This document shows, in pieces, positions 1 to 64,000 of a stretch of DNA of 64,000 nucleotides (position 1 is its first letter; every line of letters starts with the position of its first letter). Both the position numbers and the translations under genes were made by a program. Below the pieces are notes generated by a model, which searched no databases, had not been told where the DNA came from, and saw nothing but the letters and a program-made list of their open reading frames with translations. Origin of the DNA: Prochlorococcus sp. AG-347-K16 (GTDB taxonomy: Bacteria > Cyanobacteriota > Cyanobacteriia > PCC-6307 > Cyanobiaceae); assembly GCA_003281405.1 (NCBI GenBank), contig QCCD01000002.1, forward strand, positions 124,001-188,000, written 5' to 3'.

Positions 1-393
1 AGAAATTGGTTTTTAGTGGACGCAAAAGATAAGACACTTGGGAGACTTGCTACAGAAATCGCAACTGTTTTAAGAGGTAAAAATAAACCAACATTTACAC
101 CTCATTTAGATACTGGAGATTTCGTCATTGTAGTTAATGCTGAAAAAGTTGAGGTAACGGGTAAAAAAGCATCACAAAAGTTGTATAGAAGACATTCTGG
201 AAGACCTGGAGGAATGAAAATTGAGAAATTTGAGTCTCTACAAGAAAGAATTCCTGAAAGAATCATCGAGCAAGCTGTTAAGGGCATGCTTCCTCATAAT
301 TCTTTAGGAAGACAGCAATTTAAAAAACTAAAAGTTTATAAAGGTGCTGATCATCCTCATGCTGCTCAGAATCCTGTATTATTAAATAGTTAA
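1..393 (+). CDS. rplM: 50S ribosomal protein L13 (5' partial)
   Basis: Large-subunit ribosomal protein L13, an early-assembling rRNA-binding protein. The frame is open from base 1 ([10 protein letters not shown]), so the GTG at 16 is internal and the true start lies before the window; a short N-terminal stretch is missing. L13 hallmarks are visible: [13 protein letters not shown] near the start, [13 protein letters not shown], and [23 protein letters not shown] near the C-terminus. rpsI follows after 9 nt, the standard L13-S9 gene pair, and rpmE follows that, so all three are probably co-transcribed. Identification is firm; only the 5' end is unknown. Confidence 0.96.
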
Positions 394-402
394 TTTATCA
401 AA

Positions 403-813
403 ATGAATAGTCAAATAAAAAACAAAGCTGTGTATTGGGGAACTGGAAGAAGAAAAACTTCAGTAGCTAGAGTTCGCTTGATTCCAGGAAATGGACTAAT
501 AAAAATTAATGGTCGTGCTGGTGATGATTATTTAAACTTTAATCCCCTACACTTAAATTCAATAAAAGCACCTTTGCAAACGTTAGGCCTTGAAAATTCT
601 TATGATATTTTAGTAAATGTTTTTGGTGGTGGATTGACTGGCCAAGCAGACGCTATAAAGCAAGGAGCAGCTCGAGCACTTTGCGAATTATCCCCTGACA
701 ATAGGAAACCGCTCAAAACGGAAGGCCATCTCAGTAGAGATCCAAGAGCTAAGGAAAGAAGAAAATATGGTCTTAAAAAAGCAAGAAAAGCTCCTCAATT
801 CTCTAAACGTTAA
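403..813 (+). CDS. rpsI: 30S ribosomal protein S9
   Basis: Small-subunit protein S9 (136 aa, normal family length). The N-terminal [14 protein letters not shown] and the C-terminal basic tail ending APQFSKR are diagnostic; in the family this tail reaches toward the P-site t[22 protein letters not shown] is the conserved central segment. It sits 9 nt after rplM and 13 nt before rpmE, in one apparent operon. The ATG start matches the family N-terminus. Confidence 0.97.
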
Positions 814-826
814 AGGAATTTAAATT

Positions 827-1087
827 ATGCCAAAATCAGAAATTCACCCAAAATGGTATCCAGATGCAAAAGTTATTTGTAATGGAGAAGTTGTAATGAC
901 TACTGGCTCCACGCAGCCTGAACTACATGTTGATGTTTGGAGTGGAAATCATCCTTTTTTTACTGGAACTCAAAAGATTCTTGATACAGAAGGTAGGGTT
1001 GATAGGTTTATGAAAAAATATGGAATGGGTTCAGCTAATTCAGCTACATCAAAAGATCAAAAAGAAGAAAAAGATTCTAAAAAATAG
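827..1087 (+). CDS. rpmE: 50S ribosomal protein L31
   Basis: Large-subunit protein L31 (86 aa). Family signature: IHPKWYPDAKVICNGE, then TTGSTQPELHVDVWSGNHPFFTG and a conserved GRVDRFMKKYG segment. Only one cysteine (about residue 18) is present and the second half of the usual zinc CxxC pairs is replaced by VDVWSGNHP, so this is a zinc-less (C-minus) L31. In other bacteria such variants need no zinc. The C-terminus is a lysine/glutamate-rich tail after residue 65. It is followed 27 nt later by prfA, an L31-RF1 order seen in other bacteria. Confidence 0.95.
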   Translation: MPKSEIHPKWYPDAKVICNGEVVMTTGSTQPELHVDVWSGNHPFFTGTQKILDTEGRVDRFMKKYGMGSANSATSKDQKEEKDSKK

Positions 1088-1114
1088 AATTTTCAAAATT
1101 AAGCATAATTTCAA

Positions 1115-2209
1115 TTGGAATACTCAACATTAATTGCAAGGTTGAAAACTGCTTCAGATAGTTTTGAGAATTTGGAAGTACAACTTGCAGATCCTGATAT
1201 AGCTAATGATCCAAAAAAATTAGAGTCCATAGCAAGAGAAAGGTCAAAATTGGAACCTTTGGTGATTGATTTTAATAAGTTGCTTGATACTGATAAAGAA
1301 ATCGAAGATTCAAAAAATCTATTAAAAGAGAATAGAAATGATAAAGAAATGGAATCTTTGATAAATGAGGAGTTAATAATTCTTGAGGAATCTAAGAGTG
1401 AACTGATTCAAAAAACCACAATCGCCTTATTGCCAAAAGACCCTAGAGATGAAAGAAGTGTAATGTTAGAAATCCGAGCTGGTGCTGGAGGTAACGAGGC
1501 TTGTATCTGGGCGGGTGATTTAGCAAGAATGTATGAAAGATATGGACAAAAAATTGGATGGTCTGTAAAACCTGTTAGTGCTTCCGAGTCAGATATGGGT
1601 GGATTTAAGGAGTTAGTTATCTCTGTTAAGGGAGATTCTGTATATAGTCAACTTAAATTTGAGGCTGGTGTACATAGAGTACAAAGAGTTCCAGCTACTG
1701 AATCTCAAGGTAGAGTTCACACCTCTACTGCTACAGTTGCCGTTATGCCTGAGGCTGATCCTGTTGAGGTTAAAATTGATCCAACAGATCTAGAGGTTGG
1801 AACAGCAAGATCAGGAGGTGCAGGAGGACAAAATGTTAATAAGGTTGAGACAGCTATTGATCTTCTCCACAAGCCTACAGGAATAAGAGTTTTTTGTACT
1901 CAAGAGAGATCGCAATTGCAAAATCGCGAACGAGCAATGGAAATTTTAAGAGCTAAATTGTATGAAATTCAATTAAAAGAAGCCAATGCAAAAGAGAGAT
2001 CACAAAGGCTTTCCCAGGTTGGAACAGGCGATAGAAGTGAAAAAATCAGAACTTATAATTTTAAAGATAACAGGACAACTGATCATAGATTAGGTTCCAA
2101 TTTTTCTCTTGAGCCAATTCTTGCTGGTCAATTAGAAGAAGTGATTAATGCATGTATAGCGCAAGAACAAAAAAGAATGATGGAAGATTTTAATAAAGAA
2201 GGAAATTAA
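1115..2209 (+). CDS. prfA: Peptide chain release factor 1
   Basis: Class I release factor that reads UAA and UAG and triggers peptide release. 364 aa, the usual RF1 length. The GGQ catalytic loop is visible in [11 protein letters not shown], and the codon-recognition domain lies in the preceding third. The C-terminal segment with [16 protein letters not shown]-like spacing is typical of RF1. The predicted start is TTG at 1115; no ATG lies close upstream in frame and the protein begins at the family's normal place. It belongs to the ribosomal-protein cluster upstream. Confidence 0.96.
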
Positions 2210-2219
2210 GATTTTTTTA

Positions 2220-2726
2220 TTAGATTGCAACCCCTATTACGTATTTACTCCATTCTTTATGCTTGCCTGAGTCAATTTGTCTTGTAGCTTCAAAATTTAG
2301 ATTACTTAATGGACGATAAGGCCGACGTTTTAAGGGCATATTCGCCTCTTCGGGAGTTCGATTACCTTTTTGTACGTTACATCTGAGACATGCTGTAGTA
2401 ACATTTTCCCAGTTATCTGTTCCACCTCTGCTTCTCGGTAAAACATGATCTATTGATAGGTCACTTCCCCTATAATTACAGTATTGGCAAGAATTATTAT
2501 CTCTCAGAAGAATATTTTTTCTTGTTAAAGAAACCTCTCTAAAAGGGACTTTAACGTAGTAACGAAGTCTTATAACTGTCGGCAACTTTTTCCCGCTATG
2601 AATTGAATAAGTTTTATCTTCCTCTAAACTTTCTGCTTTACCTTTAATCATCAAAATTACTGCTCTTCGCCAGGAAGTGATGTTTAAAGGTTCATAAGAT
2701 GCATTTAAAACTAGAGTCTGGCCCAT
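2220..2726 (-). CDS. HNH endonuclease family protein
   Basis: A 168-residue HNH protein, starting at the ATG giving MGQTLVLNASYEPLN. The frame extends upstream to 2813, but that would overlap alr, and the family N-terminus begins at MGQ. The HNH core is clear: CQYC zinc pair, SIDHVLPRSRGG with the catalytic His, then NVTTACLRCNVQKGNRTPEEA with the second Cys pair. Such short HNH proteins are widespread in cyanobacteria as chromosomal genes of unknown role; nuclease activity is inferred from the fold. Convergent with prfA, with only 10 nt between. Confidence 0.85.
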   Translation of the reverse strand: MGQTLVLNASYEPLNITSWRRAVILMIKGKAESLEEDKTYSIHSGKKLPTVIRLRYYVKVPFREVSLTRKNILLRDNNSCQYCNYRGSDLSIDHVLPRSRGGTDNWENVTTACLRCNVQKGNRTPEEANMPLKRRPYRPLSNLNFEATRQIDSGKHKEWSKYVIGVAI

Positions 2727-2794
2727 GCCAAAATACAATTTACATGTCATGCTAACTGTATATTTCAATAAGCGCATATATTTGTGCAAAGTTA

Positions 2795-3994
2795 ATGCAA
2801 AATAGGCAAACAAATCAGGTATTTAATTTTGACAAATTTCCAAATTTTGAAAAAGATATACATCTAAAACAAAGAGCATGGATTGAAGTTAAAGGTAAAG
2901 CAATAGAAACAAACGTTAGACAGTTAAGATCAAAATTAAGTAAAAATTGTCAATTTATGGCAGTCGTTAAAGCTGATGGATATGGACATGATGCGAAATT
3001 AGTATCAGATTATGCGATAAAAGGTGGAGCATCTCAATTAGGGGTTGCCACATTAAATGAAGGCATTAAGCTTCGTTCTTCTGGAGTTGAAAAACCAATT
3101 CTTATCCTCGGAAATCTTTATACGAAAAGGGATTTTATTATATGTTTAAAAAATGATCTTATGCCAACTATTAGTAGTATAAGAGAATGTTTAATTTGCA
3201 ATAACATTGGTAAGCAATTTGGATTGAAATTTCTCTTACATCTTAAAGTTGATACTGGAATGTCAAGATTAGGATTTGAATACAATAAATTTGTTCAGCA
3301 ATTTGAAAAAATAAAATCTTTTGAAAACATTTTAATAGAAGGAATATATAGTCATTTATCTTCTGCAGATGAAGCTAACGCATTAGATCCTAAAAGTATT
3401 ACACAATTACAAAGACTGAAGTTTAATGAATTATTAAAGCAAATTAATCTTAATCGAAATAATGAAATTAAGATTCATTTGGCTAATTCTGCGGGAATGC
3501 TTATTAACAAAGATTTTCATTTTGACATGGTACGTGTTGGTCTTTCTATGTATGGATACAGTCCTTTAGAAAAAATAGATAAAAATTTATCACTTAAACA
3601 AGCTTTATTTTTGAAAGCTAAAGTAGCTTTTATTAGAACTATTGATCCAGGTGTTGGTGTAAGTTATGGAGGTAAATTCGTAAGTCATAGAAAAACTAAT
3701 TTAGCTGTATTAAGTATTGGTTACGCAGATGGAGTACCAAGAAATCTTTCAGGAAAGATAGAGGTTATTCATAATGATAAACTTTATCCCCAAGTTGGAT
3801 CCATTACTATGGATCAAATGATGGTGGACATAACAGGTTCAAGTGAAATTAAAGTTGGTAGTACCATGTTATTACTAGGATCTGATGGAGATAAAACAAT
3901 TTCTCCTCTTGAATGGGCAAGAAAATCTAATACTATTCCGTGGGAAATTCTTTGTTCTTTTAAAAATAGATTACCGAGAGTTCAAGTTGATTAG
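2795..3994 (+). CDS. alr: Alanine racemase
   Basis: PLP-dependent racemase making D-alanine for peptidoglycan. 399 aa. The PLP lysine is in AVVKADGYGHD near residue 55, and the catalytic tyrosine in GVSYGGKF in the C-terminal beta-domain. HLANSAGML and GSITMDQMMVDIT are further family segments. The N-terminus is about 20 residues longer than in many homologues, so a later start is possible. Divergent from the HNH gene; tRNA-Ser follows 61 nt downstream. Confidence 0.95.
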   Translation: MQNRQTNQVFNFDKFPNFEKDIHLKQRAWIEVKGKAIETNVRQLRSKLSKNCQFMAVVKADGYGHDAKLVSDYAIKGGASQLGVATLNEGIKLRSSGVEKPILILGNLYTKRDFIICLKNDLMPTISSIRECLICNNIGKQFGLKFLLHLKVDTGMSRLGFEYNKFVQQFEKIKSFENILIEGIYSHLSSADEANALDPKSITQLQRLKFNELLKQINLNRNNEIKIHLANSAGMLINKDFHFDMVRVGLSMYGYSPLEKIDKNLSLKQALFLKAKVAFIRTIDPGVGVSYGGKFVSHRKTNLAVLSIGYADGVPRNLSGKIEVIHNDKLYPQVGSITMDQMMVDITGSSEIKVGSTMLLLGSDGDKTISPLEWARKSNTIPWEILCSFKNRLPRVQVD

Positions 3995-4055
3995 ACATTT
4001 CGATTAAATAAAAAATTTTGAATGTTTGCAAAAAAATTGATAATGTATAAGAACT

Positions 4056-4144
4056 GGAGAGGTGGCTGAGTGGTTGAAAGCGGCTCCCTGCTAAGGAGTT
4101 ACAGGAGGTAACTTTTGTCGAGGGTTCGAATCCCTCCCTCTCCG
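4056..4144 (+). tRNA. tRNA-Ser (anticodon GCU)
   Basis: Complete class II tRNA with a long variable arm. Acceptor arm GGAGAGG pairs with CCTCTCC; anticodon stem CTCC/GGAG encloses loop CTGCTAA with GCT at 4090-4092; T-arm is GAGGG-TTCGAAT-CCCTC; discriminator is G at 4144. It reads AGC/AGU serine codons. No CCA is encoded. Its 3' end is the attachment site for the integrated elements that follow: truncated copies lie at 9404-9426 and 12060-12071. Confidence 0.97.
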
Positions 4145-4146
4145 TG
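4133..4146 (+). repeat. attL-type site in tRNA-Ser 3' end
   Basis: The 14 nt CCTCCCTCTCCGTG spans the 3' end of tRNA-Ser and 2 nt beyond. It is repeated exactly at 9413-9426; its inner 12 nt (4134-4145) recur at 12060-12071. tRNA 3' ends are the classic target of tyrosine integrases, and such an enzyme is encoded at 6531-7805. Confidence 0.85.
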
Positions 4147-4256
4147 GTTTTTGGATGTCAGGAAGCGTTATACAGACTCAGATTGTAGATATAGTCAGGG
4201 TTTTATCTAATTCACTGAATCAGGGATATTCACACAGTAGCACGAAGTTTCAGTAT

Positions 4257-4307
4257 GTCAGGGGATGAAATGGGGGATGAAATGAAATGGGTCAGGGGAT
4301 GAAATGG
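4257..4307 (+). repeat. Element-1 end repeat cluster (left copy)
   Basis: Iterated GGGGATGAAATG units. Bases 4257-4283 form a 27-nt block identical to 9319-9345 near the other end of element 1, in the same orientation. A further partial copy, GTCAGGGGATGAAATGG, is at 4291-4307. Possible roles are integrase or excision-factor arm binding sites; this is inference from position. Confidence 0.85.
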
Positions 4308-4508
4308 ATATAGCAGAATAATATTAAGTACCACACAGTGGTAATAAAGATGCAACACGAGAACCCCTGCTACGACTACCAACAACATAGGAACGACACA
4401 TACAAACACACACAACGTACATTACAACGCTGTCCTAGGCGATTCTGAGTGGAGTAAATCGCTTATTGTGTTGCTTATGGTGTATAAAGTCCCATAATTT
4501 GTAAATTG

Positions 4509-4573
4509 TGATACCCCACTTCCTGGTACGCTAACACTACGATCTGATGGTGTCATAATACGGTATCATAATA
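4509..4573. promoter_or_regulatory. Candidate resolvase res/operator site
   Basis: Just upstream of the serine resolvase. TGATACC (4509-4515) is the exact reverse complement of GGTATCA (4562-4568). TCATAATA occurs twice, at 4553-4560 and 4566-4573. Serine resolvases commonly bind inverted repeats immediately upstream of their own gene. Binding here is untested. Confidence 0.4.
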
Positions 4574-4593
4574 GTATTGAAACCAACAGCATT

Positions 4594-5169
4594 ATGATTA
4601 CTATTTTTGGATACTGGCGTTGTTCAACTGATGCACAGGATCAGGAACGACAGATTCGTGCTTTGTCTGATGCAGGTTGCGAAAAGATTGTTGGAGATAA
4701 GATTACGGGTACTTCAAATTATGGTGATAGAAAAGCACTATCCAAACTGTTAGATGATATTAAAGAAGGCGATCTACTGATACTGGATGAGTTGAATAGA
4801 TTGGGAAGGACTATGGTTACTATGCTCGTGGAAGTGAATAGGTTGTTGGAGAAAGGTGTAAGGATTAGGACATTAGATGGCAGGTTAGATACGACTACTA
4901 TGCCGAGTGAGATTATCAATCTAATAGTTGGTGTAATGGGGTATGCTGCCGAGATGGAATTGAAGAATATAAAACGACGTACAGCAGAGGGCAGAGCAGT
5001 TGCATTATCTCGTGGTGTGAAGATGGGAAGAAAAAGATCCTACTCACACCACCAATTGGAAGAAATCAGGGTAATGAGAGGATCTCAGCGAGGTTATGGT
5101 TCAATTGCTAAATCTTTGGGTATGAGTAAATCAACTGTCCAAAGATTATGTGTAAGAGCAGGTATCTAA
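4594..5169 (+). CDS. Serine recombinase, resolvase/invertase family
   Basis: A 191-residue small serine recombinase, the standard length for the Tn3 resolvase/Gin invertase family. The catalytic serine is Ser11 in YWRCSTDAQDQERQ. Active-site arginines lie in DELNRLGRTM. The long E-helix region (MELKNIKRRTAEGRA) is followed by MGRKRSYS and a C-terminal helix-turn-helix (GYGSIAKSLGMSKSTVQRL) that binds DNA. The key residues are present, so it is probably active, either resolving multimers or inverting cargo. It lies next to the left end of element 1, and its 3' end overlaps the convergent small gene by 4 nt. Confidence 0.93.
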   Translation: MITIFGYWRCSTDAQDQERQIRALSDAGCEKIVGDKITGTSNYGDRKALSKLLDDIKEGDLLILDELNRLGRTMVTMLVEVNRLLEKGVRIRTLDGRLDTTTMPSEIINLIVGVMGYAAEMELKNIKRRTAEGRAVALSRGVKMGRKRSYSHHQLEEIRVMRGSQRGYGSIAKSLGMSKSTVQRLCVRAGI

Positions 5170-5348
5170 TTCAATGAATTTATTATTTTCTGCTTAAGCA
5201 GGTCATCAATGTAATTATCAATTGAATCTTCAACAAATTTATTTTTGTTTGTTTTTTGTTTATCGGGTAGTTGCTTATTGAGTTTATTGATTGCTTTATT
5301 CATTTTTCCCTCCAACTGACTGTTGGTAATGCTCACTGTAATACTCAT
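5166..5348 (-). CDS. Small hypothetical protein (60 aa)
   Basis: Unrecognised 60-residue, lysine- and asparagine-rich protein, second gene of a two-gene unit; its ATG overlaps the stop of the upstream gene by 4 nt, suggesting translational coupling. The sequence starts with a short beta-like stretch (SITVSIT) followed by two predicted helices. That layout is compatible with a small DNA-binding or antitoxin-like fold, but no motif proves it. Its 3' end overlaps the resolvase 3' end by 4 nt. Confidence 0.5.
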   Translation of the reverse strand: MSITVSITNSQLEGKMNKAINKLNKQLPDKQKTNKNKFVEDSIDNYIDDLLKQKIINSLN

Positions 5349-5542
5349 AGATTTTGTCTTTTGTATTCGTCTCTTAGCAACTTCCTATGCAACTGACTGA
5401 AAGAGAAACCGTGGAATTCCATTAACTTTTCAGTTATTGCCTCCATTTGCTTTGCTTCTCGTTTTGGAATAGAAAGATTCCTTTTCGTGGTTTTTTCCTC
5501 TAAATCAGTTGGTGTAACTGATTTTTCTAGTACTATGCTCAT
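5345..5542 (-). CDS. Small basic protein, possible ribbon-helix-helix
   Basis: A 65-residue protein of unknown function. A good Shine-Dalgarno (AAGGAG, complement of 5549-5554) lies 6 nt before the ATG, better than for most genes in this window, which supports translation. The segment RNLSIPKREAKQ followed by helical MEAITEKLMEFHG and SFSQLHRKLLRDEYKR looks like beta-helix-helix, as in ribbon-helix-helix regulators. This is a guess from pattern only. Overlaps the next gene by 4 nt; the pair may be a regulator with a partner or a toxin-antitoxin-like unit. Confidence 0.55.
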   Translation of the reverse strand: MSIVLEKSVTPTDLEEKTTKRNLSIPKREAKQMEAITEKLMEFHGFSFSQLHRKLLRDEYKRQNL

Positions 5543-5804
5543 TGATTACTCCTTTGTTACTTACCTCCAATTTCCTTCTATATCACTATTCGGATTGTTG
5601 AGGTCTTAGACAGCGTTCCCTGTATGTATTTATTTATGATTTAAATGCCGTACTCTTTCAAACTGTGAAGGGATTTGAGTGATGCGGAGTGTTGATTCAA
5701 AGAAATTCCCAAAAATACTTTAAAGAATCTATAAATAACTAATAAATAAAAAGTAAATAAATCATCCACACTTTTATCTATAAGAGTTCCTCTGCGAATT
5801 TTGA
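5543..5804. other. Intergenic region with AT-rich tract and DnaA-box-like site
   Basis: Divergent promoter space between the small-protein pair and the zinc-ribbon gene. Bases 5728-5762 are an AT-rich run with repeated AATAAATA/GTAAATAA-type units, followed by TCATCCACA (5762-5770), one mismatch from the DnaA box TTATCCACA. It could be a small replication origin or simply promoters. Nothing else is recognised. Confidence 0.3.
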
Positions 5805-6257
5805 TTGAAGTTACCAAATAGAAACATTATGAGATATACCTACAAACGAGATAGAAATTTTGAACAACGATTTTTTGATGAACTGGTTATTAAATTTCAT
5901 GGCATAAAATCTAAAAAACTAATAAATGGTTACCCTGCCTATAAAATTGAGTGCCCATATTGTAAGAAAAGGGGTGCTGTGATGGGAACGTCAAAGAATA
6001 AAGAGACTTTCTATCTGCTTTGCCCACACCATCTTTGTGCATCTGGAGGATCAAAGGTACTGGATAAAGTGATTAAAGATCACGCTAACTCGGATATGTG
6101 GGAGTCATGGCGTGAGGGTCATTGGATTGATAACTATGCGTGGTTTGGCATTAAGAGTCAAACTGAGAGAATAAAAGGCGAGAGTAAAACATTCAAAGAG
6201 AAGCAGCAATTGAAATCTGAAACTGCTCGCATTTACTCCGCCAATTCACGGAACTAG
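5805..6257 (+). CDS. Zinc-ribbon hypothetical protein
   Basis: A 150-residue basic protein with a probable zinc ribbon: CPYC at residues 50-53 and CPHHLC at 73-78, about 19 residues apart. Zinc fingers of this spacing occur at the N-terminus of element-encoded primases, so a primase-like or nucleic-acid-binding role is possible. No primase catalytic domain follows, so it could be a stand-alone accessory protein or a remnant. The start is uncertain: TTG at 5805, or ATG at 5829 with residues MRYTYKRD. The C-terminal third is low-complexity and charged. Confidence 0.6.
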   Translation: MKLPNRNIMRYTYKRDRNFEQRFFDELVIKFHGIKSKKLINGYPAYKIECPYCKKRGAVMGTSKNKETFYLLCPHHLCASGGSKVLDKVIKDHANSDMWESWREGHWIDNYAWFGIKSQTERIKGESKTFKEKQQLKSETARIYSANSRN

Positions 6258-6280
6258 AAGCGGAAAGACTTTTACAACCA

Positions 6281-6305
6281 AATTTTCTGACAGAAATTTT
6301 TTATA
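6281..6305 (+). terminator. Possible weak terminator after zinc-ribbon gene
   Basis: TTTCT-GAC-AGAAA stem-loop, with flanking AAAT/ATTT that can extend it over a bulge, followed by a run of T. It lies 25-45 nt after the stop at 6257. Short and bulged, so only a candidate. Confidence 0.3.
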
Positions 6306-6332
6306 ATCCATTGGTATAACTCGCCCGTTTGG

Positions 6333-6348
6333 AAACCTTTGTAGGTTT
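6333..6348. terminator. Small hairpin between convergent genes
   Basis: AAACCT-TTGT-AGGTTT, a perfect 6-bp stem with a 4-nt loop, 21 nt beyond the end of the 43-residue reverse ORF at 6370. It could end transcription of the integrase unit, although the T-run is poor on either strand. Confidence 0.3.
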
Positions 6349-6369
6349 GGGTCTCTTTGCTTTTTGGAA

Positions 6370-6501
6370 TTAACCAATTAGGTCTAGGAGATTACCCTTC
6401 TCGTCAGTTAATTTATAGCGTCTGCCATCTGCTGCTTTCCGTGTCATTACCCTGCGAGCATCCGCCTCATTAGTTTTTGTCGTATATCTCTGCCATTTCA
6501 T
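6370..6501 (-). CDS. Unlisted 43-residue basic protein after integrase
   Basis: Short frame starting ATG at 6501 and ending TAA at 6370-6372. The product begins MKWQRYTTKTNEADARR and ends GNLLDLIG. It starts 29 nt after the integrase stop, on the same strand, with an AGGA (complement of 6509-6512) 7 nt before the ATG. The composition is protein-like (Arg/Lys-rich first half, then KLTDEKGNLLDLIG), unlike chance AT-rich frames. It may be the last gene of an AlpA-integrase-ORF operon, for instance an excision cofactor. Function unknown. Confidence 0.5.
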   Translation of the reverse strand: MKWQRYTTKTNEADARRVMTRKAADGRRYKLTDEKGNLLDLIG

Positions 6502-6530
6502 AAATTGATCCTGCCAGTAAATATAGTATT

Positions 6531-7805
6531 TCAAACTTTCAATCCATTCTCTGTCAATAATTTACACCAATCATCCATTAGTTTCTTTCTGTCTTTCAAT
6601 CTAAGTGATCTGTCGTATGCTTTATCAACTTTATTGTCTGGCAAATGACCCATTTGTCTTTTAATAACGTCGCTTTCAGCACCCAGTAGATCTATGGCGT
6701 AGGTTCTGGCAGTTCGTCTCCAACCGTGTGCTCTCTGTTTGTCACTGTATCCGAGATTTTTTAGATAGTTATTTGGCGACTCAGGATCTAAGTGGGGATA
6801 ACGTGATTGTCTGATGGGTTGAAAGACATACTTACTCCCATCATTGTATTGACTACATACTTCCAATATTTGTTTCATCTCGTTTGTTAGAGGCACATAG
6901 TGAGGGATATTGTCATTTACATCCTTCCTTCTCTTCAATCCGTGGGTGTTGCCAGGAATTTCAAAACATTCAATACCATCTTTATCTTTAATCCATTCCC
7001 ATTCCAACCTTGCCAATGCCCCAGTGCGTAAGAATGTCATAAGCAGGAACTTTGTTGCTAATACTGTTTGAATGTGAGAATTACATTTATTCAAATTGAT
7101 GTCAGTAAGTAGTTTTGGTACTTCATTCCAGTCAAGTGTCGGATGATGATTCTCTCTTCTTCTTTGTCTCTTAAATTTGGATGCTGGATTTTGCCCTCTC
7201 GTCATCCATCCTTTCTCAATCGCAAAATTAAAAACAGCATTAAGTAATTCTTGGCATCTCTCTGATTGATCTACTCCATTCCCCCTCGCTTGAATTCTTA
7301 TTTTTTCAATAAGCGAAGTAATGATTTCTCTGCCACCATTGTCCCACTCCAATTGTTTGAGGGTGAAATGAGGACTGATGTTGCCTAGAACTCTATTATG
7401 CAGTTGGTTTTTATAGGTTTGATGAGTAAATGGTTTAACATCCAGACCTTCAGATAGAAATTTATCTATTGTTTCTTTGAGAGTATGAGTTTCCTTCTCA
7501 ATCTTTTTAATTAGATGATTTTTAAATTTGGAAACTGGTTGATTATTTTCCAGACTCCATAATTTAATCTTCTGCCACTCTAATTCTGCTGTCTTCAGCG
7601 AGAATTCATTAAACCCAGTACCAAACTTACCAAGTTGGATTTCAGATTGTTTGTACCTGCCTTTGAAATACTTGCCACCACCTCGCTTATCGCCCTCAAT
7701 GCCATTGTATGTTTTCTCAACGACTATGAATAAACCATCTCCACAACCTCGCTTATAGATTTTTGAATCTGGTTTAAGTTGCTGTATTTGTCTTTGTGTG
7801 AGCAT
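6531..7805 (-). CDS. int: Tyrosine site-specific recombinase (integrase)
   Basis: A 424-residue tyrosine recombinase that probably inserts and excises element 1 at the tRNA-Ser 3' end. Catalytic residues are visible: Arg260 (FLRTGA), His360 and Arg363 (HGWRR), His387 (MGHLP) and nucleophile Tyr397 (KAYDRS). The N-terminal 90 residues resemble the arm-binding domain of P4-type integrases, and residues about 105-205 form the core-binding SAM-like region. All catalytic residues are present, so it looks active. Its ATG overlaps the stop of the upstream AlpA-like gene by one base (TAATG), indicating coupling. Confidence 0.94.
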   Translation of the reverse strand: MLTQRQIQQLKPDSKIYKRGCGDGLFIVVEKTYNGIEGDKRGGGKYFKGRYKQSEIQLGKFGTGFNEFSLKTAELEWQKIKLWSLENNQPVSKFKNHLIKKIEKETHTLKETIDKFLSEGLDVKPFTHQTYKNQLHNRVLGNISPHFTLKQLEWDNGGREIITSLIEKIRIQARGNGVDQSERCQELLNAVFNFAIEKGWMTRGQNPASKFKRQRRRENHHPTLDWNEVPKLLTDINLNKCNSHIQTVLATKFLLMTFLRTGALARLEWEWIKDKDGIECFEIPGNTHGLKRRKDVNDNIPHYVPLTNEMKQILEVCSQYNDGSKYVFQPIRQSRYPHLDPESPNNYLKNLGYSDKQRAHGWRRTARTYAIDLLGAESDVIKRQMGHLPDNKVDKAYDRSLRLKDRKKLMDDWCKLLTENGLKV

Positions 7806-8008
7806 TAGTTTTCTCCATCTGGTGCAACAACAGCGAGGTTAGAAATCCATTTATTGATGTCATTAGATTTCCAGACCACACAGTTAGATCCGAGTGATAG
7901 TCGCTTCGGGAAGTTCCCTGCCCTCTCGTATCTGTAGATAGAGGATTTAGATAGAGACGTGATCTCCATCACCTGCGGTAGTCGCAGGAGTTTAGTTTCA
8001 AGTTTCAT
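7805..8008 (-). CDS. AlpA-family DNA-binding protein / excisionase
   Basis: A 67-residue helix-turn-helix protein. LLRLPQVMEITSLSKSSIYRYERAGNFPKRLSLGSNCVVWKSNDINKWI follows the AlpA/MerR-like excisionase pattern (split here for reading: LPQVMEITSLSKSSIYR is the helix-turn-helix and the G-x5-W segment the wing). AlpA-type proteins regulate or direct excision by integrases. The stop overlaps the integrase start by one base, so the two are made together. Probably recombination directionality factor or activator of int. Confidence 0.85.
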   Translation of the reverse strand: MKLETKLLRLPQVMEITSLSKSSIYRYERAGNFPKRLSLGSNCVVWKSNDINKWISNLAVVAPDGEN

Positions 8009-8046
8009 TGTTTTAATAATTAAGTAAGTTGAATATTTTTAGACTT

Positions 8047-8595
8047 TTAGTCTTCTTCTTGATCTACACCATACACAGTGCAAAAAGCATTCCAGTAATC
8101 TCTATACTCTTCTTCCTTGTAAAAAGAATTCATGCCTTCATACAAAGTTCCGAAAACTTCATCCAGTAACCAACCTTTGTACCCTTCAGTTACTTTCAAC
8201 TCTCCTTCACAGTTGGAAAGATTCTCGTAAAGTTGTTCCCACACTGGAAATTCATTGACGATAATGTTATCCATTTTGTGTTCTACCAAATGTTGTAACG
8301 CTTCAATTTCTATCTCAGATAGTTTGACTGTCTCATTTTCAACCTGATTGTTATGACCTTCTATGTCATAAGGCAGTGGGTACCATCCATCAACATTCAA
8401 CTCAAGGAATGACTGTATTCCAGAATTCCATTCAAAGATTTGCTTACAGTCATTGATAAAATCTTCGTGATCTTTTTCTGTGAAGTATCTCTCCTTTTTG
8501 ATCTCGTCATACTTTGGCATTACTTTTTCCTGTATGACAAAGAAACTGTTTGAGTCATAAGGAAGTAAAGTCATTGCTGTTGCTGAATTTGTCAT
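8047..8595 (-). CDS. Acidic hypothetical protein (182 aa)
   Basis: Unrecognised protein with about 39 Asp/Glu among 182 residues and few basic residues. It ends in VDQEED. Aromatic residues (Tyr, Trp, Phe) are frequent, suggesting a folded protein. No membrane segment or signal peptide. It lies 38 nt upstream of the AlpA-like gene on the same strand, and the second acidic gene follows 64 nt further upstream, so they may form one transcription unit with the integrase module. Function unknown; a DNA-mimic or inhibitor role is only a thought from the charge. Confidence 0.7.
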   Translation of the reverse strand: MTNSATAMTLLPYDSNSFFVIQEKVMPKYDEIKKERYFTEKDHEDFINDCKQIFEWNSGIQSFLELNVDGWYPLPYDIEGHNNQVENETVKLSEIEIEALQHLVEHKMDNIIVNEFPVWEQLYENLSNCEGELKVTEGYKGWLLDEVFGTLYEGMNSFYKEEEYRDYWNAFCTVYGVDQEED

Positions 8596-8659
8596 AGTTT
8601 AAAAAGTGGATTGTTGGATTGGGTTTGAATGTAAAATTGTTTATTTTTTAGATGTCGTA

Positions 8660-9016
8660 TTACTGATGAATTTTTTGATACATATCGTCTAATACTTTTT
8701 CGTGTGAAGGATCGTAATCAAAATCAGGGTCATCACAGTACTCTTCATAATGCTCAACAGCATCATCTAATCTCTGTGTAAGGAATCCATAAGTCTCCTC
8801 ATCCAGTACGACCTCATATAATCCATTTTTATTTGGTTCTATAGTTCCGAGGTTGTGAGAAAATTCTTCAAGATAATCTTCTAATTCTGCTGCATCCTCA
8901 TCTCCACCTCGTCTTCTATCTCCTAATTCTTCTATTGTCCAATCAACTGTGTCAAAAATAGTATTAAATTCTTCTTCAGTAAATTGAGCAGTAGGAGTCG
9001 CTGTAGTAGTTGTCAT
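8660..9016 (-). CDS. Highly acidic hypothetical protein (118 aa)
   Basis: Unrecognised protein with about 34 Asp/Glu among 118 residues against only about 7 Lys/Arg. It starts with a Thr/Ala run (MTTTTATPTAQFTEEEF) and has acidic clusters EYCDDPDFDYDP near residue 95. First gene of the leftward unit leading to the integrase. Strongly acidic small proteins on mobile elements are often DNA mimics (anti-restriction, nucleoid antagonists), but this is inference only. Confidence 0.72.
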   Translation of the reverse strand: MTTTTATPTAQFTEEEFNTIFDTVDWTIEELGDRRRGGDEDAAELEDYLEEFSHNLGTIEPNKNGLYEVVLDEETYGFLTQRLDDAVEHYEEYCDDPDFDYDPSHEKVLDDMYQKIHQ

Positions 9017-9403
9017 AATGTAGTAATAGTAATGGAAGTATTGGTTATTTCTTAACTTGGAAGTTAGGCAAAGTCAGGGAGGGAATGTCTGACTGATGAT
9101 AGAACCCTTGTCGGGTTATGTAGTATTCAGTTGTATGATAATAGTATAACTGTTTTATCAATATCTGTCTAGCAAATGTTAAGGTATGGTAACAAAATAA
9201 AGTACTGCTATGACTGGATAGTTGGACTTTTATATCTTTATATTTTATCTTAAAAAATAGTACTATTAAATTAACATTTAGTACCAATAGATTAGTCGTG
9301 CTAATTAACATTTTCATGGTCAGGGGATGAAATGGGGGATGAAATATCCATAATTTCTGGGATAAGAGTGTCATCCCTTCCCATACCTAGTCACTGAGAT
9401 TTA
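9017..9403. other. Non-coding right arm of element 1
   Basis: About 390 nt between the acidic gene and the middle att copy. It must hold the leftward promoter for the acidic/integrase genes. The frame 9045-9374 on the reverse strand crosses the conserved repeat and has no protein-like features. The sequence CTTCCCATAC at 9377-9386 resembles CTTCCAT in the right arm of element 2. Confidence 0.6.
9319..9345 (+). repeat. Element-1 end repeat (right copy)
   Basis: A 27-nt block identical to 4257-4283 near the left end, direct orientation. Core unit GGGGATGAAATG is present twice. Its placement about 60 nt inside the att copy matches an integrase accessory site. Confidence 0.88.
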
Positions 9404-9426
9404 GTCCGATTTCCTCCCTCTCCGTG
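9404..9426 (+). repeat. Middle att copy (tRNA-Ser 3' fragment)
   Basis: Twenty of 23 bases match tRNA-Ser 4124-4146, with the last 14 (9413-9426) identical. It marks the junction between elements 1 and 2. The upstream part of the tRNA is absent, so this is an attachment remnant, not a gene. Confidence 0.88.
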
Positions 9427-9539
9427 TTTTTAGAAGAGTATGGAAGTTCATAGCGTTACTGAAGCTTGTGATACTAATTAGTTTGCAGAAAATACAAGAT
9501 CAGAGACATTCACAGAGTATCACGGAATTTAATGTTTGT

Positions 9540-9573
9540 GGGGTAGGAAAATAAAGTCTAGAGGGTAGGAAAT
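9540..9573 (+). repeat. Element-2 end repeat (left copy)
   Basis: Two units: GGGGTAGGAAA (9540-9550) and TAGAGGGTAGGAAAT (9559-9573). The 12 nt TAGAGGGTAGGA recur at 11966-11977. It occupies the same relative place as the GGGGATGAAATG cluster of element 1 but has a different sequence. Confidence 0.7.
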
Positions 9574-9654
9574 TTTTTGCGAAATCCAAGTCTTTGCAAG
9601 GTATACCTGCATCACGACAAAACCACCCAGCAGACATGGCTATAAAAGGATGAA

Positions 9655-11757
9655 TTAATCATTAAAACCTTCAATTATTTCTTTGGTTGAATAAATTCCT
9701 ATAAATGGTGCTGTAAATTCACTAATAATGCCTGTACTTTTTCCTAAAAAACTATTTTTAACAGATATGAGATCTCCTTCTTTTAGAAAAGGATTCCTCT
9801 TCGAACCTCGTTTTGCTTGAGCAGAATAAGGAATATTTTTCTTTAAAATTGTTCCATCTTTGTTATACCTTATTAAAACAATTTTTCCTGATAAAGGTTT
9901 TATTGGTCCACTCAAATCAATTACATCTGATAATGAAGCTTCTAAAGGTAATTTTACAGTTCCAGGATTTTCGACTCTACCAAAAATATCTACTGTTATA
10001 AATCTTGGAGAAAGACCGCTAAGGATTGATTTAGGGATGATCTCTGGAGAAGCTGATGCGAGCTCTGGGAAAAATATTCTATCTCCATCGAATAATCTAA
10101 TATCGTTAGTAGGATCACTTTCATCTAAAAAAGAAGTAAAGTCAATAATTGCTCTTTTTTTCCCTCCTCCTTTTCCAATGGGAACGTCTCTTATGATTTC
10201 AATCTTTGATAAATCAGTTTTAGAAGTTATTCCTCCTGCTCTATTAATTACATTAGAAATTGTAGTGAAATTTTCAGATGGAGTTTTTATTTGAAAATTT
10301 GATTTATCGTTTGTATTATTTCGTATAGCATTATCAAGATTTTGACTTTGAGAATTATCTTGATAATCAAAAATCAAATCTTTGTTTATTTTTTGAATTG
10401 AATTATTGTTTGATTCGCTCAGAGTAATCATTTTTTTCTCTTCATTTGATATTTTTTGATCACTATCAAAAAAAGTTTTTACATTACCCTGCTTATCAAC
10501 TTCATCTATAATATTTTTAAACGCCAGAGAGGTAAAAGCTGGGAATTTATATACACCTGGTGACCTTACCTCACCACCAACAAGTATTCTAAGCTTTTTA
10601 AATGTTGCTATTTTTATAGTCGTTTTAGCATTGATATTGAATTCAGAGTACTTTTTTTCAATTAATTGGGAGAGTTCACTAGGTGTTAATCCTCTTACAT
10701 AAGTCTCTTTGATTTTGGGAAGAAAAATTTCACCTTCTAGATCAACATTATAGATTCCTGATCCTACAAATTTAAATTGGCTGACGCTGATTTCAACATC
10801 AACAGAAAGACCAAATTCTTTATATTTTTCTTCTAAAAGTTTCTCTAATTCACTAATTTTTAATCCTTTTACATATAAATTTACAGGTGAAAGGTTTGGT
10901 CTCTGAACTAAAATTTCGCCTAGTTTATTAATTTTAAAATCGCCAGAACTAATAAATCTAAGTTTATTGAGACGAATTTCCATATCAGTAAATTTTAAAT
11001 ATTTTTCATACTTTTTCTCTAGTAAATCTTTTACTTGAGTAATAGTTAGATCTCTTATATATACTGAACCTAGCTCAGGTAGATATATTTCTCCGGCTTC
11101 ATCAATGCCTTTTAAAGAATTAAATTCAGGAACATAGATAAATTTGATATCTAGAATATCACCCTGATCTAATTTGTAATTATTTAGGTTACTTAATGGA
11201 GTTAAATATTCAGTAATTAGAGGTTTATTCTTTGTAGACTTTATAAGTAATTTAGGATCTCCTTTTGCAATATTTTTAAAATTTATATTTATAACATCTC
11301 CTGTATCTAATATATAATCACTAAGATCATTTTTAGGATCTAGGTAAGATAACTTTGTTGGATCTCTTTTATTTTGTTTCTCTTCATTTAGCGAATCTAA
11401 CCCTCTCGGGAAATTCTCGAATTCAATATATAAACCATCTCCAGTGTCGATAATATAATCTTCTAGAGATTTTCTAGATTTGATGTAATTTAAGTCGAGT
11501 TTATTTATATTTTTATTATTTAATTGTTTTGTTTCTGAATCAAAATTTAGGTCTTCTAATGCAATATGTGAATCTAAGTTATCTATTGCGAGCTCTTTAT
11601 TACTACTCAAATTTGCATTATCATTACCTGCCTTGACAAGGTCAAATATAAAAACAGATATCAAAACATTAAAGATGAAAAGGAATTTCAAATTACTTTT
11701 ATATGCAAGTAATTTGAATATTTTTCCAGGAATATTGACTTGAACTTTCAAAAACAA
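9655..11757 (-). CDS. Polysaccharide export protein with triplicated SLBB/export domains
   Basis: A 700-residue Wza/OtnA-type protein for export of capsule or other surface polysaccharide, expected in the periplasm or outer membrane. An N-terminal hydrophobic segment (about residues 22-40) acts as a signal or anchor. Three DTGD/DQGD motifs (about 104, 151, 197) mark repeated starts of the Poly_export domain. Three related blocks with GEI and LEKKY-like helices cover about 215-268, 272-330 and 334-386. SLBB-like segments follow (GGEVRSPGVYKF near 394; VINRAGG; FGRVENPGTVKL near 600). A low-complexity Asn/Ser/Asp linker lies at about 425-500. Sole gene of element 2; a phage- or grazer-related surface role is inference. 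Confidence 0.85.
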   Translation of the reverse strand: MFLKVQVNIPGKIFKLLAYKSNLKFLFIFNVLISVFIFDLVKAGNDNANLSSNKELAIDNLDSHIALEDLNFDSETKQLNNKNINKLDLNYIKSRKSLEDYIIDTGDGLYIEFENFPRGLDSLNEEKQNKRDPTKLSYLDPKNDLSDYILDTGDVININFKNIAKGDPKLLIKSTKNKPLITEYLTPLSNLNNYKLDQGDILDIKFIYVPEFNSLKGIDEAGEIYLPELGSVYIRDLTITQVKDLLEKKYEKYLKFTDMEIRLNKLRFISSGDFKINKLGEILVQRPNLSPVNLYVKGLKISELEKLLEEKYKEFGLSVDVEISVSQFKFVGSGIYNVDLEGEIFLPKIKETYVRGLTPSELSQLIEKKYSEFNINAKTTIKIATFKKLRILVGGEVRSPGVYKFPAFTSLAFKNIIDEVDKQGNVKTFFDSDQKISNEEKKMITLSESNNNSIQKINKDLIFDYQDNSQSQNLDNAIRNNTNDKSNFQIKTPSENFTTISNVINRAGGITSKTDLSKIEIIRDVPIGKGGGKKRAIIDFTSFLDESDPTNDIRLFDGDRIFFPELASASPEIIPKSILSGLSPRFITVDIFGRVENPGTVKLPLEASLSDVIDLSGPIKPLSGKIVLIRYNKDGTILKKNIPYSAQAKRGSKRNPFLKEGDLISVKNSFLGKSTGIISEFTAPFIGIYSTKEIIEGFND

Positions 11758-11965
11758 AAATTAACTAGTTCTATTTTACTATTTTACTAGAACTCTAGCT
11801 ATCTAGCTAATTGAGATTTAAAGCTTTACTTCAACTAATCATAAATATAAAGAATATCTAAATTAGAGCAATCGTAAAAAATTAGTATTTTGATTTCTTT
11901 CCTACTTTGCGAATGTTAGTCTACCTAAATCTTTGAAATTAGATGGTTAAATTGAAGTAAAAGCA

Positions 11966-11977
11966 TAGAGGGTAGGA
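11966..11977 (+). repeat. Element-2 end repeat (right copy)
   Basis: TAGAGGGTAGGA, identical to 9559-9570 and in the same orientation. A related TTAGGAAAT follows at 11984-11992. Confidence 0.65.
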
Positions 11978-12013
11978 TGTAAGTTAGGAAATCCTCCTTT
12001 TTTCATTTTTATG

Positions 12014-12043
12014 CTTCCATATAGTTCCATATACTTCCATTTA
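12014..12043 (+). repeat. Three 10-nt tandem repeats beside right att
   Basis: CTTCCATATA, GTTCCATATA and CTTCCATTTA in exact tandem, one helical turn apart. The array ends 16 nt before the right att copy. The related inverted sequence TATGGAAG is at 9439-9446 near the left end of the same element. Helically phased repeats suggest protein binding, perhaps by the integrase. Confidence 0.7.
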
Positions 12044-12059
12044 GGTACACTCTATTGAA

Positions 12060-12071
12060 CTCCCTCTCCGT
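12060..12071 (+). repeat. Right att copy (decayed tRNA-Ser 3' fragment)
   Basis: CTCCCTCTCCGT matches tRNA-Ser 4134-4145 exactly. Over the 23-nt window used for the middle copy only 13 bases match, so this is the most decayed and probably oldest junction. The chromosomal HAD gene ends 34 nt further on. Confidence 0.72.
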
Positions 12072-12104
12072 TATTTATTTAGAAAATTTTTAATTATTAT
12101 TTTT

Positions 12105-12893
12105 TTAAAACAAGTTAAGATTAATATCTTTAAGGTCATAAATAGAATTTAAAATCAAGTCAGCGCCTGCATCTCTAAGATTTGTTTCGTAAGAATTACG
12201 TTCTTTTAATCGAGAATTTAAATGTAAATGAGGGGGAGCTATTCCGATACTTATGAATTTCTGAGATGGTATTTCCTTTCTGGCGTTTATAACTGTATTT
12301 ATATCTGCAATAGTATCTCCTACATATGCAATGGGAATATTTGATTTGCCAAGTTTATCTCCAATAAGCTTTTTTGATAAGTTAATAAAACCTTTAGGAT
12401 CTGGCTTGTCAGGGGCATCTCCCATAGATACTAATGGTGGTGATTTTAGTCCAAGTCTTTTTTCTAAGACAAATTTTGCAGAAGCAGACTCTGCACCACT
12501 AACAAAACCCCAGATTATTCCATTACCTTTAATTAAATCAAAAAACTTTTTATCAACTAATAACTCCTCATTTGTTATGTAACCAGACCAGTATTTACTA
12601 TCTTTATTTGGATCTCCACCAAAGTAAAACTCTTCAAAACATTTTACTATTTCCTCTCTCGGAGGAATTTTAAGGTTTAAGTTCTCTTTTTTTATAAATC
12701 TTTTTATAAGTTCTAAACTTAAATCCCAATCATTATTCCAAATCCCTTCATTTTTTGCATTATCAATATCGATATAACTTGGTTCCCATCCGGAAAATTT
12801 GTAAACTGTTTTTTTTAAAGAAAGTCTATAACTATTTTCTACGCTGCGGATTACCCCATCAATATCAAACAAAATTAAACCAATATTTTTCAA
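12105..12893 (-). CDS. HAD-superfamily hydrolase
   Basis: A 262-residue HAD phosphatase-like protein. Motif I is LFDIDGVI with Asp10 and Asp12; motif IV is YVGDTIADI near residue 190; FVSGAES near 130 is a plausible motif II and PDKPDPKGF the lysine-containing motif III. It resembles the subfamily conserved in cyanobacteria and plants with no firm substrate (TIGR01548-type). Substrate unknown. It is probably the ancestral neighbour of tRNA-Ser before the elements inserted. Confidence 0.85.
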   Translation of the reverse strand: MKNIGLILFDIDGVIRSVENSYRLSLKKTVYKFSGWEPSYIDIDNAKNEGIWNNDWDLSLELIKRFIKKENLNLKIPPREEIVKCFEEFYFGGDPNKDSKYWSGYITNEELLVDKKFFDLIKGNGIIWGFVSGAESASAKFVLEKRLGLKSPPLVSMGDAPDKPDPKGFINLSKKLIGDKLGKSNIPIAYVGDTIADINTVINARKEIPSQKFISIGIAPPHLHLNSRLKERNSYETNLRDAGADLILNSIYDLKDINLNLF

Positions 12894-12987
12894 TTAATTT
12901 TTTTAAATTATTATTATAAAAGATTAGTATTCTTATAAAAAAAAAGCAAAGAAAAAATTCTATTTATAAATCCTGGATTATCTAAAC

Positions 12988-14790
12988 TTAATTTTGTAGA
13001 TATCCTCTGGGAGTTAGAAATATTTCGTCAACTAAGATTGTTTGAGAATTGCCAATAATAATGATTGATAACATATCAATCTCCTTAAAAGGAATGGTGT
13101 TTAAAGTAAAAAATTTTTTGGTTTGATTTTCTCTCCCTACTTGTCTAGCTATTAAAACTGGAGTATCACCATCCCTAGATTGTAAACATATATCTATTAC
13201 ACTTTTTAGCTGCCAATTTCTTTCAACGGATTGAGGATTAAATAAAGCTATTACAAAGTCACCCACAAGAGCTCCTTCAATTCTTTTTTCTATTAAAGAC
13301 CATGGAGTTAATTTATCGCTTAAGCTTACTGAACAAAAGTCATTCATTAGTGGTGCTCCACTAATCGCAGCAGCTAATTGAACACTACTTATACCTGGAT
13401 GTACTTCAAAGTAAGGCCTATATTCTTTTTTGATTTTTTGAAGTAACTCCAACAGTAAACCAGCCATTCCATAGTATCCAGATTCCCCTGAAGAAATTAA
13501 AGCTACTTTTATTCCTTCCTCGGCCAGTTGAATGGCTTTACTACATCTATCTTTTTCTTCGGTAAGTTTACTTTCAATTAAAACCTGATCATTCCTTTTT
13601 AAGGGTTTTATTAAATCTAAATACATTTTGTATCCAATCCAAACAGTACATCTTGAAAGTGCTTTTCTTGCATTATTGGTTAAGAAGGAGATATCACCAG
13701 GCCCACTTCCAATAATATGGATTTCGCCATGGGTTGGATTATATTGATTTTTTGATTCTGCTACAGCGATAGTTACTGCACCAGATTGATTTTTAAAAAT
13801 TCTTTTTTCTTCTAATAATTTTGGTTCTTCTCCTGCTGCGAGTAAGCAAGAGGCTTCTGCTACTGAAGGGGTACCAATTTCATTTTGCACAACATTTGAT
13901 GGATTTGGAACAATTATTGTTGAAAGATCTTCTTTACTAAAAAACTTTATAGGCAAGTTTTTTTCTTTAGCAAGTTCTAAAATTCCTTTCTCATCTTTTT
14001 TAATATCAATAGTTGCTAATCCCGCAATTGATTGCTGTGATAAATTGCCTGACTCTAAAATATTATTTAAAGAATTGGTTATTAATTCTTTGCTTGTATT
14101 TCTTTCACATCCAATACCAACCCATAATACGGGCGGGTGCCAAGTTGTTTCATGATTTTCGAATATACTTACACAAAATGTTGAATCTGTTTTTTCAGTT
14201 TCTTTTTTATCAATTTGATTAATAACCTCAGCTGATTCTGAAGTTTTCCATAAGGTATTACCAGATAATTGTTTGCAAAATATTTCTTCGTTCTTAGCAT
14301 GTTTAATTACTAGTTTTGACCAATCGTTAATTTTGCCAGATCTTTTCCAACCCCATTGATTCCCAAATGCATCAAGATTTAAGAGGCTTTGATCATTGGA
14401 ATTATTAGTCTCTATAATTTCGCCACCAAGTAAATTAGCAATTTGACATGCAATATTTTGGGTATTTGACTGATGTAAGCCAATTAAGGGAACTATCTTG
14501 GAACATTTGTTATCTATAACTATTACTCCTGGATCTTTATCTTTAGAGGTTAAAAATGGATTTATTATGCGTATTGATGCAGCAATTGAGCCTATAAAAA
14601 TTATTAAATCTATCTTAGGCCATTTTTTTAGTAAAATTTCTCTAGGTTTTTGTACTTGAATAAGTTCATTTTCCTTTCCATCCTCTTTTGAAGAACCCGC
14701 AATATATATGTCTTTGACAAATTCGGTTTTTTTAAGCCTTTTTAAAATTTCTTTTGAATTATTAGATAGACCTATCGCAATGCCTTTCAA
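12988..14790 (-). CDS. cobJ: CbiG-CobJ fusion (cobalamin biosynthesis)
   Basis: A 600-residue bifunctional protein. The N-terminal half resembles CbiG: LIIFIGSIAASIR in the N-terminal domain, and PPVLWVGIGCERNTS through AGLATIDIKKDE in the C-terminal domain, a cobalt-precorrin-5A hydrolase. From about residue 355, IHIIGSGPGDISFLT through SSGESGYYGMAG is the SAM-dependent CobJ/CbiH C17-methyltransferase that contracts the corrin ring. These are consecutive steps of the anaerobic B12 pathway, so fusion couples them. It is divergent from psaA, with 334 nt between. Confidence 0.9.
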   Translation of the reverse strand: MKGIAIGLSNNSKEILKRLKKTEFVKDIYIAGSSKEDGKENELIQVQKPREILLKKWPKIDLIIFIGSIAASIRIINPFLTSKDKDPGVIVIDNKCSKIVPLIGLHQSNTQNIACQIANLLGGEIIETNNSNDQSLLNLDAFGNQWGWKRSGKINDWSKLVIKHAKNEEIFCKQLSGNTLWKTSESAEVINQIDKKETEKTDSTFCVSIFENHETTWHPPVLWVGIGCERNTSKELITNSLNNILESGNLSQQSIAGLATIDIKKDEKGILELAKEKNLPIKFFSKEDLSTIIVPNPSNVVQNEIGTPSVAEASCLLAAGEEPKLLEEKRIFKNQSGAVTIAVAESKNQYNPTHGEIHIIGSGPGDISFLTNNARKALSRCTVWIGYKMYLDLIKPLKRNDQVLIESKLTEEKDRCSKAIQLAEEGIKVALISSGESGYYGMAGLLLELLQKIKKEYRPYFEVHPGISSVQLAAAISGAPLMNDFCSVSLSDKLTPWSLIEKRIEGALVGDFVIALFNPQSVERNWQLKSVIDICLQSRDGDTPVLIARQVGRENQTKKFFTLNTIPFKEIDMLSIIIIGNSQTILVDEIFLTPRGYLQN

Positions 14791-15124
14791 ATTAGAAACT
14801 ATTGATAGTAACTTTGAAATTATATCGTGTCGCTGGATTTAAAAAATTTTCTTTGAAATATAAAAAAAAATTTAAGAAATTTATATAAAATTTGAGTAAA
14901 ATTACTCATAATTTAGTCATAGAAAAGAATTTAACAAAATATTCATATAGTAACAATCATTAGAACATTTGTTACGTTAATGCATAACGAAAGAATCTTT
15001 GCCTTATTATTTTTGAAACGAATATTTAAAGTCCCGAAGGATTCGTTTTCTTGAACATTATGATTAAAAATAGGTTCAAGATCCGATCAATCGGCTTTAA
15101 TGTCAATTATTTTCGAGGTGCTAG
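14791..15124 (+). promoter_or_regulatory. psaA promoter and structured leader
   Basis: The divergent region is packed with symmetry. Upstream: TGAGTAA-AA-TTACTCA (14893-14908), GTAACAA/TTGTTAC arms (14950-14956, 14969-14975), and CGTTA-ATGCA-TAACG (14975-14989). Nearer the gene are stem-loops: AAACGAAT/ATTCGTTT (15016-15023 with 15041-15048, then TTTTC), CTTGAAC/GTTCAAG (15050-15056 with 15074-15080), and CCGA-TCAA-TCGG (15083-15094). A strong Shine-Dalgarno GAGGTG is at 15115-15120. Operators and a leader RNA are inferred; light regulation of psaAB is known in cyanobacteria. Confidence 0.5.
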
Positions 15125-17428
15125 ATGACCATCAGCCCACCAGAAAGTGGAGAAAAAAACAAAAAAGTTTTGGAGGATCCTGTTAAGGCCGATCCAAGAC
15201 CTATTGATTTTGCCAAATTAGATAAGCCAGGTTTCTGGTCAAGTAAATTATCTAAAGGTCCAAAGACTACAACTTGGATCTGGAATTTGCATGCTGATGC
15301 ACATGATTTCGATGTGCATACAGGCGATGCTGAAGAAGCAACAAGAAAAATCTTTTCAGCTCATTTTGGACATCTTGCAGTCATTTTTATATGGATGAGT
15401 GCTGCATTTTTCCATGGAGCAAGATTTTCTAATTACTCGGGTTGGTTAGCTGATCCAACTCATGTAAAACCAGGAGCTCAGCAAGTATGGGCAATAGTTG
15501 GTCAAGAAATGCTGAATGCAGATCTTGGTGCTAACTACAACGGTATTCAAATTAGTTCAGGAATATTCCACATGTGGCGAGCATGGGGAATCACTAATGA
15601 GAGTGAACTGATGGCTTTAGCAATAGGTGCTGTAGTAATGGCCGCACTTATGCTTCATGCTGGAATTTTTCACTATCATAAAGCGGCTCCAAAAATGGAG
15701 TGGTTCCAAGATATTGAGTCTATGCTTAACCACCACATAGCTGGTTTAGTAGGACTAGGATCTTTAGCATGGGCCGGCCATTGTATTCATATCGGAGCCC
15801 CTACTGCAGCTCTCTTGGATGCAATTGATGCAGGTTCTCCTCTAGTTATTAATGGAAAAGAAATAGCAACTATTGCAGATCTACCTATGCCGCATCAACT
15901 CTGCGATCCACAAATTATCGGTCAGATATTTCCAGGATTAGCTAGTGGTACCGGGAATTTCTTCAGTTTAAATTGGTTAGCTTTCTCAGACTTCCTCACT
16001 TTCAAAGGTGGACTTAATCCTGTGACAGGTAGCTTGTGGATGACTGATGTTTCACATCATCATTTAGCCTTTGGTGTAATAGCAATAATCGGTGGTCATA
16101 TGTATAGAACCAATTACGGTATTGGTCATAGTATGAAAGAAATATTAGATTCCCAACAAGGAGACCCAATATTATTCCCTGCGCCTAAAGGTCATCAAGG
16201 TCTTTTCGAGTTCATGGCGGAAAGTAGACATGCTCAGCTATCAGTAAACCTAGCGATGCTTGGGTCAATAAGCATACTTGTATCTCATCACATGTATGCG
16301 ATGCCTCCATATCCTTATATAGCTACTGACTACATGACAGTTCTCGGATTATTTACCCATCACATGTGGATAGGTGGATTATTCATAGTGGGAGCAGGTG
16401 CGCATGCTGGAATTGCAATGGTTAGAGATTACGATCCAGCAAAACATATTGATAATGTATTAGACAGAATTCTTAAGGCAAGAGATGCTTTAATCAGTCA
16501 CTTGAACTGGGTATGTATGTGGTTAGGATTCCATAGTTTTGGACTTTATATTCACAACGATACTATGAGAGCTTTGGGTAGACCTCAAGATATGTTTAGT
16601 GATTCTGCAATCCAACTTCAGCCAATTTTTGCTCAATGGGTACAGAGTATTCAAGCATCTGCTGTTGGAACTTCTCTTTTAGCAGGTACTGCAGAAGCTT
16701 TACCTCACAAAGCTCTAAGTGAAGTTTTTAATGGAAGTTTAGTAGAAGTTGGTGGAAAGGTAGCTATAGCTCCAATTCCATTAGGTACAGCTGATTTAAT
16801 GATTCATCATATTCATGCTTTCCAAATCCATGTAACTGTTTTGATACTTCTCAAAGGAGTACTTTATGCAAGAAGTTCAAGGTTGATCCCTGATAAAGCT
16901 TCTTTAGGGTTTAGATTCCCTTGTGATGGTCCTGGAAGAGGTGGTACATGTCAAGTTTCTTCATGGGATCACGTTTTCTTGGCTCTATTCTGGATGTATA
17001 ACTGCTTATCAATAGTTATTTTCCACTTCTCTTGGAAAATGCAGAGTGATGTTTGGGGACTCACTGGTGGAAATTTCGCACAAAGTTCAATTACTATCAA
17101 TGGTTGGTTAAGAGATTTTCTCTGGGCTCAAGCATCACAAGTATTAACAAGCTATGGTCAATCAATAAGCATGTACGGTTTGATGTTCTTAGGAGCTCAC
17201 TTTATATGGGCGTTCAGTTTAATGTTCCTCTTCAGCGGTAGAGGATATTGGCAAGAATTGTTCGAATCAATTGTTTGGGCACACAATAAGCTAAAGGTTG
17301 CACCAACCATACAACCTCGAGCCCTTTCTATTACTCAGGGACGTGCAGTAGGTGTTACACACTTCCTTGTAGGTGGTATAGCTACCACATGGGCCTTCTT
17401 CCATGCTCGCCTTTTCGGGCTGGGCTAA
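15125..17428 (+). CDS. psaA: Photosystem I P700 apoprotein A1
   Basis: Core PSI subunit (767 aa) that with PsaB binds P700, the chlorophyll antenna, phylloquinone and the FX [4Fe-4S] cluster in the thylakoid membrane. The cluster loop [13 protein letters not shown] has the two FX cysteines near residue 600. Many His-rich membrane segments (HHIAGL, HHLAFG, HHMWIG) ligate chlorophyll. Starts at the ATG preceded by GAGGTG. psaB follows after 27 nt, forming the conserved psaAB operon. Confidence 0.99.
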
Positions 17429-17455
17429 TAACCTGAACTTCACCTTTTTAATTCA

Positions 17456-19684
17456 ATGGCAACAAAATTTCCATCATTTAACCAGGGTCTAGCTCAGGAC
17501 CCCACAACCCGACGAATATGGTACGGAATAGCTACTGCTCATGACTTTGAAAGTCATGATGGTATGACCGAAGAAAAACTTTATCAGAAGCTATTTTCTA
17601 CACATTTTGGACATCTAGCAATAATCGCTCTCTGGGTAGCTGGTAACTTATTCCATATTGCTTGGCAGGGTAACTTTGAGCAATTCGTCCTTGATCCAAC
17701 TCATGTCCGCCCTATAGCTCATGCTATTTGGGACCCACATTTCGGATCTGGCATCACAGAAGCAATGACACAAGCTGGAGCGAGCGGTCCAGTTAATATT
17801 GCTTATTCAGGTCTCTACCATTGGTGGTACACAATTGGAATGAGAACTAATGAGCAACTCTTCCAAGCATCAATATTTATGAGTATTCTTGCTTGTTGGA
17901 CTTTATTTGCAGGCTGGTTACACTTACAGCCAAAATTCAGACCATCTCTAGCTTGGTTCAAAAATGCAGAGTCAAGATTAAATCATCACTTAGCTGTTTT
18001 ATTTGGTTTTAGTAGTATCGCTTGGACAGGTCATTTAGTTCATGTTGCAATCCCTGAATCAAGAGGTCAGCATGTAGGTTGGGATAACTGGTTAACAGTA
18101 CTTCCACACCCTGCAGGATTAGCTCCTTTCTTTACTTTAAACTGGGGAGCATATGCACAAAATCCTGATTCTTTAGATCAAGTATTTGGAACAGCTGAAG
18201 GAGCTGGAACAGCAATCTTTACTTTCTTAGGAGGTCTTCATCCTCAAAGTGAAGCATTATGGCTTACTGATATTGCTCATCACCATATTGCAATTGGAAC
18301 AGTTTTTGTAATTGCTGGCCATATGTATAGAAATACTTTTGGCATAGGTCATAGCCTCAAAGAAATTACAGAAGCTCATAATACTAGACATCCAAATGAT
18401 CCACATAAAGGAAGTTTCGGAATTAATCATGATGGTATTTATGAAACTGTAAATAACTCATTACATTTCCAACTTGGACTAGCATTAGCATCACTTGGAG
18501 TAGCAACTTCTCTTGTGGCACAACATATGGGAGCACTCCCTTCTTATGCTTTTATCGCTAGGGACTACACTACACAATCAGCTCTATATAGTCATCATCA
18601 GTACATAGCAATGTTCTTGATGGTTGGTGCTTTTGCACATGGAGCTATTTTCTTTGTGAGAGATTACGATCCTGAATTAAATAAAGATAATGTATTAGCG
18701 AGAGTTCTTGGAACAAAGGAAGCTTTAATAAGTCACCTTAGTTGGGTAACAATGTTGCTTGGATTCCATACTCTTGGAATTTATGTCCATAACGATGTTG
18801 TTGTAGCATTTGGTAATCCTGAAAAGCAAATTCTTATTGAGCCAGTATTTGCTCAATTTGTTCAAGCAGCTCAAGGTAAAATGATGTATGGCTTCAATGC
18901 TCTACTATCTGATCCTACAAGTTCAGCAAGTATTGCTGCTAATTCATTACCAGGTAATCATTACTGGATGGATCTTATCAATAGGCAAGATGCATTAAGT
19001 GCATTCTTACCTATAGGTCCTGCAGATTTCTTAGTTCATCATGCTATAGCTTTAGGTCTTCATACAACTGCTTTAATCCTTATCAAAGGTGCTCTTGATG
19101 CTAGAGGAACTAAATTAATTCCTGATAAGAAAGACTTAGGTTATGCATTTCCTTGTGATGGACCTGGACGTGGAGGTACTTGTGATAGTTCATCATGGGA
19201 CGCTATGTACTTAGCGATGTTCTGGGCATTAAATTTACTTGCATGGGTAACCTTTTACTGGCATTGGAAACATCTAGCAATATGGCAGGGTAATGTAGCA
19301 CAATTTAACGAATCAGGAACTTATCTAATGGGTTGGTTCAGAGATTATCTCTGGTTAAACTCTGCTCAACTTATTAATGGATATAATCCATTTGGAGTAA
19401 ACTCATTGTCTCCTTGGGCTTGGATGTTCCTTTTCGGTCACTTAGTTTGGGCTACAGGTTTCATGTTCCTAATATCATGGCGTGGTTACTGGCAAGAATT
19501 AATCGAAACATTAGTTTGGGCACATCAGCGCACTCCAATTGCTAACCTTGTTGGATGGAGAGATAAGCCAGTCGCACTTTCAATTGTTCAAGCTAGATTA
19601 GTTGGATTAGCCCATTTCACCATTGGTAACATTCTTACTTTCGGCGCATTTGTGATTGCATCAACTTCTGGTAAGTTTGGCTAA
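17456..19684 (+). CDS. psaB: Photosystem I P700 apoprotein A2
   Basis: Second PSI core subunit (742 aa), partner of PsaA. FX cluster loop [13 protein letters not shown] with two cysteines near residue 560. Starts [20 protein letters not shown], the standard PsaB N-terminus. Eleven membrane helices with paired histidines are expected and many are visible (HHLAVL, HHHIAIG, HHAIALG). Followed by a strong terminator. Confidence 0.99.
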
Positions 19685-19703
19685 ATTTTCCTTTAAATAA
19701 TTC

Positions 19704-19733
19704 AAAATCACCACATCTGTGGTGATTTTTTTT
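19704..19733 (+). terminator. Rho-independent terminator after psaAB
   Basis: AAAATCACCACA / TGTGGTGATTTT inverted repeat, a 12-bp symmetrical stem (effective loop ATCT), followed by eight T. It is 20 nt after the psaB stop. Confidence 0.93.
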
Positions 19734-19788
19734 GTTTAATTTTAATGTTGCAAATTAAGTTAAAATTAAATAAATATATCAAATATAA

Positions 19789-20751
19789 ATGGCAGATATA
19801 AAACAATTAATTTCTATTATCATCCCTGTTTTCAATGAAAGTGAGAGTATTGGTTTTTTATTGGATGAAGTTATAAATGTAATGTCATTACATAAATTTA
19901 ATTTTGAATTGATTGTTGTAAATGATGGTTCTAAAGACAATACTCAACAAGTATTAAAACAATTAACTTTCAAAATTAAAGAATTGTCAGTGATTTCCCT
20001 CCGAAAAAATTATGGGCAAACTGCAGCAATGTCAGCTGGCTTTGATAGCTCTAAAGGCGATATTGTCATTACTTTGGATGGTGATTTACAGAATGATCCA
20101 AATGATATTCCGTTATTAATTTCAGAAATTAATAATGGCTACGATTTGATTTGTGGATGGCGGTTTGATAGAAAAGATAAATTAATTAATAGAAAGATAC
20201 CATCCAAAATAGCGAATAAATTAATAGCTCGCGTAACAGGTTTGAAGTTGCATGACTATGGATGTTCATTAAAAGCTTTTAAGAAAGAAATAATTGATGA
20301 TATTAAATTGTATGGAGAACTTCACAGGTTTTTACCAGTCTTAGCAAATATTGAAGGTGCAAGAATCAAAGAAATTAAAGTCAATCATAGAAGCAGGCAA
20401 TATGGATTTAGTAAATATGGAATAGATAGAACTTTTAGAGTTTTAATGGACTTGCTAACTGTTTGGTTTATGACTAAATTTTTAACAAGACCGATGTATG
20501 GATTTGGTTTTGTTGGAATCATAAGCATTTTGATTAGCCTTGCAATTAGTTCCTATTTGATAGTTTTAAAAATAATGGGTGAGGATATTGGAAATCGTCC
20601 GTTGTTAATGTTTGCATTAATATTGGGAATTACTGGGGTCCAATTATTTAGCTTTGGATTATTGAGCGAACTTTTAATTAGAACATATCATGAAAGTCAA
20701 AGTCGTCCAATTTATAGAATAAGGTCAATAAGTAGTGCTAATCAAAATTAA
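19789..20751 (+). CDS. Glycosyltransferase family 2, DPM1/GtrB-like
   Basis: A 320-residue membrane glycosyltransferase that probably transfers a sugar from a nucleotide to a polyprenyl phosphate. N-terminal GT-A domain: IIPVFNESESI, VVNDGSKDN, and TLDGDLQNDP with the metal-binding DxD. Two C-terminal transmembrane helices (about 232-260 and 268-295) are typical of the GtrB/ArnC type. It follows the psaB terminator, so it has its own promoter. The lipid-sugar acceptor is unknown. Confidence 0.88.
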   Translation: MADIKQLISIIIPVFNESESIGFLLDEVINVMSLHKFNFELIVVNDGSKDNTQQVLKQLTFKIKELSVISLRKNYGQTAAMSAGFDSSKGDIVITLDGDLQNDPNDIPLLISEINNGYDLICGWRFDRKDKLINRKIPSKIANKLIARVTGLKLHDYGCSLKAFKKEIIDDIKLYGELHRFLPVLANIEGARIKEIKVNHRSRQYGFSKYGIDRTFRVLMDLLTVWFMTKFLTRPMYGFGFVGIISILISLAISSYLIVLKIMGEDIGNRPLLMFALILGITGVQLFSFGLLSELLIRTYHESQSRPIYRIRSISSANQN

Positions 20752-20755
20752 ATTT

Positions 20756-21148
20756 TTACTTGAATTTACTTATTAATAAAGCTGACAGTTTAATCACTTC
20801 AGGAGACATATCTCTTAAGCCTCGTCGTAAAATTGATAAAGTTGATTTATCAGACAATTCTTCCGCAATTTTTAATGCATTTAATTTGTCTTCTGTATTT
20901 CCCTGAAAAAGACTAGACATTTTATTTCTTTGAGAATTTTTATAAAATAATGAGTACTTTTTTGCTTCGTGATTGTATAAAAAACTTTTTTTATTAGCTA
21001 GAAATTTATTATTATTTTTTCTATTTTTTTTCAATTTAATAGAATGAAATTTGCCTTTATTTATAAACTTTCTAAAGCTTCTTTTTTTAAAAACTAGAAG
21101 TAATATTCCTATAAAAATAATAAGTACAATTGCGAAAAAATTTAACAT
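20756..21148 (-). CDS. Hypothetical membrane-anchored protein (130 aa)
   Basis: Unrecognised protein: one N-terminal hydrophobic helix (about 4-20), then a strongly basic, Asn/Lys-rich linker (about 20-65), then a helical domain ending SPEVIKLSALLISKFK. It is convergent with the glycosyltransferase, with only 4 nt between. Membrane anchoring with a cytosolic domain is inferred. Confidence 0.65.
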   Translation of the reverse strand: MLNFFAIVLIIFIGILLLVFKKRSFRKFINKGKFHSIKLKKNRKNNNKFLANKKSFLYNHEAKKYSLFYKNSQRNKMSSLFQGNTEDKLNALKIAEELSDKSTLSILRRGLRDMSPEVIKLSALLISKFK

Positions 21149-21240
21149 GTAAAAAGTTAATAATTTTTATATCATCCAGTAATAAAATTAACACTATTTC
21201 TCAGATAAATACTAAAGTGTTTAAAGATGTTTAAAGAACT

Positions 21241-21354
21241 ATGCCATCTGATTTACCAAGTCTCTTACCCTCAATTTTTGTTCCATTAATTGGTATAGCA
21301 ATGCCTGCTGTTTTTATCGTATTGATTGGAAGATTTATTACAGCAACTGAATAA
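21241..21354 (+). CDS. psaI: Photosystem I subunit VIII
   Basis: A 37-residue PSI subunit. The translation starts MPSDLPSLLPSIFVPLIG and ends GRFITATE, with one membrane helix between. In the family PsaI sits next to PsaL and helps trimer formation. psaL starts 27 nt downstream, the expected pair. Start is ATG at 21241, stop TAA at 21352-21354. The short length explains why it is easily missed. Confidence 0.95.
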   Translation: MPSDLPSLLPSIFVPLIGIAMPAVFIVLIGRFITATE

Positions 21355-21381
21355 ATCATTAAACACTAAACTATTAAAAAA

Positions 21382-21981
21382 ATGAGCGACTTTCAAAAAT
21401 CATTCTCAGAATCAACAAGTTCAATTAAGTTTGATGAGAAATACATAGATAATTCTGTACAACCAAATGATATTGGTGTTGCAGAACAATGGGCAGTAAA
21501 AACTGTTGCTGATCCATGTGTTGGTAATTTAGCTACCCCAGTTAATAGTGGCTATTTTACGAAAGCCTTTATAAATAATTTGCCTTTTTATAGAGAGGGT
21601 ATTTCTCCTAATTTTAGAGGCTTAGAAACTGGAGCAGCTTTTGGATATCTCCTTTACGGTCCTTTCACTATGACTGGACCATTAAGAAATTCTGAATTTG
21701 CTCTAACTGCTGGACTTCTTGCGGCTATTGGAGCTGTTCATATTTTGACAGCACTTTTAGTGCTTTATAATGCACCAGGTAAAGCACCTAGTGTTCAACC
21801 TCCAGATGCAACTGTTAATAATCCGCCAAAGGACTTATTTACAAGATCTGGTTGGGCTGATTTTACAAGTGGATTTTGGTTAGGAGGCTGTGGAGGAGCT
21901 GTTTTTGCTTGGCTACTTGTTGGGACATTACACTTAGATACCATAATGCCAATTATTAAAAATATTTGGACTGCTGGGTAA
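21382..21981 (+). CDS. psaL: Photosystem I subunit XI
   Basis: PsaL (199 aa), the PSI subunit at the trimer interface, with three membrane helices. Recognised from the N-terminal [20 protein letters not shown]-like stretch (residues 42-61) and from the [16 protein letters not shown] segment. The N-terminus is rather long and polar before residue 30. Operon partner of psaI. Confidence 0.97.
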
Positions 21982-22046
21982 TTCCTAAATTAAAGAATAA
22001 ATAATATTTAAAATTTAATTTTAAATTAAAAGGTGAGCTCTACTTA

Positions 22047-22805
22047 CTAACGGATTGTTCTGTCCCATCTATAATTTCTAATAACTCTTCCTGCCGAAAT
22101 GAACTTGGATTTATAATGCAATGAGATTTTATCATTAGACTGTTTTAGGGTATCTAATCCTATTCCATTTCTACCAAAATTCTTTCCAGAGCTATGGTAA
22201 TACATACCGTCTCCTTTGTATATTCCAATATGATCACATTTTTCTATATTTCCAAAAAATAAAAGATCGCCAGGTCTTAGAGCTGAATAAGACTCTTTGA
22301 AATAAAAAAGATGTTTACAAAAACTTTTTATTTGATAAGAGTCTCGAGGTATATGAATTCTATGCTTTAAAAAAGCAGTCTGAATTAAACCAGAACAATC
22401 AAAATTGGGACCTAATGTGCCTCCCCAAAGGTATTCATTAGTTAACTCAGCTTGATCCTTAATCCATTTTAAAATTGAGGTAATTTTATCTTTTATAAGG
22501 AAGTGTTCATTTTTTAAACTCTCAGTTTTATTTAATTCATACTTTTCAATAATTAATCCATCTAAATTTATCCAACAGATGTAACCATCTTCATATAGTT
22601 GAACTAATATTCTTGAAAATTTATTGTTGTTTTGATAAATATTTGGATAAATAAGCCTAAAAATTCTATTTTTAAATATTTCAGTAACTAATTTATTTTC
22701 TGTTTCATTTTGATATCCAGAAATATTAACTTTTAATTTCCACCAAATAGTTTTTGAAAAATTAGTTTGTTTAAATAGTGAGATAGGATTTTTATAACTT
22801 TCCAT
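22047..22805 (-). CDS. NlpC/P60 family cell-wall peptidase
   Basis: A 252-residue protein whose C-terminal half is an NlpC/P60 cysteine peptidase of the D-Glu-meso-DAP type. Catalytic Cys137 (NFDCSGL), His192 (CDHIGIY) and His204 (MYYHSSG) are all present. The first 100 residues form an SH3-like region of the kind found in cyanobacterial NlpC proteins. No obvious signal peptide. The start is only 3 nt from the start of the divergent beta-lactamase-like gene. Confidence 0.88.
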   Translation of the reverse strand: MESYKNPISLFKQTNFSKTIWWKLKVNISGYQNETENKLVTEIFKNRIFRLIYPNIYQNNNKFSRILVQLYEDGYICWINLDGLIIEKYELNKTESLKNEHFLIKDKITSILKWIKDQAELTNEYLWGGTLGPNFDCSGLIQTAFLKHRIHIPRDSYQIKSFCKHLFYFKESYSALRPGDLLFFGNIEKCDHIGIYKGDGMYYHSSGKNFGRNGIGLDTLKQSNDKISLHYKSKFISAGRVIRNYRWDRTIR

Positions 22806-22808
22806 ACA

Positions 22809-23717
22809 ATGTCCTTTTACTATTTAAGTAAAGAGATGGGTCTTGCCCTAAATGATATTTTAGGGAGAGTATGTACTCATAATATAGATTTTTCAAGAGA
22901 AGATATTGCTATAACTTGGATTAACTATAAAAGTGAAAATAATAGTGTATTTAAAGGTTTTGGAACTGGTATTAATAATAAAAAAATGGTTTACCCTGCC
23001 AGCATAGTCAAGTTGGTTTATGGCCTTGCTGCATTTTATTGGATTAAAAAAGGAAGTTTATTACTATCAGATGAACTTAATGATGCTGCAAGGAAAATGT
23101 TGTCTTTTTCAAGTAATAATGCAACAAGCTTCTTAATTGATTTACTTACAGGAACAACAAGTGGACCTTGTATTGAAGGGGAATTATGGGAAAATTGGAA
23201 ATATCAAAGAAGTATAATAAATGATTGGCTACATGATTTACACTGGGAGGAATTGAGTGGTATAAATTGTTGTCAGAAGACCTGGGATGATGGACCATAT
23301 GGTCGTGAAAAAGAATTTTATGGGCATGATAATAAAAATAAAAACGCTATGAATTCTGATTCAGCTGCAAGAGTTTTGGAGGAAATTATGATTCATATTG
23401 ATTATCAAGAAAATGACTTGAATTTACGAAGTTTTTTAAAAAGAAATTTAAATAAAGTTGATCTTAAAAACGATTCTCTTAATCAAATAGATGGTTTTTT
23501 GGGAGAAGGATTACCAGAAAGCATTAATCTTTGGAGTAAAGCAGGCTTGATGTCTGAAGTTAGACATGATTCAGCTTGGTGGACAAATAGCCAATCTTTA
23601 CATACTTTATTAGTTGTTTTTTGTAATGGAGAAAAATATTCTAAAGATACTTCCTTTTTACCATTAATAGCCAAAGAAGTATATGAATTTAATAAGAGAT
23701 ATACTATTAAGGACTAA
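22809..23717 (+). CDS. Class A beta-lactamase-like serine hydrolase
   Basis: A 302-residue penicillin-recognising serine hydrolase. The SxxK motif is PASIVKL (Ser65, Lys68), SxN is in FSSNNAT (about 101-104), and the KTG box is replaced by KAG in WSKAGLM (about 237). The fold suggests binding of cell-wall-like ligands; true antibiotic resistance is unlikely without evidence. No signal peptide is obvious. The alternative start ATG at 22836 (MGLALND) has AAAGAG just upstream and would leave room for promoters. Shares a divergent promoter with the NlpC peptidase. Confidence 0.83.
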   Translation: MSFYYLSKEMGLALNDILGRVCTHNIDFSREDIAITWINYKSENNSVFKGFGTGINNKKMVYPASIVKLVYGLAAFYWIKKGSLLLSDELNDAARKMLSFSSNNATSFLIDLLTGTTSGPCIEGELWENWKYQRSIINDWLHDLHWEELSGINCCQKTWDDGPYGREKEFYGHDNKNKNAMNSDSAARVLEEIMIHIDYQENDLNLRSFLKRNLNKVDLKNDSLNQIDGFLGEGLPESINLWSKAGLMSEVRHDSAWWTNSQSLHTLLVVFCNGEKYSKDTSFLPLIAKEVYEFNKRYTIKD

Positions 23718-23926
23718 AGTAAATCGTCTAAGTAATTAGAATCTAATTTATCAGTATAGGCTTCATAAGGTAACATCATTACCTCTTCAGAATCTAAATC
23801 ATTCATAATCCATTCCTTATATTCGGCTAACAAACTTTTTCTATCTTCATTATCTAATTCATAAATACGTAATGCTGTATCTTTAAAATTTTCTTTAATT
23901 AAATTTTCAATTTCTTTCTTTCTCAT
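23714..23926 (-). CDS. Small acidic hypothetical protein (70 aa)
   Basis: Unrecognised. Starts MRKKEIENLIKEN and ends in an acidic DKLDSNYLDDLL tail; mostly helical. It begins 1 nt after the stop of the recombinase-like gene upstream (23928), so the two are likely co-translated. It also overlaps the 3' end of the beta-lactamase-like gene by 4 nt. Confidence 0.6.
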   Translation of the reverse strand: MRKKEIENLIKENFKDTALRIYELDNEDRKSLLAEYKEWIMNDLDSEEVMMLPYEAYTDKLDSNYLDDLL

Positions 23927-23927
23927 T

Positions 23928-24602
23928 TTATGTTAATTCTCCTTCCAAAATAACTCTTCTTATTGTTGATAATGCAATTCCTGTTTGTGATCTGATTGAT
24001 CGATATGAATATCCCTCATTACGTAATCTGATTACTAAGGATTCTTTTAAAGGACTTATTTTGGGCCTTCCTCCCAGATTATTGCCAGATAATTTTCTGC
24101 GTAATAGTTGTTCTTTTTTTCTTTCGCCTAAACTTTTCTCTTCTAAATTATCTAATTCATATAAAATCTGAAAAATTGAGGAATTTGCTTTAGTTAATGC
24201 ATTAGCCGTAGCAAAACCAGTCAAAGTTCGAAATTTAATATCTTTATTAATAAGTTTATTTATGGTCCTCAAACATTCTTTTTTATTTTTAAACGCTCGA
24301 TCAAGCTGAGTAATTATCAGTTGATCGCCTTTAGACAAGCAATTTATAGCTTTATTGAGTTGGGGTTTGATTTCTTCATCTAAACTTATTAATTCAGAGA
24401 AAACTAAAATGCAACCCTCTTCTTTTAAAAATTTTATTTGTTCTTCTAAATAATCATATTCATTATTAGTAGCTCTAGCATAACCTATTGTTTTAGAGTT
24501 TTTATTTTTTTCAGATAGTAAAATACGCTTTCTTTTAAATTTAAAAGTCAATGTTTTATTACATATATTTTTTACTGTATCAATAAAATTATAAAAAAAC
24601 AC
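23928..24602 (-). CDS. Degenerate serine recombinase family protein
   Basis: A 224-residue relative of resolvase/invertase recombinases. The usual YxRVST active site reads YARATN (41-46), so the catalytic serine is threonine (Thr45). LDRLGRS is LDRAFKN, losing the second active-site arginine. The dimerisation E-helix region, GGRPK hinge and C-terminal helix-turn-helix (GYSYRSIRSQTGIALSTIRR) are preserved. It has an extra basic N-terminus of about 35 residues. It probably still binds DNA but cannot recombine, suggesting a domesticated regulator. Confidence 0.85.
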   Translation of the reverse strand: MFFYNFIDTVKNICNKTLTFKFKRKRILLSEKNKNSKTIGYARATNNEYDYLEEQIKFLKEEGCILVFSELISLDEEIKPQLNKAINCLSKGDQLIITQLDRAFKNKKECLRTINKLINKDIKFRTLTGFATANALTKANSSIFQILYELDNLEEKSLGERKKEQLLRRKLSGNNLGGRPKISPLKESLVIRLRNEGYSYRSIRSQTGIALSTIRRVILEGELT

Positions 24603-24895
24603 TTTTTAGTACAAACAAATAGTTATATTTACTCAAAATTTTTTTTAATAGTGTGTAAAAAAGTGTTCTGATATCTGTTTTAAAAATAACGTTCTATATT
24701 CTGTTTTGATTTTAGTTGATGAAACAAAAATATAGTGTAACTGTTAATTTGGATAAGGGTCTTTCAAATTGTCGATAGATTAATTAAATTCATTTATTTT
24801 TTGATCTCTATTGAGTAGTCTTCATTTTTGAAATTATTAATAGTTAATTCAAAATGTTTTTAGTAAAATAAGATTACAGGCTAGAAAAAATTAAT
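24603..24895. other. Intergenic region between recombinase-like gene and lipA
   Basis: 293 nt, AT-rich, divergent promoter space. I see no small gene, tRNA or clear terminator in it. Confidence 0.5.
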
Positions 24896-25789
24896 TTGAC
24901 TAATAATTCCAATAGTTTAATTTCAAAACCTGATTGGTTAAGAGTAAAAGCTCCACAAGTTGAGAGAATTGGGAATACTGCAAATTTGTTAAGTGATTTA
25001 AATCTCAATACTGTATGTCAAGAGGCAAGTTGTCCAAATATTGGTGAATGTTTTGCAAGTGGCACTGCCACTTTCCTTATAATGGGTCCTGGCTGTACTA
25101 GGGCGTGTCCATATTGTGATATTGATTTTGATAGATCTAAAAGAGAATTAGATCCAACAGAACCATATCGTTTAGCCGAAGCTGTTTATAGAATGCAACT
25201 TAAACATGTAGTAATCACATCAGTTAATAGAGACGATCTTGAGGATGGTGGCGCATCTCAATTTTTTGAATGTGTTTATCAAGTAAGAAAAAAATCGCCT
25301 GAAACTACTATTGAGCTTTTAATACCTGATCTTTGTGGAAACTGGAAAGCGCTTGAAAAAGTTCTTGATTCAAATCCGAACGTTTTAAACCATAATATTG
25401 AGACTGTGTCTTCGCTATATAAAAAAGTAAGACCTCAGGGTAAATATGAGAGAACTCTTGAGTTACTTAAAAGGACCAGAGAATATTCTCCAAAAGTTTA
25501 TACAAAGTCAGGTTTTATGCTTGGTTTAGGGGAAAAAGATGAAGAGGTTTTAAGTCTGCTGAAGGATTTAAAAAGTAATTTCGTTGATATTGTGACTATT
25601 GGCCAATACTTATCTCCTGGTCCAAATCATTTACCTGTTAAAAGATTTTTGAGTCCCTCAAAATTTAATTATTATAAAGTTTACGGGGAAAAACATTTGG
25701 ACTTTATGCAAGTAGTTAGTTCTCCTTTAACTCGTAGCAGTTACCATGCTGAAGAAATTCAAAAACTTATGAAAAAGTATCCAAGATAA
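24896..25789 (+). CDS. lipA: Lipoyl synthase
   Basis: Radical SAM enzyme inserting sulphur into octanoyl groups to make lipoate for 2-oxoacid dehydrogenases. 297 aa. The auxiliary cluster motif is [12 protein letters not shown] and the SAM-cluster motif is CTRACPYC, both near the N-terminus; a conserved RSSYHAEE lies at the C-terminus. The start is TTG at 24896, giving [16 protein letters not shown]. Convergent with the YciI-like gene, 6 nt apart. Confidence 0.96.
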
Positions 25790-25795
25790 TCATTT

Positions 25796-26089
25796 TTATT
25801 TATTTGAATCTATCCACTCATTTAATTTCCATTCAACTAGATCATTTTTAATCATTGGATCATTCTTAATGATTTTTAGTGCATTTTTATAATTATTCAT
25901 CTCAATAATGAGTAATCCGCCATCACCTGGCCTCTTTAACTCATCTACTAAAAAACCACTTTTTATATTAATTCCCTCTTTTTTTAATCTTTTTATCCAA
26001 TCAATATGTTGGTTAATTATTTTTTGTTTTAAATCATGATTAATTAAGTATTCTTTTTTTATGATTTCAGTTTTTATAAAGAAAGGCAT
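25796..26089 (-). CDS. YciI-like protein
   Basis: A 97-residue ferredoxin-like fold protein of the YciI family (HIDWIKRLKKEGI; GGLLIIEMNNYKNALKIIKNDPMIK). The function of the family is largely unknown. The ATG is directly adjacent to the glutamate synthase stop (TAAATG, no gap), so it is translated in the same operon. Confidence 0.78.
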   Translation of the reverse strand: MPFFIKTEIIKKEYLINHDLKQKIINQHIDWIKRLKKEGINIKSGFLVDELKRPGDGGLLIIEMNNYKNALKIIKNDPMIKNDLVEWKLNEWIDSNK

Positions 26090-29000
26090 TTACATTTTCT
26101 TTATGCCAAGCATTTCTTCTTCGCTTGGGGGAACTATTAATTTGAAAGTACTCTTGTAATAAGACCAATTTTCAATGATTTTGGCAGCCTTTAAGCTATT
26201 TGTTTTTGCTCGATATTCTCTAATAATTTCAAATAAGATATCTCCCTGCTTTGATGAAGTTATTTTATGAATGCTAACTATTTCCTTGTTAACTTTACTA
26301 CTTAAATCGTTCTTCTCATCGATTATAAAAGCTATACCACCAGTCATGCCCGCACCAATATTCCTTCCTATGGAACCTAGAATAACTACTTTCCCACCAG
26401 TCATGTATTCACAACAATGATCACCTGCTCCTTCTGTTACCGCTGTAGCTCCACTATTTCTTACTGCAAATCTTTCTCCCGATTTTCCTAATGCAAATAA
26501 TTTCCCACCTGTTGCTCCATAAAGACAGGTGTTTCCTAAAATAACCTGTTCAGAGGAAGTTTTTTCTATTTTTGGTGGAATTATTGTGAGTATTCCTCCA
26601 TTCATTCCTTTACAAACATAATCATTTGCTTCTCCGATTAATTGAACATTCATTCCCTTCAATAAAAAGGCACCAAAGCTTTGTCCTGCATATCCTTTGA
26701 AATTTAAGTTGAGTTCGCCATGGAAGCCAGTGTTGCCATGTAGTTCTGCGATTTCGCCTGATATTTTCGCGCAAACACTTCTATCTGTATTTTTTATCTC
26801 AATTTCTTTGGTTAATATTTCGTGATTTTTAATTGAATCTATAAATTTAGTTTCAGACAAAAACTCGTCTTCTAATACAGAACCATTACTATGGGCATTT
26901 TTTGAATGTTTTAACCATGATCTATCGGAGGTTGAGTGTTTATTTATTAATGAAGAAAGATCAATATTAGAAGTTTTTGGAAGATTGATATTTCTTGCAG
27001 AAAGAAATTCTTGATTACCAATCAGTTCTTCTATATTAGAAACACCGATACTACTCATTATCTGTCTTACTTCTTCAGCAATATACAAGAAAAAATTGAC
27101 AACATTTTCTGGAATACCTTTAAATCTTTTTCTTAATTCTTCTTTTTGAGTGGCAACTCCAACAGGACACTTGTTTGTATGACAAACCCGAGCCATTATG
27201 CATCCTTCAGCAATCATCGCTACAGAACCAAAACCGTATTCTTCAGCACCTAGTAAAGCTGCAATAACTACATCCCAGCCTGTTTTAAGACCTCCATCCG
27301 TTCTCAAAATTACTCTTTCGCGTAAGTTATTCTCTAAAAGAGATTTATGAACCTCTGCAACACCTAGTTCCCATGGTAAACCTGCATGTTTAATAGAACT
27401 CAGAGGTGAAGCACCTGTACCTCCATCATGGCCTGATATTTGAATTACATCTGCATTAGCTTTGCTTACTCCCGCAGCAATAGTGCCTATACCAATTTCA
27501 GAAACAAGTTTAACGCTTACTTTCGCTTTTGGATGAACTTGGTGTAAGTCGTGGATAAGTTGAGCTAAATCTTCAATTGAATAAATATCATGATGCGGTG
27601 GAGGAGATATTAAAGCTACTCCAGGTTTACTATTTCTTAGTTTTGCGATGTAAGAATCAACTTTTGGACCAGGCAATTGTCCCCCTTCTCCGGGTTTTGC
27701 ACCTTGAGCCATTTTAATTTCAAGTTGTTTACCACTTCTTAGATATTCAGGTGTAACTCCAAATCTTCCTGATGCTATTTGTTTAATAGCTGAGCATGCG
27801 GTATCTCCATTTTCTAAGCCTTTAATAAATGGCAACGTCGCTGATTGAGTATTTTCATCGATATCATTTAAAACATTAAAACGAGCTGGATCTTCTCCCC
27901 CTTCTCCACTATTACTTTTCCCACCGATTCTATTCATTGCAACTGCTAAAACTTCATGCGCTTCTCTGGATAAAGCACCTAAACTCATTCCTCCAGTACA
28001 GAACCTTTTGCAAATTGATTCAACACTTTCAACTTCCTCTAATGGAATACTTTTTCTTTTTGAATTAATTGTTAGTAAATCTCTAAGGGATGTTGTCGGT
28101 CTATTACTAATAAGTTTTTTGTAAGTTTCAAAATGATCGTATCCTGGCCCTTGTTTTACCGCTGAATGTAAAACTTTGGACATTTCTGGGTTATTGGAAT
28201 GATATTCTCCATTATTTCTAAATTGTACAAATCCTAAAAATTCTAATTTCTTTAAATCGATCTCTGGATAGGCTTTTGTATGTATTGAAAGTGTTTCATT
28301 AGTTAATTCTTTTAATGTTATGCCAGCGATACGGCTTGTTGTACCATCAAAAGCAATTTTTATTAAGTCAGATCCAAGGCCTACAGCTTCAAAAATTTGT
28401 GAACCATGGTAACTAGATAAAAGTGAGATGCCTATTTTTGAGAGAATTTTTCTTAAACCGTCTTCTAGAGCTTTTTTAATATTTTCTTGAACATCAATTA
28501 TTGATAATGGATTTATTTTTTTGCTATCAATGAGTTTTTGTGTTTTTGGATGTTTTAACCAGTGTCTACCTGCTTCGAAGGTCAACCAAGGGCAAACTGC
28601 ACTTGCTCCATATCCAATTAAACAAGCTAAGTGATGAGTGCTCCAACATTGACCGGTCTCAATTATTAGAGAAGCTTTTAGTCTGATTTCTTTTTTTAGA
28701 AGATAATGATGAATAGCTCCAACAGCAAGTAAAGGAGGTATAAAAGTCTTTTTAGGATTAATTCCCTTATCAGAAATAATAAGTAAAGAGCAACCTTCAC
28801 TTATTGAGAGCTCACTCTGTTTACAAATTGCTTTTAATTGGTTCTCTAAGCCTTGAATACCTTCCTCTAAATCAAACAAACTTGAAATTGTCTGAGATTT
28901 AATTTTTGACTTTTTGATGGAAATGAGTTCTTGCTCATTCAGAATCGGACTTTTTAAATGAATAAAAGGTTTAGCATCTTTAATCTCAAATGGTGTACAT

Positions 29001-30661
29001 CTTTCTCCTAGATGCATCTCTAAACTCATTACAAGTTTTTCTCTCAGAGGGTCAATAGGAGGATTAGTAACTTGCGCAAATCTTTGCTTAAAGTAGTCGT
29101 ATAAAATGTGTGGCTTAGATGAAAGAACTGCTAATGGGATGTCGTCGCCCATGCAATAAGTAGGCTCTTTAGCTAATGAAGCCATTGAATCTAAGATAAG
29201 GTCATTATCTTCAGCTGAAAAACCGTATGCAGTTTGTTGTTGCAACAACTCAAGGTCTTTTAGTTTGCAGTCTTTCACCCATTCATTATTTTCAATTTTT
29301 ATTGTTCTATAACTGAGCAGATTTTTATAATCATGCCTTTTAGCTGCTTCAGATTTTACTTCCCAATTTCTTAGAATTCTATGTTGATGAAAATCAACTG
29401 CTAACATTTGTCCGGGTCCTAATCTACCTTTTTCAATAATTCTTTCCTCTTCAAGATCTACTACTCCTGTTTCGGAACCCATTACTACAAATCCATCATT
29501 TGTAATTGAATATCTTGCAGGTCTTAGACCATTCCTATCAAGCGTTGCTCCAACAAAATTACCATCTGCAAATACTAGTAGAGCTGGACCATCCCATGCT
29601 TCTTGGAGACTAGCTGAATACTCATAAAATGCTTTGATGTCTTCTCTATTATCTAGTTCTGGTTGATCTCTAAAAGCTTCAGGAACAAGTTTTAATAATG
29701 AATCGGTTATCGGCTGGCCTGAACGAATATTAATCTCAAGAGTTGCATCAAGATTGGATGAATCACTTTTATTCACATCTACGATAGGTTTAATCTCAGA
29801 GGCTGATTCTCCCCAATAGTCATCTACATGTGTTTCGGATGCTTTTGCCCAATTAATATTTCCCAAAAGAGTATTGATTTCCCCGTTGTGCCCTAAGAAT
29901 CTCATCGGCTGAGCAAGAGGCCATTTTGGAAGAGTATTGGTACTAAATCGCCTGTGGTAAACAGAAAACGAGACCTTAAAATTCTCGTTTTTTAGATCTT
30001 GATAAAACTCAGATAATATTTCAGACCTAACCATACCTTTGTACACAACTGTTTGAGAGCTAAGTGAGGCAAAATAAAATTCACAATCGCCAACATCATT
30101 TTTAAAGGTTTCTCTTATTTTTTTTTCAATTCTTTTCCTTAACTGGAACAAAAGCTTTTCAATATTCTGATTATCCTTTCTATCTACGTATAAAATCCAC
30201 TGACTAATATATGGGACATTTGCTTTGGCTAAAGGACCTAAGATTTCATTATTAACTGGAACTTTTCTCCAAGATGTTTCTTTGATTTTTAATTTTTCTG
30301 CTTCTTCCTCACATATTGATTTACATTCTTCAATTTTCTCCTTTTTGTTAGGCATAAAAACCATACCTAAACCTCGTTCCAATTTTTGGTTATTTATTAG
30401 ATTCATTTCTTTATCTAAATAACCCCATGGAATTGAACATAAAATGCCTGCTCCATCTCCTGAGTCACTATCTCCTCCACAACCTCCTCTATGCTCCATG
30501 CAGTTAAGCCCTTTTAGGGATTGTTTGAGGACCCAGTTGCTCTCTATACCTTTAACATTTGCTATAAAACCAACTCCACAAGCATCCTTTTCACCAATTA
30601 TTCCATTTGGTGAATAACTATCTTGATATGATCCAACGATTCTTTTGATACTCTCTCCCAT
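26090..30661 (-). CDS. glsF: Ferredoxin-dependent glutamate synthase
   Basis: 1523 aa, the Fd-GOGAT of cyanobacteria: makes two glutamates from glutamine and 2-oxoglutarate using ferredoxin electrons. The N-terminal amidotransferase catalytic Cys is in EKDACGVGF after a short propeptide (about 26 residues). The FMN/3Fe-4S domain includes CIMARVCHTNKCPVGVATQ near residue 1155, with cluster cysteines. The C-terminal beta-helix domain shows GGxG repeats (GANxxGATGGKLFALGKSG-like). A single chain of this length and no gltD neighbour favour the ferredoxin form over NADPH. Long single gene; drives nitrogen assimilation. Confidence 0.96.
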   Translation of the reverse strand: MGESIKRIVGSYQDSYSPNGIIGEKDACGVGFIANVKGIESNWVLKQSLKGLNCMEHRGGCGGDSDSGDGAGILCSIPWGYLDKEMNLINNQKLERGLGMVFMPNKKEKIEECKSICEEEAEKLKIKETSWRKVPVNNEILGPLAKANVPYISQWILYVDRKDNQNIEKLLFQLRKRIEKKIRETFKNDVGDCEFYFASLSSQTVVYKGMVRSEILSEFYQDLKNENFKVSFSVYHRRFSTNTLPKWPLAQPMRFLGHNGEINTLLGNINWAKASETHVDDYWGESASEIKPIVDVNKSDSSNLDATLEINIRSGQPITDSLLKLVPEAFRDQPELDNREDIKAFYEYSASLQEAWDGPALLVFADGNFVGATLDRNGLRPARYSITNDGFVVMGSETGVVDLEEERIIEKGRLGPGQMLAVDFHQHRILRNWEVKSEAAKRHDYKNLLSYRTIKIENNEWVKDCKLKDLELLQQQTAYGFSAEDNDLILDSMASLAKEPTYCMGDDIPLAVLSSKPHILYDYFKQRFAQVTNPPIDPLREKLVMSLEMHLGERCTPFEIKDAKPFIHLKSPILNEQELISIKKSKIKSQTISSLFDLEEGIQGLENQLKAICKQSELSISEGCSLLIISDKGINPKKTFIPPLLAVGAIHHYLLKKEIRLKASLIIETGQCWSTHHLACLIGYGASAVCPWLTFEAGRHWLKHPKTQKLIDSKKINPLSIIDVQENIKKALEDGLRKILSKIGISLLSSYHGSQIFEAVGLGSDLIKIAFDGTTSRIAGITLKELTNETLSIHTKAYPEIDLKKLEFLGFVQFRNNGEYHSNNPEMSKVLHSAVKQGPGYDHFETYKKLISNRPTTSLRDLLTINSKRKSIPLEEVESVESICKRFCTGGMSLGALSREAHEVLAVAMNRIGGKSNSGEGGEDPARFNVLNDIDENTQSATLPFIKGLENGDTACSAIKQIASGRFGVTPEYLRSGKQLEIKMAQGAKPGEGGQLPGPKVDSYIAKLRNSKPGVALISPPPHHDIYSIEDLAQLIHDLHQVHPKAKVSVKLVSEIGIGTIAAGVSKANADVIQISGHDGGTGASPLSSIKHAGLPWELGVAEVHKSLLENNLRERVILRTDGGLKTGWDVVIAALLGAEEYGFGSVAMIAEGCIMARVCHTNKCPVGVATQKEELRKRFKGIPENVVNFFLYIAEEVRQIMSSIGVSNIEELIGNQEFLSARNINLPKTSNIDLSSLINKHSTSDRSWLKHSKNAHSNGSVLEDEFLSETKFIDSIKNHEILTKEIEIKNTDRSVCAKISGEIAELHGNTGFHGELNLNFKGYAGQSFGAFLLKGMNVQLIGEANDYVCKGMNGGILTIIPPKIEKTSSEQVILGNTCLYGATGGKLFALGKSGERFAVRNSGATAVTEGAGDHCCEYMTGGKVVILGSIGRNIGAGMTGGIAFIIDEKNDLSSKVNKEIVSIHKITSSKQGDILFEIIREYRAKTNSLKAAKIIENWSYYKSTFKLIVPPSEEEMLGIKKM

Positions 30662-30856
30662 AGATTATTTAATTTTATTTAGTTATTTATGTATTTCTAT
30701 TATAAAAATAAATATGAAAATAAATCTAAAAATAATGAATATTTACCAAAGAATTTTAATTTGACAAATTTTTTGAAAATTATGCTTAAAAACTTTTAGT
30801 TGGTGCTCGTTAAAGGTTATGATAGTTAGACATTTATTTTTAACTAAGTTTATTAG
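30662..30856. promoter_or_regulatory. Divergent promoter region, glsF / rpsL
   Basis: 195 nt, very AT-rich. A TATGAT -10-like hexamer at 30818-30823 lies 33 nt before rpsL, and TTGACA occurs at 30761-30766 with no well-placed -10. Promoters for both genes must be here, but the exact sites are uncertain. Confidence 0.35.
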
Positions 30857-31231
30857 ATGCCCACCATCTCCCAATTAGTAGGTTCAGAAAGAAAACGTCT
30901 GACAAAGAAAACAAAATCTCCTGCATTAAAATCTTGCCCTGAGAGAAGAGGAGTATGTACAAGAGTTTATACATCAACACCAAAAAAGCCTAATTCAGCT
31001 TTGAGAAAAGTTGCTAGGGTTAGATTAACTTCTGGTTTCGAAGTAACGGCCTATATACCTGGTATTGGACACAACTTGCAAGAACACTCTGTAGTTCTAC
31101 TAAGGGGTGGAAGAGTTAAGGATTTACCAGGAGTCAGATATCATATAATAAGAGGAACTTTAGATACGGCTGGAGTCAAAGATAGACGACAATCTAGGTC
31201 TAAGTATGGAGCAAAAGCTCCGAAAGATTAA
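30857..31231 (+). CDS. rpsL: 30S ribosomal protein S12
   Basis: S12 (124 aa), decoding-centre protein. [13 protein letters not shown] start, the [14 protein letters not shown] loop and the [14 protein letters not shown]-terminal tail are diagnostic. First gene of the str operon, followed by rpsG, fusA, tuf and rpsJ. Confidence 0.98.
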
Positions 31232-31256
31232 TTTGTAAACATCACTTTCTAAAAAA

Positions 31257-31727
31257 ATGTCACGTCGTAATGCAGCAGTAAAAAGACCAGTTCTTCCAGA
31301 TCCTCAATTTAATAGTCGTCTTGCTTCAATGATGATTTCTCGACTGATGAAACATGGTAAAAAATCTACAGCCCAAAGAATATTGTCTGATGCTTTTGCT
31401 TTGATAAGTGAGAGAACAGGTGGGAATGCAGTCGAATTATTTGAGACAGCTGTAAAAAACGCTACTCCTCTTGTGGAGGTAAGAGCAAGAAGAGTTGGTG
31501 GTGCAACATATCAAGTACCCATGGAAGTACGCCAAGAGAGGGGTACAGCTATGGCTTTAAGATGGCTTGTTACATTTTCACGTGCAAGAAATGGCAAAAG
31601 TATGTCCCAAAAACTTGCTGGTGAGTTGATGGATGCAGCGAATGAAACTGGTAGTGCAGTTAAAAAAAGAGAAGATACACACAAAATGGCTGAAGCTAAT
31701 AAAGCTTTTGCACATTACAGATATTAA
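31257..31727 (+). CDS. rpsG: 30S ribosomal protein S7
   Basis: S7 (156 aa), organiser of the 16S 3' major domain. [15 protein letters not shown] start and [14 protein letters not shown] are characteristic. 25 nt after rpsL. Confidence 0.98.
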
Positions 31728-31824
31728 TTTCATCAAAAAGGTGCTTAAGTAGTTTATTATTAATAAAGTTTGCTTTTAGAGTGAACTACACTAATCAACA
31801 ATTATTTTATTTGGAGCTTTAAAA

Positions 31825-33900
31825 TTGGCACGCGACTTTCCCCTAGAACGAGTAAGGAACATAGGTATAGCCGCCCATATCGATGCAGGGAAGACAACAA
31901 CGACCGAACGAATTTTGTTTTATTCAGGTGTGGTTCACAAGATAGGAGAGGTTCATGATGGTGCTGCCGTAACAGATTGGATGGATCAAGAGAGAGAAAG
32001 AGGAATAACCATCACTGCTGCAGCAATATCTACTAGTTGGCAAGATCACAGAATTAATATTATTGATACGCCTGGACACGTAGACTTTACTATTGAAGTA
32101 GAAAGATCAATGCGAGTCCTGGACGGAGTCATAGCTGTATTTTGTGCAGTTGGTGGAGTTCAACCTCAATCCGAAACAGTTTGGCGTCAAGCAGATAGAT
32201 ACTCTGTCCCAAGAATGGTTTTTGTTAATAAAATGGACAGAACAGGTGCGGATTTTCTAAAAGTTAATAAACAAATTAAAGATCGACTCAAGGCAAATGC
32301 TCTCCCAATACAGCTACCTATTGGAGCTGAAGGTGATCTTACAGGTATTATTGATTTAGTCGCCAACAAAGCATATCTTTATAAAAATGACTTAGGTACT
32401 GATATACAAGAAGCACCAATCCCATCTGAAATGGCAGAGGAAGCCGCTGAGTGGAGAAATAAGTTGATGGAGAGTGTTGCAGAAAATGATGAAGAATTAA
32501 TTGAGATATTCCTTGAAACGGGGGAATTATCCACAGAACAACTTAAGAAAGGTATTAGAGAAGGTGTTTTAAAGCATGGGTTAGTTCCCGTATTATGCGG
32601 TTCAGCTTTTAAGAATAAAGGAGTACAACTTGTATTAGATGCTGTTGTTGATTACTTGCCAGCTCCAGTTGATGTTAAACCAATACAGGGTGTTCTACCA
32701 AGTGGCAAAGAAGATGTTAGACCTTCTGATGATAATGCTCCTTTCAGTGCATTAGCCTTCAAAGTGATGTCTGATCCTTATGGTAAATTAACCTTTGTAA
32801 GAATGTACTCAGGTGTTCTTTCAAAGGGGAGTTATGTTATGAATTCTACTAAGGATGCAAAAGAGAGAATTTCTAGATTAGTGATTCTTAAAGCTGATGA
32901 AAGAGAAGAGGTTGATGAATTGAGGGCTGGAGATTTAGGAGCTGTATTAGGTCTAAAGAATACAACAACTGGTGATACGTTATGTAATACTGATGATCCC
33001 ATAGTCTTAGAGACATTGTTTATCCCTGAACCAGTTATCTCTGTGGCTGTTGAGCCAAAAACTAAAGGCGATATGGAAAAATTATCAAAAGCTTTAACTG
33101 CCTTGTCTGAAGAGGATCCAACCTTTAGGGTAAGTACAGACCCTGAGACAAATCAAACTGTTATTGCAGGTATGGGTGAGTTGCACCTAGAAATTCTTGT
33201 CGACAGAATGTTAAGGGAATTTAAAGTTGAAGCAAATATAGGAGCTCCCCAAGTTTCATATAGAGAAACCATTAGGTCTAGTTCTAAAGGTGAAGGTAAA
33301 TATGCAAGACAGACGGGAGGAAAAGGTCAATATGGTCACGTAATTATTGAAATGGAACCTGCTGAAGTTGGTAAAGGTTTTGAATTTGTAAACAAAATTG
33401 TCGGCGGAGCTGTACCAAAAGAGTATATTGGTCCTGCATCTAATGGAATGAAAGAAACCTGTGAATCTGGTGTTCTTGCCGGTTATCCACTTATTGATGT
33501 AAAAGTAACACTAGTCGATGGATCATTCCACGATGTAGACTCATCTGAAATGGCCTTCAAAATTGCAGGTTCTATGGCTTTTAAAGATGGGGTTAAAAAA
33601 TGCAATCCTGTCCTATTAGAGCCTATGATGAAAGTTGAGGTCGAAAGTCCCGATGACTTTCTTGGATCTGTAATTGGTGATCTCTCCTCTAGAAGAGGTC
33701 AAGTAGAAGGACAATCTGTTGATGATGGATTGTCTAAGGTACAGGCCAAAGTGCCCTTAGCCGAAATGTTCGGTTATGCCACTCAACTCCGATCAATGAC
33801 TCAAGGTCGGGGTATATTTTCAATGGAGTTCGCAAATTATGAGGAAGTTCCTCGTAATGTTGCTGAAGCTATCATTTCCAAGAATCAGGGCAACTCCTGA
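31825..33900 (+). CDS. fusA: Elongation factor G
   Basis: Translocation GTPase (691 aa, normal length). G1 [11 protein letters not shown]3 DTPGHVDF and G4 NKMDRTG are present, with domains II-V following (GGKGQYGHV in domain IV). The start is TTG at 31825 ([12 protein letters not shown]), 97 nt after rpsG, with a GGAG about 10 nt upstream. Third gene of the str operon. Confidence 0.98.
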
Positions 33901-33945
33901 TCTCTAAACTAAAACACTCTTAAACCCTCGATTCTTTAATTCACA

Positions 33946-35145
33946 ATGGCTCGCGAGAAGTTCGAAAGGAACAAACCACATGTCAACATAGGTACTATTG
34001 GCCATGTTGATCATGGAAAAACAACATTAACTGCTGCTATTACAAATGTATTAGCCAAAAAAGGTCAAGCTCAAGCTCAAGACTATGGAGACATTGATGG
34101 TGCTCCTGAAGAAAGAGAGCGTGGAATTACCATTAATACAGCTCATGTTGAATATGAAACTGAAGGCAGACATTATGCCCATGTTGATTGTCCAGGACAT
34201 GCTGATTATGTAAAAAACATGATCACAGGGGCCGCCCAAATGGACGGAGCGATTCTGGTTTGTGCGGCTACAGATGGTCCCATGGCTCAAACAAAAGAGC
34301 ATATTCTTTTAGCTAAACAGGTTGGAGTTCCTGCTCTTGTAGTTGCTCTAAATAAGTGCGATATGGTCGATGATGAAGAAATTATTGAACTTGTTGAGAT
34401 GGAAATTAGAGAACTTTTAGATAGTTATGATTTCCCTGGTGATGATATTCCTATAGTTCAAGTTTCCGGTTTAAAAGCTCTCGAAGGAGATTCAACTTGG
34501 GAATCAAAGATTGAAGAATTAATGAAAGCAGTCGATGCAAGCATTCCTGAGCCTGAAAGAGAAGTTGATAAACCATTCTTGATGGCTGTAGAAGATGTTT
34601 TCTCGATTACCGGTAGAGGTACTGTTGCTACTGGAAGAATTGAGAGAGGTAAAGTTAAGGTAGGAGAAGAAGTAGAAATAGTTGGAATAAGAGACACAAG
34701 ATTAACAACTGTTACTGGTGTAGAAATGTTCCGAAAACTTCTAGATGAAGGAATGGCTGGTGATAATGTTGGTTTACTTTTACGAGGTGTACAAAAAGAA
34801 GATATTGAGAGAGGAATGGTTCTTGTTAAGAAAGGATCCATTACTCCTCATACTCAGTTCGAAGGAGAAGTTTATGTTCTCAAAAAAGAAGAGGGCGGAA
34901 GACATACTCCTTTCTTTGCTGGATATAGACCACAGTTCTACATCAGAACAACTGATGTGACAGGTCAAATAACTGCATTCACCTCTGATGATGGCTCTAA
35001 TGTTGAAATGGTTATGCCAGGAGACAGAATTAAGATGACTGGAGAATTAATTTGTCCAGTAGCTATTGAACAAGGTATGCGATTTGCAATCCGTGAAGGT
35101 GGGCGTACTATCGGTGCCGGGGTTGTTTCTAAAATACTTAAATAA
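33946..35145 (+). CDS. tuf: Elongation factor Tu
   Basis: Aminoacyl-tRNA delivering GTPase (399 aa). [11 protein letters not shown]-loop, [21 protein letters not shown] and NKCDMVD motifs. 45 nt after fusA; appears to be in the operon. Followed by a hairpin. Confidence 0.98.
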
Positions 35146-35196
35146 GTTACTTGAATTTAAAATTTAACCTTAATCATCTACTATAGATACATGGAT

Positions 35197-35222
35197 AAGG
35201 GTCATTGATTAAAATGACCCTT
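35197..35222 (+). terminator. Stem-loop between tuf and rpsJ
   Basis: AAGGGTCATT-GATTAA-AATGACCCTT: a perfect 10-bp stem with a 6-nt loop, 51 nt after the tuf stop. No T-run follows (CACTAG), so it is not a classic terminator. It may limit read-through, be an RNA-processing site, or stabilise upstream mRNA, so that rpsJ is expressed less than tuf. Confidence 0.5.
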
Positions 35223-35243
35223 CACTAGAAGTTATTTGAAACT

Positions 35244-35564
35244 ATGACGGCATCAATTGCACAACAAAAAATAAGAATAAGACTGAAAGCATTCGACAGA
35301 AGAATGCTCGATTTATCTTGTGACAAAATAATCCAAACTGCTGATAATACTGCTGCCTCAGCAATTGGGCCAATACCTTTACCTACAAAAAGAAAGATTT
35401 ATTGTGTTCTTAGATCTCCACATGTTGACAAAGATTCCAGAGAGCATTTTGAAACAAGAACACATAGAAGAATAATAGATATCTACAGTCCTTCTGCAAA
35501 AACTATTGATGCTTTAATGAAACTAGATCTTCCTAGTGGCGTAGATATAGAAGTTAAACTTTAA
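35244..35564 (+). CDS. rpsJ: 30S ribosomal protein S10
   Basis: S10 (106 aa). [45 protein letters not shown] and [11 protein letters not shown] are family signatures. Placed after tuf, as in many cyanobacteria, separated by the stem-loop. Confidence 0.98.
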
Positions 35565-35620
35565 TAAATCCCGAAACCGCCCTAAATTGATTAGTATAAA
35601 TAAAAAGAAATGAGGTTTAA

Positions 35621-36277
35621 ATGGGAGAACTCTCAGTAAGGGAATTACCTTTATTTCCTTTGCCAGAGGTAGTTCTTTTTCCTCAAGAAGTGTTGCCTTT
35701 GCATATTTTTGAATCGAGATATAGGATGATGCTTCAATCTGTTCTTGAAAGTGATTCTATGTTTGGAGTTATCAAGTGGGATCCAACTACCAAAAGTATG
35801 GCTAATGTTGGATGTTGCGCACAAATTATAAAACATCAAACTGCAGAGGATGGGAGAAGTAATATTATCACTCTCGGACAACAAAGATTTCAAGTTTTAG
35901 AAATTATGCGTTCGACGCCATTTTATTCCGCCATGGTTAGTTGGATTAGCGATGATAATATTAATGACTTTCAAAAATTAGATTCTCTAAAAGACTCAGT
36001 AAAAGAAGCACTTAGTGACGTTATAAATTTAACAAGTAAATTGACTAATACCAAGAAAAATCTTCCTGACAAATTACCTGACAACCCATTGGATTTATCA
36101 TTTTGGATTGGAGCTCATTTGGGCGGGCCTGTTGCGGAGGAACAGCAAAGACTTCTTGAAGAAAGAAATACTTTTACCCGTTTGCAAAGAGAATATGAAA
36201 TGCTTGATCATACAAGAAAACAACTTGCAGCAAGAACAGTATTGAAAGAAAGTTTTCCTGATACAAAAGAAAATTAA
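35621..36277 (+). CDS. LON substrate-binding domain protein
   Basis: A 218-residue protein with only the N-terminal LON (PUA-like) domain: LPLFPLPEVVLFPQEVLPLHIFESRY is the opening signature (residues 8-33), followed by ITLGQQRFQVL. No ATPase or protease domain. Widespread in cyanobacteria; function unclear. The stop is directly joined to the next start (TAAATG). Confidence 0.88.
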   Translation: MGELSVRELPLFPLPEVVLFPQEVLPLHIFESRYRMMLQSVLESDSMFGVIKWDPTTKSMANVGCCAQIIKHQTAEDGRSNIITLGQQRFQVLEIMRSTPFYSAMVSWISDDNINDFQKLDSLKDSVKEALSDVINLTSKLTNTKKNLPDKLPDNPLDLSFWIGAHLGGPVAEEQQRLLEERNTFTRLQREYEMLDHTRKQLAARTVLKESFPDTKEN

Positions 36278-37210
36278 ATGTTTGAATTATTATTCCCTTT
36301 TTTTTTACTAGTTTTATTATTTCTATTTCTATCTATAATTTGGAGAATTAAAGCTAGAAAATATATTTCTTCCAGCACAGTGGCTTCTGCATATGATGCT
36401 TGGACCCAGGATAAATTACTCGAGAGATTGTGGGGAGAACATATACATTTGGGTTTTTATCCCTTAGGAAAAAATATTGATTTTAGAAAGGCTAAAGTTA
36501 AGTTTGTTCATGAATTAGTCAAATGGAGTGGTTTAGATAAATTACCAAAGGGCTCCAGAATTCTTGATGTAGGTTGTGGAATAGGGGGAAGTTCCAGGAT
36601 TCTTGCGGAATATTATGGGTTTAATGTCACTGGGATTACAATTAGTCCGGCTCAAGTTAAGAGAGCTAGAGAACTTACTCCTAATGGATTAAATTGCCAC
36701 TTCCAAGTTATGGATGCTTTGGATTTGAAATTTGAAGATGGATCATTTGATGCAGTCTGGAGTGTTGAGGCTGGTGCACATATGAATGATAAAAGTAGGT
36801 TTGCAGATGAAATGCTGAGAACTCTAAGACCTGATGGTTATTTGGCATTGGCTGATTGGAACTCAAGAGACCTTGAGGCATATCCCCCATCAATGTTTGA
36901 AAAATTAGTTCTTAAACAATTACTCGAACAATGGGTACATCCTAATTTTATTAGCATTAATGAATTCGTTAACATTCTTAGATCTAACAAAAATAGTTCA
37001 GGAAGAGTTATTACTGAAAATTGGAATTCCTATACAAATCCCTCATGGTATGACTCCATTATTGAAGGCATTAGAAGGCCCTTCGCAATTTTGTCACTTG
37101 GCCCATTTGCTATATTGAAGTCGATCAGAGAGATTCCAACAATACTTCTCATGAATTGGGCATTTAGAAAAGGTTTAATGGAGTTTGGAGTTTATAAATG
37201 TAGAGGATAA
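36278..37210 (+). CDS. MPBQ/MSBQ methyltransferase
   Basis: SAM-dependent methyltransferase (310 aa) of the type that methylates 2-methyl-6-phytyl/solanesyl-benzoquinol in tocopherol and plastoquinone biosynthesis, as for Synechocystis Sll0418. An N-terminal membrane anchor (residues 3-24) precedes AYDAWTQDKLLERLWGEHIHLG. SAM motif I is ILDVGCGIGGSSRIL, followed by GFNVTGITISPAQVKRARELTP. The C-terminal REIPTILLMN also matches. Direct adjacency to the LON-domain gene suggests one operon. Convergent with pheA, 1 nt apart. Confidence 0.92.
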   Translation: MFELLFPFFLLVLLFLFLSIIWRIKARKYISSSTVASAYDAWTQDKLLERLWGEHIHLGFYPLGKNIDFRKAKVKFVHELVKWSGLDKLPKGSRILDVGCGIGGSSRILAEYYGFNVTGITISPAQVKRARELTPNGLNCHFQVMDALDLKFEDGSFDAVWSVEAGAHMNDKSRFADEMLRTLRPDGYLALADWNSRDLEAYPPSMFEKLVLKQLLEQWVHPNFISINEFVNILRSNKNSSGRVITENWNSYTNPSWYDSIIEGIRRPFAILSLGPFAILKSIREIPTILLMNWAFRKGLMEFGVYKCRG

Positions 37211-37211
37211 A

Positions 37212-38057
37212 TTAATCTAGTTCAATATTTTCAGAAAAATAATTTCCAAAATTTACAAAATTATTACAAAGTGGTTTTAGCTTATTTTGTAATTCAAGAA
37301 AATTTTTAATAGTATTTTGATTATTTATTTCTAAATCAATATAAATTATATATTCGCCTAATTCTCTTTTCGAGGGTCTAGATTCAATTTTACTCATATT
37401 AAACCCAAAATCTGCAATATAGTTAATTGCTTTAAGCAGAGCGCCAGGTTTATTTGATACTAATGAGAAAGCGAAACTGGCAATATTAGCTAAATTTGAA
37501 TTGGAATCCTTACTCAATAAGACAAATCTAGTGCAATTACCTGGAACATCATTTATGGGAAAGGCTAATTCTTTAAGTCCTTCGATTTGAATTAATGATT
37601 TTGAACCGATAGCAGCTCTGAATTTACTCCCCTTAACCATATTTACAGCTTCTGATGTTGAATTTGTTGGAAGAGGTATTGCATTTGGAAGATTTTCAGA
37701 TAACCATTCTGAACATTGAGCTAGTGCTTGAGGATGAGATAATACTTCTGAAATATTTGAAAGTTCTCCATCACTAATTAATGCATGTTTTATAGGTAAA
37801 ACAATTGCTTTATTTATAAAAATTTCAGGAAATTTCCAAAGGGAATCTAGAGTGGCCGTAACGCCCCCTTCTACGGAATTTTCTATGGGGACTACAGCAG
37901 CATCACAAATGTTGTACGCTAACGATTTAATGACCGAATGTAACCCATTACATGGTACAAATATAGGTGTCTGAAAATTGGCAAGCTTTGATAATATATG
38001 AGCTGCTTTTTCTGCATATGTTCCTTTTGGACCTAAATATGCAACTTGTTTGCGCAT
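37212..38057 (-). CDS. pheA: Prephenate dehydratase
   Basis: Converts prephenate to phenylpyruvate for phenylalanine. Starts MRKQVAYLGPKGTYAEKAA; an in-frame start at 38084 would add nine unconserved residues. The VVPIENSVEGGV segment and the active-site TRF (NCTRFVLL) are visible, and the C-terminal ACT domain has ESRPSKRELGEY, the phenylalanine-binding ESRP motif, so feedback inhibition by phenylalanine is likely. No chorismate mutase domain is fused. Confidence 0.95.
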   Translation of the reverse strand: MRKQVAYLGPKGTYAEKAAHILSKLANFQTPIFVPCNGLHSVIKSLAYNICDAAVVPIENSVEGGVTATLDSLWKFPEIFINKAIVLPIKHALISDGELSNISEVLSHPQALAQCSEWLSENLPNAIPLPTNSTSEAVNMVKGSKFRAAIGSKSLIQIEGLKELAFPINDVPGNCTRFVLLSKDSNSNLANIASFAFSLVSNKPGALLKAINYIADFGFNMSKIESRPSKRELGEYIIYIDLEINNQNTIKNFLELQNKLKPLCNNFVNFGNYFSENIELD

Positions 38058-38108
38058 GATTAATCTTAAAAAAAAAGTGATCAAATAAGCATTGGAGGAA
38101 TATAGAAA

Positions 38109-38627
38109 ATGCTATTGTCTTTTGATGCTAAACAGAAACTAAAGCTTTCTGTAACACGTAATAAAGATTATCTTTCTAAATATCTTTTGGAAGAAGAAAG
38201 AGTTGTTGGAGCAATGCTTGACTCCAAAAAATTAGTACCAGAAGGAGAAGGTAGATATAAGTATACAGTAACAAGTTTTAAGGTTTTTCAATTAGATATT
38301 AATCCTGTTGTCTCAATTGCGGTAGAAAATAAAGATGGAGTTTTAAAAATGAGTGCTCTTGAAAGTACATTGGATGGCTTAGGTATAATAGATGATTTTA
38401 ATCTTATTTTGAAAGCGAATTTGGAAGCAACTAATATTGGGTTAGAAGGTGAGGCGCTTCTAGGAGTGTCTGTTAGCCAACCCCCGCTGCTCAATCTGGT
38501 ACCAAAGAAAATTTTGGAATCTACTGGTCATTCGGTATTAAATGGGATTCTTTTGGGTATAAAGTCGAGGGTTCAACAGCAACTTGTTAAAGATTTTTTT
38601 GATTGGTGTGAATTAAATAAGATTTGA
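38109..38627 (+). CDS. DUF1997 family protein
   Basis: A 172-residue cyanobacteria/plastid family protein with a SRPBCC-like lipid-binding style: all-beta pattern with [20 protein letters not shown] and a helical C-terminal end. No catalytic residues are recognised. It overlaps the convergent rnhB 3' end by 15 nt. Function unknown. Confidence 0.72.
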
Positions 38628-39194
38628 TTTCTTTAAAAAACTCTTTCTGTGTAGTTTAGTTATTCCATTCTTTTTGATTAATGAAAGATGCTCTCTGGTT
38701 CCATATCCTTTATTTTTAAATATCAAGTATCCTGAGTATTTTCTTTCTAACCTCTCCATTAGATTATCGCGAGAAACTTTTGCGACTATGCTTGCTGAAG
38801 CTATCGAGATAAACTTCGAATCTCCAGATATTATATTTTTCTGAGTTCCTTTCCATGGTCTCAATAATAAGGGGCCATCAACTATCAATTCAGCTGGCTT
38901 CTTTTTTAATTTTTTTAAAGCTCTTATCATTGAAAGTTCAGTCGCAACTCTGATACCTAACTTATCTATTTCTCTAGCCGAAGATTGCCCAATTCCATAA
39001 TCTGAAGAGAGTAATAAAATTTTTGGTAAAAGTAATTTTCTTTTTTTGGGAGTTAATTTTTTACTATCTGTTACTCCTAATTGTTTTAAAGTAAATGTAT
39101 TTTTTTCAGTTAATGCAACAACTGCTGAAAAAACTGGGCCAAAAATTGCTCCTCTTCCTACTTCATCTATCCCAACTTCGAATCCCTTATTCAC
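38613..39194 (-). CDS. rnhB: Ribonuclease HII
   Basis: Cleaves RNA in RNA-DNA hybrids and single ribonucleotides in DNA. 193 aa. Active-site [14 protein letters not shown] (Asp-Glu pair), VDGPLL and [14 protein letters not shown] are conserved. Its ATG overlaps the 3' end of rne by 8 nt, so translation is probably coupled to RNase E. Confidence 0.95.
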
Positions 39195-40995
39195 TGCTTG
39201 CTGAAGATCTTCTTCTTTTTTTTCTGGTATTTTTTAGGTCATCTGTAGGTTCAATTTCGTCTTTTTCATCTGTAAATATAACTTCATTATTTTTATTTGT
39301 TGAGTTGTCTTGAGAATTTGCATCTTCTTCAGTTTTAATTTGAATCTTTTCTTCTCGCGATTTTGAGCTTTTTTTAATTTGTTTTGATTTTGTATTTTTA
39401 TCTAGGGTTTTTTCTGTTTCCTTATTGCTATCTGTTAAACGCACAAAATTATTGCTAGTGAGATATTCTTTACCTAACTTTATAAGAGGATTAATACCTA
39501 ATTGACTGAAAACAATTTTTTCTTCATTAGTAAGATCAACTGTTATTGTATTTTTTTCTTTATAGTTTGATTGGTTCGAATTATCATTATCATTTTCTTT
39601 TTTATAAGAAGAATTCTCTTTACTTTGGTCTTTGGAGTTAAGTAATTCCTTATTAATTATTTTTTCCTGCTCTTCAGTTAATTGAGAATTATCTATATCT
39701 GGAGATTTTAGATTGTCTGATTGATTAATTTTATTTTCATCATTTTTAATTTTTAAGTTAGAAATTTCCTGATTTAATATATTTTCTACATGTCCTGTAC
39801 CATCGCATGTAGAACATTTTTTACCAAATAATTCATATATATTTTGACCTTGTCTTTTTCTGGTTAACTCTACCAAGCCTAATTCTGTAAGCTGAGCTAT
39901 TTGAGGCCTAGCAGAATCATCTTTTATTGCTGAGGTAAAATGTTCAAGTAACTGAAATTGATCTCTTCTAGATTCCATATCAATAAAATCTACTACTAAA
40001 ACTCCACCAATATTTCTTAACTTCATTTGTCTTGAGATCTCAACTGCTGCTTCGCAATTCGTCCACAAAACGGTTTGTCTTGAGTTGGCCGATCTTGTAA
40101 ATGATCCAGAGTTTACATCGATTACTGTTAAAGCTTCAGTAGGTTCAATAATTATATAACCCCCTGAAGGAAGATCTACTCTAGGTTGGAGGGCTGTTTG
40201 AATTGTTTTCTTGATTTCGTATTCATCTAAAATGTGTTGGGATAAACTGTTATCGTGAAATTCAACATCTATATCAGATTCATAATTTTTTAAAAAGTCT
40301 TTTGCCCTTGCAACTGAAAATTTACTATCGATAATTATGCTTTTAGTTGATTCTTTAATATGATCTCTCAAAATCTTAAGAGAGAAATCATCATCTCTTT
40401 TTACTAAATTTGGGGGATGTGAAGCTTCAGAAACTTTTAGTATATTTTCCCATTGTTGAATTAAGTGTTCTAAATCTTCAATTAAAAGCTCTTCTTTGAT
40501 TTTTTCAGCCTCTGTTCTAAATAACAAGCCTGTGGTAGGAGGTTTTATTAAAACCCCAAGAGCTTTCAAGCGACTTCGTTCTGTTTCTGTATTTATTTTT
40601 CTTGAAATATTCACTCCTTGGCCATATGGCTGTAATATCATGTATTTCCCTGGTATTGAAATACTTCCAGTTAGTCTAGGCCCTTTAGATCCTGTGGGTT
40701 CCTTTATTACTTGTACTAGAACTTTTTGTTTTGGTTCTAGTAATTCAGTTATTCCAAATGTCCCTTTTTTGAGTCTTAGGGGACCTAAATCTGAAACATG
40801 GATGAATCCGTTTTTATCACTTTCACCAATATTGATAAAAGCGGCATCGATTCCTGGGAGAACATTTTCAACTGTTCCTAAAAAGATATCGCCAATTTGA
40901 TAATGACCTTGTGCGACGATTAATTCATCAACTCGATCATCTGTGAGTAGTGCTGCAATTCGAGCCTGCTCAGCGATGATAATTTGCTGAGACAT
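39187..40995 (-). CDS. rne: Ribonuclease E/G
   Basis: Endoribonuclease for mRNA decay and RNA processing. 602 aa, shorter than E. coli RNase E as normal for cyanobacteria. N-terminal S1 domain ([23 protein letters not shown], residues 32-54), DNase I-like catalytic region with [13 protein letters not shown] and VVDFIDME, and Zn-link CSTCDGTGH near 405. The C-terminal 170 residues are low-complexity, and the very end [13 protein letters not shown] is the arginine-rich patch that in cyanobacteria binds polynucleotide phosphorylase. Followed by overlapping rnhB. Confidence 0.94.
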
Positions 40996-41288
40996 ATAAT
41001 TGATTCTAAGTAATTTGGATTTTGAAAATAATCTAAATTAAAGAATTAGATTCTTTTCTTTTAATAAAGCAATTTTTATAGCTATTATTTTTTTTGAAAT
41101 TAATAAAGTTAAAAAGGGATTGGATTCTGCGATTTATTAAGTTTTAAACGATTTTCAAACTAATTGAAATTCAATTCATAGCTATAATTATCTTTTGGGT
41201 TAATCATAACTGAGATAATATTAACATCTAATCACCACTAAAGCACGTTGATACATTATTCTAATATTGGTGAAATTTTTTATCTAAA
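40996..41288. promoter_or_regulatory. Divergent promoter region, rne / dapL
   Basis: 293 nt with no gene. It holds the rne 5' UTR; RNase E commonly regulates its own mRNA through this leader in cyanobacteria and other bacteria. On the rne-transcribed strand the first 110 nt are A/U-rich, suitable for RNase E cleavage. No sharp motif found. Confidence 0.4.
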
Positions 41289-42515
41289 GTGGTTCAAGTA
41301 AACGAAAATTATTTAAAACTCAAAGCAGGCTATTTATTTCCTGAAATCGCTAAAAGGGTTAAAACATATTCTCAATCAAATAAGAGTGCAGATATTATTA
41401 AGCTTGGCATTGGAGACGTAACAGAACCATTACCTAGAGCATGCATAGAGGCTATGGGTAAAGCTTTAAATGATATGGGAACCAATGATGGTTTTAGAGG
41501 TTATGGACCAGAACAAGGTTATTATTGGCTGAGAGAAAAAATATCTGAGAATGATTTTATTTCGAGAGGCTGTCAAATTTCACCTGAAGAAATCTTTGTT
41601 TCAGATGGTTCTAAATGCGATAGTAGCAATATATTAGATATTCTTGGTAAAAATAATTCAATTGCTGTAACAGATCCTGTTTATCCTGTTTATGTAGATA
41701 GTAACGTTATGACTGGCAGAACTGGAGATGCTCTTGAAAATGGTACTTATCAAGGATTGACATATCTTGCAATAAACGAGGGGAATAACTTTCTACCACA
41801 ACTACCTGAAAAAAAGGTTGATATTTTATATCTCTGTTTTCCTAATAATCCTACTGGAGCAACGATTAATAAAGAAGAATTGAAAAAATGGGTTGATTAT
41901 GCGCTTCAAAACAAATCTCTAATACTATTTGATGCGGCTTACGAAGCATTTATTCAGGATAATGATATTCCACATTCAATATATGAGATTGAGGGAGCAA
42001 AGGATTGTGCTATAGAATTTAGATCTTTTTCAAAGAATGCAGGATTCACTGGAGTTAGATGTGCTTTTACAGTAATTCCGAAAAATCTCAAAGGTTTGAG
42101 CTCAACCAATGAGGAAATAGACTTATGGCCTCTTTGGAATAGACGACAATCTACAAAGTTCAATGGGGTGAGTTATGTGGTTCAGAGAGGAGCTGAGAGT
42201 GTATATTCTAATGAAGGGAAGAAACAGGTGAAAGGCTTAATTGATTTTTATATGGAAAATGCAAAAATCATGAAAAATAAACTTCAGAATGCAGGATATA
42301 AAGTTTATGGTGGGGACAATGCTCCTTATATCTGGATTAAAGTTCCTGAGCAAATGACATCTTGGGACTTTTTTGATTTCCTTCTCCAAAAAGTTAGTGT
42401 AGTGGGAACACCTGGCAGCGGATTTGGATTATCAGGAGAGGGTTATTTTCGTTTGTCGGCATTTAACTCACGTTCAAATGTGATTGATGCAATGGAAAGA
42501 ATAATTAATATATAA
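41289..42515 (+). CDS. dapL: LL-diaminopimelate aminotransferase
   Basis: PLP aminotransferase of the plant/cyanobacterial lysine and peptidoglycan pathway, converting tetrahydrodipicolinate directly to LL-diaminopimelate. 408 aa. [14 protein letters not shown] at the start, FPNNPTGA and the PLP-lysine segment [13 protein letters not shown] (about residue 250) are characteristic. GTG start at 41289. It replaces the succinylase route. Confidence 0.95.
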
Positions 42516-42542
42516 TGACTATTATTAGATCTTAAAATTTTA

Positions 42543-42860
42543 ATGTTATTTATAAAGTTAGAACAAAGTGCAAGTAATAATTCAGCAGTGATTGAAAGGA
42601 AACCTGCTGAATTAAAAAATAAATCTCCAAAATATAAGGTTTTACTTCATAATGACCCGGTTAATTCTATGGAGTATGTCACTATTTCACTACGAGAAGT
42701 TGTGCCGCAATTAAGCGAACAAGATGCAATTGCAATAATGTTAGAGGCACACAATACGGGTATAGGGCTGGTAATTGTTTGTGATTTAGAGCCTGCAGAA
42801 TTCTACTCAGAAGCACTAAAATCAAAAGGAATTTCTAGTTCAATTGAGAAAGAGGATTAA
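42543..42860 (+). CDS. clpS: ATP-dependent Clp protease adaptor ClpS
   Basis: N-degron adaptor that delivers substrates to ClpC/ClpP. 105 aa. YKVLLHNDPVNSMEYV is the ClpS signature, followed by AIAIMLEAHNTGIGLVIVCDLEPAEFY. The first 25 residues are unconserved; translation could also begin later. Convergent with the radical SAM gene. Confidence 0.93.
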   Translation: MLFIKLEQSASNNSAVIERKPAELKNKSPKYKVLLHNDPVNSMEYVTISLREVVPQLSEQDAIAIMLEAHNTGIGLVIVCDLEPAEFYSEALKSKGISSSIEKED

Positions 42861-42872
42861 AAACGGTTTAAT

Positions 42873-44492
42873 TTACTTTGTTTGAGCTAATTTCCTTTCT
42901 GATAAAGGACGAACTTTTAATGATTCTCCTAAGGTAGACTTTCCATATTCTCTCTCTAGAATGTTGATCACTGTTTTACCAAATTCATCTTCTGGATTAT
43001 CAAAAGCTTCTAAGCAAACCTGACCAAGTTTTTCACCTAATAAGCCTGGATTCCATAGAAGTTTTCTTGCTGTCCAGGGCATCATACTCATTGGATTATA
43101 ATTCGGCTTCAAAATTTTATTATCCAAGGCGTACTTTTCAAGAAGAGTGTGGGGTTGCAAACCTATAAAGAATATGGCTGGATCAACTAAACCTTTACCA
43201 AAAATATTTTCTAATTCTCTATGGTAAGCAATTGTTTGTCTTATTGTGCTTGGTGTTTCGTCAAAAACATTAAATGAATAATTTACTGAAACATGATTCT
43301 TGAAACCAGATTGGACAAGCATTCTGCAATTATTTAATACAGTTTCAAGGTCATATGCTAACCTCATTTTTCTAACAAGTTCTTGAGATCCAGAAGTGAT
43401 ACCTATTTCAAAATAGCTCATACCTGTATCTACCATTAGCTGTGCTAGCTCAGCATCAATATTATCTGCTCTGATGTATGCAGCCCAATTAATATCGTCC
43501 CAGCCTTGATCCTTTATAGATTTCAAAAGTGTTTTTGCATCATCAATATGTTTTTTGGCTGGAATAAACTGCGCATCAGTGAACCAAAATCCCCTTACTC
43601 CAAGTTCATATAATTGCTTCATTTCTTTGATTACTTCGTCAACAGGATTAACGCGAACCTGCTTCCCTTCCACTACTGTATAAACACAGAAACAACAATT
43701 ATGCGGGCAACCTCTTTTCGTTTGTACTCCTACATAGTAATCTCCTCCTTCAATGTACCAATTGAATTCAGGCCATATTGATTGGATATATTTATAGTCG
43801 CAGGCAGTTTTAACTGTACCTGAAGGTTGTTCATGTATTAATTTGTTGCGAGGTTTTTGTCCAGCAAAATAACATCTTTCTTTCTCTATGGAATCTCCTC
43901 TAATGATTTTCTCTATGAGATTTTCACCCTCTCCAACAGAAATAACAGTCCCTTTTGGAAGTAGATTTCCTAATTGTTCATAGAAGACACTAACAGCACC
44001 ACCTCCTAATATTACTTTTACATTTTTGTTGTATTTTTGTGCTCTTTTGAGTCCCATCTTGACTAAAGAAGTATTTCTATAGATTTCTCCATAGTGAGAT
44101 GCAATTAGTTTTAGTCCTCCCCAAGAACCTCTAATTTTTTTAAGGATATTTTTTGAATAAAAAACTTCAAAAGAGTTTTGTAGAGGATTTCCGCTTCTAC
44201 CATCAACAGGTGCATAAATTTGTATATCTCTCCATGAAAAAATAATTAGATGTGGTCTAAATTGATCAATTTTTCTAGCTAAATATTTAAAGACTTTATT
44301 AGATGGAATTATTGCTAGATCAATGAATTGCTGCTCTATACTTGGAAAAGCTTTATGAATATGGTCTGCTAGATAAATAGGTCCTATTGGAAAAATTGGA
44401 TTACATGGCAGTCTTACAGTTAGGATTTTTCCATAATGTTTTCTGTCGTAATTTTTTTTATTTAATTTTTCGAACTTCAAATTAAAATTCAT
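42873..44492 (-). CDS. B12-binding radical SAM protein
   Basis: A 539-residue protein with a cobalamin-binding-like N-terminal region (RLPCNPIFPIGPIYLADHI, later ILGGGAVS and ISVGEGENL) and a radical SAM core with CPHNCCFC (CX3CX2C) around residue 262. Such class B enzymes perform difficult methylations or rearrangements. Members of this cyanobacterial group are often annotated as PhpK-type P-methyltransferases, but no evidence here supports that substrate. It may act in pigment or cofactor synthesis. The downstream neighbour is clpS. Confidence 0.86.
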   Translation of the reverse strand: MNFNLKFEKLNKKNYDRKHYGKILTVRLPCNPIFPIGPIYLADHIHKAFPSIEQQFIDLAIIPSNKVFKYLARKIDQFRPHLIIFSWRDIQIYAPVDGRSGNPLQNSFEVFYSKNILKKIRGSWGGLKLIASHYGEIYRNTSLVKMGLKRAQKYNKNVKVILGGGAVSVFYEQLGNLLPKGTVISVGEGENLIEKIIRGDSIEKERCYFAGQKPRNKLIHEQPSGTVKTACDYKYIQSIWPEFNWYIEGGDYYVGVQTKRGCPHNCCFCVYTVVEGKQVRVNPVDEVIKEMKQLYELGVRGFWFTDAQFIPAKKHIDDAKTLLKSIKDQGWDDINWAAYIRADNIDAELAQLMVDTGMSYFEIGITSGSQELVRKMRLAYDLETVLNNCRMLVQSGFKNHVSVNYSFNVFDETPSTIRQTIAYHRELENIFGKGLVDPAIFFIGLQPHTLLEKYALDNKILKPNYNPMSMMPWTARKLLWNPGLLGEKLGQVCLEAFDNPEDEFGKTVINILEREYGKSTLGESLKVRPLSERKLAQTK

Positions 44493-44597
44493 GTCATGAA
44501 ATTTAATGAATTTATTTTCTTTAAGAATCTAACTACTTTATTACTAATTTGGAGAAATTAAAATCCCAAGAAAATTCTCACGAAAATTTTATTTAAT

Positions 44598-45692
44598 TTA
44601 GATATCAGAAATCATGTAAATCCAGCATACTTTAAGAAGTTTTAATCCATCTATCCATCTCGATATATTTGGTGTTCCAGATTTTCTGGCGTAATATCTA
44701 ACAGGATAATTTAGTATTTTAACGTTATTTTTTGCAGCTTCGAATATTATTGTAAAGTCTCCAAATGGGTCAGACTTGGAATCCCAACTTCCATTTTGTT
44801 TCATAAGTTTAAAAAATTTTCTTGAAAAAACTTTTGTTCCACAAAGTGAATCTGATACAGGTTTATTTATGAGAATTGATAGAAATATTGCGAAAAGTCT
44901 ATTTCCAATATAATTTGCCCATCTCATGGCATCTTTTTCCATTGGAAAAGTTGTACGGGCACAATTAATAAGGATATTTTTATTTTTGGTTGATTCCAGA
45001 ATTGCTGCAATACTGTCGTCAATATCTACAGTAAAATCACTATCAATTATGGCGAGGGTCTCACCTGAAGAAGTATTAAGTCCCTCTACGACAGCATTTT
45101 TCTTCCCTATGTAAGTTTGTTTTAAAAGAGATATCTTGAAGAAATTTGAGAAATTTTCCTTTAAATCTCTCAAAATTTCATATGTATTATCATTGCTGTT
45201 ACCTTCAACAAAAATAATTTCTAATTTATTGGGTATTTTTTTGAATTTATTTAAAGCATTAATTAAAAGTTCTTTATTACCAGCTTCATTTCTTGCAGGA
45301 ATTACTATTGATATTAAATGTTCTGAAATATTTTCACTATATTTATAAAAAACTATTTCTAGTTCGTAAGAAAGCTGTTTTATGATTGGTATTTTCCGAA
45401 AAATATTTTTTAAAGATTGTGGAATTAGCTTCGTGGGAAGAGGAGTAAGTTTTTTTGCTTTCCACCTTATTGATCTGTAATTATAAATTTCCGCTAGAGA
45501 TTCAATATCGCATAAAGTTATTCTTGCTTTGCTGGTAGTTTCTTTAAAAATTCTTGAATCTAATTTTAGCCATCTTGTAATTGGCTCCCAAGTATTACCA
45601 CGGACTTTAATGGAAATAAATTCGTTATTATCTTTAAATAATTGATGAAGTTCATTATTAGTTAAATTCCAACTATTAACAGATTTCATCAT
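44598..45692 (-). CDS. Glycosyltransferase family 2 (364 aa)
   Basis: A GT-A glycosyltransferase with a 125-residue N-terminal extension of unknown role. The catalytic domain has SIVIPARNEAGNK, FVEGNSNDNTYEIL and AIIDSDFTVDIDD with the DxD; SLCGTKVFSRKFF follows. No clear C-terminal membrane helices, unlike the transferase at 19789. It lies 38 nt downstream of the PMT-like gene, same strand, so the two probably act together on a lipid-linked sugar. Confidence 0.84.
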   Translation of the reverse strand: MMKSVNSWNLTNNELHQLFKDNNEFISIKVRGNTWEPITRWLKLDSRIFKETTSKARITLCDIESLAEIYNYRSIRWKAKKLTPLPTKLIPQSLKNIFRKIPIIKQLSYELEIVFYKYSENISEHLISIVIPARNEAGNKELLINALNKFKKIPNKLEIIFVEGNSNDNTYEILRDLKENFSNFFKISLLKQTYIGKKNAVVEGLNTSSGETLAIIDSDFTVDIDDSIAAILESTKNKNILINCARTTFPMEKDAMRWANYIGNRLFAIFLSILINKPVSDSLCGTKVFSRKFFKLMKQNGSWDSKSDPFGDFTIIFEAAKNNVKILNYPVRYYARKSGTPNISRWIDGLKLLKVCWIYMISDI

Positions 45693-45730
45693 TAAAAACT
45701 ACAACTGACATCTTATTATAGATTGACTAT

Positions 45731-47284
45731 TTAATTTTTTAAAATTAATTTCCAAGGTTTTAAAGTATCATTTTCATAAATCACTTCGAAAGAAAAATCG
45801 TTGTTATTTATCTTTTGAAGGTCAGTTGTCCATACTAATTCTGATTTTTTTAATTGATCAATACTTTCTAATCCTTCACCTAGTTTAGGAGTTAATAAAG
45901 CTATTCTTATGATTTTTGATTGGGATTGACTATTTTTAATACCTGATATATCAACTTTTATCGGTTGATTTTTTACTATATCAAGAGATGATACGTACTC
46001 CATTTTTTCTCTTAGTTCTCTAGATCTATCTGTGAATAATCCTGATTGCAAAAGAAATGATGTTAAAAAGTAAGGCCCAATTATTAAAATTATTAATAAT
46101 TCTTTGAATGAGTTTTTTTGTTTTAAAAAAGACCAAGATATTCCGAATAATAATAATCCAAGAATTAGAAATGTATTTTCTCTAGAGGTAAAGTTAATAG
46201 TATTTTTAAAGAAAAAATAATATATGAAAGTTAGAGAAAATATAAATAATGGAATTATTTTTGAAGTTACAAATAAAAAAATTTGGTTATATGTTTTGGA
46301 GTTGAACAAATATTTCACTCCTACATAAGCATTTAATGAAAAAATAGATGAGATTTGTAGAGGATAATAGGGCGTTTTCGTGGAGAAAATACTCAGAGTT
46401 ATTATCAATATTAAGGGAAAATAAGTAAGTATATATTTGTTATCTTTACTATGGGATATGTTTTGTATTGTGCCAATAATTGCGAAAAAACTCCATGGTA
46501 GAAATGTTGTAGGAATATTCCAAAGATAATAATAGAAAGGATTCGTAAAATTGTTTTTGCTAGATAGAACGTTAAATTTTTCGAATAAGTAAAAAATAAT
46601 ATTTTTCTCTAAATAAGGGTTGATTGAAAATGTCCAAAACAAATAAGGAATAAATCCAATTAATAGTCCAACCCAAAAAAATTTGCTAAATAAAAGATTC
46701 TTTTTTATAAAAAAATATGGTAGAAGTGATATTAATGGTACAAATACTAAAAAAGTTTTCATCATAAAAGCTAAACCAATCCAAATTCCAAAAAGAAGAA
46801 TATAGAATTTGTTATTTTTACTTTTTATTTTGACTGAAGAAAATATTCCAATAGTTACTAAACATGAATAAACAATATCTTGAGTGGCTAAGTGCGAGTA
46901 GTCAAACCATAGATATGTAGTAGAGAGTATTAGTGGAGATATAATTGCATATTTTTTACTAAATAATTCTTCATGTAATTTATAAGTTATGAATAGCATC
47001 AATATTGCAGCGATTGTTGTTGGTAGATATGCAGAAAAAATATTTCTTCCAAAGAATTCTTGTGACTTTGCTATCAAAAACTGTAATCCTATTGTTCTAT
47101 CTAATACATATCCATCCCACCAAAGAGGAATTGTCCAGTTGCCCTTGTCTAATATCCATCTAGCTTGAAGTGCATAAAATCCTTCATCAAAAGCAATAAA
47201 ACTTCTTTTGCCAAAATAAAATATGAGAGGAATAAAAATAATTAGCTTAAAAAGATATTTAAATTTTGAAATTTTATTAACCAT
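45731..47284 (-). CDS. PMT/ArnT-like membrane glycosyltransferase
   Basis: A 517-residue integral membrane GT-C enzyme with about 11-12 hydrophobic helices. FDEGFYALQARWILDKGNW near residue 32 has the conserved Asp-Glu of the PMT/ArnT first loop. The C-terminal 90 residues form a soluble domain. It would transfer a sugar from polyprenyl phosphate to lipid or protein. It begins 18 nt after the tRNA-Thr 3' end and precedes the GT2 gene; together they form a two-gene surface-glycan unit. Confidence 0.83.
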   Translation of the reverse strand: MVNKISKFKYLFKLIIFIPLIFYFGKRSFIAFDEGFYALQARWILDKGNWTIPLWWDGYVLDRTIGLQFLIAKSQEFFGRNIFSAYLPTTIAAILMLFITYKLHEELFSKKYAIISPLILSTTYLWFDYSHLATQDIVYSCLVTIGIFSSVKIKSKNNKFYILLFGIWIGLAFMMKTFLVFVPLISLLPYFFIKKNLLFSKFFWVGLLIGFIPYLFWTFSINPYLEKNIIFYLFEKFNVLSSKNNFTNPFYYYLWNIPTTFLPWSFFAIIGTIQNISHSKDNKYILTYFPLILIITLSIFSTKTPYYPLQISSIFSLNAYVGVKYLFNSKTYNQIFLFVTSKIIPLFIFSLTFIYYFFFKNTINFTSRENTFLILGLLLFGISWSFLKQKNSFKELLIILIIGPYFLTSFLLQSGLFTDRSRELREKMEYVSSLDIVKNQPIKVDISGIKNSQSQSKIIRIALLTPKLGEGLESIDQLKKSELVWTTDLQKINNNDFSFEVIYENDTLKPWKLILKN

Positions 47285-47302
47285 TTTAAATTGCTATGAA
47301 AG

Positions 47303-47374
47303 TGCCGATAATTGGAATTGAACCAATGACCTACTGTTTACGAGACAGTTGCTCTACCACTGAGCTACACCGGC
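47303..47374 (-). tRNA. tRNA-Thr (anticodon CGU)
   Basis: Complete 72-nt tRNA on the reverse strand. Acceptor GCCGGTG pairs with TATCGGC (two G-U pairs); anticodon stem ACTGT/ACAGT around CTCGTAA with CGT; T-arm ATTGG-TTCAATT-CCAAT; discriminator A. No encoded CCA. Reads the ACG threonine codon. Its 3' end faces the PMT-like gene. Confidence 0.96.
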
Positions 47375-47428
47375 CAAATTAAATATTGAATTTTTCATAT
47401 AGACTTAATTTTATAATTGAAAGAATTT

Positions 47429-47665
47429 ATGTCAAAAATAGATCCTGAATTGAAAAAGAAATTATTGAAAGAGTCCCAGACTCCTTTCAAGGGATTGAGA
47501 AGAATATTGTGGATAGCTTTTAGCGGTTCTGCATTTTTGGGACTTCTAATAATGCTTTCCAGAATTGCGAATGGAACTGAATTACAGCTAAATAACCTTC
47601 TCATACAGTTGGGTGCTTGTGTAATATTTCCTACTTTATTAATCTTTGACAGAAATAAAAAATAA
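47429..47665 (+). CDS. DUF3493 family membrane protein
   Basis: A 78-residue protein starting MSKIDPELKKKLLKES. An in-frame TTG at 47417 is possible. Two hydrophobic helices: about residues 27-44 (ILWIAFSGSAFLGLLIML) and about 54-70 (LIQLGACVIFPTLLIF). The TPFKGLRRILWIAFSGSA segment is typical of this cyanobacterial/plastid family. Related plant proteins act in photosystem II assembly, but the role here is not shown. Convergent with infB. Confidence 0.75.
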   Translation: MSKIDPELKKKLLKESQTPFKGLRRILWIAFSGSAFLGLLIMLSRIANGTELQLNNLLIQLGACVIFPTLLIFDRNKK

Positions 47666-47681
47666 TAAACTAGAGGTTTAA

Positions 47682-50600
47682 TTATTGTGATAAGGTCCTT
47701 TTTTTGGTGACAAACTTGAATGCTTCGATTACATCTCCTTCAATCCATGAAGAGAATTTATCGCAGCCAACTCCACATTCAAATCCTGTATTTACTTCTT
47801 TTACATCATCTTTAGCTCTTTTTAGAGAGTCTAAATTACCCTCAAATATTACTTTCTCTGATCTAATAACTCTCAGAGAACAATTCCTTTGTAATTTACC
47901 AGTTTGTATATAACAGCCCGCAATAGCTCCTTTACCAACTGAGAAAGTTGCTCTAACTTCAGCTTGCCCTAATGATTCTTCGACAAGATCGGGTTCAAGT
48001 AGGCCTTCCATGGCCAACTGAATATCTTCTAAGAGTTTGTAAATTACTTCATATTCTCTTATATCAACGTCATTAGCATCAGCTGCTCTCTTCGCGCCAG
48101 AAGCCAATGAAGTGTTAAATCCAATGATTACTGACCCAGATGCAGCAGCGAGGTCGATATCTGTCTCAGTTATTTCTCCGGGAGCAGAAAGTAGGACTCT
48201 GACTTGAACTTCATTTTTTGGTAATTGTTCTAGTGATCCTAATATCGCTTCAACACTACCTTGAACATCAGCCTTAAGAATTAAGTTTAACTCCTTAAGT
48301 TCTCCATCATTTGCTTTAGTTGATAAGGATGATAAGCTAACTCTTCTAGACGCCATTTGCTGAGCTAATTTTGTAGCTCTAGCATCTGTTGCCCTTTCTC
48401 CGACAATTGCTCGACCAGTTTTCTCATCAGGGTAGACTTCGAATTCATCCCCTGCTGTAGGTACTTCACTGAATCCTAGCGCTTCCACTGGGAATGATGG
48501 CCCTGCTTCTTTGATTCTATTACCATGTTCATCAACCATTGCTCTAATTTTTCCAAGGACTGAACCCGCAGCTAAAACATCTCCAGATTTCAAGGTTCCA
48601 TTTTGTACTAACAAAGTAGCCACAGGTCCTTTTGCTTTGTCTAGGTGGGCTTCTATAACAGTACCTTTTGCAAATCTTTCAGGGTTAGCTTGTAGATCTT
48701 CTACCTCTGAAACTAATAAGATCATTTCGAGCAATTTATCAATGTTTTGTTTTTTGATAGCACTTACTGGAACCATCACTGTATCGCCTCCCCAATCTTC
48801 AGCAATTAAATCTTTTTCTGATAGTTCCTGCTTTACTCTGTCTGGAGAAGCCCCTTCTTTGTCAATTTTATTTATTGCAACAACTATTGGTACTTTTGCA
48901 GCTCTTGCATGACTGATAGCTTCAAGCGTTTGAGGTCTGCAACCGTCATCTGCAGCAACTACAAGAACAGCTACATCTGTAACCTTTGTACCCCTTGCTC
49001 TCATTGCAGTAAAGGCTTCATGACCAGGGGTATCAAGAAAAGTTAATTTTTTCTTTTGAGATTCATGTTCAAATTCAACTTGATAAGCTCCTATGTGTTG
49101 AGTGATTCCCCCTGCTTCCCCCGAAGCTACTCTTGATTCTCTGATGGAATCTAAAAGACTTGTTTTGCCATGATCTACATGACCCATCACTGTAATAACA
49201 GGTGGTCTTCTTATTAGATTATCAATATCATCAGATTCAATCATATCAACTGTTTTCTCAGCAGCTTCTTGGATATCATCTTGTAAAACAGGCACCCCAA
49301 ATTCTTCTGCTACTGTTTCGATAGTTGCTAAGTCAAGTGATTGAGTAACTGTTGCCGTTATGCCTTTGAAGAAAAGAGATTTTATTATTTCAGAACTTTC
49401 AAGGCTTAATTTATCAGCTAATTCTTGAACAGTTAAATTATCTTCGGGAACTATTATCATTTCAGGTCTTACTTGTTTGGCCTCTTTGGCAGCCTTTAAT
49501 TCCATTGCTCTCCTTTTCTGCCTTTGTCTTGTGGTCTCTTTTTTCTTCTTCTTAAATTGTTTGATAGATTTTTGAGATTTAGTTTCTTCAGACTTTTCTT
49601 TCTTTGGACGCGCCAGACTTGCTGATAAAATTGAAATTTTCTCGCCTGAATATCCACTAGTTTCAGATGTTAATGAATCATCATTTTCACCAATAATATG
49701 AACCTTCTGCCTTTGTTTTTGAGGATTTTTACTTCTTAATGCTTCAAGTTTTGCGCTATCATCCCAGTCTGTCCTTCCAGGTTTCTTCGAACTATTTGAA
49801 AATGCTCTATGAGGAGGTTTTTTGGAACTTGGAGTAGCATTTGGACGATTACTAGGCGCTTTCGCCTTTTGATTAGGTGCATTTATATTTTGTTTTGCAT
49901 TATTCTTTTTATCTAAGTTGTCGTTCTCAGATTTATTATTTTTTTGAAGTTGTAAAAGTTCGTTAGGTGATACTGGCTTCCTTATCCCAGAGGAATTTTG
50001 GCCATTGAATTTAGAACCAGGCCTATTATTGGGCATGCCAGGTCTATTGGGAGAACCAGGTCTATTGGGATTGCCTTGCCTATTAAATGAGCCAGGTCTG
50101 CCTTGATCTGAAGGTTTGTTTCTTAAACCAGGCCTATTGGGCATACCAGGTCTGTTGGGAGAACCAGGTCTATTGGGAGAACCAGGTCTGTTTGAGGCAG
50201 TTTGTTTAAAAGCAATGTTTTGCTTATTAGTATTTATTTTTGTATCTTCTCTTCTTATTGGAGCTCCTACGAGCTCAGGGGTTTTCAATCTATTATTATA
50301 ATTTTTTGTTTTAGGTTTGTTCGCATTTTGATCAGGTTTGTTTGTTAGTCTTCTTTTATCCCCTGCATTTGAGATGTTCTGGGAAGATTCATTAGATTTA
50401 ACATTATTATTTATATTTTTAGGCTTTGCAATTAATTGAATAGGTGGTTTTGCCGGGCTTTTGATAGGTGGGGTTGTGTTATTTTCGAAAGTTTTTTTAT
50501 CTTGGTTTAACTTCTGTGAAGTTTTACTATTTATATTTGTATTTGTAGGATTTGCTCGAGATTTTGAACTGTTAATAATATTAGGTTTATTGGGATTTTG

Positions 50601-50963
50601 AAGTTGATTTGAAATGATTTTTACACTCTCAGGCTTGTTAAGTGGTTTTATCAATAAGGGTTTTATTTTTGAATTATCTTTGGGAGGTTTCCCTTCTTTA
50701 GATGAAATAAAAGGAGATTTATCTTCTTTGTTTTGTTTGAAATTATCTTTTTTAATTGAAGGTTTATTAATGGAAAGTATTTTTTTATCTGAATTCTTTT
50801 TATTAATAAGATTTTTAATTTTTTTTGCCTCTTCTGCACTAATAGAACTGCTATGGCTTTTTACTGAAATTGAAAGTTTTTGCGCGGCATCCAATACATC
50901 TTTATTTTCCAGATTTAAGTCCCTGGAAAGTTCATAAATTCTGATTTTATCGCTGATAGTCAT
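47682..50963 (-). CDS. infB: Translation initiation factor IF-2
   Basis: Initiator-tRNA binding GTPase, 1093 aa, long because of a roughly 500-residue N-terminal low-complexity region rich in Asn, Lys, Ser and Pro. Residues 258-317 carry tandem [12 protein letters not shown] repeats. The GTPase domain has [27 protein letters not shown] and NKIDKEG. Domain IV includes [16 protein letters not shown]. Last gene of rimP-nusA-ylxR-infB. Confidence 0.97.
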
Positions 50964-51019
50964 TTAATCTGATTTGTACTCTTTTGAAATTGAAGAGGAT
51001 TTAATTTAATTATATTCCC

Positions 51020-51292
51020 TTAATGGGGATAGTTATTGTAGCTTGTAATTTCTTTTTCAAAAATTTCAACAAATTCAGGTTCCAAAAATGTTTTTAGAGC
51101 TTTTTGAAGCTTTTTTTTGATCTTGGGATCTGAGTAACATTTTTTTTCTTTGCAGATGTAGGCTGAGCGGCCAATACCTTTTTGAAACAAAATACCTTGC
51201 TTATGATCTTTAGTAATCTTTAAAAGATGATTCCTGTCAAATGTTTTTCTACATGAAATGCAAATACGCATAACAGTGGTTTTTCGTGTCAC
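51020..51292 (-). CDS. ylxR: YlxR family RNA-binding protein
   Basis: DUF448/YlxR protein (90 aa) with CISCRKTFDRNHLLKI and GRSAYICKEKKC, the family motifs. Some members act as regulators or RNA-binding partners of NusA/RNase P. The start overlaps the nusA stop by 4 nt. A start at 51271 (MRICISC) is an alternative. Confidence 0.88.
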   Translation of the reverse strand: MTRKTTVMRICISCRKTFDRNHLLKITKDHKQGILFQKGIGRSAYICKEKKCYSDPKIKKKLQKALKTFLEPEFVEIFEKEITSYNNYPH

Positions 51293-52692
51293 CGTTTTCT
51301 CTCCTCTTTGGCGGATATTTGACCATCTTGAACTGTCTCTAACTGATCACTATCTGATAGGGGCTCTTCTTCATATGATTCTTGTCCATATTCTTCATCA
51401 TCTTCAGGAAGAGGATAAAGCTCTCTTAATCTTGCATCTTCCGCAGCACGCTCAGCTTGTTCTGCTTCTAATCTAAGCTCAGCTTCGCGCTGGAGATTCT
51501 CTTCATTTTCCCTTTGGATAATTAATTCAGAGACTGCAGCATCTTCTGTTTCCTGATCGTATTCATGTGAGTTTTTAACGTCAATCTTCCAACCAGTTAA
51601 TCTTGCTGCAAGTCTTACATTTTGTCCTTCTCTACCAATTGCGAGACTTAATTGATCAGGAGGAACTAGTACGTGCGCATGTTGACCTTCTGGGTCAACA
51701 AGTCTCACAAGATCGACTTTAGCCGGACTTAGGGAGTTCAAAATATACTGTATTGGGTCAGATGACCATTTAATAACATCAATTTTTTCTCCTCTTAATT
51801 CATTAACTACTTGTTGGATCCTTGCGCCTCTCGCTCCAATACAAGCACCTACAGGGTCGACCTCATTTTCGATGCTATCAACAGCTACTTTTGTTCTTGG
51901 CCCAACAGCTCTTGAAGGAGGATTCGCTTCTCTTGAAACAGCAACTATTTTTACTGTACCTTCTTGAATTTCTGGAACTTCATTTTCAAATAAATAAACT
52001 ACTAAACCAGCATTGGCTCTACTCACAAAAAGTTGTGGACCTTTCCTAGCTATTTCGCTAACTTCTTTCAAAAATACTTTGAAAGTTGCATTTGCTCTAT
52101 AGTTATCATTTGGTAATTGATCTCTCTTGGGAAGTTCTGCTTCAACCTCGGGTCTACCGATTCCCGAACTAACTCCCATAATTACTGATTGTCTTTCAAA
52201 TCTGATAACTCGTGCAGTTAAAACAGGATCCTCCAAATCTGCAAATTCTTCTTGGATCATTTTTCGTTGTTGATCCCTTAATTTTTGTGCTAAAACTTGC
52301 TTTGTTGTTGAAGCAGCCATTCGCCCAAAATCCTCTTTTTCAGGAGTAACATCTAATACAACTGTGTCACCTATTTGAGCATCATCAGCAACTTGTTTAA
52401 CTTCTATTAGAGATATTTGGTGATCCTCGCTCTCAACTTCTTCAACAATTATTTTACTAGATAATATCCTGTAACCCTCTTCATCTAAATCTAGTCCAAC
52501 ATCAAAATTACTAAAGTATTCTTCATCAAATGGATCTTCGTTAACTCCAATATAAAAAGTTCTTCTATATTTTTCGTATCCCTTTAACAAAGCTTCGCGC
52601 AAGGCTGCTTCAACGATATTAGGAGGTAATTTTTTTTCCTCACTAATGTCTTCAATAAGATTGTTTAAACCTGGGAGAATAACTAATGCCAT
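51289..52692 (-). CDS. nusA: Transcription termination/antitermination factor NusA
   Basis: RNA polymerase-associated factor, 467 aa. N-terminal polymerase-binding domain, S1 ([19 protein letters not shown]), and KH domains ([52 protein letters not shown]). The C-terminal 90 residues are acidic coiled/low-complexity, without the E. coli acidic repeats. Co-transcribed with rimP, ylxR and infB. Confidence 0.96.
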
Positions 52693-52728
52693 CTATGATG
52701 GGAAAATTGAATAATGGACGAATAATAA

Positions 52729-53196
52729 TTAATCTTTTAAGGTACAAAGACTAATTTTTAATACTTCATCAAAAGGGATTTTCTTTATCCTACCTTTAAT
52801 GTTAATGGCTAAAAAATCTTTAGACTTTTCATAAAGTAAACCATTCAGGAATTTTATTTTTGAATTCTTTTGGTTTAACTCAACATTAACTGGAAAACCC
52901 TTAAAAGTTTTGAAGTCTCTTTCTGAGGTTAATTCATCACTGACCCCTTGACTACTAATTTCTAACACATATGAACAATTTAAAAGATTTGATTTTTCTA
53001 TTTCCTCAGATGCTGGGGTATTAAAAAGTGCGCAATCATCTAAGGAGATGTCATCTCCATTTGTTTTTTTTATGATTATTTCAATAATAATTGGATTTTG
53101 ATTAGTTTGTATATTTAAATCGTAAATTTCTAAATCGCTTTCATTAGCAACATTTTCTAACAGCGTTTTAAGTTTGCTTTTGTTTTCTTTATTCAA
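52729..53196 (-). CDS. rimP: Ribosome maturation factor RimP
   Basis: Assists 30S assembly; 155 aa. [52 protein letters not shown] contains the family pattern (SPGxxRxL region replaced here by SSQGVSDEL). First gene of the nusA operon, 36 nt before nusA. Confidence 0.88.
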
Positions 53197-53303
53197 ATTT
53201 ATATATAAATTTATTTAAAATTATTCTCACATATAAAGAGATTTTTTCTACAGAAAATTTGAAAATTTCTATTTTATGGATGTAAACAAAAAAACAACAA
53301 TAA

Positions 53304-54485
<1,182 letters not shown>

Positions 54486-54532
54486 ATCACCCATTGAAAT
54501 TTAATAATCTATAACGATTAGAAAAAAAGATT

Positions 54533-55246
54533 TTGGATTCACAAACTCAAATGAAACAAGTTGTTGCTGATGCAGCAATAAGGGAAGTAAAAAGTGACAT
54601 GATTCTTGGATTAGGTTCTGGATCTACAGCCGCGTTAATGATAAAAAGCCTTGCGGATAAAATGCGTTCTGGGAAACTCCAAAATATAAGAGGTGTTGCA
54701 ACTTCTTTTCAATCGGAAGTTTTAGCGCTTGAACTGAATATCCCGCTTATCGATTTAGCTTCTGTATCTCAAATTGATTTAGCTATTGATGGAGCAGATG
54801 AAGTTGATCCAGGATTTCAATTAATTAAAGGAGGAGGAGCATGCCATGTGAGAGAAAAGTTAGTAGCATCTAAAGCTGATCAATTGCTGATTGTTGTTGA
54901 TGAAACTAAACTCGTACAGAATTTAAATCTATCTTTTCCTTTACCTGTAGAAGTTCTTCCAAATGCTTGGAAGCAAGTTCAGGAAGTTATCTCAGAGATG
55001 AAAGGTAGTTCAACTTTAAGAATGGCTACTAAAAAAGCTGGCCCAGTTGTTACTGATCAAGGCAACCTCATCCTAGATGTATTATTTGATGATGGCATTA
55101 ATAATCCAAAAGACATTGAAATGAAGATTAATAATATTCCAGGAGTATTAGAAAATGGACTATTCGTTGATCTTACTGACAAAGTATTAGTTGGTAAAAT
55201 TGAAAACAACACTCCAGTGGTTTACTCACCCTCAAGAGCTAGCTAA
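54533..55246 (+). CDS. rpiA: Ribose-5-phosphate isomerase A
   Basis: Calvin and pentose-phosphate cycle enzyme, 237 aa. [35 protein letters not shown] and PVEVLPNAW are conserved motifs. TTG start at 54533; ATG at 54551 is possible. 3' end overlaps the convergent hisD by 4 nt. Confidence 0.95.
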
Positions 55247-56529
55247 TCTTCAAATCTTATTTGCACTGAGTTAGCGTGGCTATGTAAGCCCTCACTTTTA
55301 GCAAGATTAATAATATCAAGGCTATTAACTTTTAAACTTTTTTCATTAAATTCTATTATTGAAGTATTTTTCATAAAAGTTTCAACTCCCAAAGAACCGC
55401 TAAATCTAGAATTTCCTGATGTGGGTAAAGTATGATTTGGTCCAGCAAGATAATCTCCAACAGCTTCTGGAGTCCATTTTCCCAAAAATACCGCTCCGGC
55501 ATTCTCTATACCTGCAAGAATTTGTTTTGGATCTGTAGTAAGAATTTCTAGATGTTCAGGGGCAAAGTTATTGCTTAGTTCAACACATTGTTCAGAATTC
55601 TCGCAAATCATAATTGAACCCCAATCTTTTATTGATTGCATGCAAATTTCTTTTCTTGGATGATCATCTATTTTTTTATAAAGTTCTTCTAAAACTTCTT
55701 TTGCCTGGTTTTTTGATGTAGTTAGTAGTATTGACGAAGCCAAAGGATCATGTTCTGCTTGCGCTAGTAGATCAGATGCTATATGAGTGCTTTGAGCTGT
55801 TTCATCTGCAATGATTAATATTTCACTTGGACCAGCTAATGAATCAATTCCTGTAGAACCATAAATGAGTTTTTTTGCAGTCGTAACATATATATTCCCT
55901 GGACCTGATATAACATCAACTTTATTGATTTGATTTGTGCCAAATGCTAATGCACCAATCGCTTGAGCTCCTCCAATTCTAAATACTTTATTGATACCTG
56001 ATAAGTAGGCTGCAGCTAAAACAGTTTTGTTTATTTCCCCTTCTTTATTTCCAGGAGATACCATTATAATTTCTTCTACTCCTGCTACTTTTGCTGGAAT
56101 TGCATTCATTAATACAGTACTTGGATAAGCAGCTCTTCCTCCGGGAATATAAATACCTGCATTTTTAACTGGTTTCCATCTTCTTTGGACGATATCACCA
56201 TATTCACCTTTTATAGTGAAGGATTGAGGAATTTCTTTTTCATGGAATTTTTGAATTCTTTTGTGAGCTTCCTCAAGTGAGCATTTCAAATTGTTATCAA
56301 TTTCATCCCATGCATTCTTTATTTGATCCGCATTCACTTGCATAGGCTTAGGATCGAAACCATCAAATTTTTTGGTATATTTTTCTACTGCTTTATCTCC
56401 AGAAAATTTTACCTCTTGAAGAATTTCTTCAACAATTGTATTTACCTTATTATTATTTTCTGAATTAGTTCGGGTAGAAATCCTTTTTAATTCTTCAATA
56501 GCTTCTTTTTTATTATTTATTATCTTCAT
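55243..56529 (-). CDS. hisD: Histidinol dehydrogenase
   Basis: Last two oxidations of histidine synthesis; 428 aa. [44 protein letters not shown] with zinc-binding His, and APEHLEI are family motifs. Monocistronic here; convergent with rpiA. Confidence 0.97.
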
Positions 56530-56650
56530 ATGCTTAATTTTTTCAAATTGAAAGGATCAAAACCTGATTTAATAATTTTCTAAATTATATATGATTGATT
56601 AGTAGTCGATTTATTTGTTATGATATAAGTCTTCTATTTATGTACACTCT

Positions 56651-56944
56651 GTGGCCAATAACAAATCAGCAAAAAAGAGAATACAAATTGCAGAAAGAAA
56701 TCGTTTAATTAATAAGTCATACAAATCTACAGTAAGAACTTTGACTAAAAAAACTTTAGAAAATTGTGAAAAATTTAAAAAAGAACCAAACGAGGAAAAT
56801 AAAAATTTAGTCACTACAAGCCTTAATAAAGCCTTTAGTTTAATTGATAAAGCAGTTAAAAAAAATGTTCTTCACAGGAATAATGCAGCTAATAGAAAAT
56901 CAAAAATTAACAATTTTGTAAAAACTACCCTAACAACAAAGTAG
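56651..56944 (+). CDS. rpsT: 30S ribosomal protein S20
   Basis: S20 (97 aa), very basic helical protein. KSAKKRIQIAERNRLINKSYKS and LHRNNAANRKSKINNFVK are characteristic. GTG start at 56651. tatD follows 17 nt later. Confidence 0.96.
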   Translation: MANNKSAKKRIQIAERNRLINKSYKSTVRTLTKKTLENCEKFKKEPNEENKNLVTTSLNKAFSLIDKAVKKNVLHRNNAANRKSKINNFVKTTLTTK

Positions 56945-56961
56945 AAAGGCATGTTAGGAAT

Positions 56962-57756
56962 ATGAGCAAAATAGAACTCATAGACTCGCACTGTCATTTA
57001 ATATTTGAAAATTTTGAAAGAGATCTTGAAGATGTTGTTTTAAGGTTGCGTTCAAAAGGCATAAAAAAATTAGTTCATGCTTGTTGTGAATTAACAGAAA
57101 TTCCTAAGTTGAAAAAAATATCTCATGAATTTAATGAAATTTACTATTCAGTTGGATTGCATCCACTAGAAGCAAAAAAATGGGAACAAAGTTCAACATC
57201 TCTTTTAAGAAAATCAGCTCAAGAAGATAGAAGAGTTGTAGCTATTGGGGAATTAGGTTTGGATTTTTTTAAAAATGAAAATAAAACTCAGCAAATTGAA
57301 GCACTTATTCCTCAAATGGAGTTAGCTTATGAACTTAAATTGCCTGTAATTATCCATTGCAGAGATGCTGCAAATGAAATGATAGACATATGTAGTGATC
57401 TCACTAGTAAAGGGAAATGTCCCGATGGTGTACTTCATTGTTGGACAGGAACCCCAAATGAAATGAAGCAATTCTTAGATCTTGGTTTTTACATCAGTTT
57501 TAGTGGAATAGTGACTTTCCCAAAAGCACATGAAATTCATGAGTGTGCCAAAATAGTACCAAATGATAAATACTTAATCGAAACTGATTCACCATTCTTG
57601 GCTCCTGTCCCTCATAGAGGTAAAAGAAATGAACCTGCATTTGTTGAAAATGTTGCAAAATATATGGCAGATTTAAGATCTACTGAATTAAACACAATTG
57701 CTAAAGAGTCATCTAAGAATGCTGAAGATTTGTTTAAATTTGACTTGTTAAGTTGA
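56962..57756 (+). CDS. tatD: TatD family metal-dependent hydrolase
   Basis: TatD DNase-like TIM-barrel hydrolase, 264 aa. IDSHCHL, GELGLDFF, PVIIHCRDA, HCWTG and ETDSPFLAP carry the metal-binding His, Glu and Asp residues. Probable 3'-5' exonuclease in DNA repair or turnover. Confidence 0.94.
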   Translation: MSKIELIDSHCHLIFENFERDLEDVVLRLRSKGIKKLVHACCELTEIPKLKKISHEFNEIYYSVGLHPLEAKKWEQSSTSLLRKSAQEDRRVVAIGELGLDFFKNENKTQQIEALIPQMELAYELKLPVIIHCRDAANEMIDICSDLTSKGKCPDGVLHCWTGTPNEMKQFLDLGFYISFSGIVTFPKAHEIHECAKIVPNDKYLIETDSPFLAPVPHRGKRNEPAFVENVAKYMADLRSTELNTIAKESSKNAEDLFKFDLLS

Positions 57757-57992
57757 CGGAGCAGCTGTTATTATAAGGAATTACTGGAAATTTTTCTTAA
57801 TTTTTTAGCTTTTAACTTCTACAGTTAATGATTTGTCAGCATTAAACAAAATTTAATTCGTATAAATTAAATTGATTTTTTGTTGAAATCGAGATTTAAT
57901 GGTTATCTCATTTAAGTGAAAAGTTAAATTCTTAAAATATTGAGTAGATTATTAGTAAATGGTAAATCTCACAAAATCGCAGGTTTTCTTGG
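57757..57992. promoter_or_regulatory. Region upstream of rpoB
   Basis: 236 nt, AT-rich. A short inverted repeat GAGAT/ATCTC brackets 57892-57910. The rpoBC1C2 promoter should be here but no convincing -10/-35 pair stood out. Confidence 0.35.
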
Positions 57993-60900
57993 ATGAGCAG
58001 TAGCGCTTTACAGGTAGCAAAAACAGCTACGTATCTACCAGATTTAGTTGAAGTACAAAGAGCAAGCTTTAAATGGTTTTTGGAAAAGGGTTTAATAGAA
58101 GAACTACAGAATTTTTCTCCAATTTCTGATTACACAGGTAAATTAGAATTACATTTCATCGGAGAAGAGTACAGGTTAAAAAGACCTAGACATGATGTAG
58201 AGGAAGCCAAAAGAAGAGATGCTACATTTGCATCTCAAATGTATGTAACTTGCAGGTTAATTAATAAAGAGACAGGGGAAATTAAAGAACAAGAAGTATT
58301 TATTGGCGAACTCCCATTAATGACTGAAAGAGGAACTTTCATTATTAATGGTGCTGAAAGAGTTATTGTTAATCAAATAGTTCGAAGCCCTGGTGTATAT
58401 TTTAAAGATGAACTTGATAAAAATGGTCGAAGGACCTACAATGCTAGCGTTATTCCTAATAGAGGTGCTTGGTTAAAATTCGAAACGGACAAAAATAATT
58501 TACTTTATGTAAGAGTTGACAAAACTAGAAAAATTAATGCTCACGTTCTTATGAGAGCGATGGGTCTCTCAGATAATGATGTGGTCGATAAACTCAGGCA
58601 TCCTGAGTTTTATCAAAGCTCAATTGATTCAGCTAATGACGAGGGTATAAATTCAGAAGACCAGGCATTACTTGAGCTATATAAGAAGCTACGTCCTGGG
58701 GAACCTCCCTCTGTTTCAGGAGGACAACAGCTGTTACACAGTAGATTTTTTGATCCTAAAAGATATGATTTAGGTCGAGTTGGTAGATATAAAATAAATA
58801 AAAAATTGAGACTTACAGTACCAGACGATGTGAGAACACTTACCCATGAAGATGTTCTTTCTACTATTGATTACTTAATTAATCTAGAATTGGACATTGG
58901 CGGCGCTAGTTTGGATGATATTGACCACCTTGGTAATCGAAGGGTTAGATCTGTAGGAGAACTTCTACAAAATCAAGTCAGGGTTGGACTTAATCGTTTA
59001 GAGAGAATTATTAAAGAAAGAATGACTGTTGGAGAAACAGATTCTTTAACTCCTGCTCAACTAGTAAATCCGAAACCTTTGGTTGCTGCTATAAAGGAAT
59101 TTTTTGGCTCAAGTCAATTAAGCCAGTTCATGGATCAAACTAATCCTCTGGCTGAATTAACACACAAGAGAAGAATTTCAGCATTAGGTCCTGGAGGTTT
59201 AACTAGAGAAAGAGCAGGTTTTGCAGTAAGAGATATACACCCTTCGCATTATGGAAGATTATGTCCTATCGAGACTCCTGAAGGTCCTAATGCAGGACTT
59301 ATAAATTCTTTAGCTACCCATGCAAGAGTTAATGAATATGGTTTCATTGAAACACCTTTTTGGGAAGTTAAAAACGGTAAAGTGGATAAAGAAGGTAATC
59401 CTGTTTATCTTTCTGCTGATTTAGAAGATGAGTGTAGGGTGGCTCCAGGAGACGTCGCAACTGACAAGGATGGAAACATAATTGCAAATCTAATACCAGT
59501 AAGATATAGACAAGATTTTGAAAAAGTTCCTCCTCATCAAGTTGATTACGTTCAGCTTTCTCCGGTTCAGGTGATTTCAGTTGCTACTTCACTTATTCCT
59601 TTCTTGGAACATGATGATGCTAATAGAGCTCTAATGGGATCAAATATGCAACGCCAAGCCGTTCCACTGCTCAGGCCAGAACGTCCTTTGGTTGGCACAG
59701 GTTTAGAATCTCAAGTTGCTAGAGATTCGGGGATGGTTCCCATAACAAAAGTCAATGGAACTGTATCTTACGTAGATGCTAATGAGATTGTCGTCAAAGA
59801 TGAGGATGGTAATGAACATTTTCACTATCTTCAGAAATATCAAAGATCAAATCAAGATACTTGCCTCAACCAAAGACCCATAGTCCAAATTGGAGATAGA
59901 GTTATTTCTGGGCAGGTTTTAGCAGATGGATCTGCATGTGAAGGAGGGGAAATTGCTCTTGGCCAAAACGTTTTAATTGCTTATATGCCATGGGAGGGGT
60001 ACAACTACGAAGATGCAATTCTTGTGAGCGAGAGGATGGTAACTGATGATTTATATACTTCAGTGCATATTGAAAAATATGAAATTGAAGCAAGACAAAC
60101 GAAGTTAGGGCCTGAAGAGATAACAAGAGAGATTCCCAATATCTCAGAGGAAAGCTTGAATAATCTTGATGAGATGGGAATTATTAGGATTGGTGCTTTT
60201 GTCGAGAGTGGAGATATCCTTGTAGGAAAAGTGACTCCAAAAGGGGAGTCAGACCAGCCACCGGAAGAAAAACTCTTAAGAGCTATTTTTGGTGAAAAAG
60301 CTCGAGATGTTAGAGACAATTCCCTCAGAGTACCTAAAACTGAAAAGGGAAGGGTATTGGATGTTCGTATTTATACTAGAGAACAAGGTGATGAATTACC
60401 TCCAGGAGCCAATATGGTTGTTAGGGTTTATGTTGCTCAGAGAAGAAAAATTCAAGTAGGTGACAAAATGGCTGGGAGGCATGGAAATAAAGGAATTATT
60501 AGCAGAATCTTACCCAGAGAAGATATGCCTTATTTACCTGATGGAACGCCTGTAGATATAGTTCTTAATCCTTTAGGAGTTCCAAGTAGGATGAATGTTG
60601 GTCAAGTTTTTGAATTACTTATGGGCTGGGCAGCTTCCAACTTAAACTGCCGGGTTAAAGTCGTTCCATTTGATGAAATGTATGGAGCTGAAAAATCACA
60701 TCAAACTGTTCAAGCATTTTTAGAGGAAGCTTCAAAACAGCCAGGTAAAGCTTGGGTTTACAATCCTGATGACCCTGGAAAGTTATTACTTAAAGATGGT
60801 AGGACAGGGGAACCTTTCGATCAGCCAGTTGCTGTTGGATACTCACATTTCCTCAAGTTAGTTCATTTGGTGGATGATAAAATTCATGCTAGATCTACTG

Positions 60901-61286
60901 GGCCTTACTCTTTGGTTACACAGCAACCATTGGGTGGTAAAGCACAGCAAGGTGGACAAAGGCTTGGAGAAATGGAAGTATGGGCTCTTGAAGCATATGG
61001 AGCCGCTTACACACTACAAGAATTGTTAACAGTTAAATCTGATGACATGCAAGGAAGAAATGAAGCGCTTAATGCAATCGTCAAAGGTAAACCAATTCCA
61101 AGGCCAGGCACTCCTGAGTCATTTAAAGTTCTTATGAGGGAATTACAATCTCTAGGCTTGGATATAGGAGTTTATACAGATGAAGGAAAAGAAGTTGATT
61201 TAATGCAAGATATAAACCCGAGAAGAAATACTCCATCAAGACCTACTTACGAATCTCTCGGAACCTCTGAATATGAGGAAGATTAA
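57993..61286 (+). CDS. rpoB: RNA polymerase beta subunit
   Basis: Core polymerase subunit, 1097 aa. [41 protein letters not shown] is the rifampicin-region signature, and [12 protein letters not shown] the conserved C-terminal part. The first three genes rpoB, rpoC1, rpoC2 form one operon. Confidence 0.98.
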
Positions 61287-61311
61287 ATATCAAATTTAAA
61301 CTTTTTTTTAA

Positions 61312-63231
<1,920 letters not shown>

Positions 63232-63238
63232 TCTTTAA

Positions 63239-64000
<762 letters not shown>

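What the first reader, a model, noticed from the sequence alone, without database searches (positions are those of the whole stretch)
4056..12071. Two integrative elements stacked in tandem at tRNA-Ser(GCU)
The tRNA 3' end is followed by two further copies: 20 of 23 bases at 9404-9426 and 12 exact bases (13 of 23) at 12060-12071. The decay gradient fits repeated insertion, with the newest element next to the intact tRNA. Element 1 carries an apparently intact tyrosine integrase; element 2 has none. Between them they separate alr/tRNA-Ser from the HAD gene, which were probably adjacent. Tycheposons of Prochlorococcus use tRNA sites in this way; the stacking order is inference.
Basis: partly seen in the sequence, partly recalled or inferred. 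Interest (0 to 1): 0.85.

Follow-up and report, generated by a model that had tools for sequence, protein, structure and literature searches.

The report
Stacked mobile elements behind tRNA-Ser
Two separate mobile DNA elements, one with its own integrase and one carrying only a surface-polysaccharide gene, sit one behind the other at a serine tRNA gene of the ocean cyanobacterium Prochlorococcus, at a hotspot where a small element without an integrase has recently moved between species.

Summary
The last 12 bases of tRNA-Ser(GCU), CTCCCTCTCCGT, recur at 9414-9425 and 12060-12071. Of 135 genus genomes with tRNA and HAD gene on one contig, 71 join them directly (28-56 bp apart, usually 37; 36 bp lie between core and HAD gene here) and 64 carry inserts. 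Relatives of element 2 stand alone in three other genomes, so these are two elements.

The "decay gradient" is wrong: bases 5' of the core belong to each element's own attachment site. Insertion order stays inferred; element 2 has, however, lost one 12-bp arm repeat.

New here: a shared geometry. Tandem 12-bp repeats lie about 126/138 bp inside the tRNA end and 103/91 bp before the far end. Sequences differ between families, but the two ends of an element tend to match (33 of 60 perfectly; 0 of 100,000 permutations as good overall). They look like integrase arm sites. Related integrases were found in 6 of 64 occupied loci; the rest are mostly 0.2-4 kb. One integrase-less 1.4-kb element is 97-98% identical between species whose flanks are 88-93%, so it moved. 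I read element 2 as an integrase-less member of such a family; mobilisation in trans is inferred.

The parts
4055..4145 (+). tRNA-Ser(GCU), attachment gene
   Evidence: ARAGORN
4134..4145 (+). 12-bp core CTCCCTCTCCGT, tRNA-side junction
4146..9425 (.). Element 1 (5280 bp), integrase-bearing
4257..4307 (+). Element 1 left arm-type repeats: tandem GTCAGGGGATGAAATGGGGGATGAAAT and a third copy from 4291
4594..5169 (+). Small serine recombinase of invertase/resolvase type (PF00239; phrog_125)
   Evidence: homologues in 7 of 7 integrase-bearing elements clustered
5805..6257 (+). 150-aa protein of unknown function with cysteine pairs (read from the translation)
   Evidence: no family above its cut-off; no match
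6531..7805 (-). Tyrosine integrase, apparently intact
7805..8008 (-). AlpA-type excisionase/regulator (PF05930)
8047..9016 (-). Two acidic proteins of unknown function (8047-8595, 8660-9016)
9319..9345 (+). Element 1 right arm-type repeats, 27 of 27 bases identical to 4257-4283
9403..9413 (+). Element 1's own attP bases 5' of the core (AGTCCGATTTC), the same in L061 and L067
9414..9425 (+). 12-bp core shared by elements 1 and 2
9426..12071 (.). Element 2 (2646 bp), no integrase found
9541..9571 (+). Element 2 left arm repeats GGGTAGGAA (9541-9549, 9563-9571); a further 12-bp copy present in 6 of 6 aligned relatives is missing
9655..11757 (-). Polysaccharide export (Wza-type, SLBB) cargo gene, 700 aa
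11970..11990 (+). Element 2 right arm repeats; second copy AGTTAGGAA, against GGGTAGGAA in 5 of 6 aligned relatives and AGGTAGGAA in L072
12060..12071 (+). 12-bp core, HAD-side junction; what follows is the empty-site sequence
12105..12893 (-).

Best explanation
4146-12071 is a tandem of two independent site-specific elements at the 3' end of tRNA-Ser(GCU). Element 1 (5.3 kb) looks complete: a tyrosine integrase with an AlpA-type excisionase and a small serine recombinase, and arm-type repeats (GGGGATGAAATG) at both ends. Element 2 (2.6 kb) is an integrase-less cargo element with a Wza-type export gene and its own, different arm repeats (GGGTAGGAA). Mechanism: the integrase exchanges strands in the 12-bp core (shown only as the junction), bridged by integrase bound to arm repeats about 126/138 bp inside one end and 103/91 bp inside the other (geometry shown, binding inferred). 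Each insertion rebuilds the tRNA 3' end, so further elements can be added (stacks delimited by cores are seen in 9 of 64 loci, plus a four-core stack in G098). Integrase-less elements keep core and arms and can be moved by an integrase of another element that reads their arm type (movement is shown for one family, the helper is inferred). The window's element 2 is probably now hard to mobilise, because one left arm is deleted and one right arm is mutated (inference).
For: 71 of 135 sites are empty (28-56 bp between tRNA and HAD gene, 37 in 36 of them; 36 bp after 12071 in the window). Element 2 relatives are sole occupants in L064, L065 and L072. L061, a sole occupant of 1.8 kb without integrase, shares element 1's left end (83% over 171 bp) and right end (79% over 107 bp) and its attP bases, so ends and integrase part company. 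Elements with element 2's end signals carry different cargo: DUF3804 alone (L058), Wza type alone (L064, L065, window), both (L072), Wzz plus both (L084, whose left arms are lost). In G098 a segment between two cores (one mismatch each to the window's core) joins integrase, AlpA, a serine recombinase and a Wza-type gene to a right end 79% identical to element 2's over 101 bp. Left and right arm repeats match within elements: mean best match 9.07 of 10 against a maximum of 8.25 in 100,000 permutations, n = 60, 33 perfect. The GGGTAGGAA tandem gives 9 hits in 8 of 266 genomes, 8 of the 9 at tRNA-Ser(GCU) or its insert and 1 a simple repeat elsewhere; the reversed pattern gives 0. Integrase-less element: 98.3% against 90.2% upstream and 87.8% downstream (L053/L055); 97.0% against 89.1% and 87.9% (L052/L071). 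Same core with a 12-bp-period tandem at the same distance in Synechococcus CS-1331 (no tRNA in the stretch held).
Against: No binding, excision or transfer was measured. In 18 of 60 elements the best left-right match is 8 of 10 or less, no better than mixed pairs; among them are G098's integrase-bearing segment (GGGGACAAT-type arms left, GGGTAGGA right) and L067, which has unlike ends. No integrase with GGGTAGGAA arms on both ends was found. Sister integrases (G098, G054) lie beside unlike arms, so an arm-to-integrase code is not demonstrated. The two arm types in the window agree at 9 of 11 positions (my count), so cross-recognition is possible. 23 of the 64 occupied loci have no recognisable core (2 mismatches or fewer) on the HAD side and may not be elements of this kind (64 minus the 40 counted there, with L072 put back because its extra 27-bp segment is a parsing artefact). 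Three viral-contig pattern scans (exact matches only) gave 0 hits and one protein scan no relative, so the vehicle between cells is unknown.
Confidence: 0.8

Rival explanations
1. The whole 4146-12071 interval is one composite element with an internal core copy, acquired in a single event.
For: Composite tandems can move as a unit (passages of PMC5704250). The G098 segment joins an integrase module and a Wza-type gene between two cores.
Against: Each part has its own arm repeats at both its ends, of different sequence. Relatives of element 2 stand alone (L064, L065, L072); elements with a related integrase stand alone (L085, L086), and L061 with element 1's ends stands alone.
Confidence: 0.12
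2. Integrase-less elements are dead remnants; they are spread by homologous recombination (transformation, transduction), not by integrase acting in trans.
For: Element 2 has damaged arms. Some distal elements are about as similar as their flanking HAD gene, consistent with vertical descent (L040.1/L063.2 90.8% against 89.8%; L038.1/L087.2 86.8% against 87.4%). Conserved ends could serve as recombination homology. No helper with matching arms on both ends was found for element 2.
Against: L053/L055, L053/L054 and L052/L071: identity is 97-98% in the element and 88-93% on both sides; the first and last 300 bp of L053/L055 and L053/L054 are 99-100% identical. Matching arm repeats are kept in many elements in which no integrase was found.
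Confidence: 0.3
3. Element 2 is the younger one, inserted at element 1's far core instead of at the tRNA.
For: The far core is an exact 12-bp copy, so it could serve as a target. Across stacks there is no general trend to poorer arms in the distal member (proximal/distal 10/9, 9/10, 10/9, 10/10, 10/9 and 10/10 for L060, L063, L087, L090, L089 and the window).
Against: Element 2's arms are damaged while element 1's are identical over 27 of 27 bases. Three other stacks can be read as newest next to the tRNA: distal members about as similar as flanks in L063 and L087, proximal member a recent arrival in L071. These three were picked out after seeing the data.
Confidence: 0.2

Closest known systems
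Cis-mobilizable elements (CIMEs) and tandem accretion at tRNA genes (passages of PMC5704250)
   Same: Integrase-less element that keeps both attachment sites, in tandem with an integrase-bearing one, at the 3' end of a tRNA gene.
   Different: No conjugation family among the 10 window proteins scanned; many families with matched arm repeats; an integrase-less element shown to have moved alone.
Tandem ssrA genomic islands of Dehalococcoides (passages of PMC3146451)
   Same: Tandem islands bounded by direct repeats of an RNA gene's 3' end; 16 with and 15 without an integration module; element-specific motif next to the repeat; a small PinR-like serine recombinase.
   Different: Their putative integrase is a large serine recombinase; here it is a tyrosine integrase with arm-type repeats.
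Tycheposons of Prochlorococcus (original paper not held; described through passages of PMC10872708)
   Same: Prochlorococcus, tRNA site, tyrosine recombinase, cargo genes.
   Different: Quoted length 4-200 kb; element 2 and most inserts here are shorter and no related recombinase was found in them. Whether tRNA-Ser(GCU) is one of the seven tRNA sites could not be checked.
Picocyanobacterial integrase elements at tRNA-Phe/tRNA-Cys (passages of preprint PMC10187409)
   Same: Tyrosine-type integrase with a small serine recombinase often nearby, in variable islands beside a tRNA.
   Different: That integrase is described there as a distinct subgroup with an unusual domain structure, at other tRNAs; I made no sequence comparison.

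Membership tests
Tyrosine-integrase genomic island in a tRNA gene | Direct repeat of the tRNA 3' end at both borders, empty sites in relatives | tested here: met
Tyrosine-integrase genomic island in a tRNA gene | Integrase with catalytic residues | tested here: met
   element 1 only (residue set recalled)
CIME (element 2) | Keeps both attachment cores but no integrase | tested here: met
CIME (element 2) | Mobilised together with its neighbour | not testable with these tools
   needs junction PCR or a transfer assay
Tycheposon | Tyrosine recombinase beside a tRNA | tested here: met
   met for element 1; not met for element 2
Tycheposon | Length 4-200 kb (as quoted in PMC10872708) | tested here: inconclusive
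   element 1 5.3 kb met, element 2 2.6 kb not met
Tycheposon | One of the seven tRNA sites and the module set of the original description | not tested
   paper not held
Phage satellite | Packaging, capsid or phage-hijacking genes | tested here: not met
   7 window proteins against PHROGs: the functions named are integrase, excisionase, DNA invertase and DNA-binding protein, others unknown or no match; no integrase relative in viral contigs. Hijacking genes of unknown kind would be missed.

The most novel reading that the evidence does not exclude
The tRNA-Ser(GCU) site of Prochlorococcus is a cassette dock: small integrase-less elements, many with one to three cell-surface genes, are inserted, stacked and exchanged between species by integrases supplied in trans, and the 12-bp arm repeats act as an address that decides which integrase can move which cassette. 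Recombination between the two arm arrays deletes the cargo and leaves scars of about 220 bp, much as solo LTRs form.
Probability: 0.4. Interest if true: 0.78.

Novelty: new variant of a known kind. Interest (0 to 1): 0.62.

Why it matters
If helper integrases read the arm repeats of integrase-less elements, single surface genes could spread through Prochlorococcus without being tied to large islands, at one fixed place, which would bear on how its envelope varies. The arm repeats give a concrete, testable prediction of which integrase moves which element, and the solo scars would record lost cargo at sites that look nearly empty.

Tried and rejected
Decay gradient: rejected, because the bases 5' of the core are element-borne. 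Graded damage of distal members across stacks: no general trend; best left-right matches, proximal/distal, are L060 10/9, L063 9/10, L087 10/9, L089 10/9, L090 10/10, window 10/10, and L071 10/7 if the dropped L071.1 is represented by its near-duplicate L052.1; the three G098 segments give 10, 8, 10. Helper for element 2 in the genus: the strict tandem pattern in 266 genomes gave 9 hits, none of them leading to an integrase-bearing element; G098 was found only through its integrase and has unlike ends. Viral origin: 0 hits in three exact-pattern scans; one protein scan matched 18 stretches, none a relative. Invertible segment around the serine recombinase, which is inverted relative to L090: no convincing flanking inverted repeat. 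Repeat score with an unfiltered null: 34 of 63 elements scored 5 or more, against 87 of 623 mixed pairs, but that null mixes members of one family and part of the score needs no right-hand match to be exact, so I rely on the permutation test. In that test six near-duplicates (L053.1, L054.1, L055.1, L071.1, L086.1, L091.1) and elements under 470 bp were left out and three G098 segments added; related families remain, so its p-value is optimistic.

Limits: searches matched 162 and 160 of 200 genomes, but only 150 places each were printed; 135 genomes had both on one contig among these, and G098, G041, G060, G111 and others fell outside for that reason. Many genomes are incomplete. The integrase count (6 of 64; 7 of 65 with L091) rests on one integrase family model. 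Pfam scans of 30 selected ORFs of the relatives' elements showed no other integrase, but not all ORFs were scanned.
Full report
What is there. The window lies in a genome of a genus group that contains named Prochlorococcus genomes (records share contig lengths with handles, for example G054 with AG-347-I21 and G098 with AH-287-B22). tRNA-Ser(GCU) is at 4055-4145. Its last 12 bases, CTCCCTCTCCGT, occur three times in 64 kb, all in this interval. Element 1 (4146-9425) holds a small serine recombinase, a tyrosine integrase, an AlpA-type excisionase and several unknown proteins; element 2 (9426-12071) holds one 700-aa polysaccharide export gene.

Empty sites. I searched 200 genomes of the genus for the HAD gene and for the tRNA (matches in 162 and 160). 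Among the 150 places printed for each, 135 genomes had both on one contig: 71 empty (28-56 bp between tRNA and HAD gene, 37 bp in 36 of them) and 64 occupied (174 to 10,720 bp), the window included. In the window 36 bp lie between the last core and the HAD match. The 14 empty sites that I fetched run from the tRNA end into sequence like that after 12071, more diverged in L104, L106 and L107. The proposed refuting result, conservation of the interval as ordinary chromosome in all relatives, is therefore excluded.

Two elements. BLAST of the window's elements against the other occupied loci shows element 2 relatives as the only insert in L064, L065 and L072, and a larger one in L084. A related integrase occurs in 7 of 65 occupied loci (6 of the 64, plus L091), and all seven of those elements also hold a serine recombinase. 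L061, alone at its site, 1.8 kb and without integrase, shares both ends of element 1 (83% over 171 bp, 79% over 107 bp).

No decay gradient. In integration the bases 5' of the core at the far junction come from the element (established for this class of island; recalled). AGTCCGATTTC at 9403-9413 is identical in L061 and L067, and other inserts have other bases there. The 20-of-23 against 13-of-23 contrast therefore reflects two attP sequences, not ages.

Arm repeats. Reading the tRNA-side ends of the inserts showed tandem repeats of about 12-bp period at nearly constant distance. In many elements they sit at about +126/+138, often with a third copy further in, and again at about -103/-91. Sequences differ by family: GGGGATGAAATG (element 1), GGGTAGGAA (element 2), TGTTGTTGGGA, GGTGTGGCGA, GGTGGGTAAA and others. 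Within an element left and right tend to agree: over 60 elements the mean best 10-base match is 9.07, against 7.76 for mixed pairs and at most 8.25 in 100,000 permutations; 33 of 60 match perfectly (5% of mixed pairs do), while 18 of 60 score 8 or less. Related families remain in this set, so I treat the result as strong but not exact. In the window, 27 of 27 bases are identical between 4257-4283 and 9319-9345. Of 12 loci with integrases of other branches, 8 show a tandem of 11-bp period, L123 one of 12 bp only, and L121, L132 and L133 none; this scan had no chance control. Synechococcus CS-1331 has the same core and a 12-bp-period tandem at the same distance; CS-1330 has the core but no such tandem. 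Neither stretch held a tRNA.

Element 2's family. The GGGTAGGAA tandem (up to one mismatch) occurs 9 times in 8 of 266 genomes, 8 times at tRNA-Ser(GCU) or its insert and once as a simple repeat elsewhere; the reversed pattern occurs 0 times. Elements with these ends carry different cargo combinations. In G098, a stack with four cores, the segment 4606-9316 (reverse complement of L122) combines integrase, AlpA, serine recombinase and a Wza-type gene with an element-2-type right end but a GGGGACAAT-type left end. I read it as a hybrid which shows that an element-2-type right end once sat, or still sits, beside an integrase. The window's element 2 lacks one 12-bp left arm that six of six aligned relatives keep, and its second right arm differs from theirs.

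Movement without an integrase. L052-L055 and L071.1 are a 1.4-kb element with one ORF of at least 90 aa; that of L054 matches a polysaccharide lyase family. L053 and L055 are 98.3% identical in the element but 90.2% upstream (1.5 kb) and 87.8% downstream; L053/L054 98.1% against 92.8% and 89.2%; L052/L071 97.0% against 89.1% and 87.9%. L054/L055 is less clear (96.7% against 89.0% and 95.4%), and other pairs do not show it (L052/L055: element 88.9%, flanks 93.5% and 94.5%; L053/L071 about equal). The element moved by itself at least twice, or was replaced between its ends (inference).

Scars. Some inserts of about 0.2 kb are a left end joined to a right end at the arm repeats. L034.1 matches L090.2 at 98.0% over its first 149 bp and 98.1% over its last 103 bp, overlapping in the arm tandem; L033.1 and L031.1 match both ends of L090.1 (92/87% and 81/86%), L036.2 those of L078 and L082 (89/88%). 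L032.1, L036.1 and L030.1 are weaker: their right-hand matches are short or to other elements. L042.1 matches both ends of L088 but has no arms, and L028.1 and L029.1 do not fit. Deletion between the two arm arrays explains the clear cases (inference).

Cargo. I scanned 30 of the larger ORFs. Those from loci without the integrase include carbamoyltransferase, SxtJ family, sulfotransferases, polysaccharide lyase, Wzz, YadA-anchor, PAP2, AlgX-like, hexapeptide transferase, methyltransferase and DUF domains, and GDSL matches below the cut-off; several had no match, and some of the loci (L045, L056, L066, L080, L083, L089) have no recognisable HAD-side core. This is a chosen set, so the tilt to envelope functions is an impression, not a test.

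Position in the literature. Tandem accretion with integrase-less members is known (passages), as is a small serine recombinase near picocyanobacterial integrases (passages). Of the papers I opened I read passages only; the original tycheposon paper is not held. The listings of my searches showed me no description of matched arm repeats in integrase-less elements at tRNA-Ser(GCU), but most subscription papers are outside that library, so I do not claim that none exists.

Noticed in passing
L034, L033, L031, L036 (inserts or segments of about 0.2 kb): Short inserts that look like a left end fused to a right end at the arm repeats, as if cargo was lost by recombination between arms; clear in L034.1, L033.1, L031.1 and L036.2.
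   Followed up: partly
L122 reverse complement, about 3377-10485: Four core copies (one mismatch to the window's core) behind tRNA-Ser(GCU) in G098, with a second, broken integrase fragment further on.
   Followed up: partly
window 4594-5169: The serine recombinase of element 1 is inverted relative to its homologue in L090 (84% identity); no convincing flanking inverted repeats found.
   Followed up: partly
window 9655-11757: The export protein is 700 aa against 575 aa in L064, L072 and L084; repeated partial alignments to L065 suggest internal repeats.
   Followed up: no
window 44598-47374: tRNA-Thr(CGU) on the minus strand is followed by AT-rich genes that look like glycosyltransferase/membrane genes (by reading, not searched); no repeat of the tRNA end beyond a 12-of-14 match at 46470 inside a gene.
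   Followed up: partly
L124-L131: Eight of 12 loci with integrases of other branches show tandem repeats of 11-bp period, against 12 bp at tRNA-Ser(GCU); no chance control was run.
   Followed up: no
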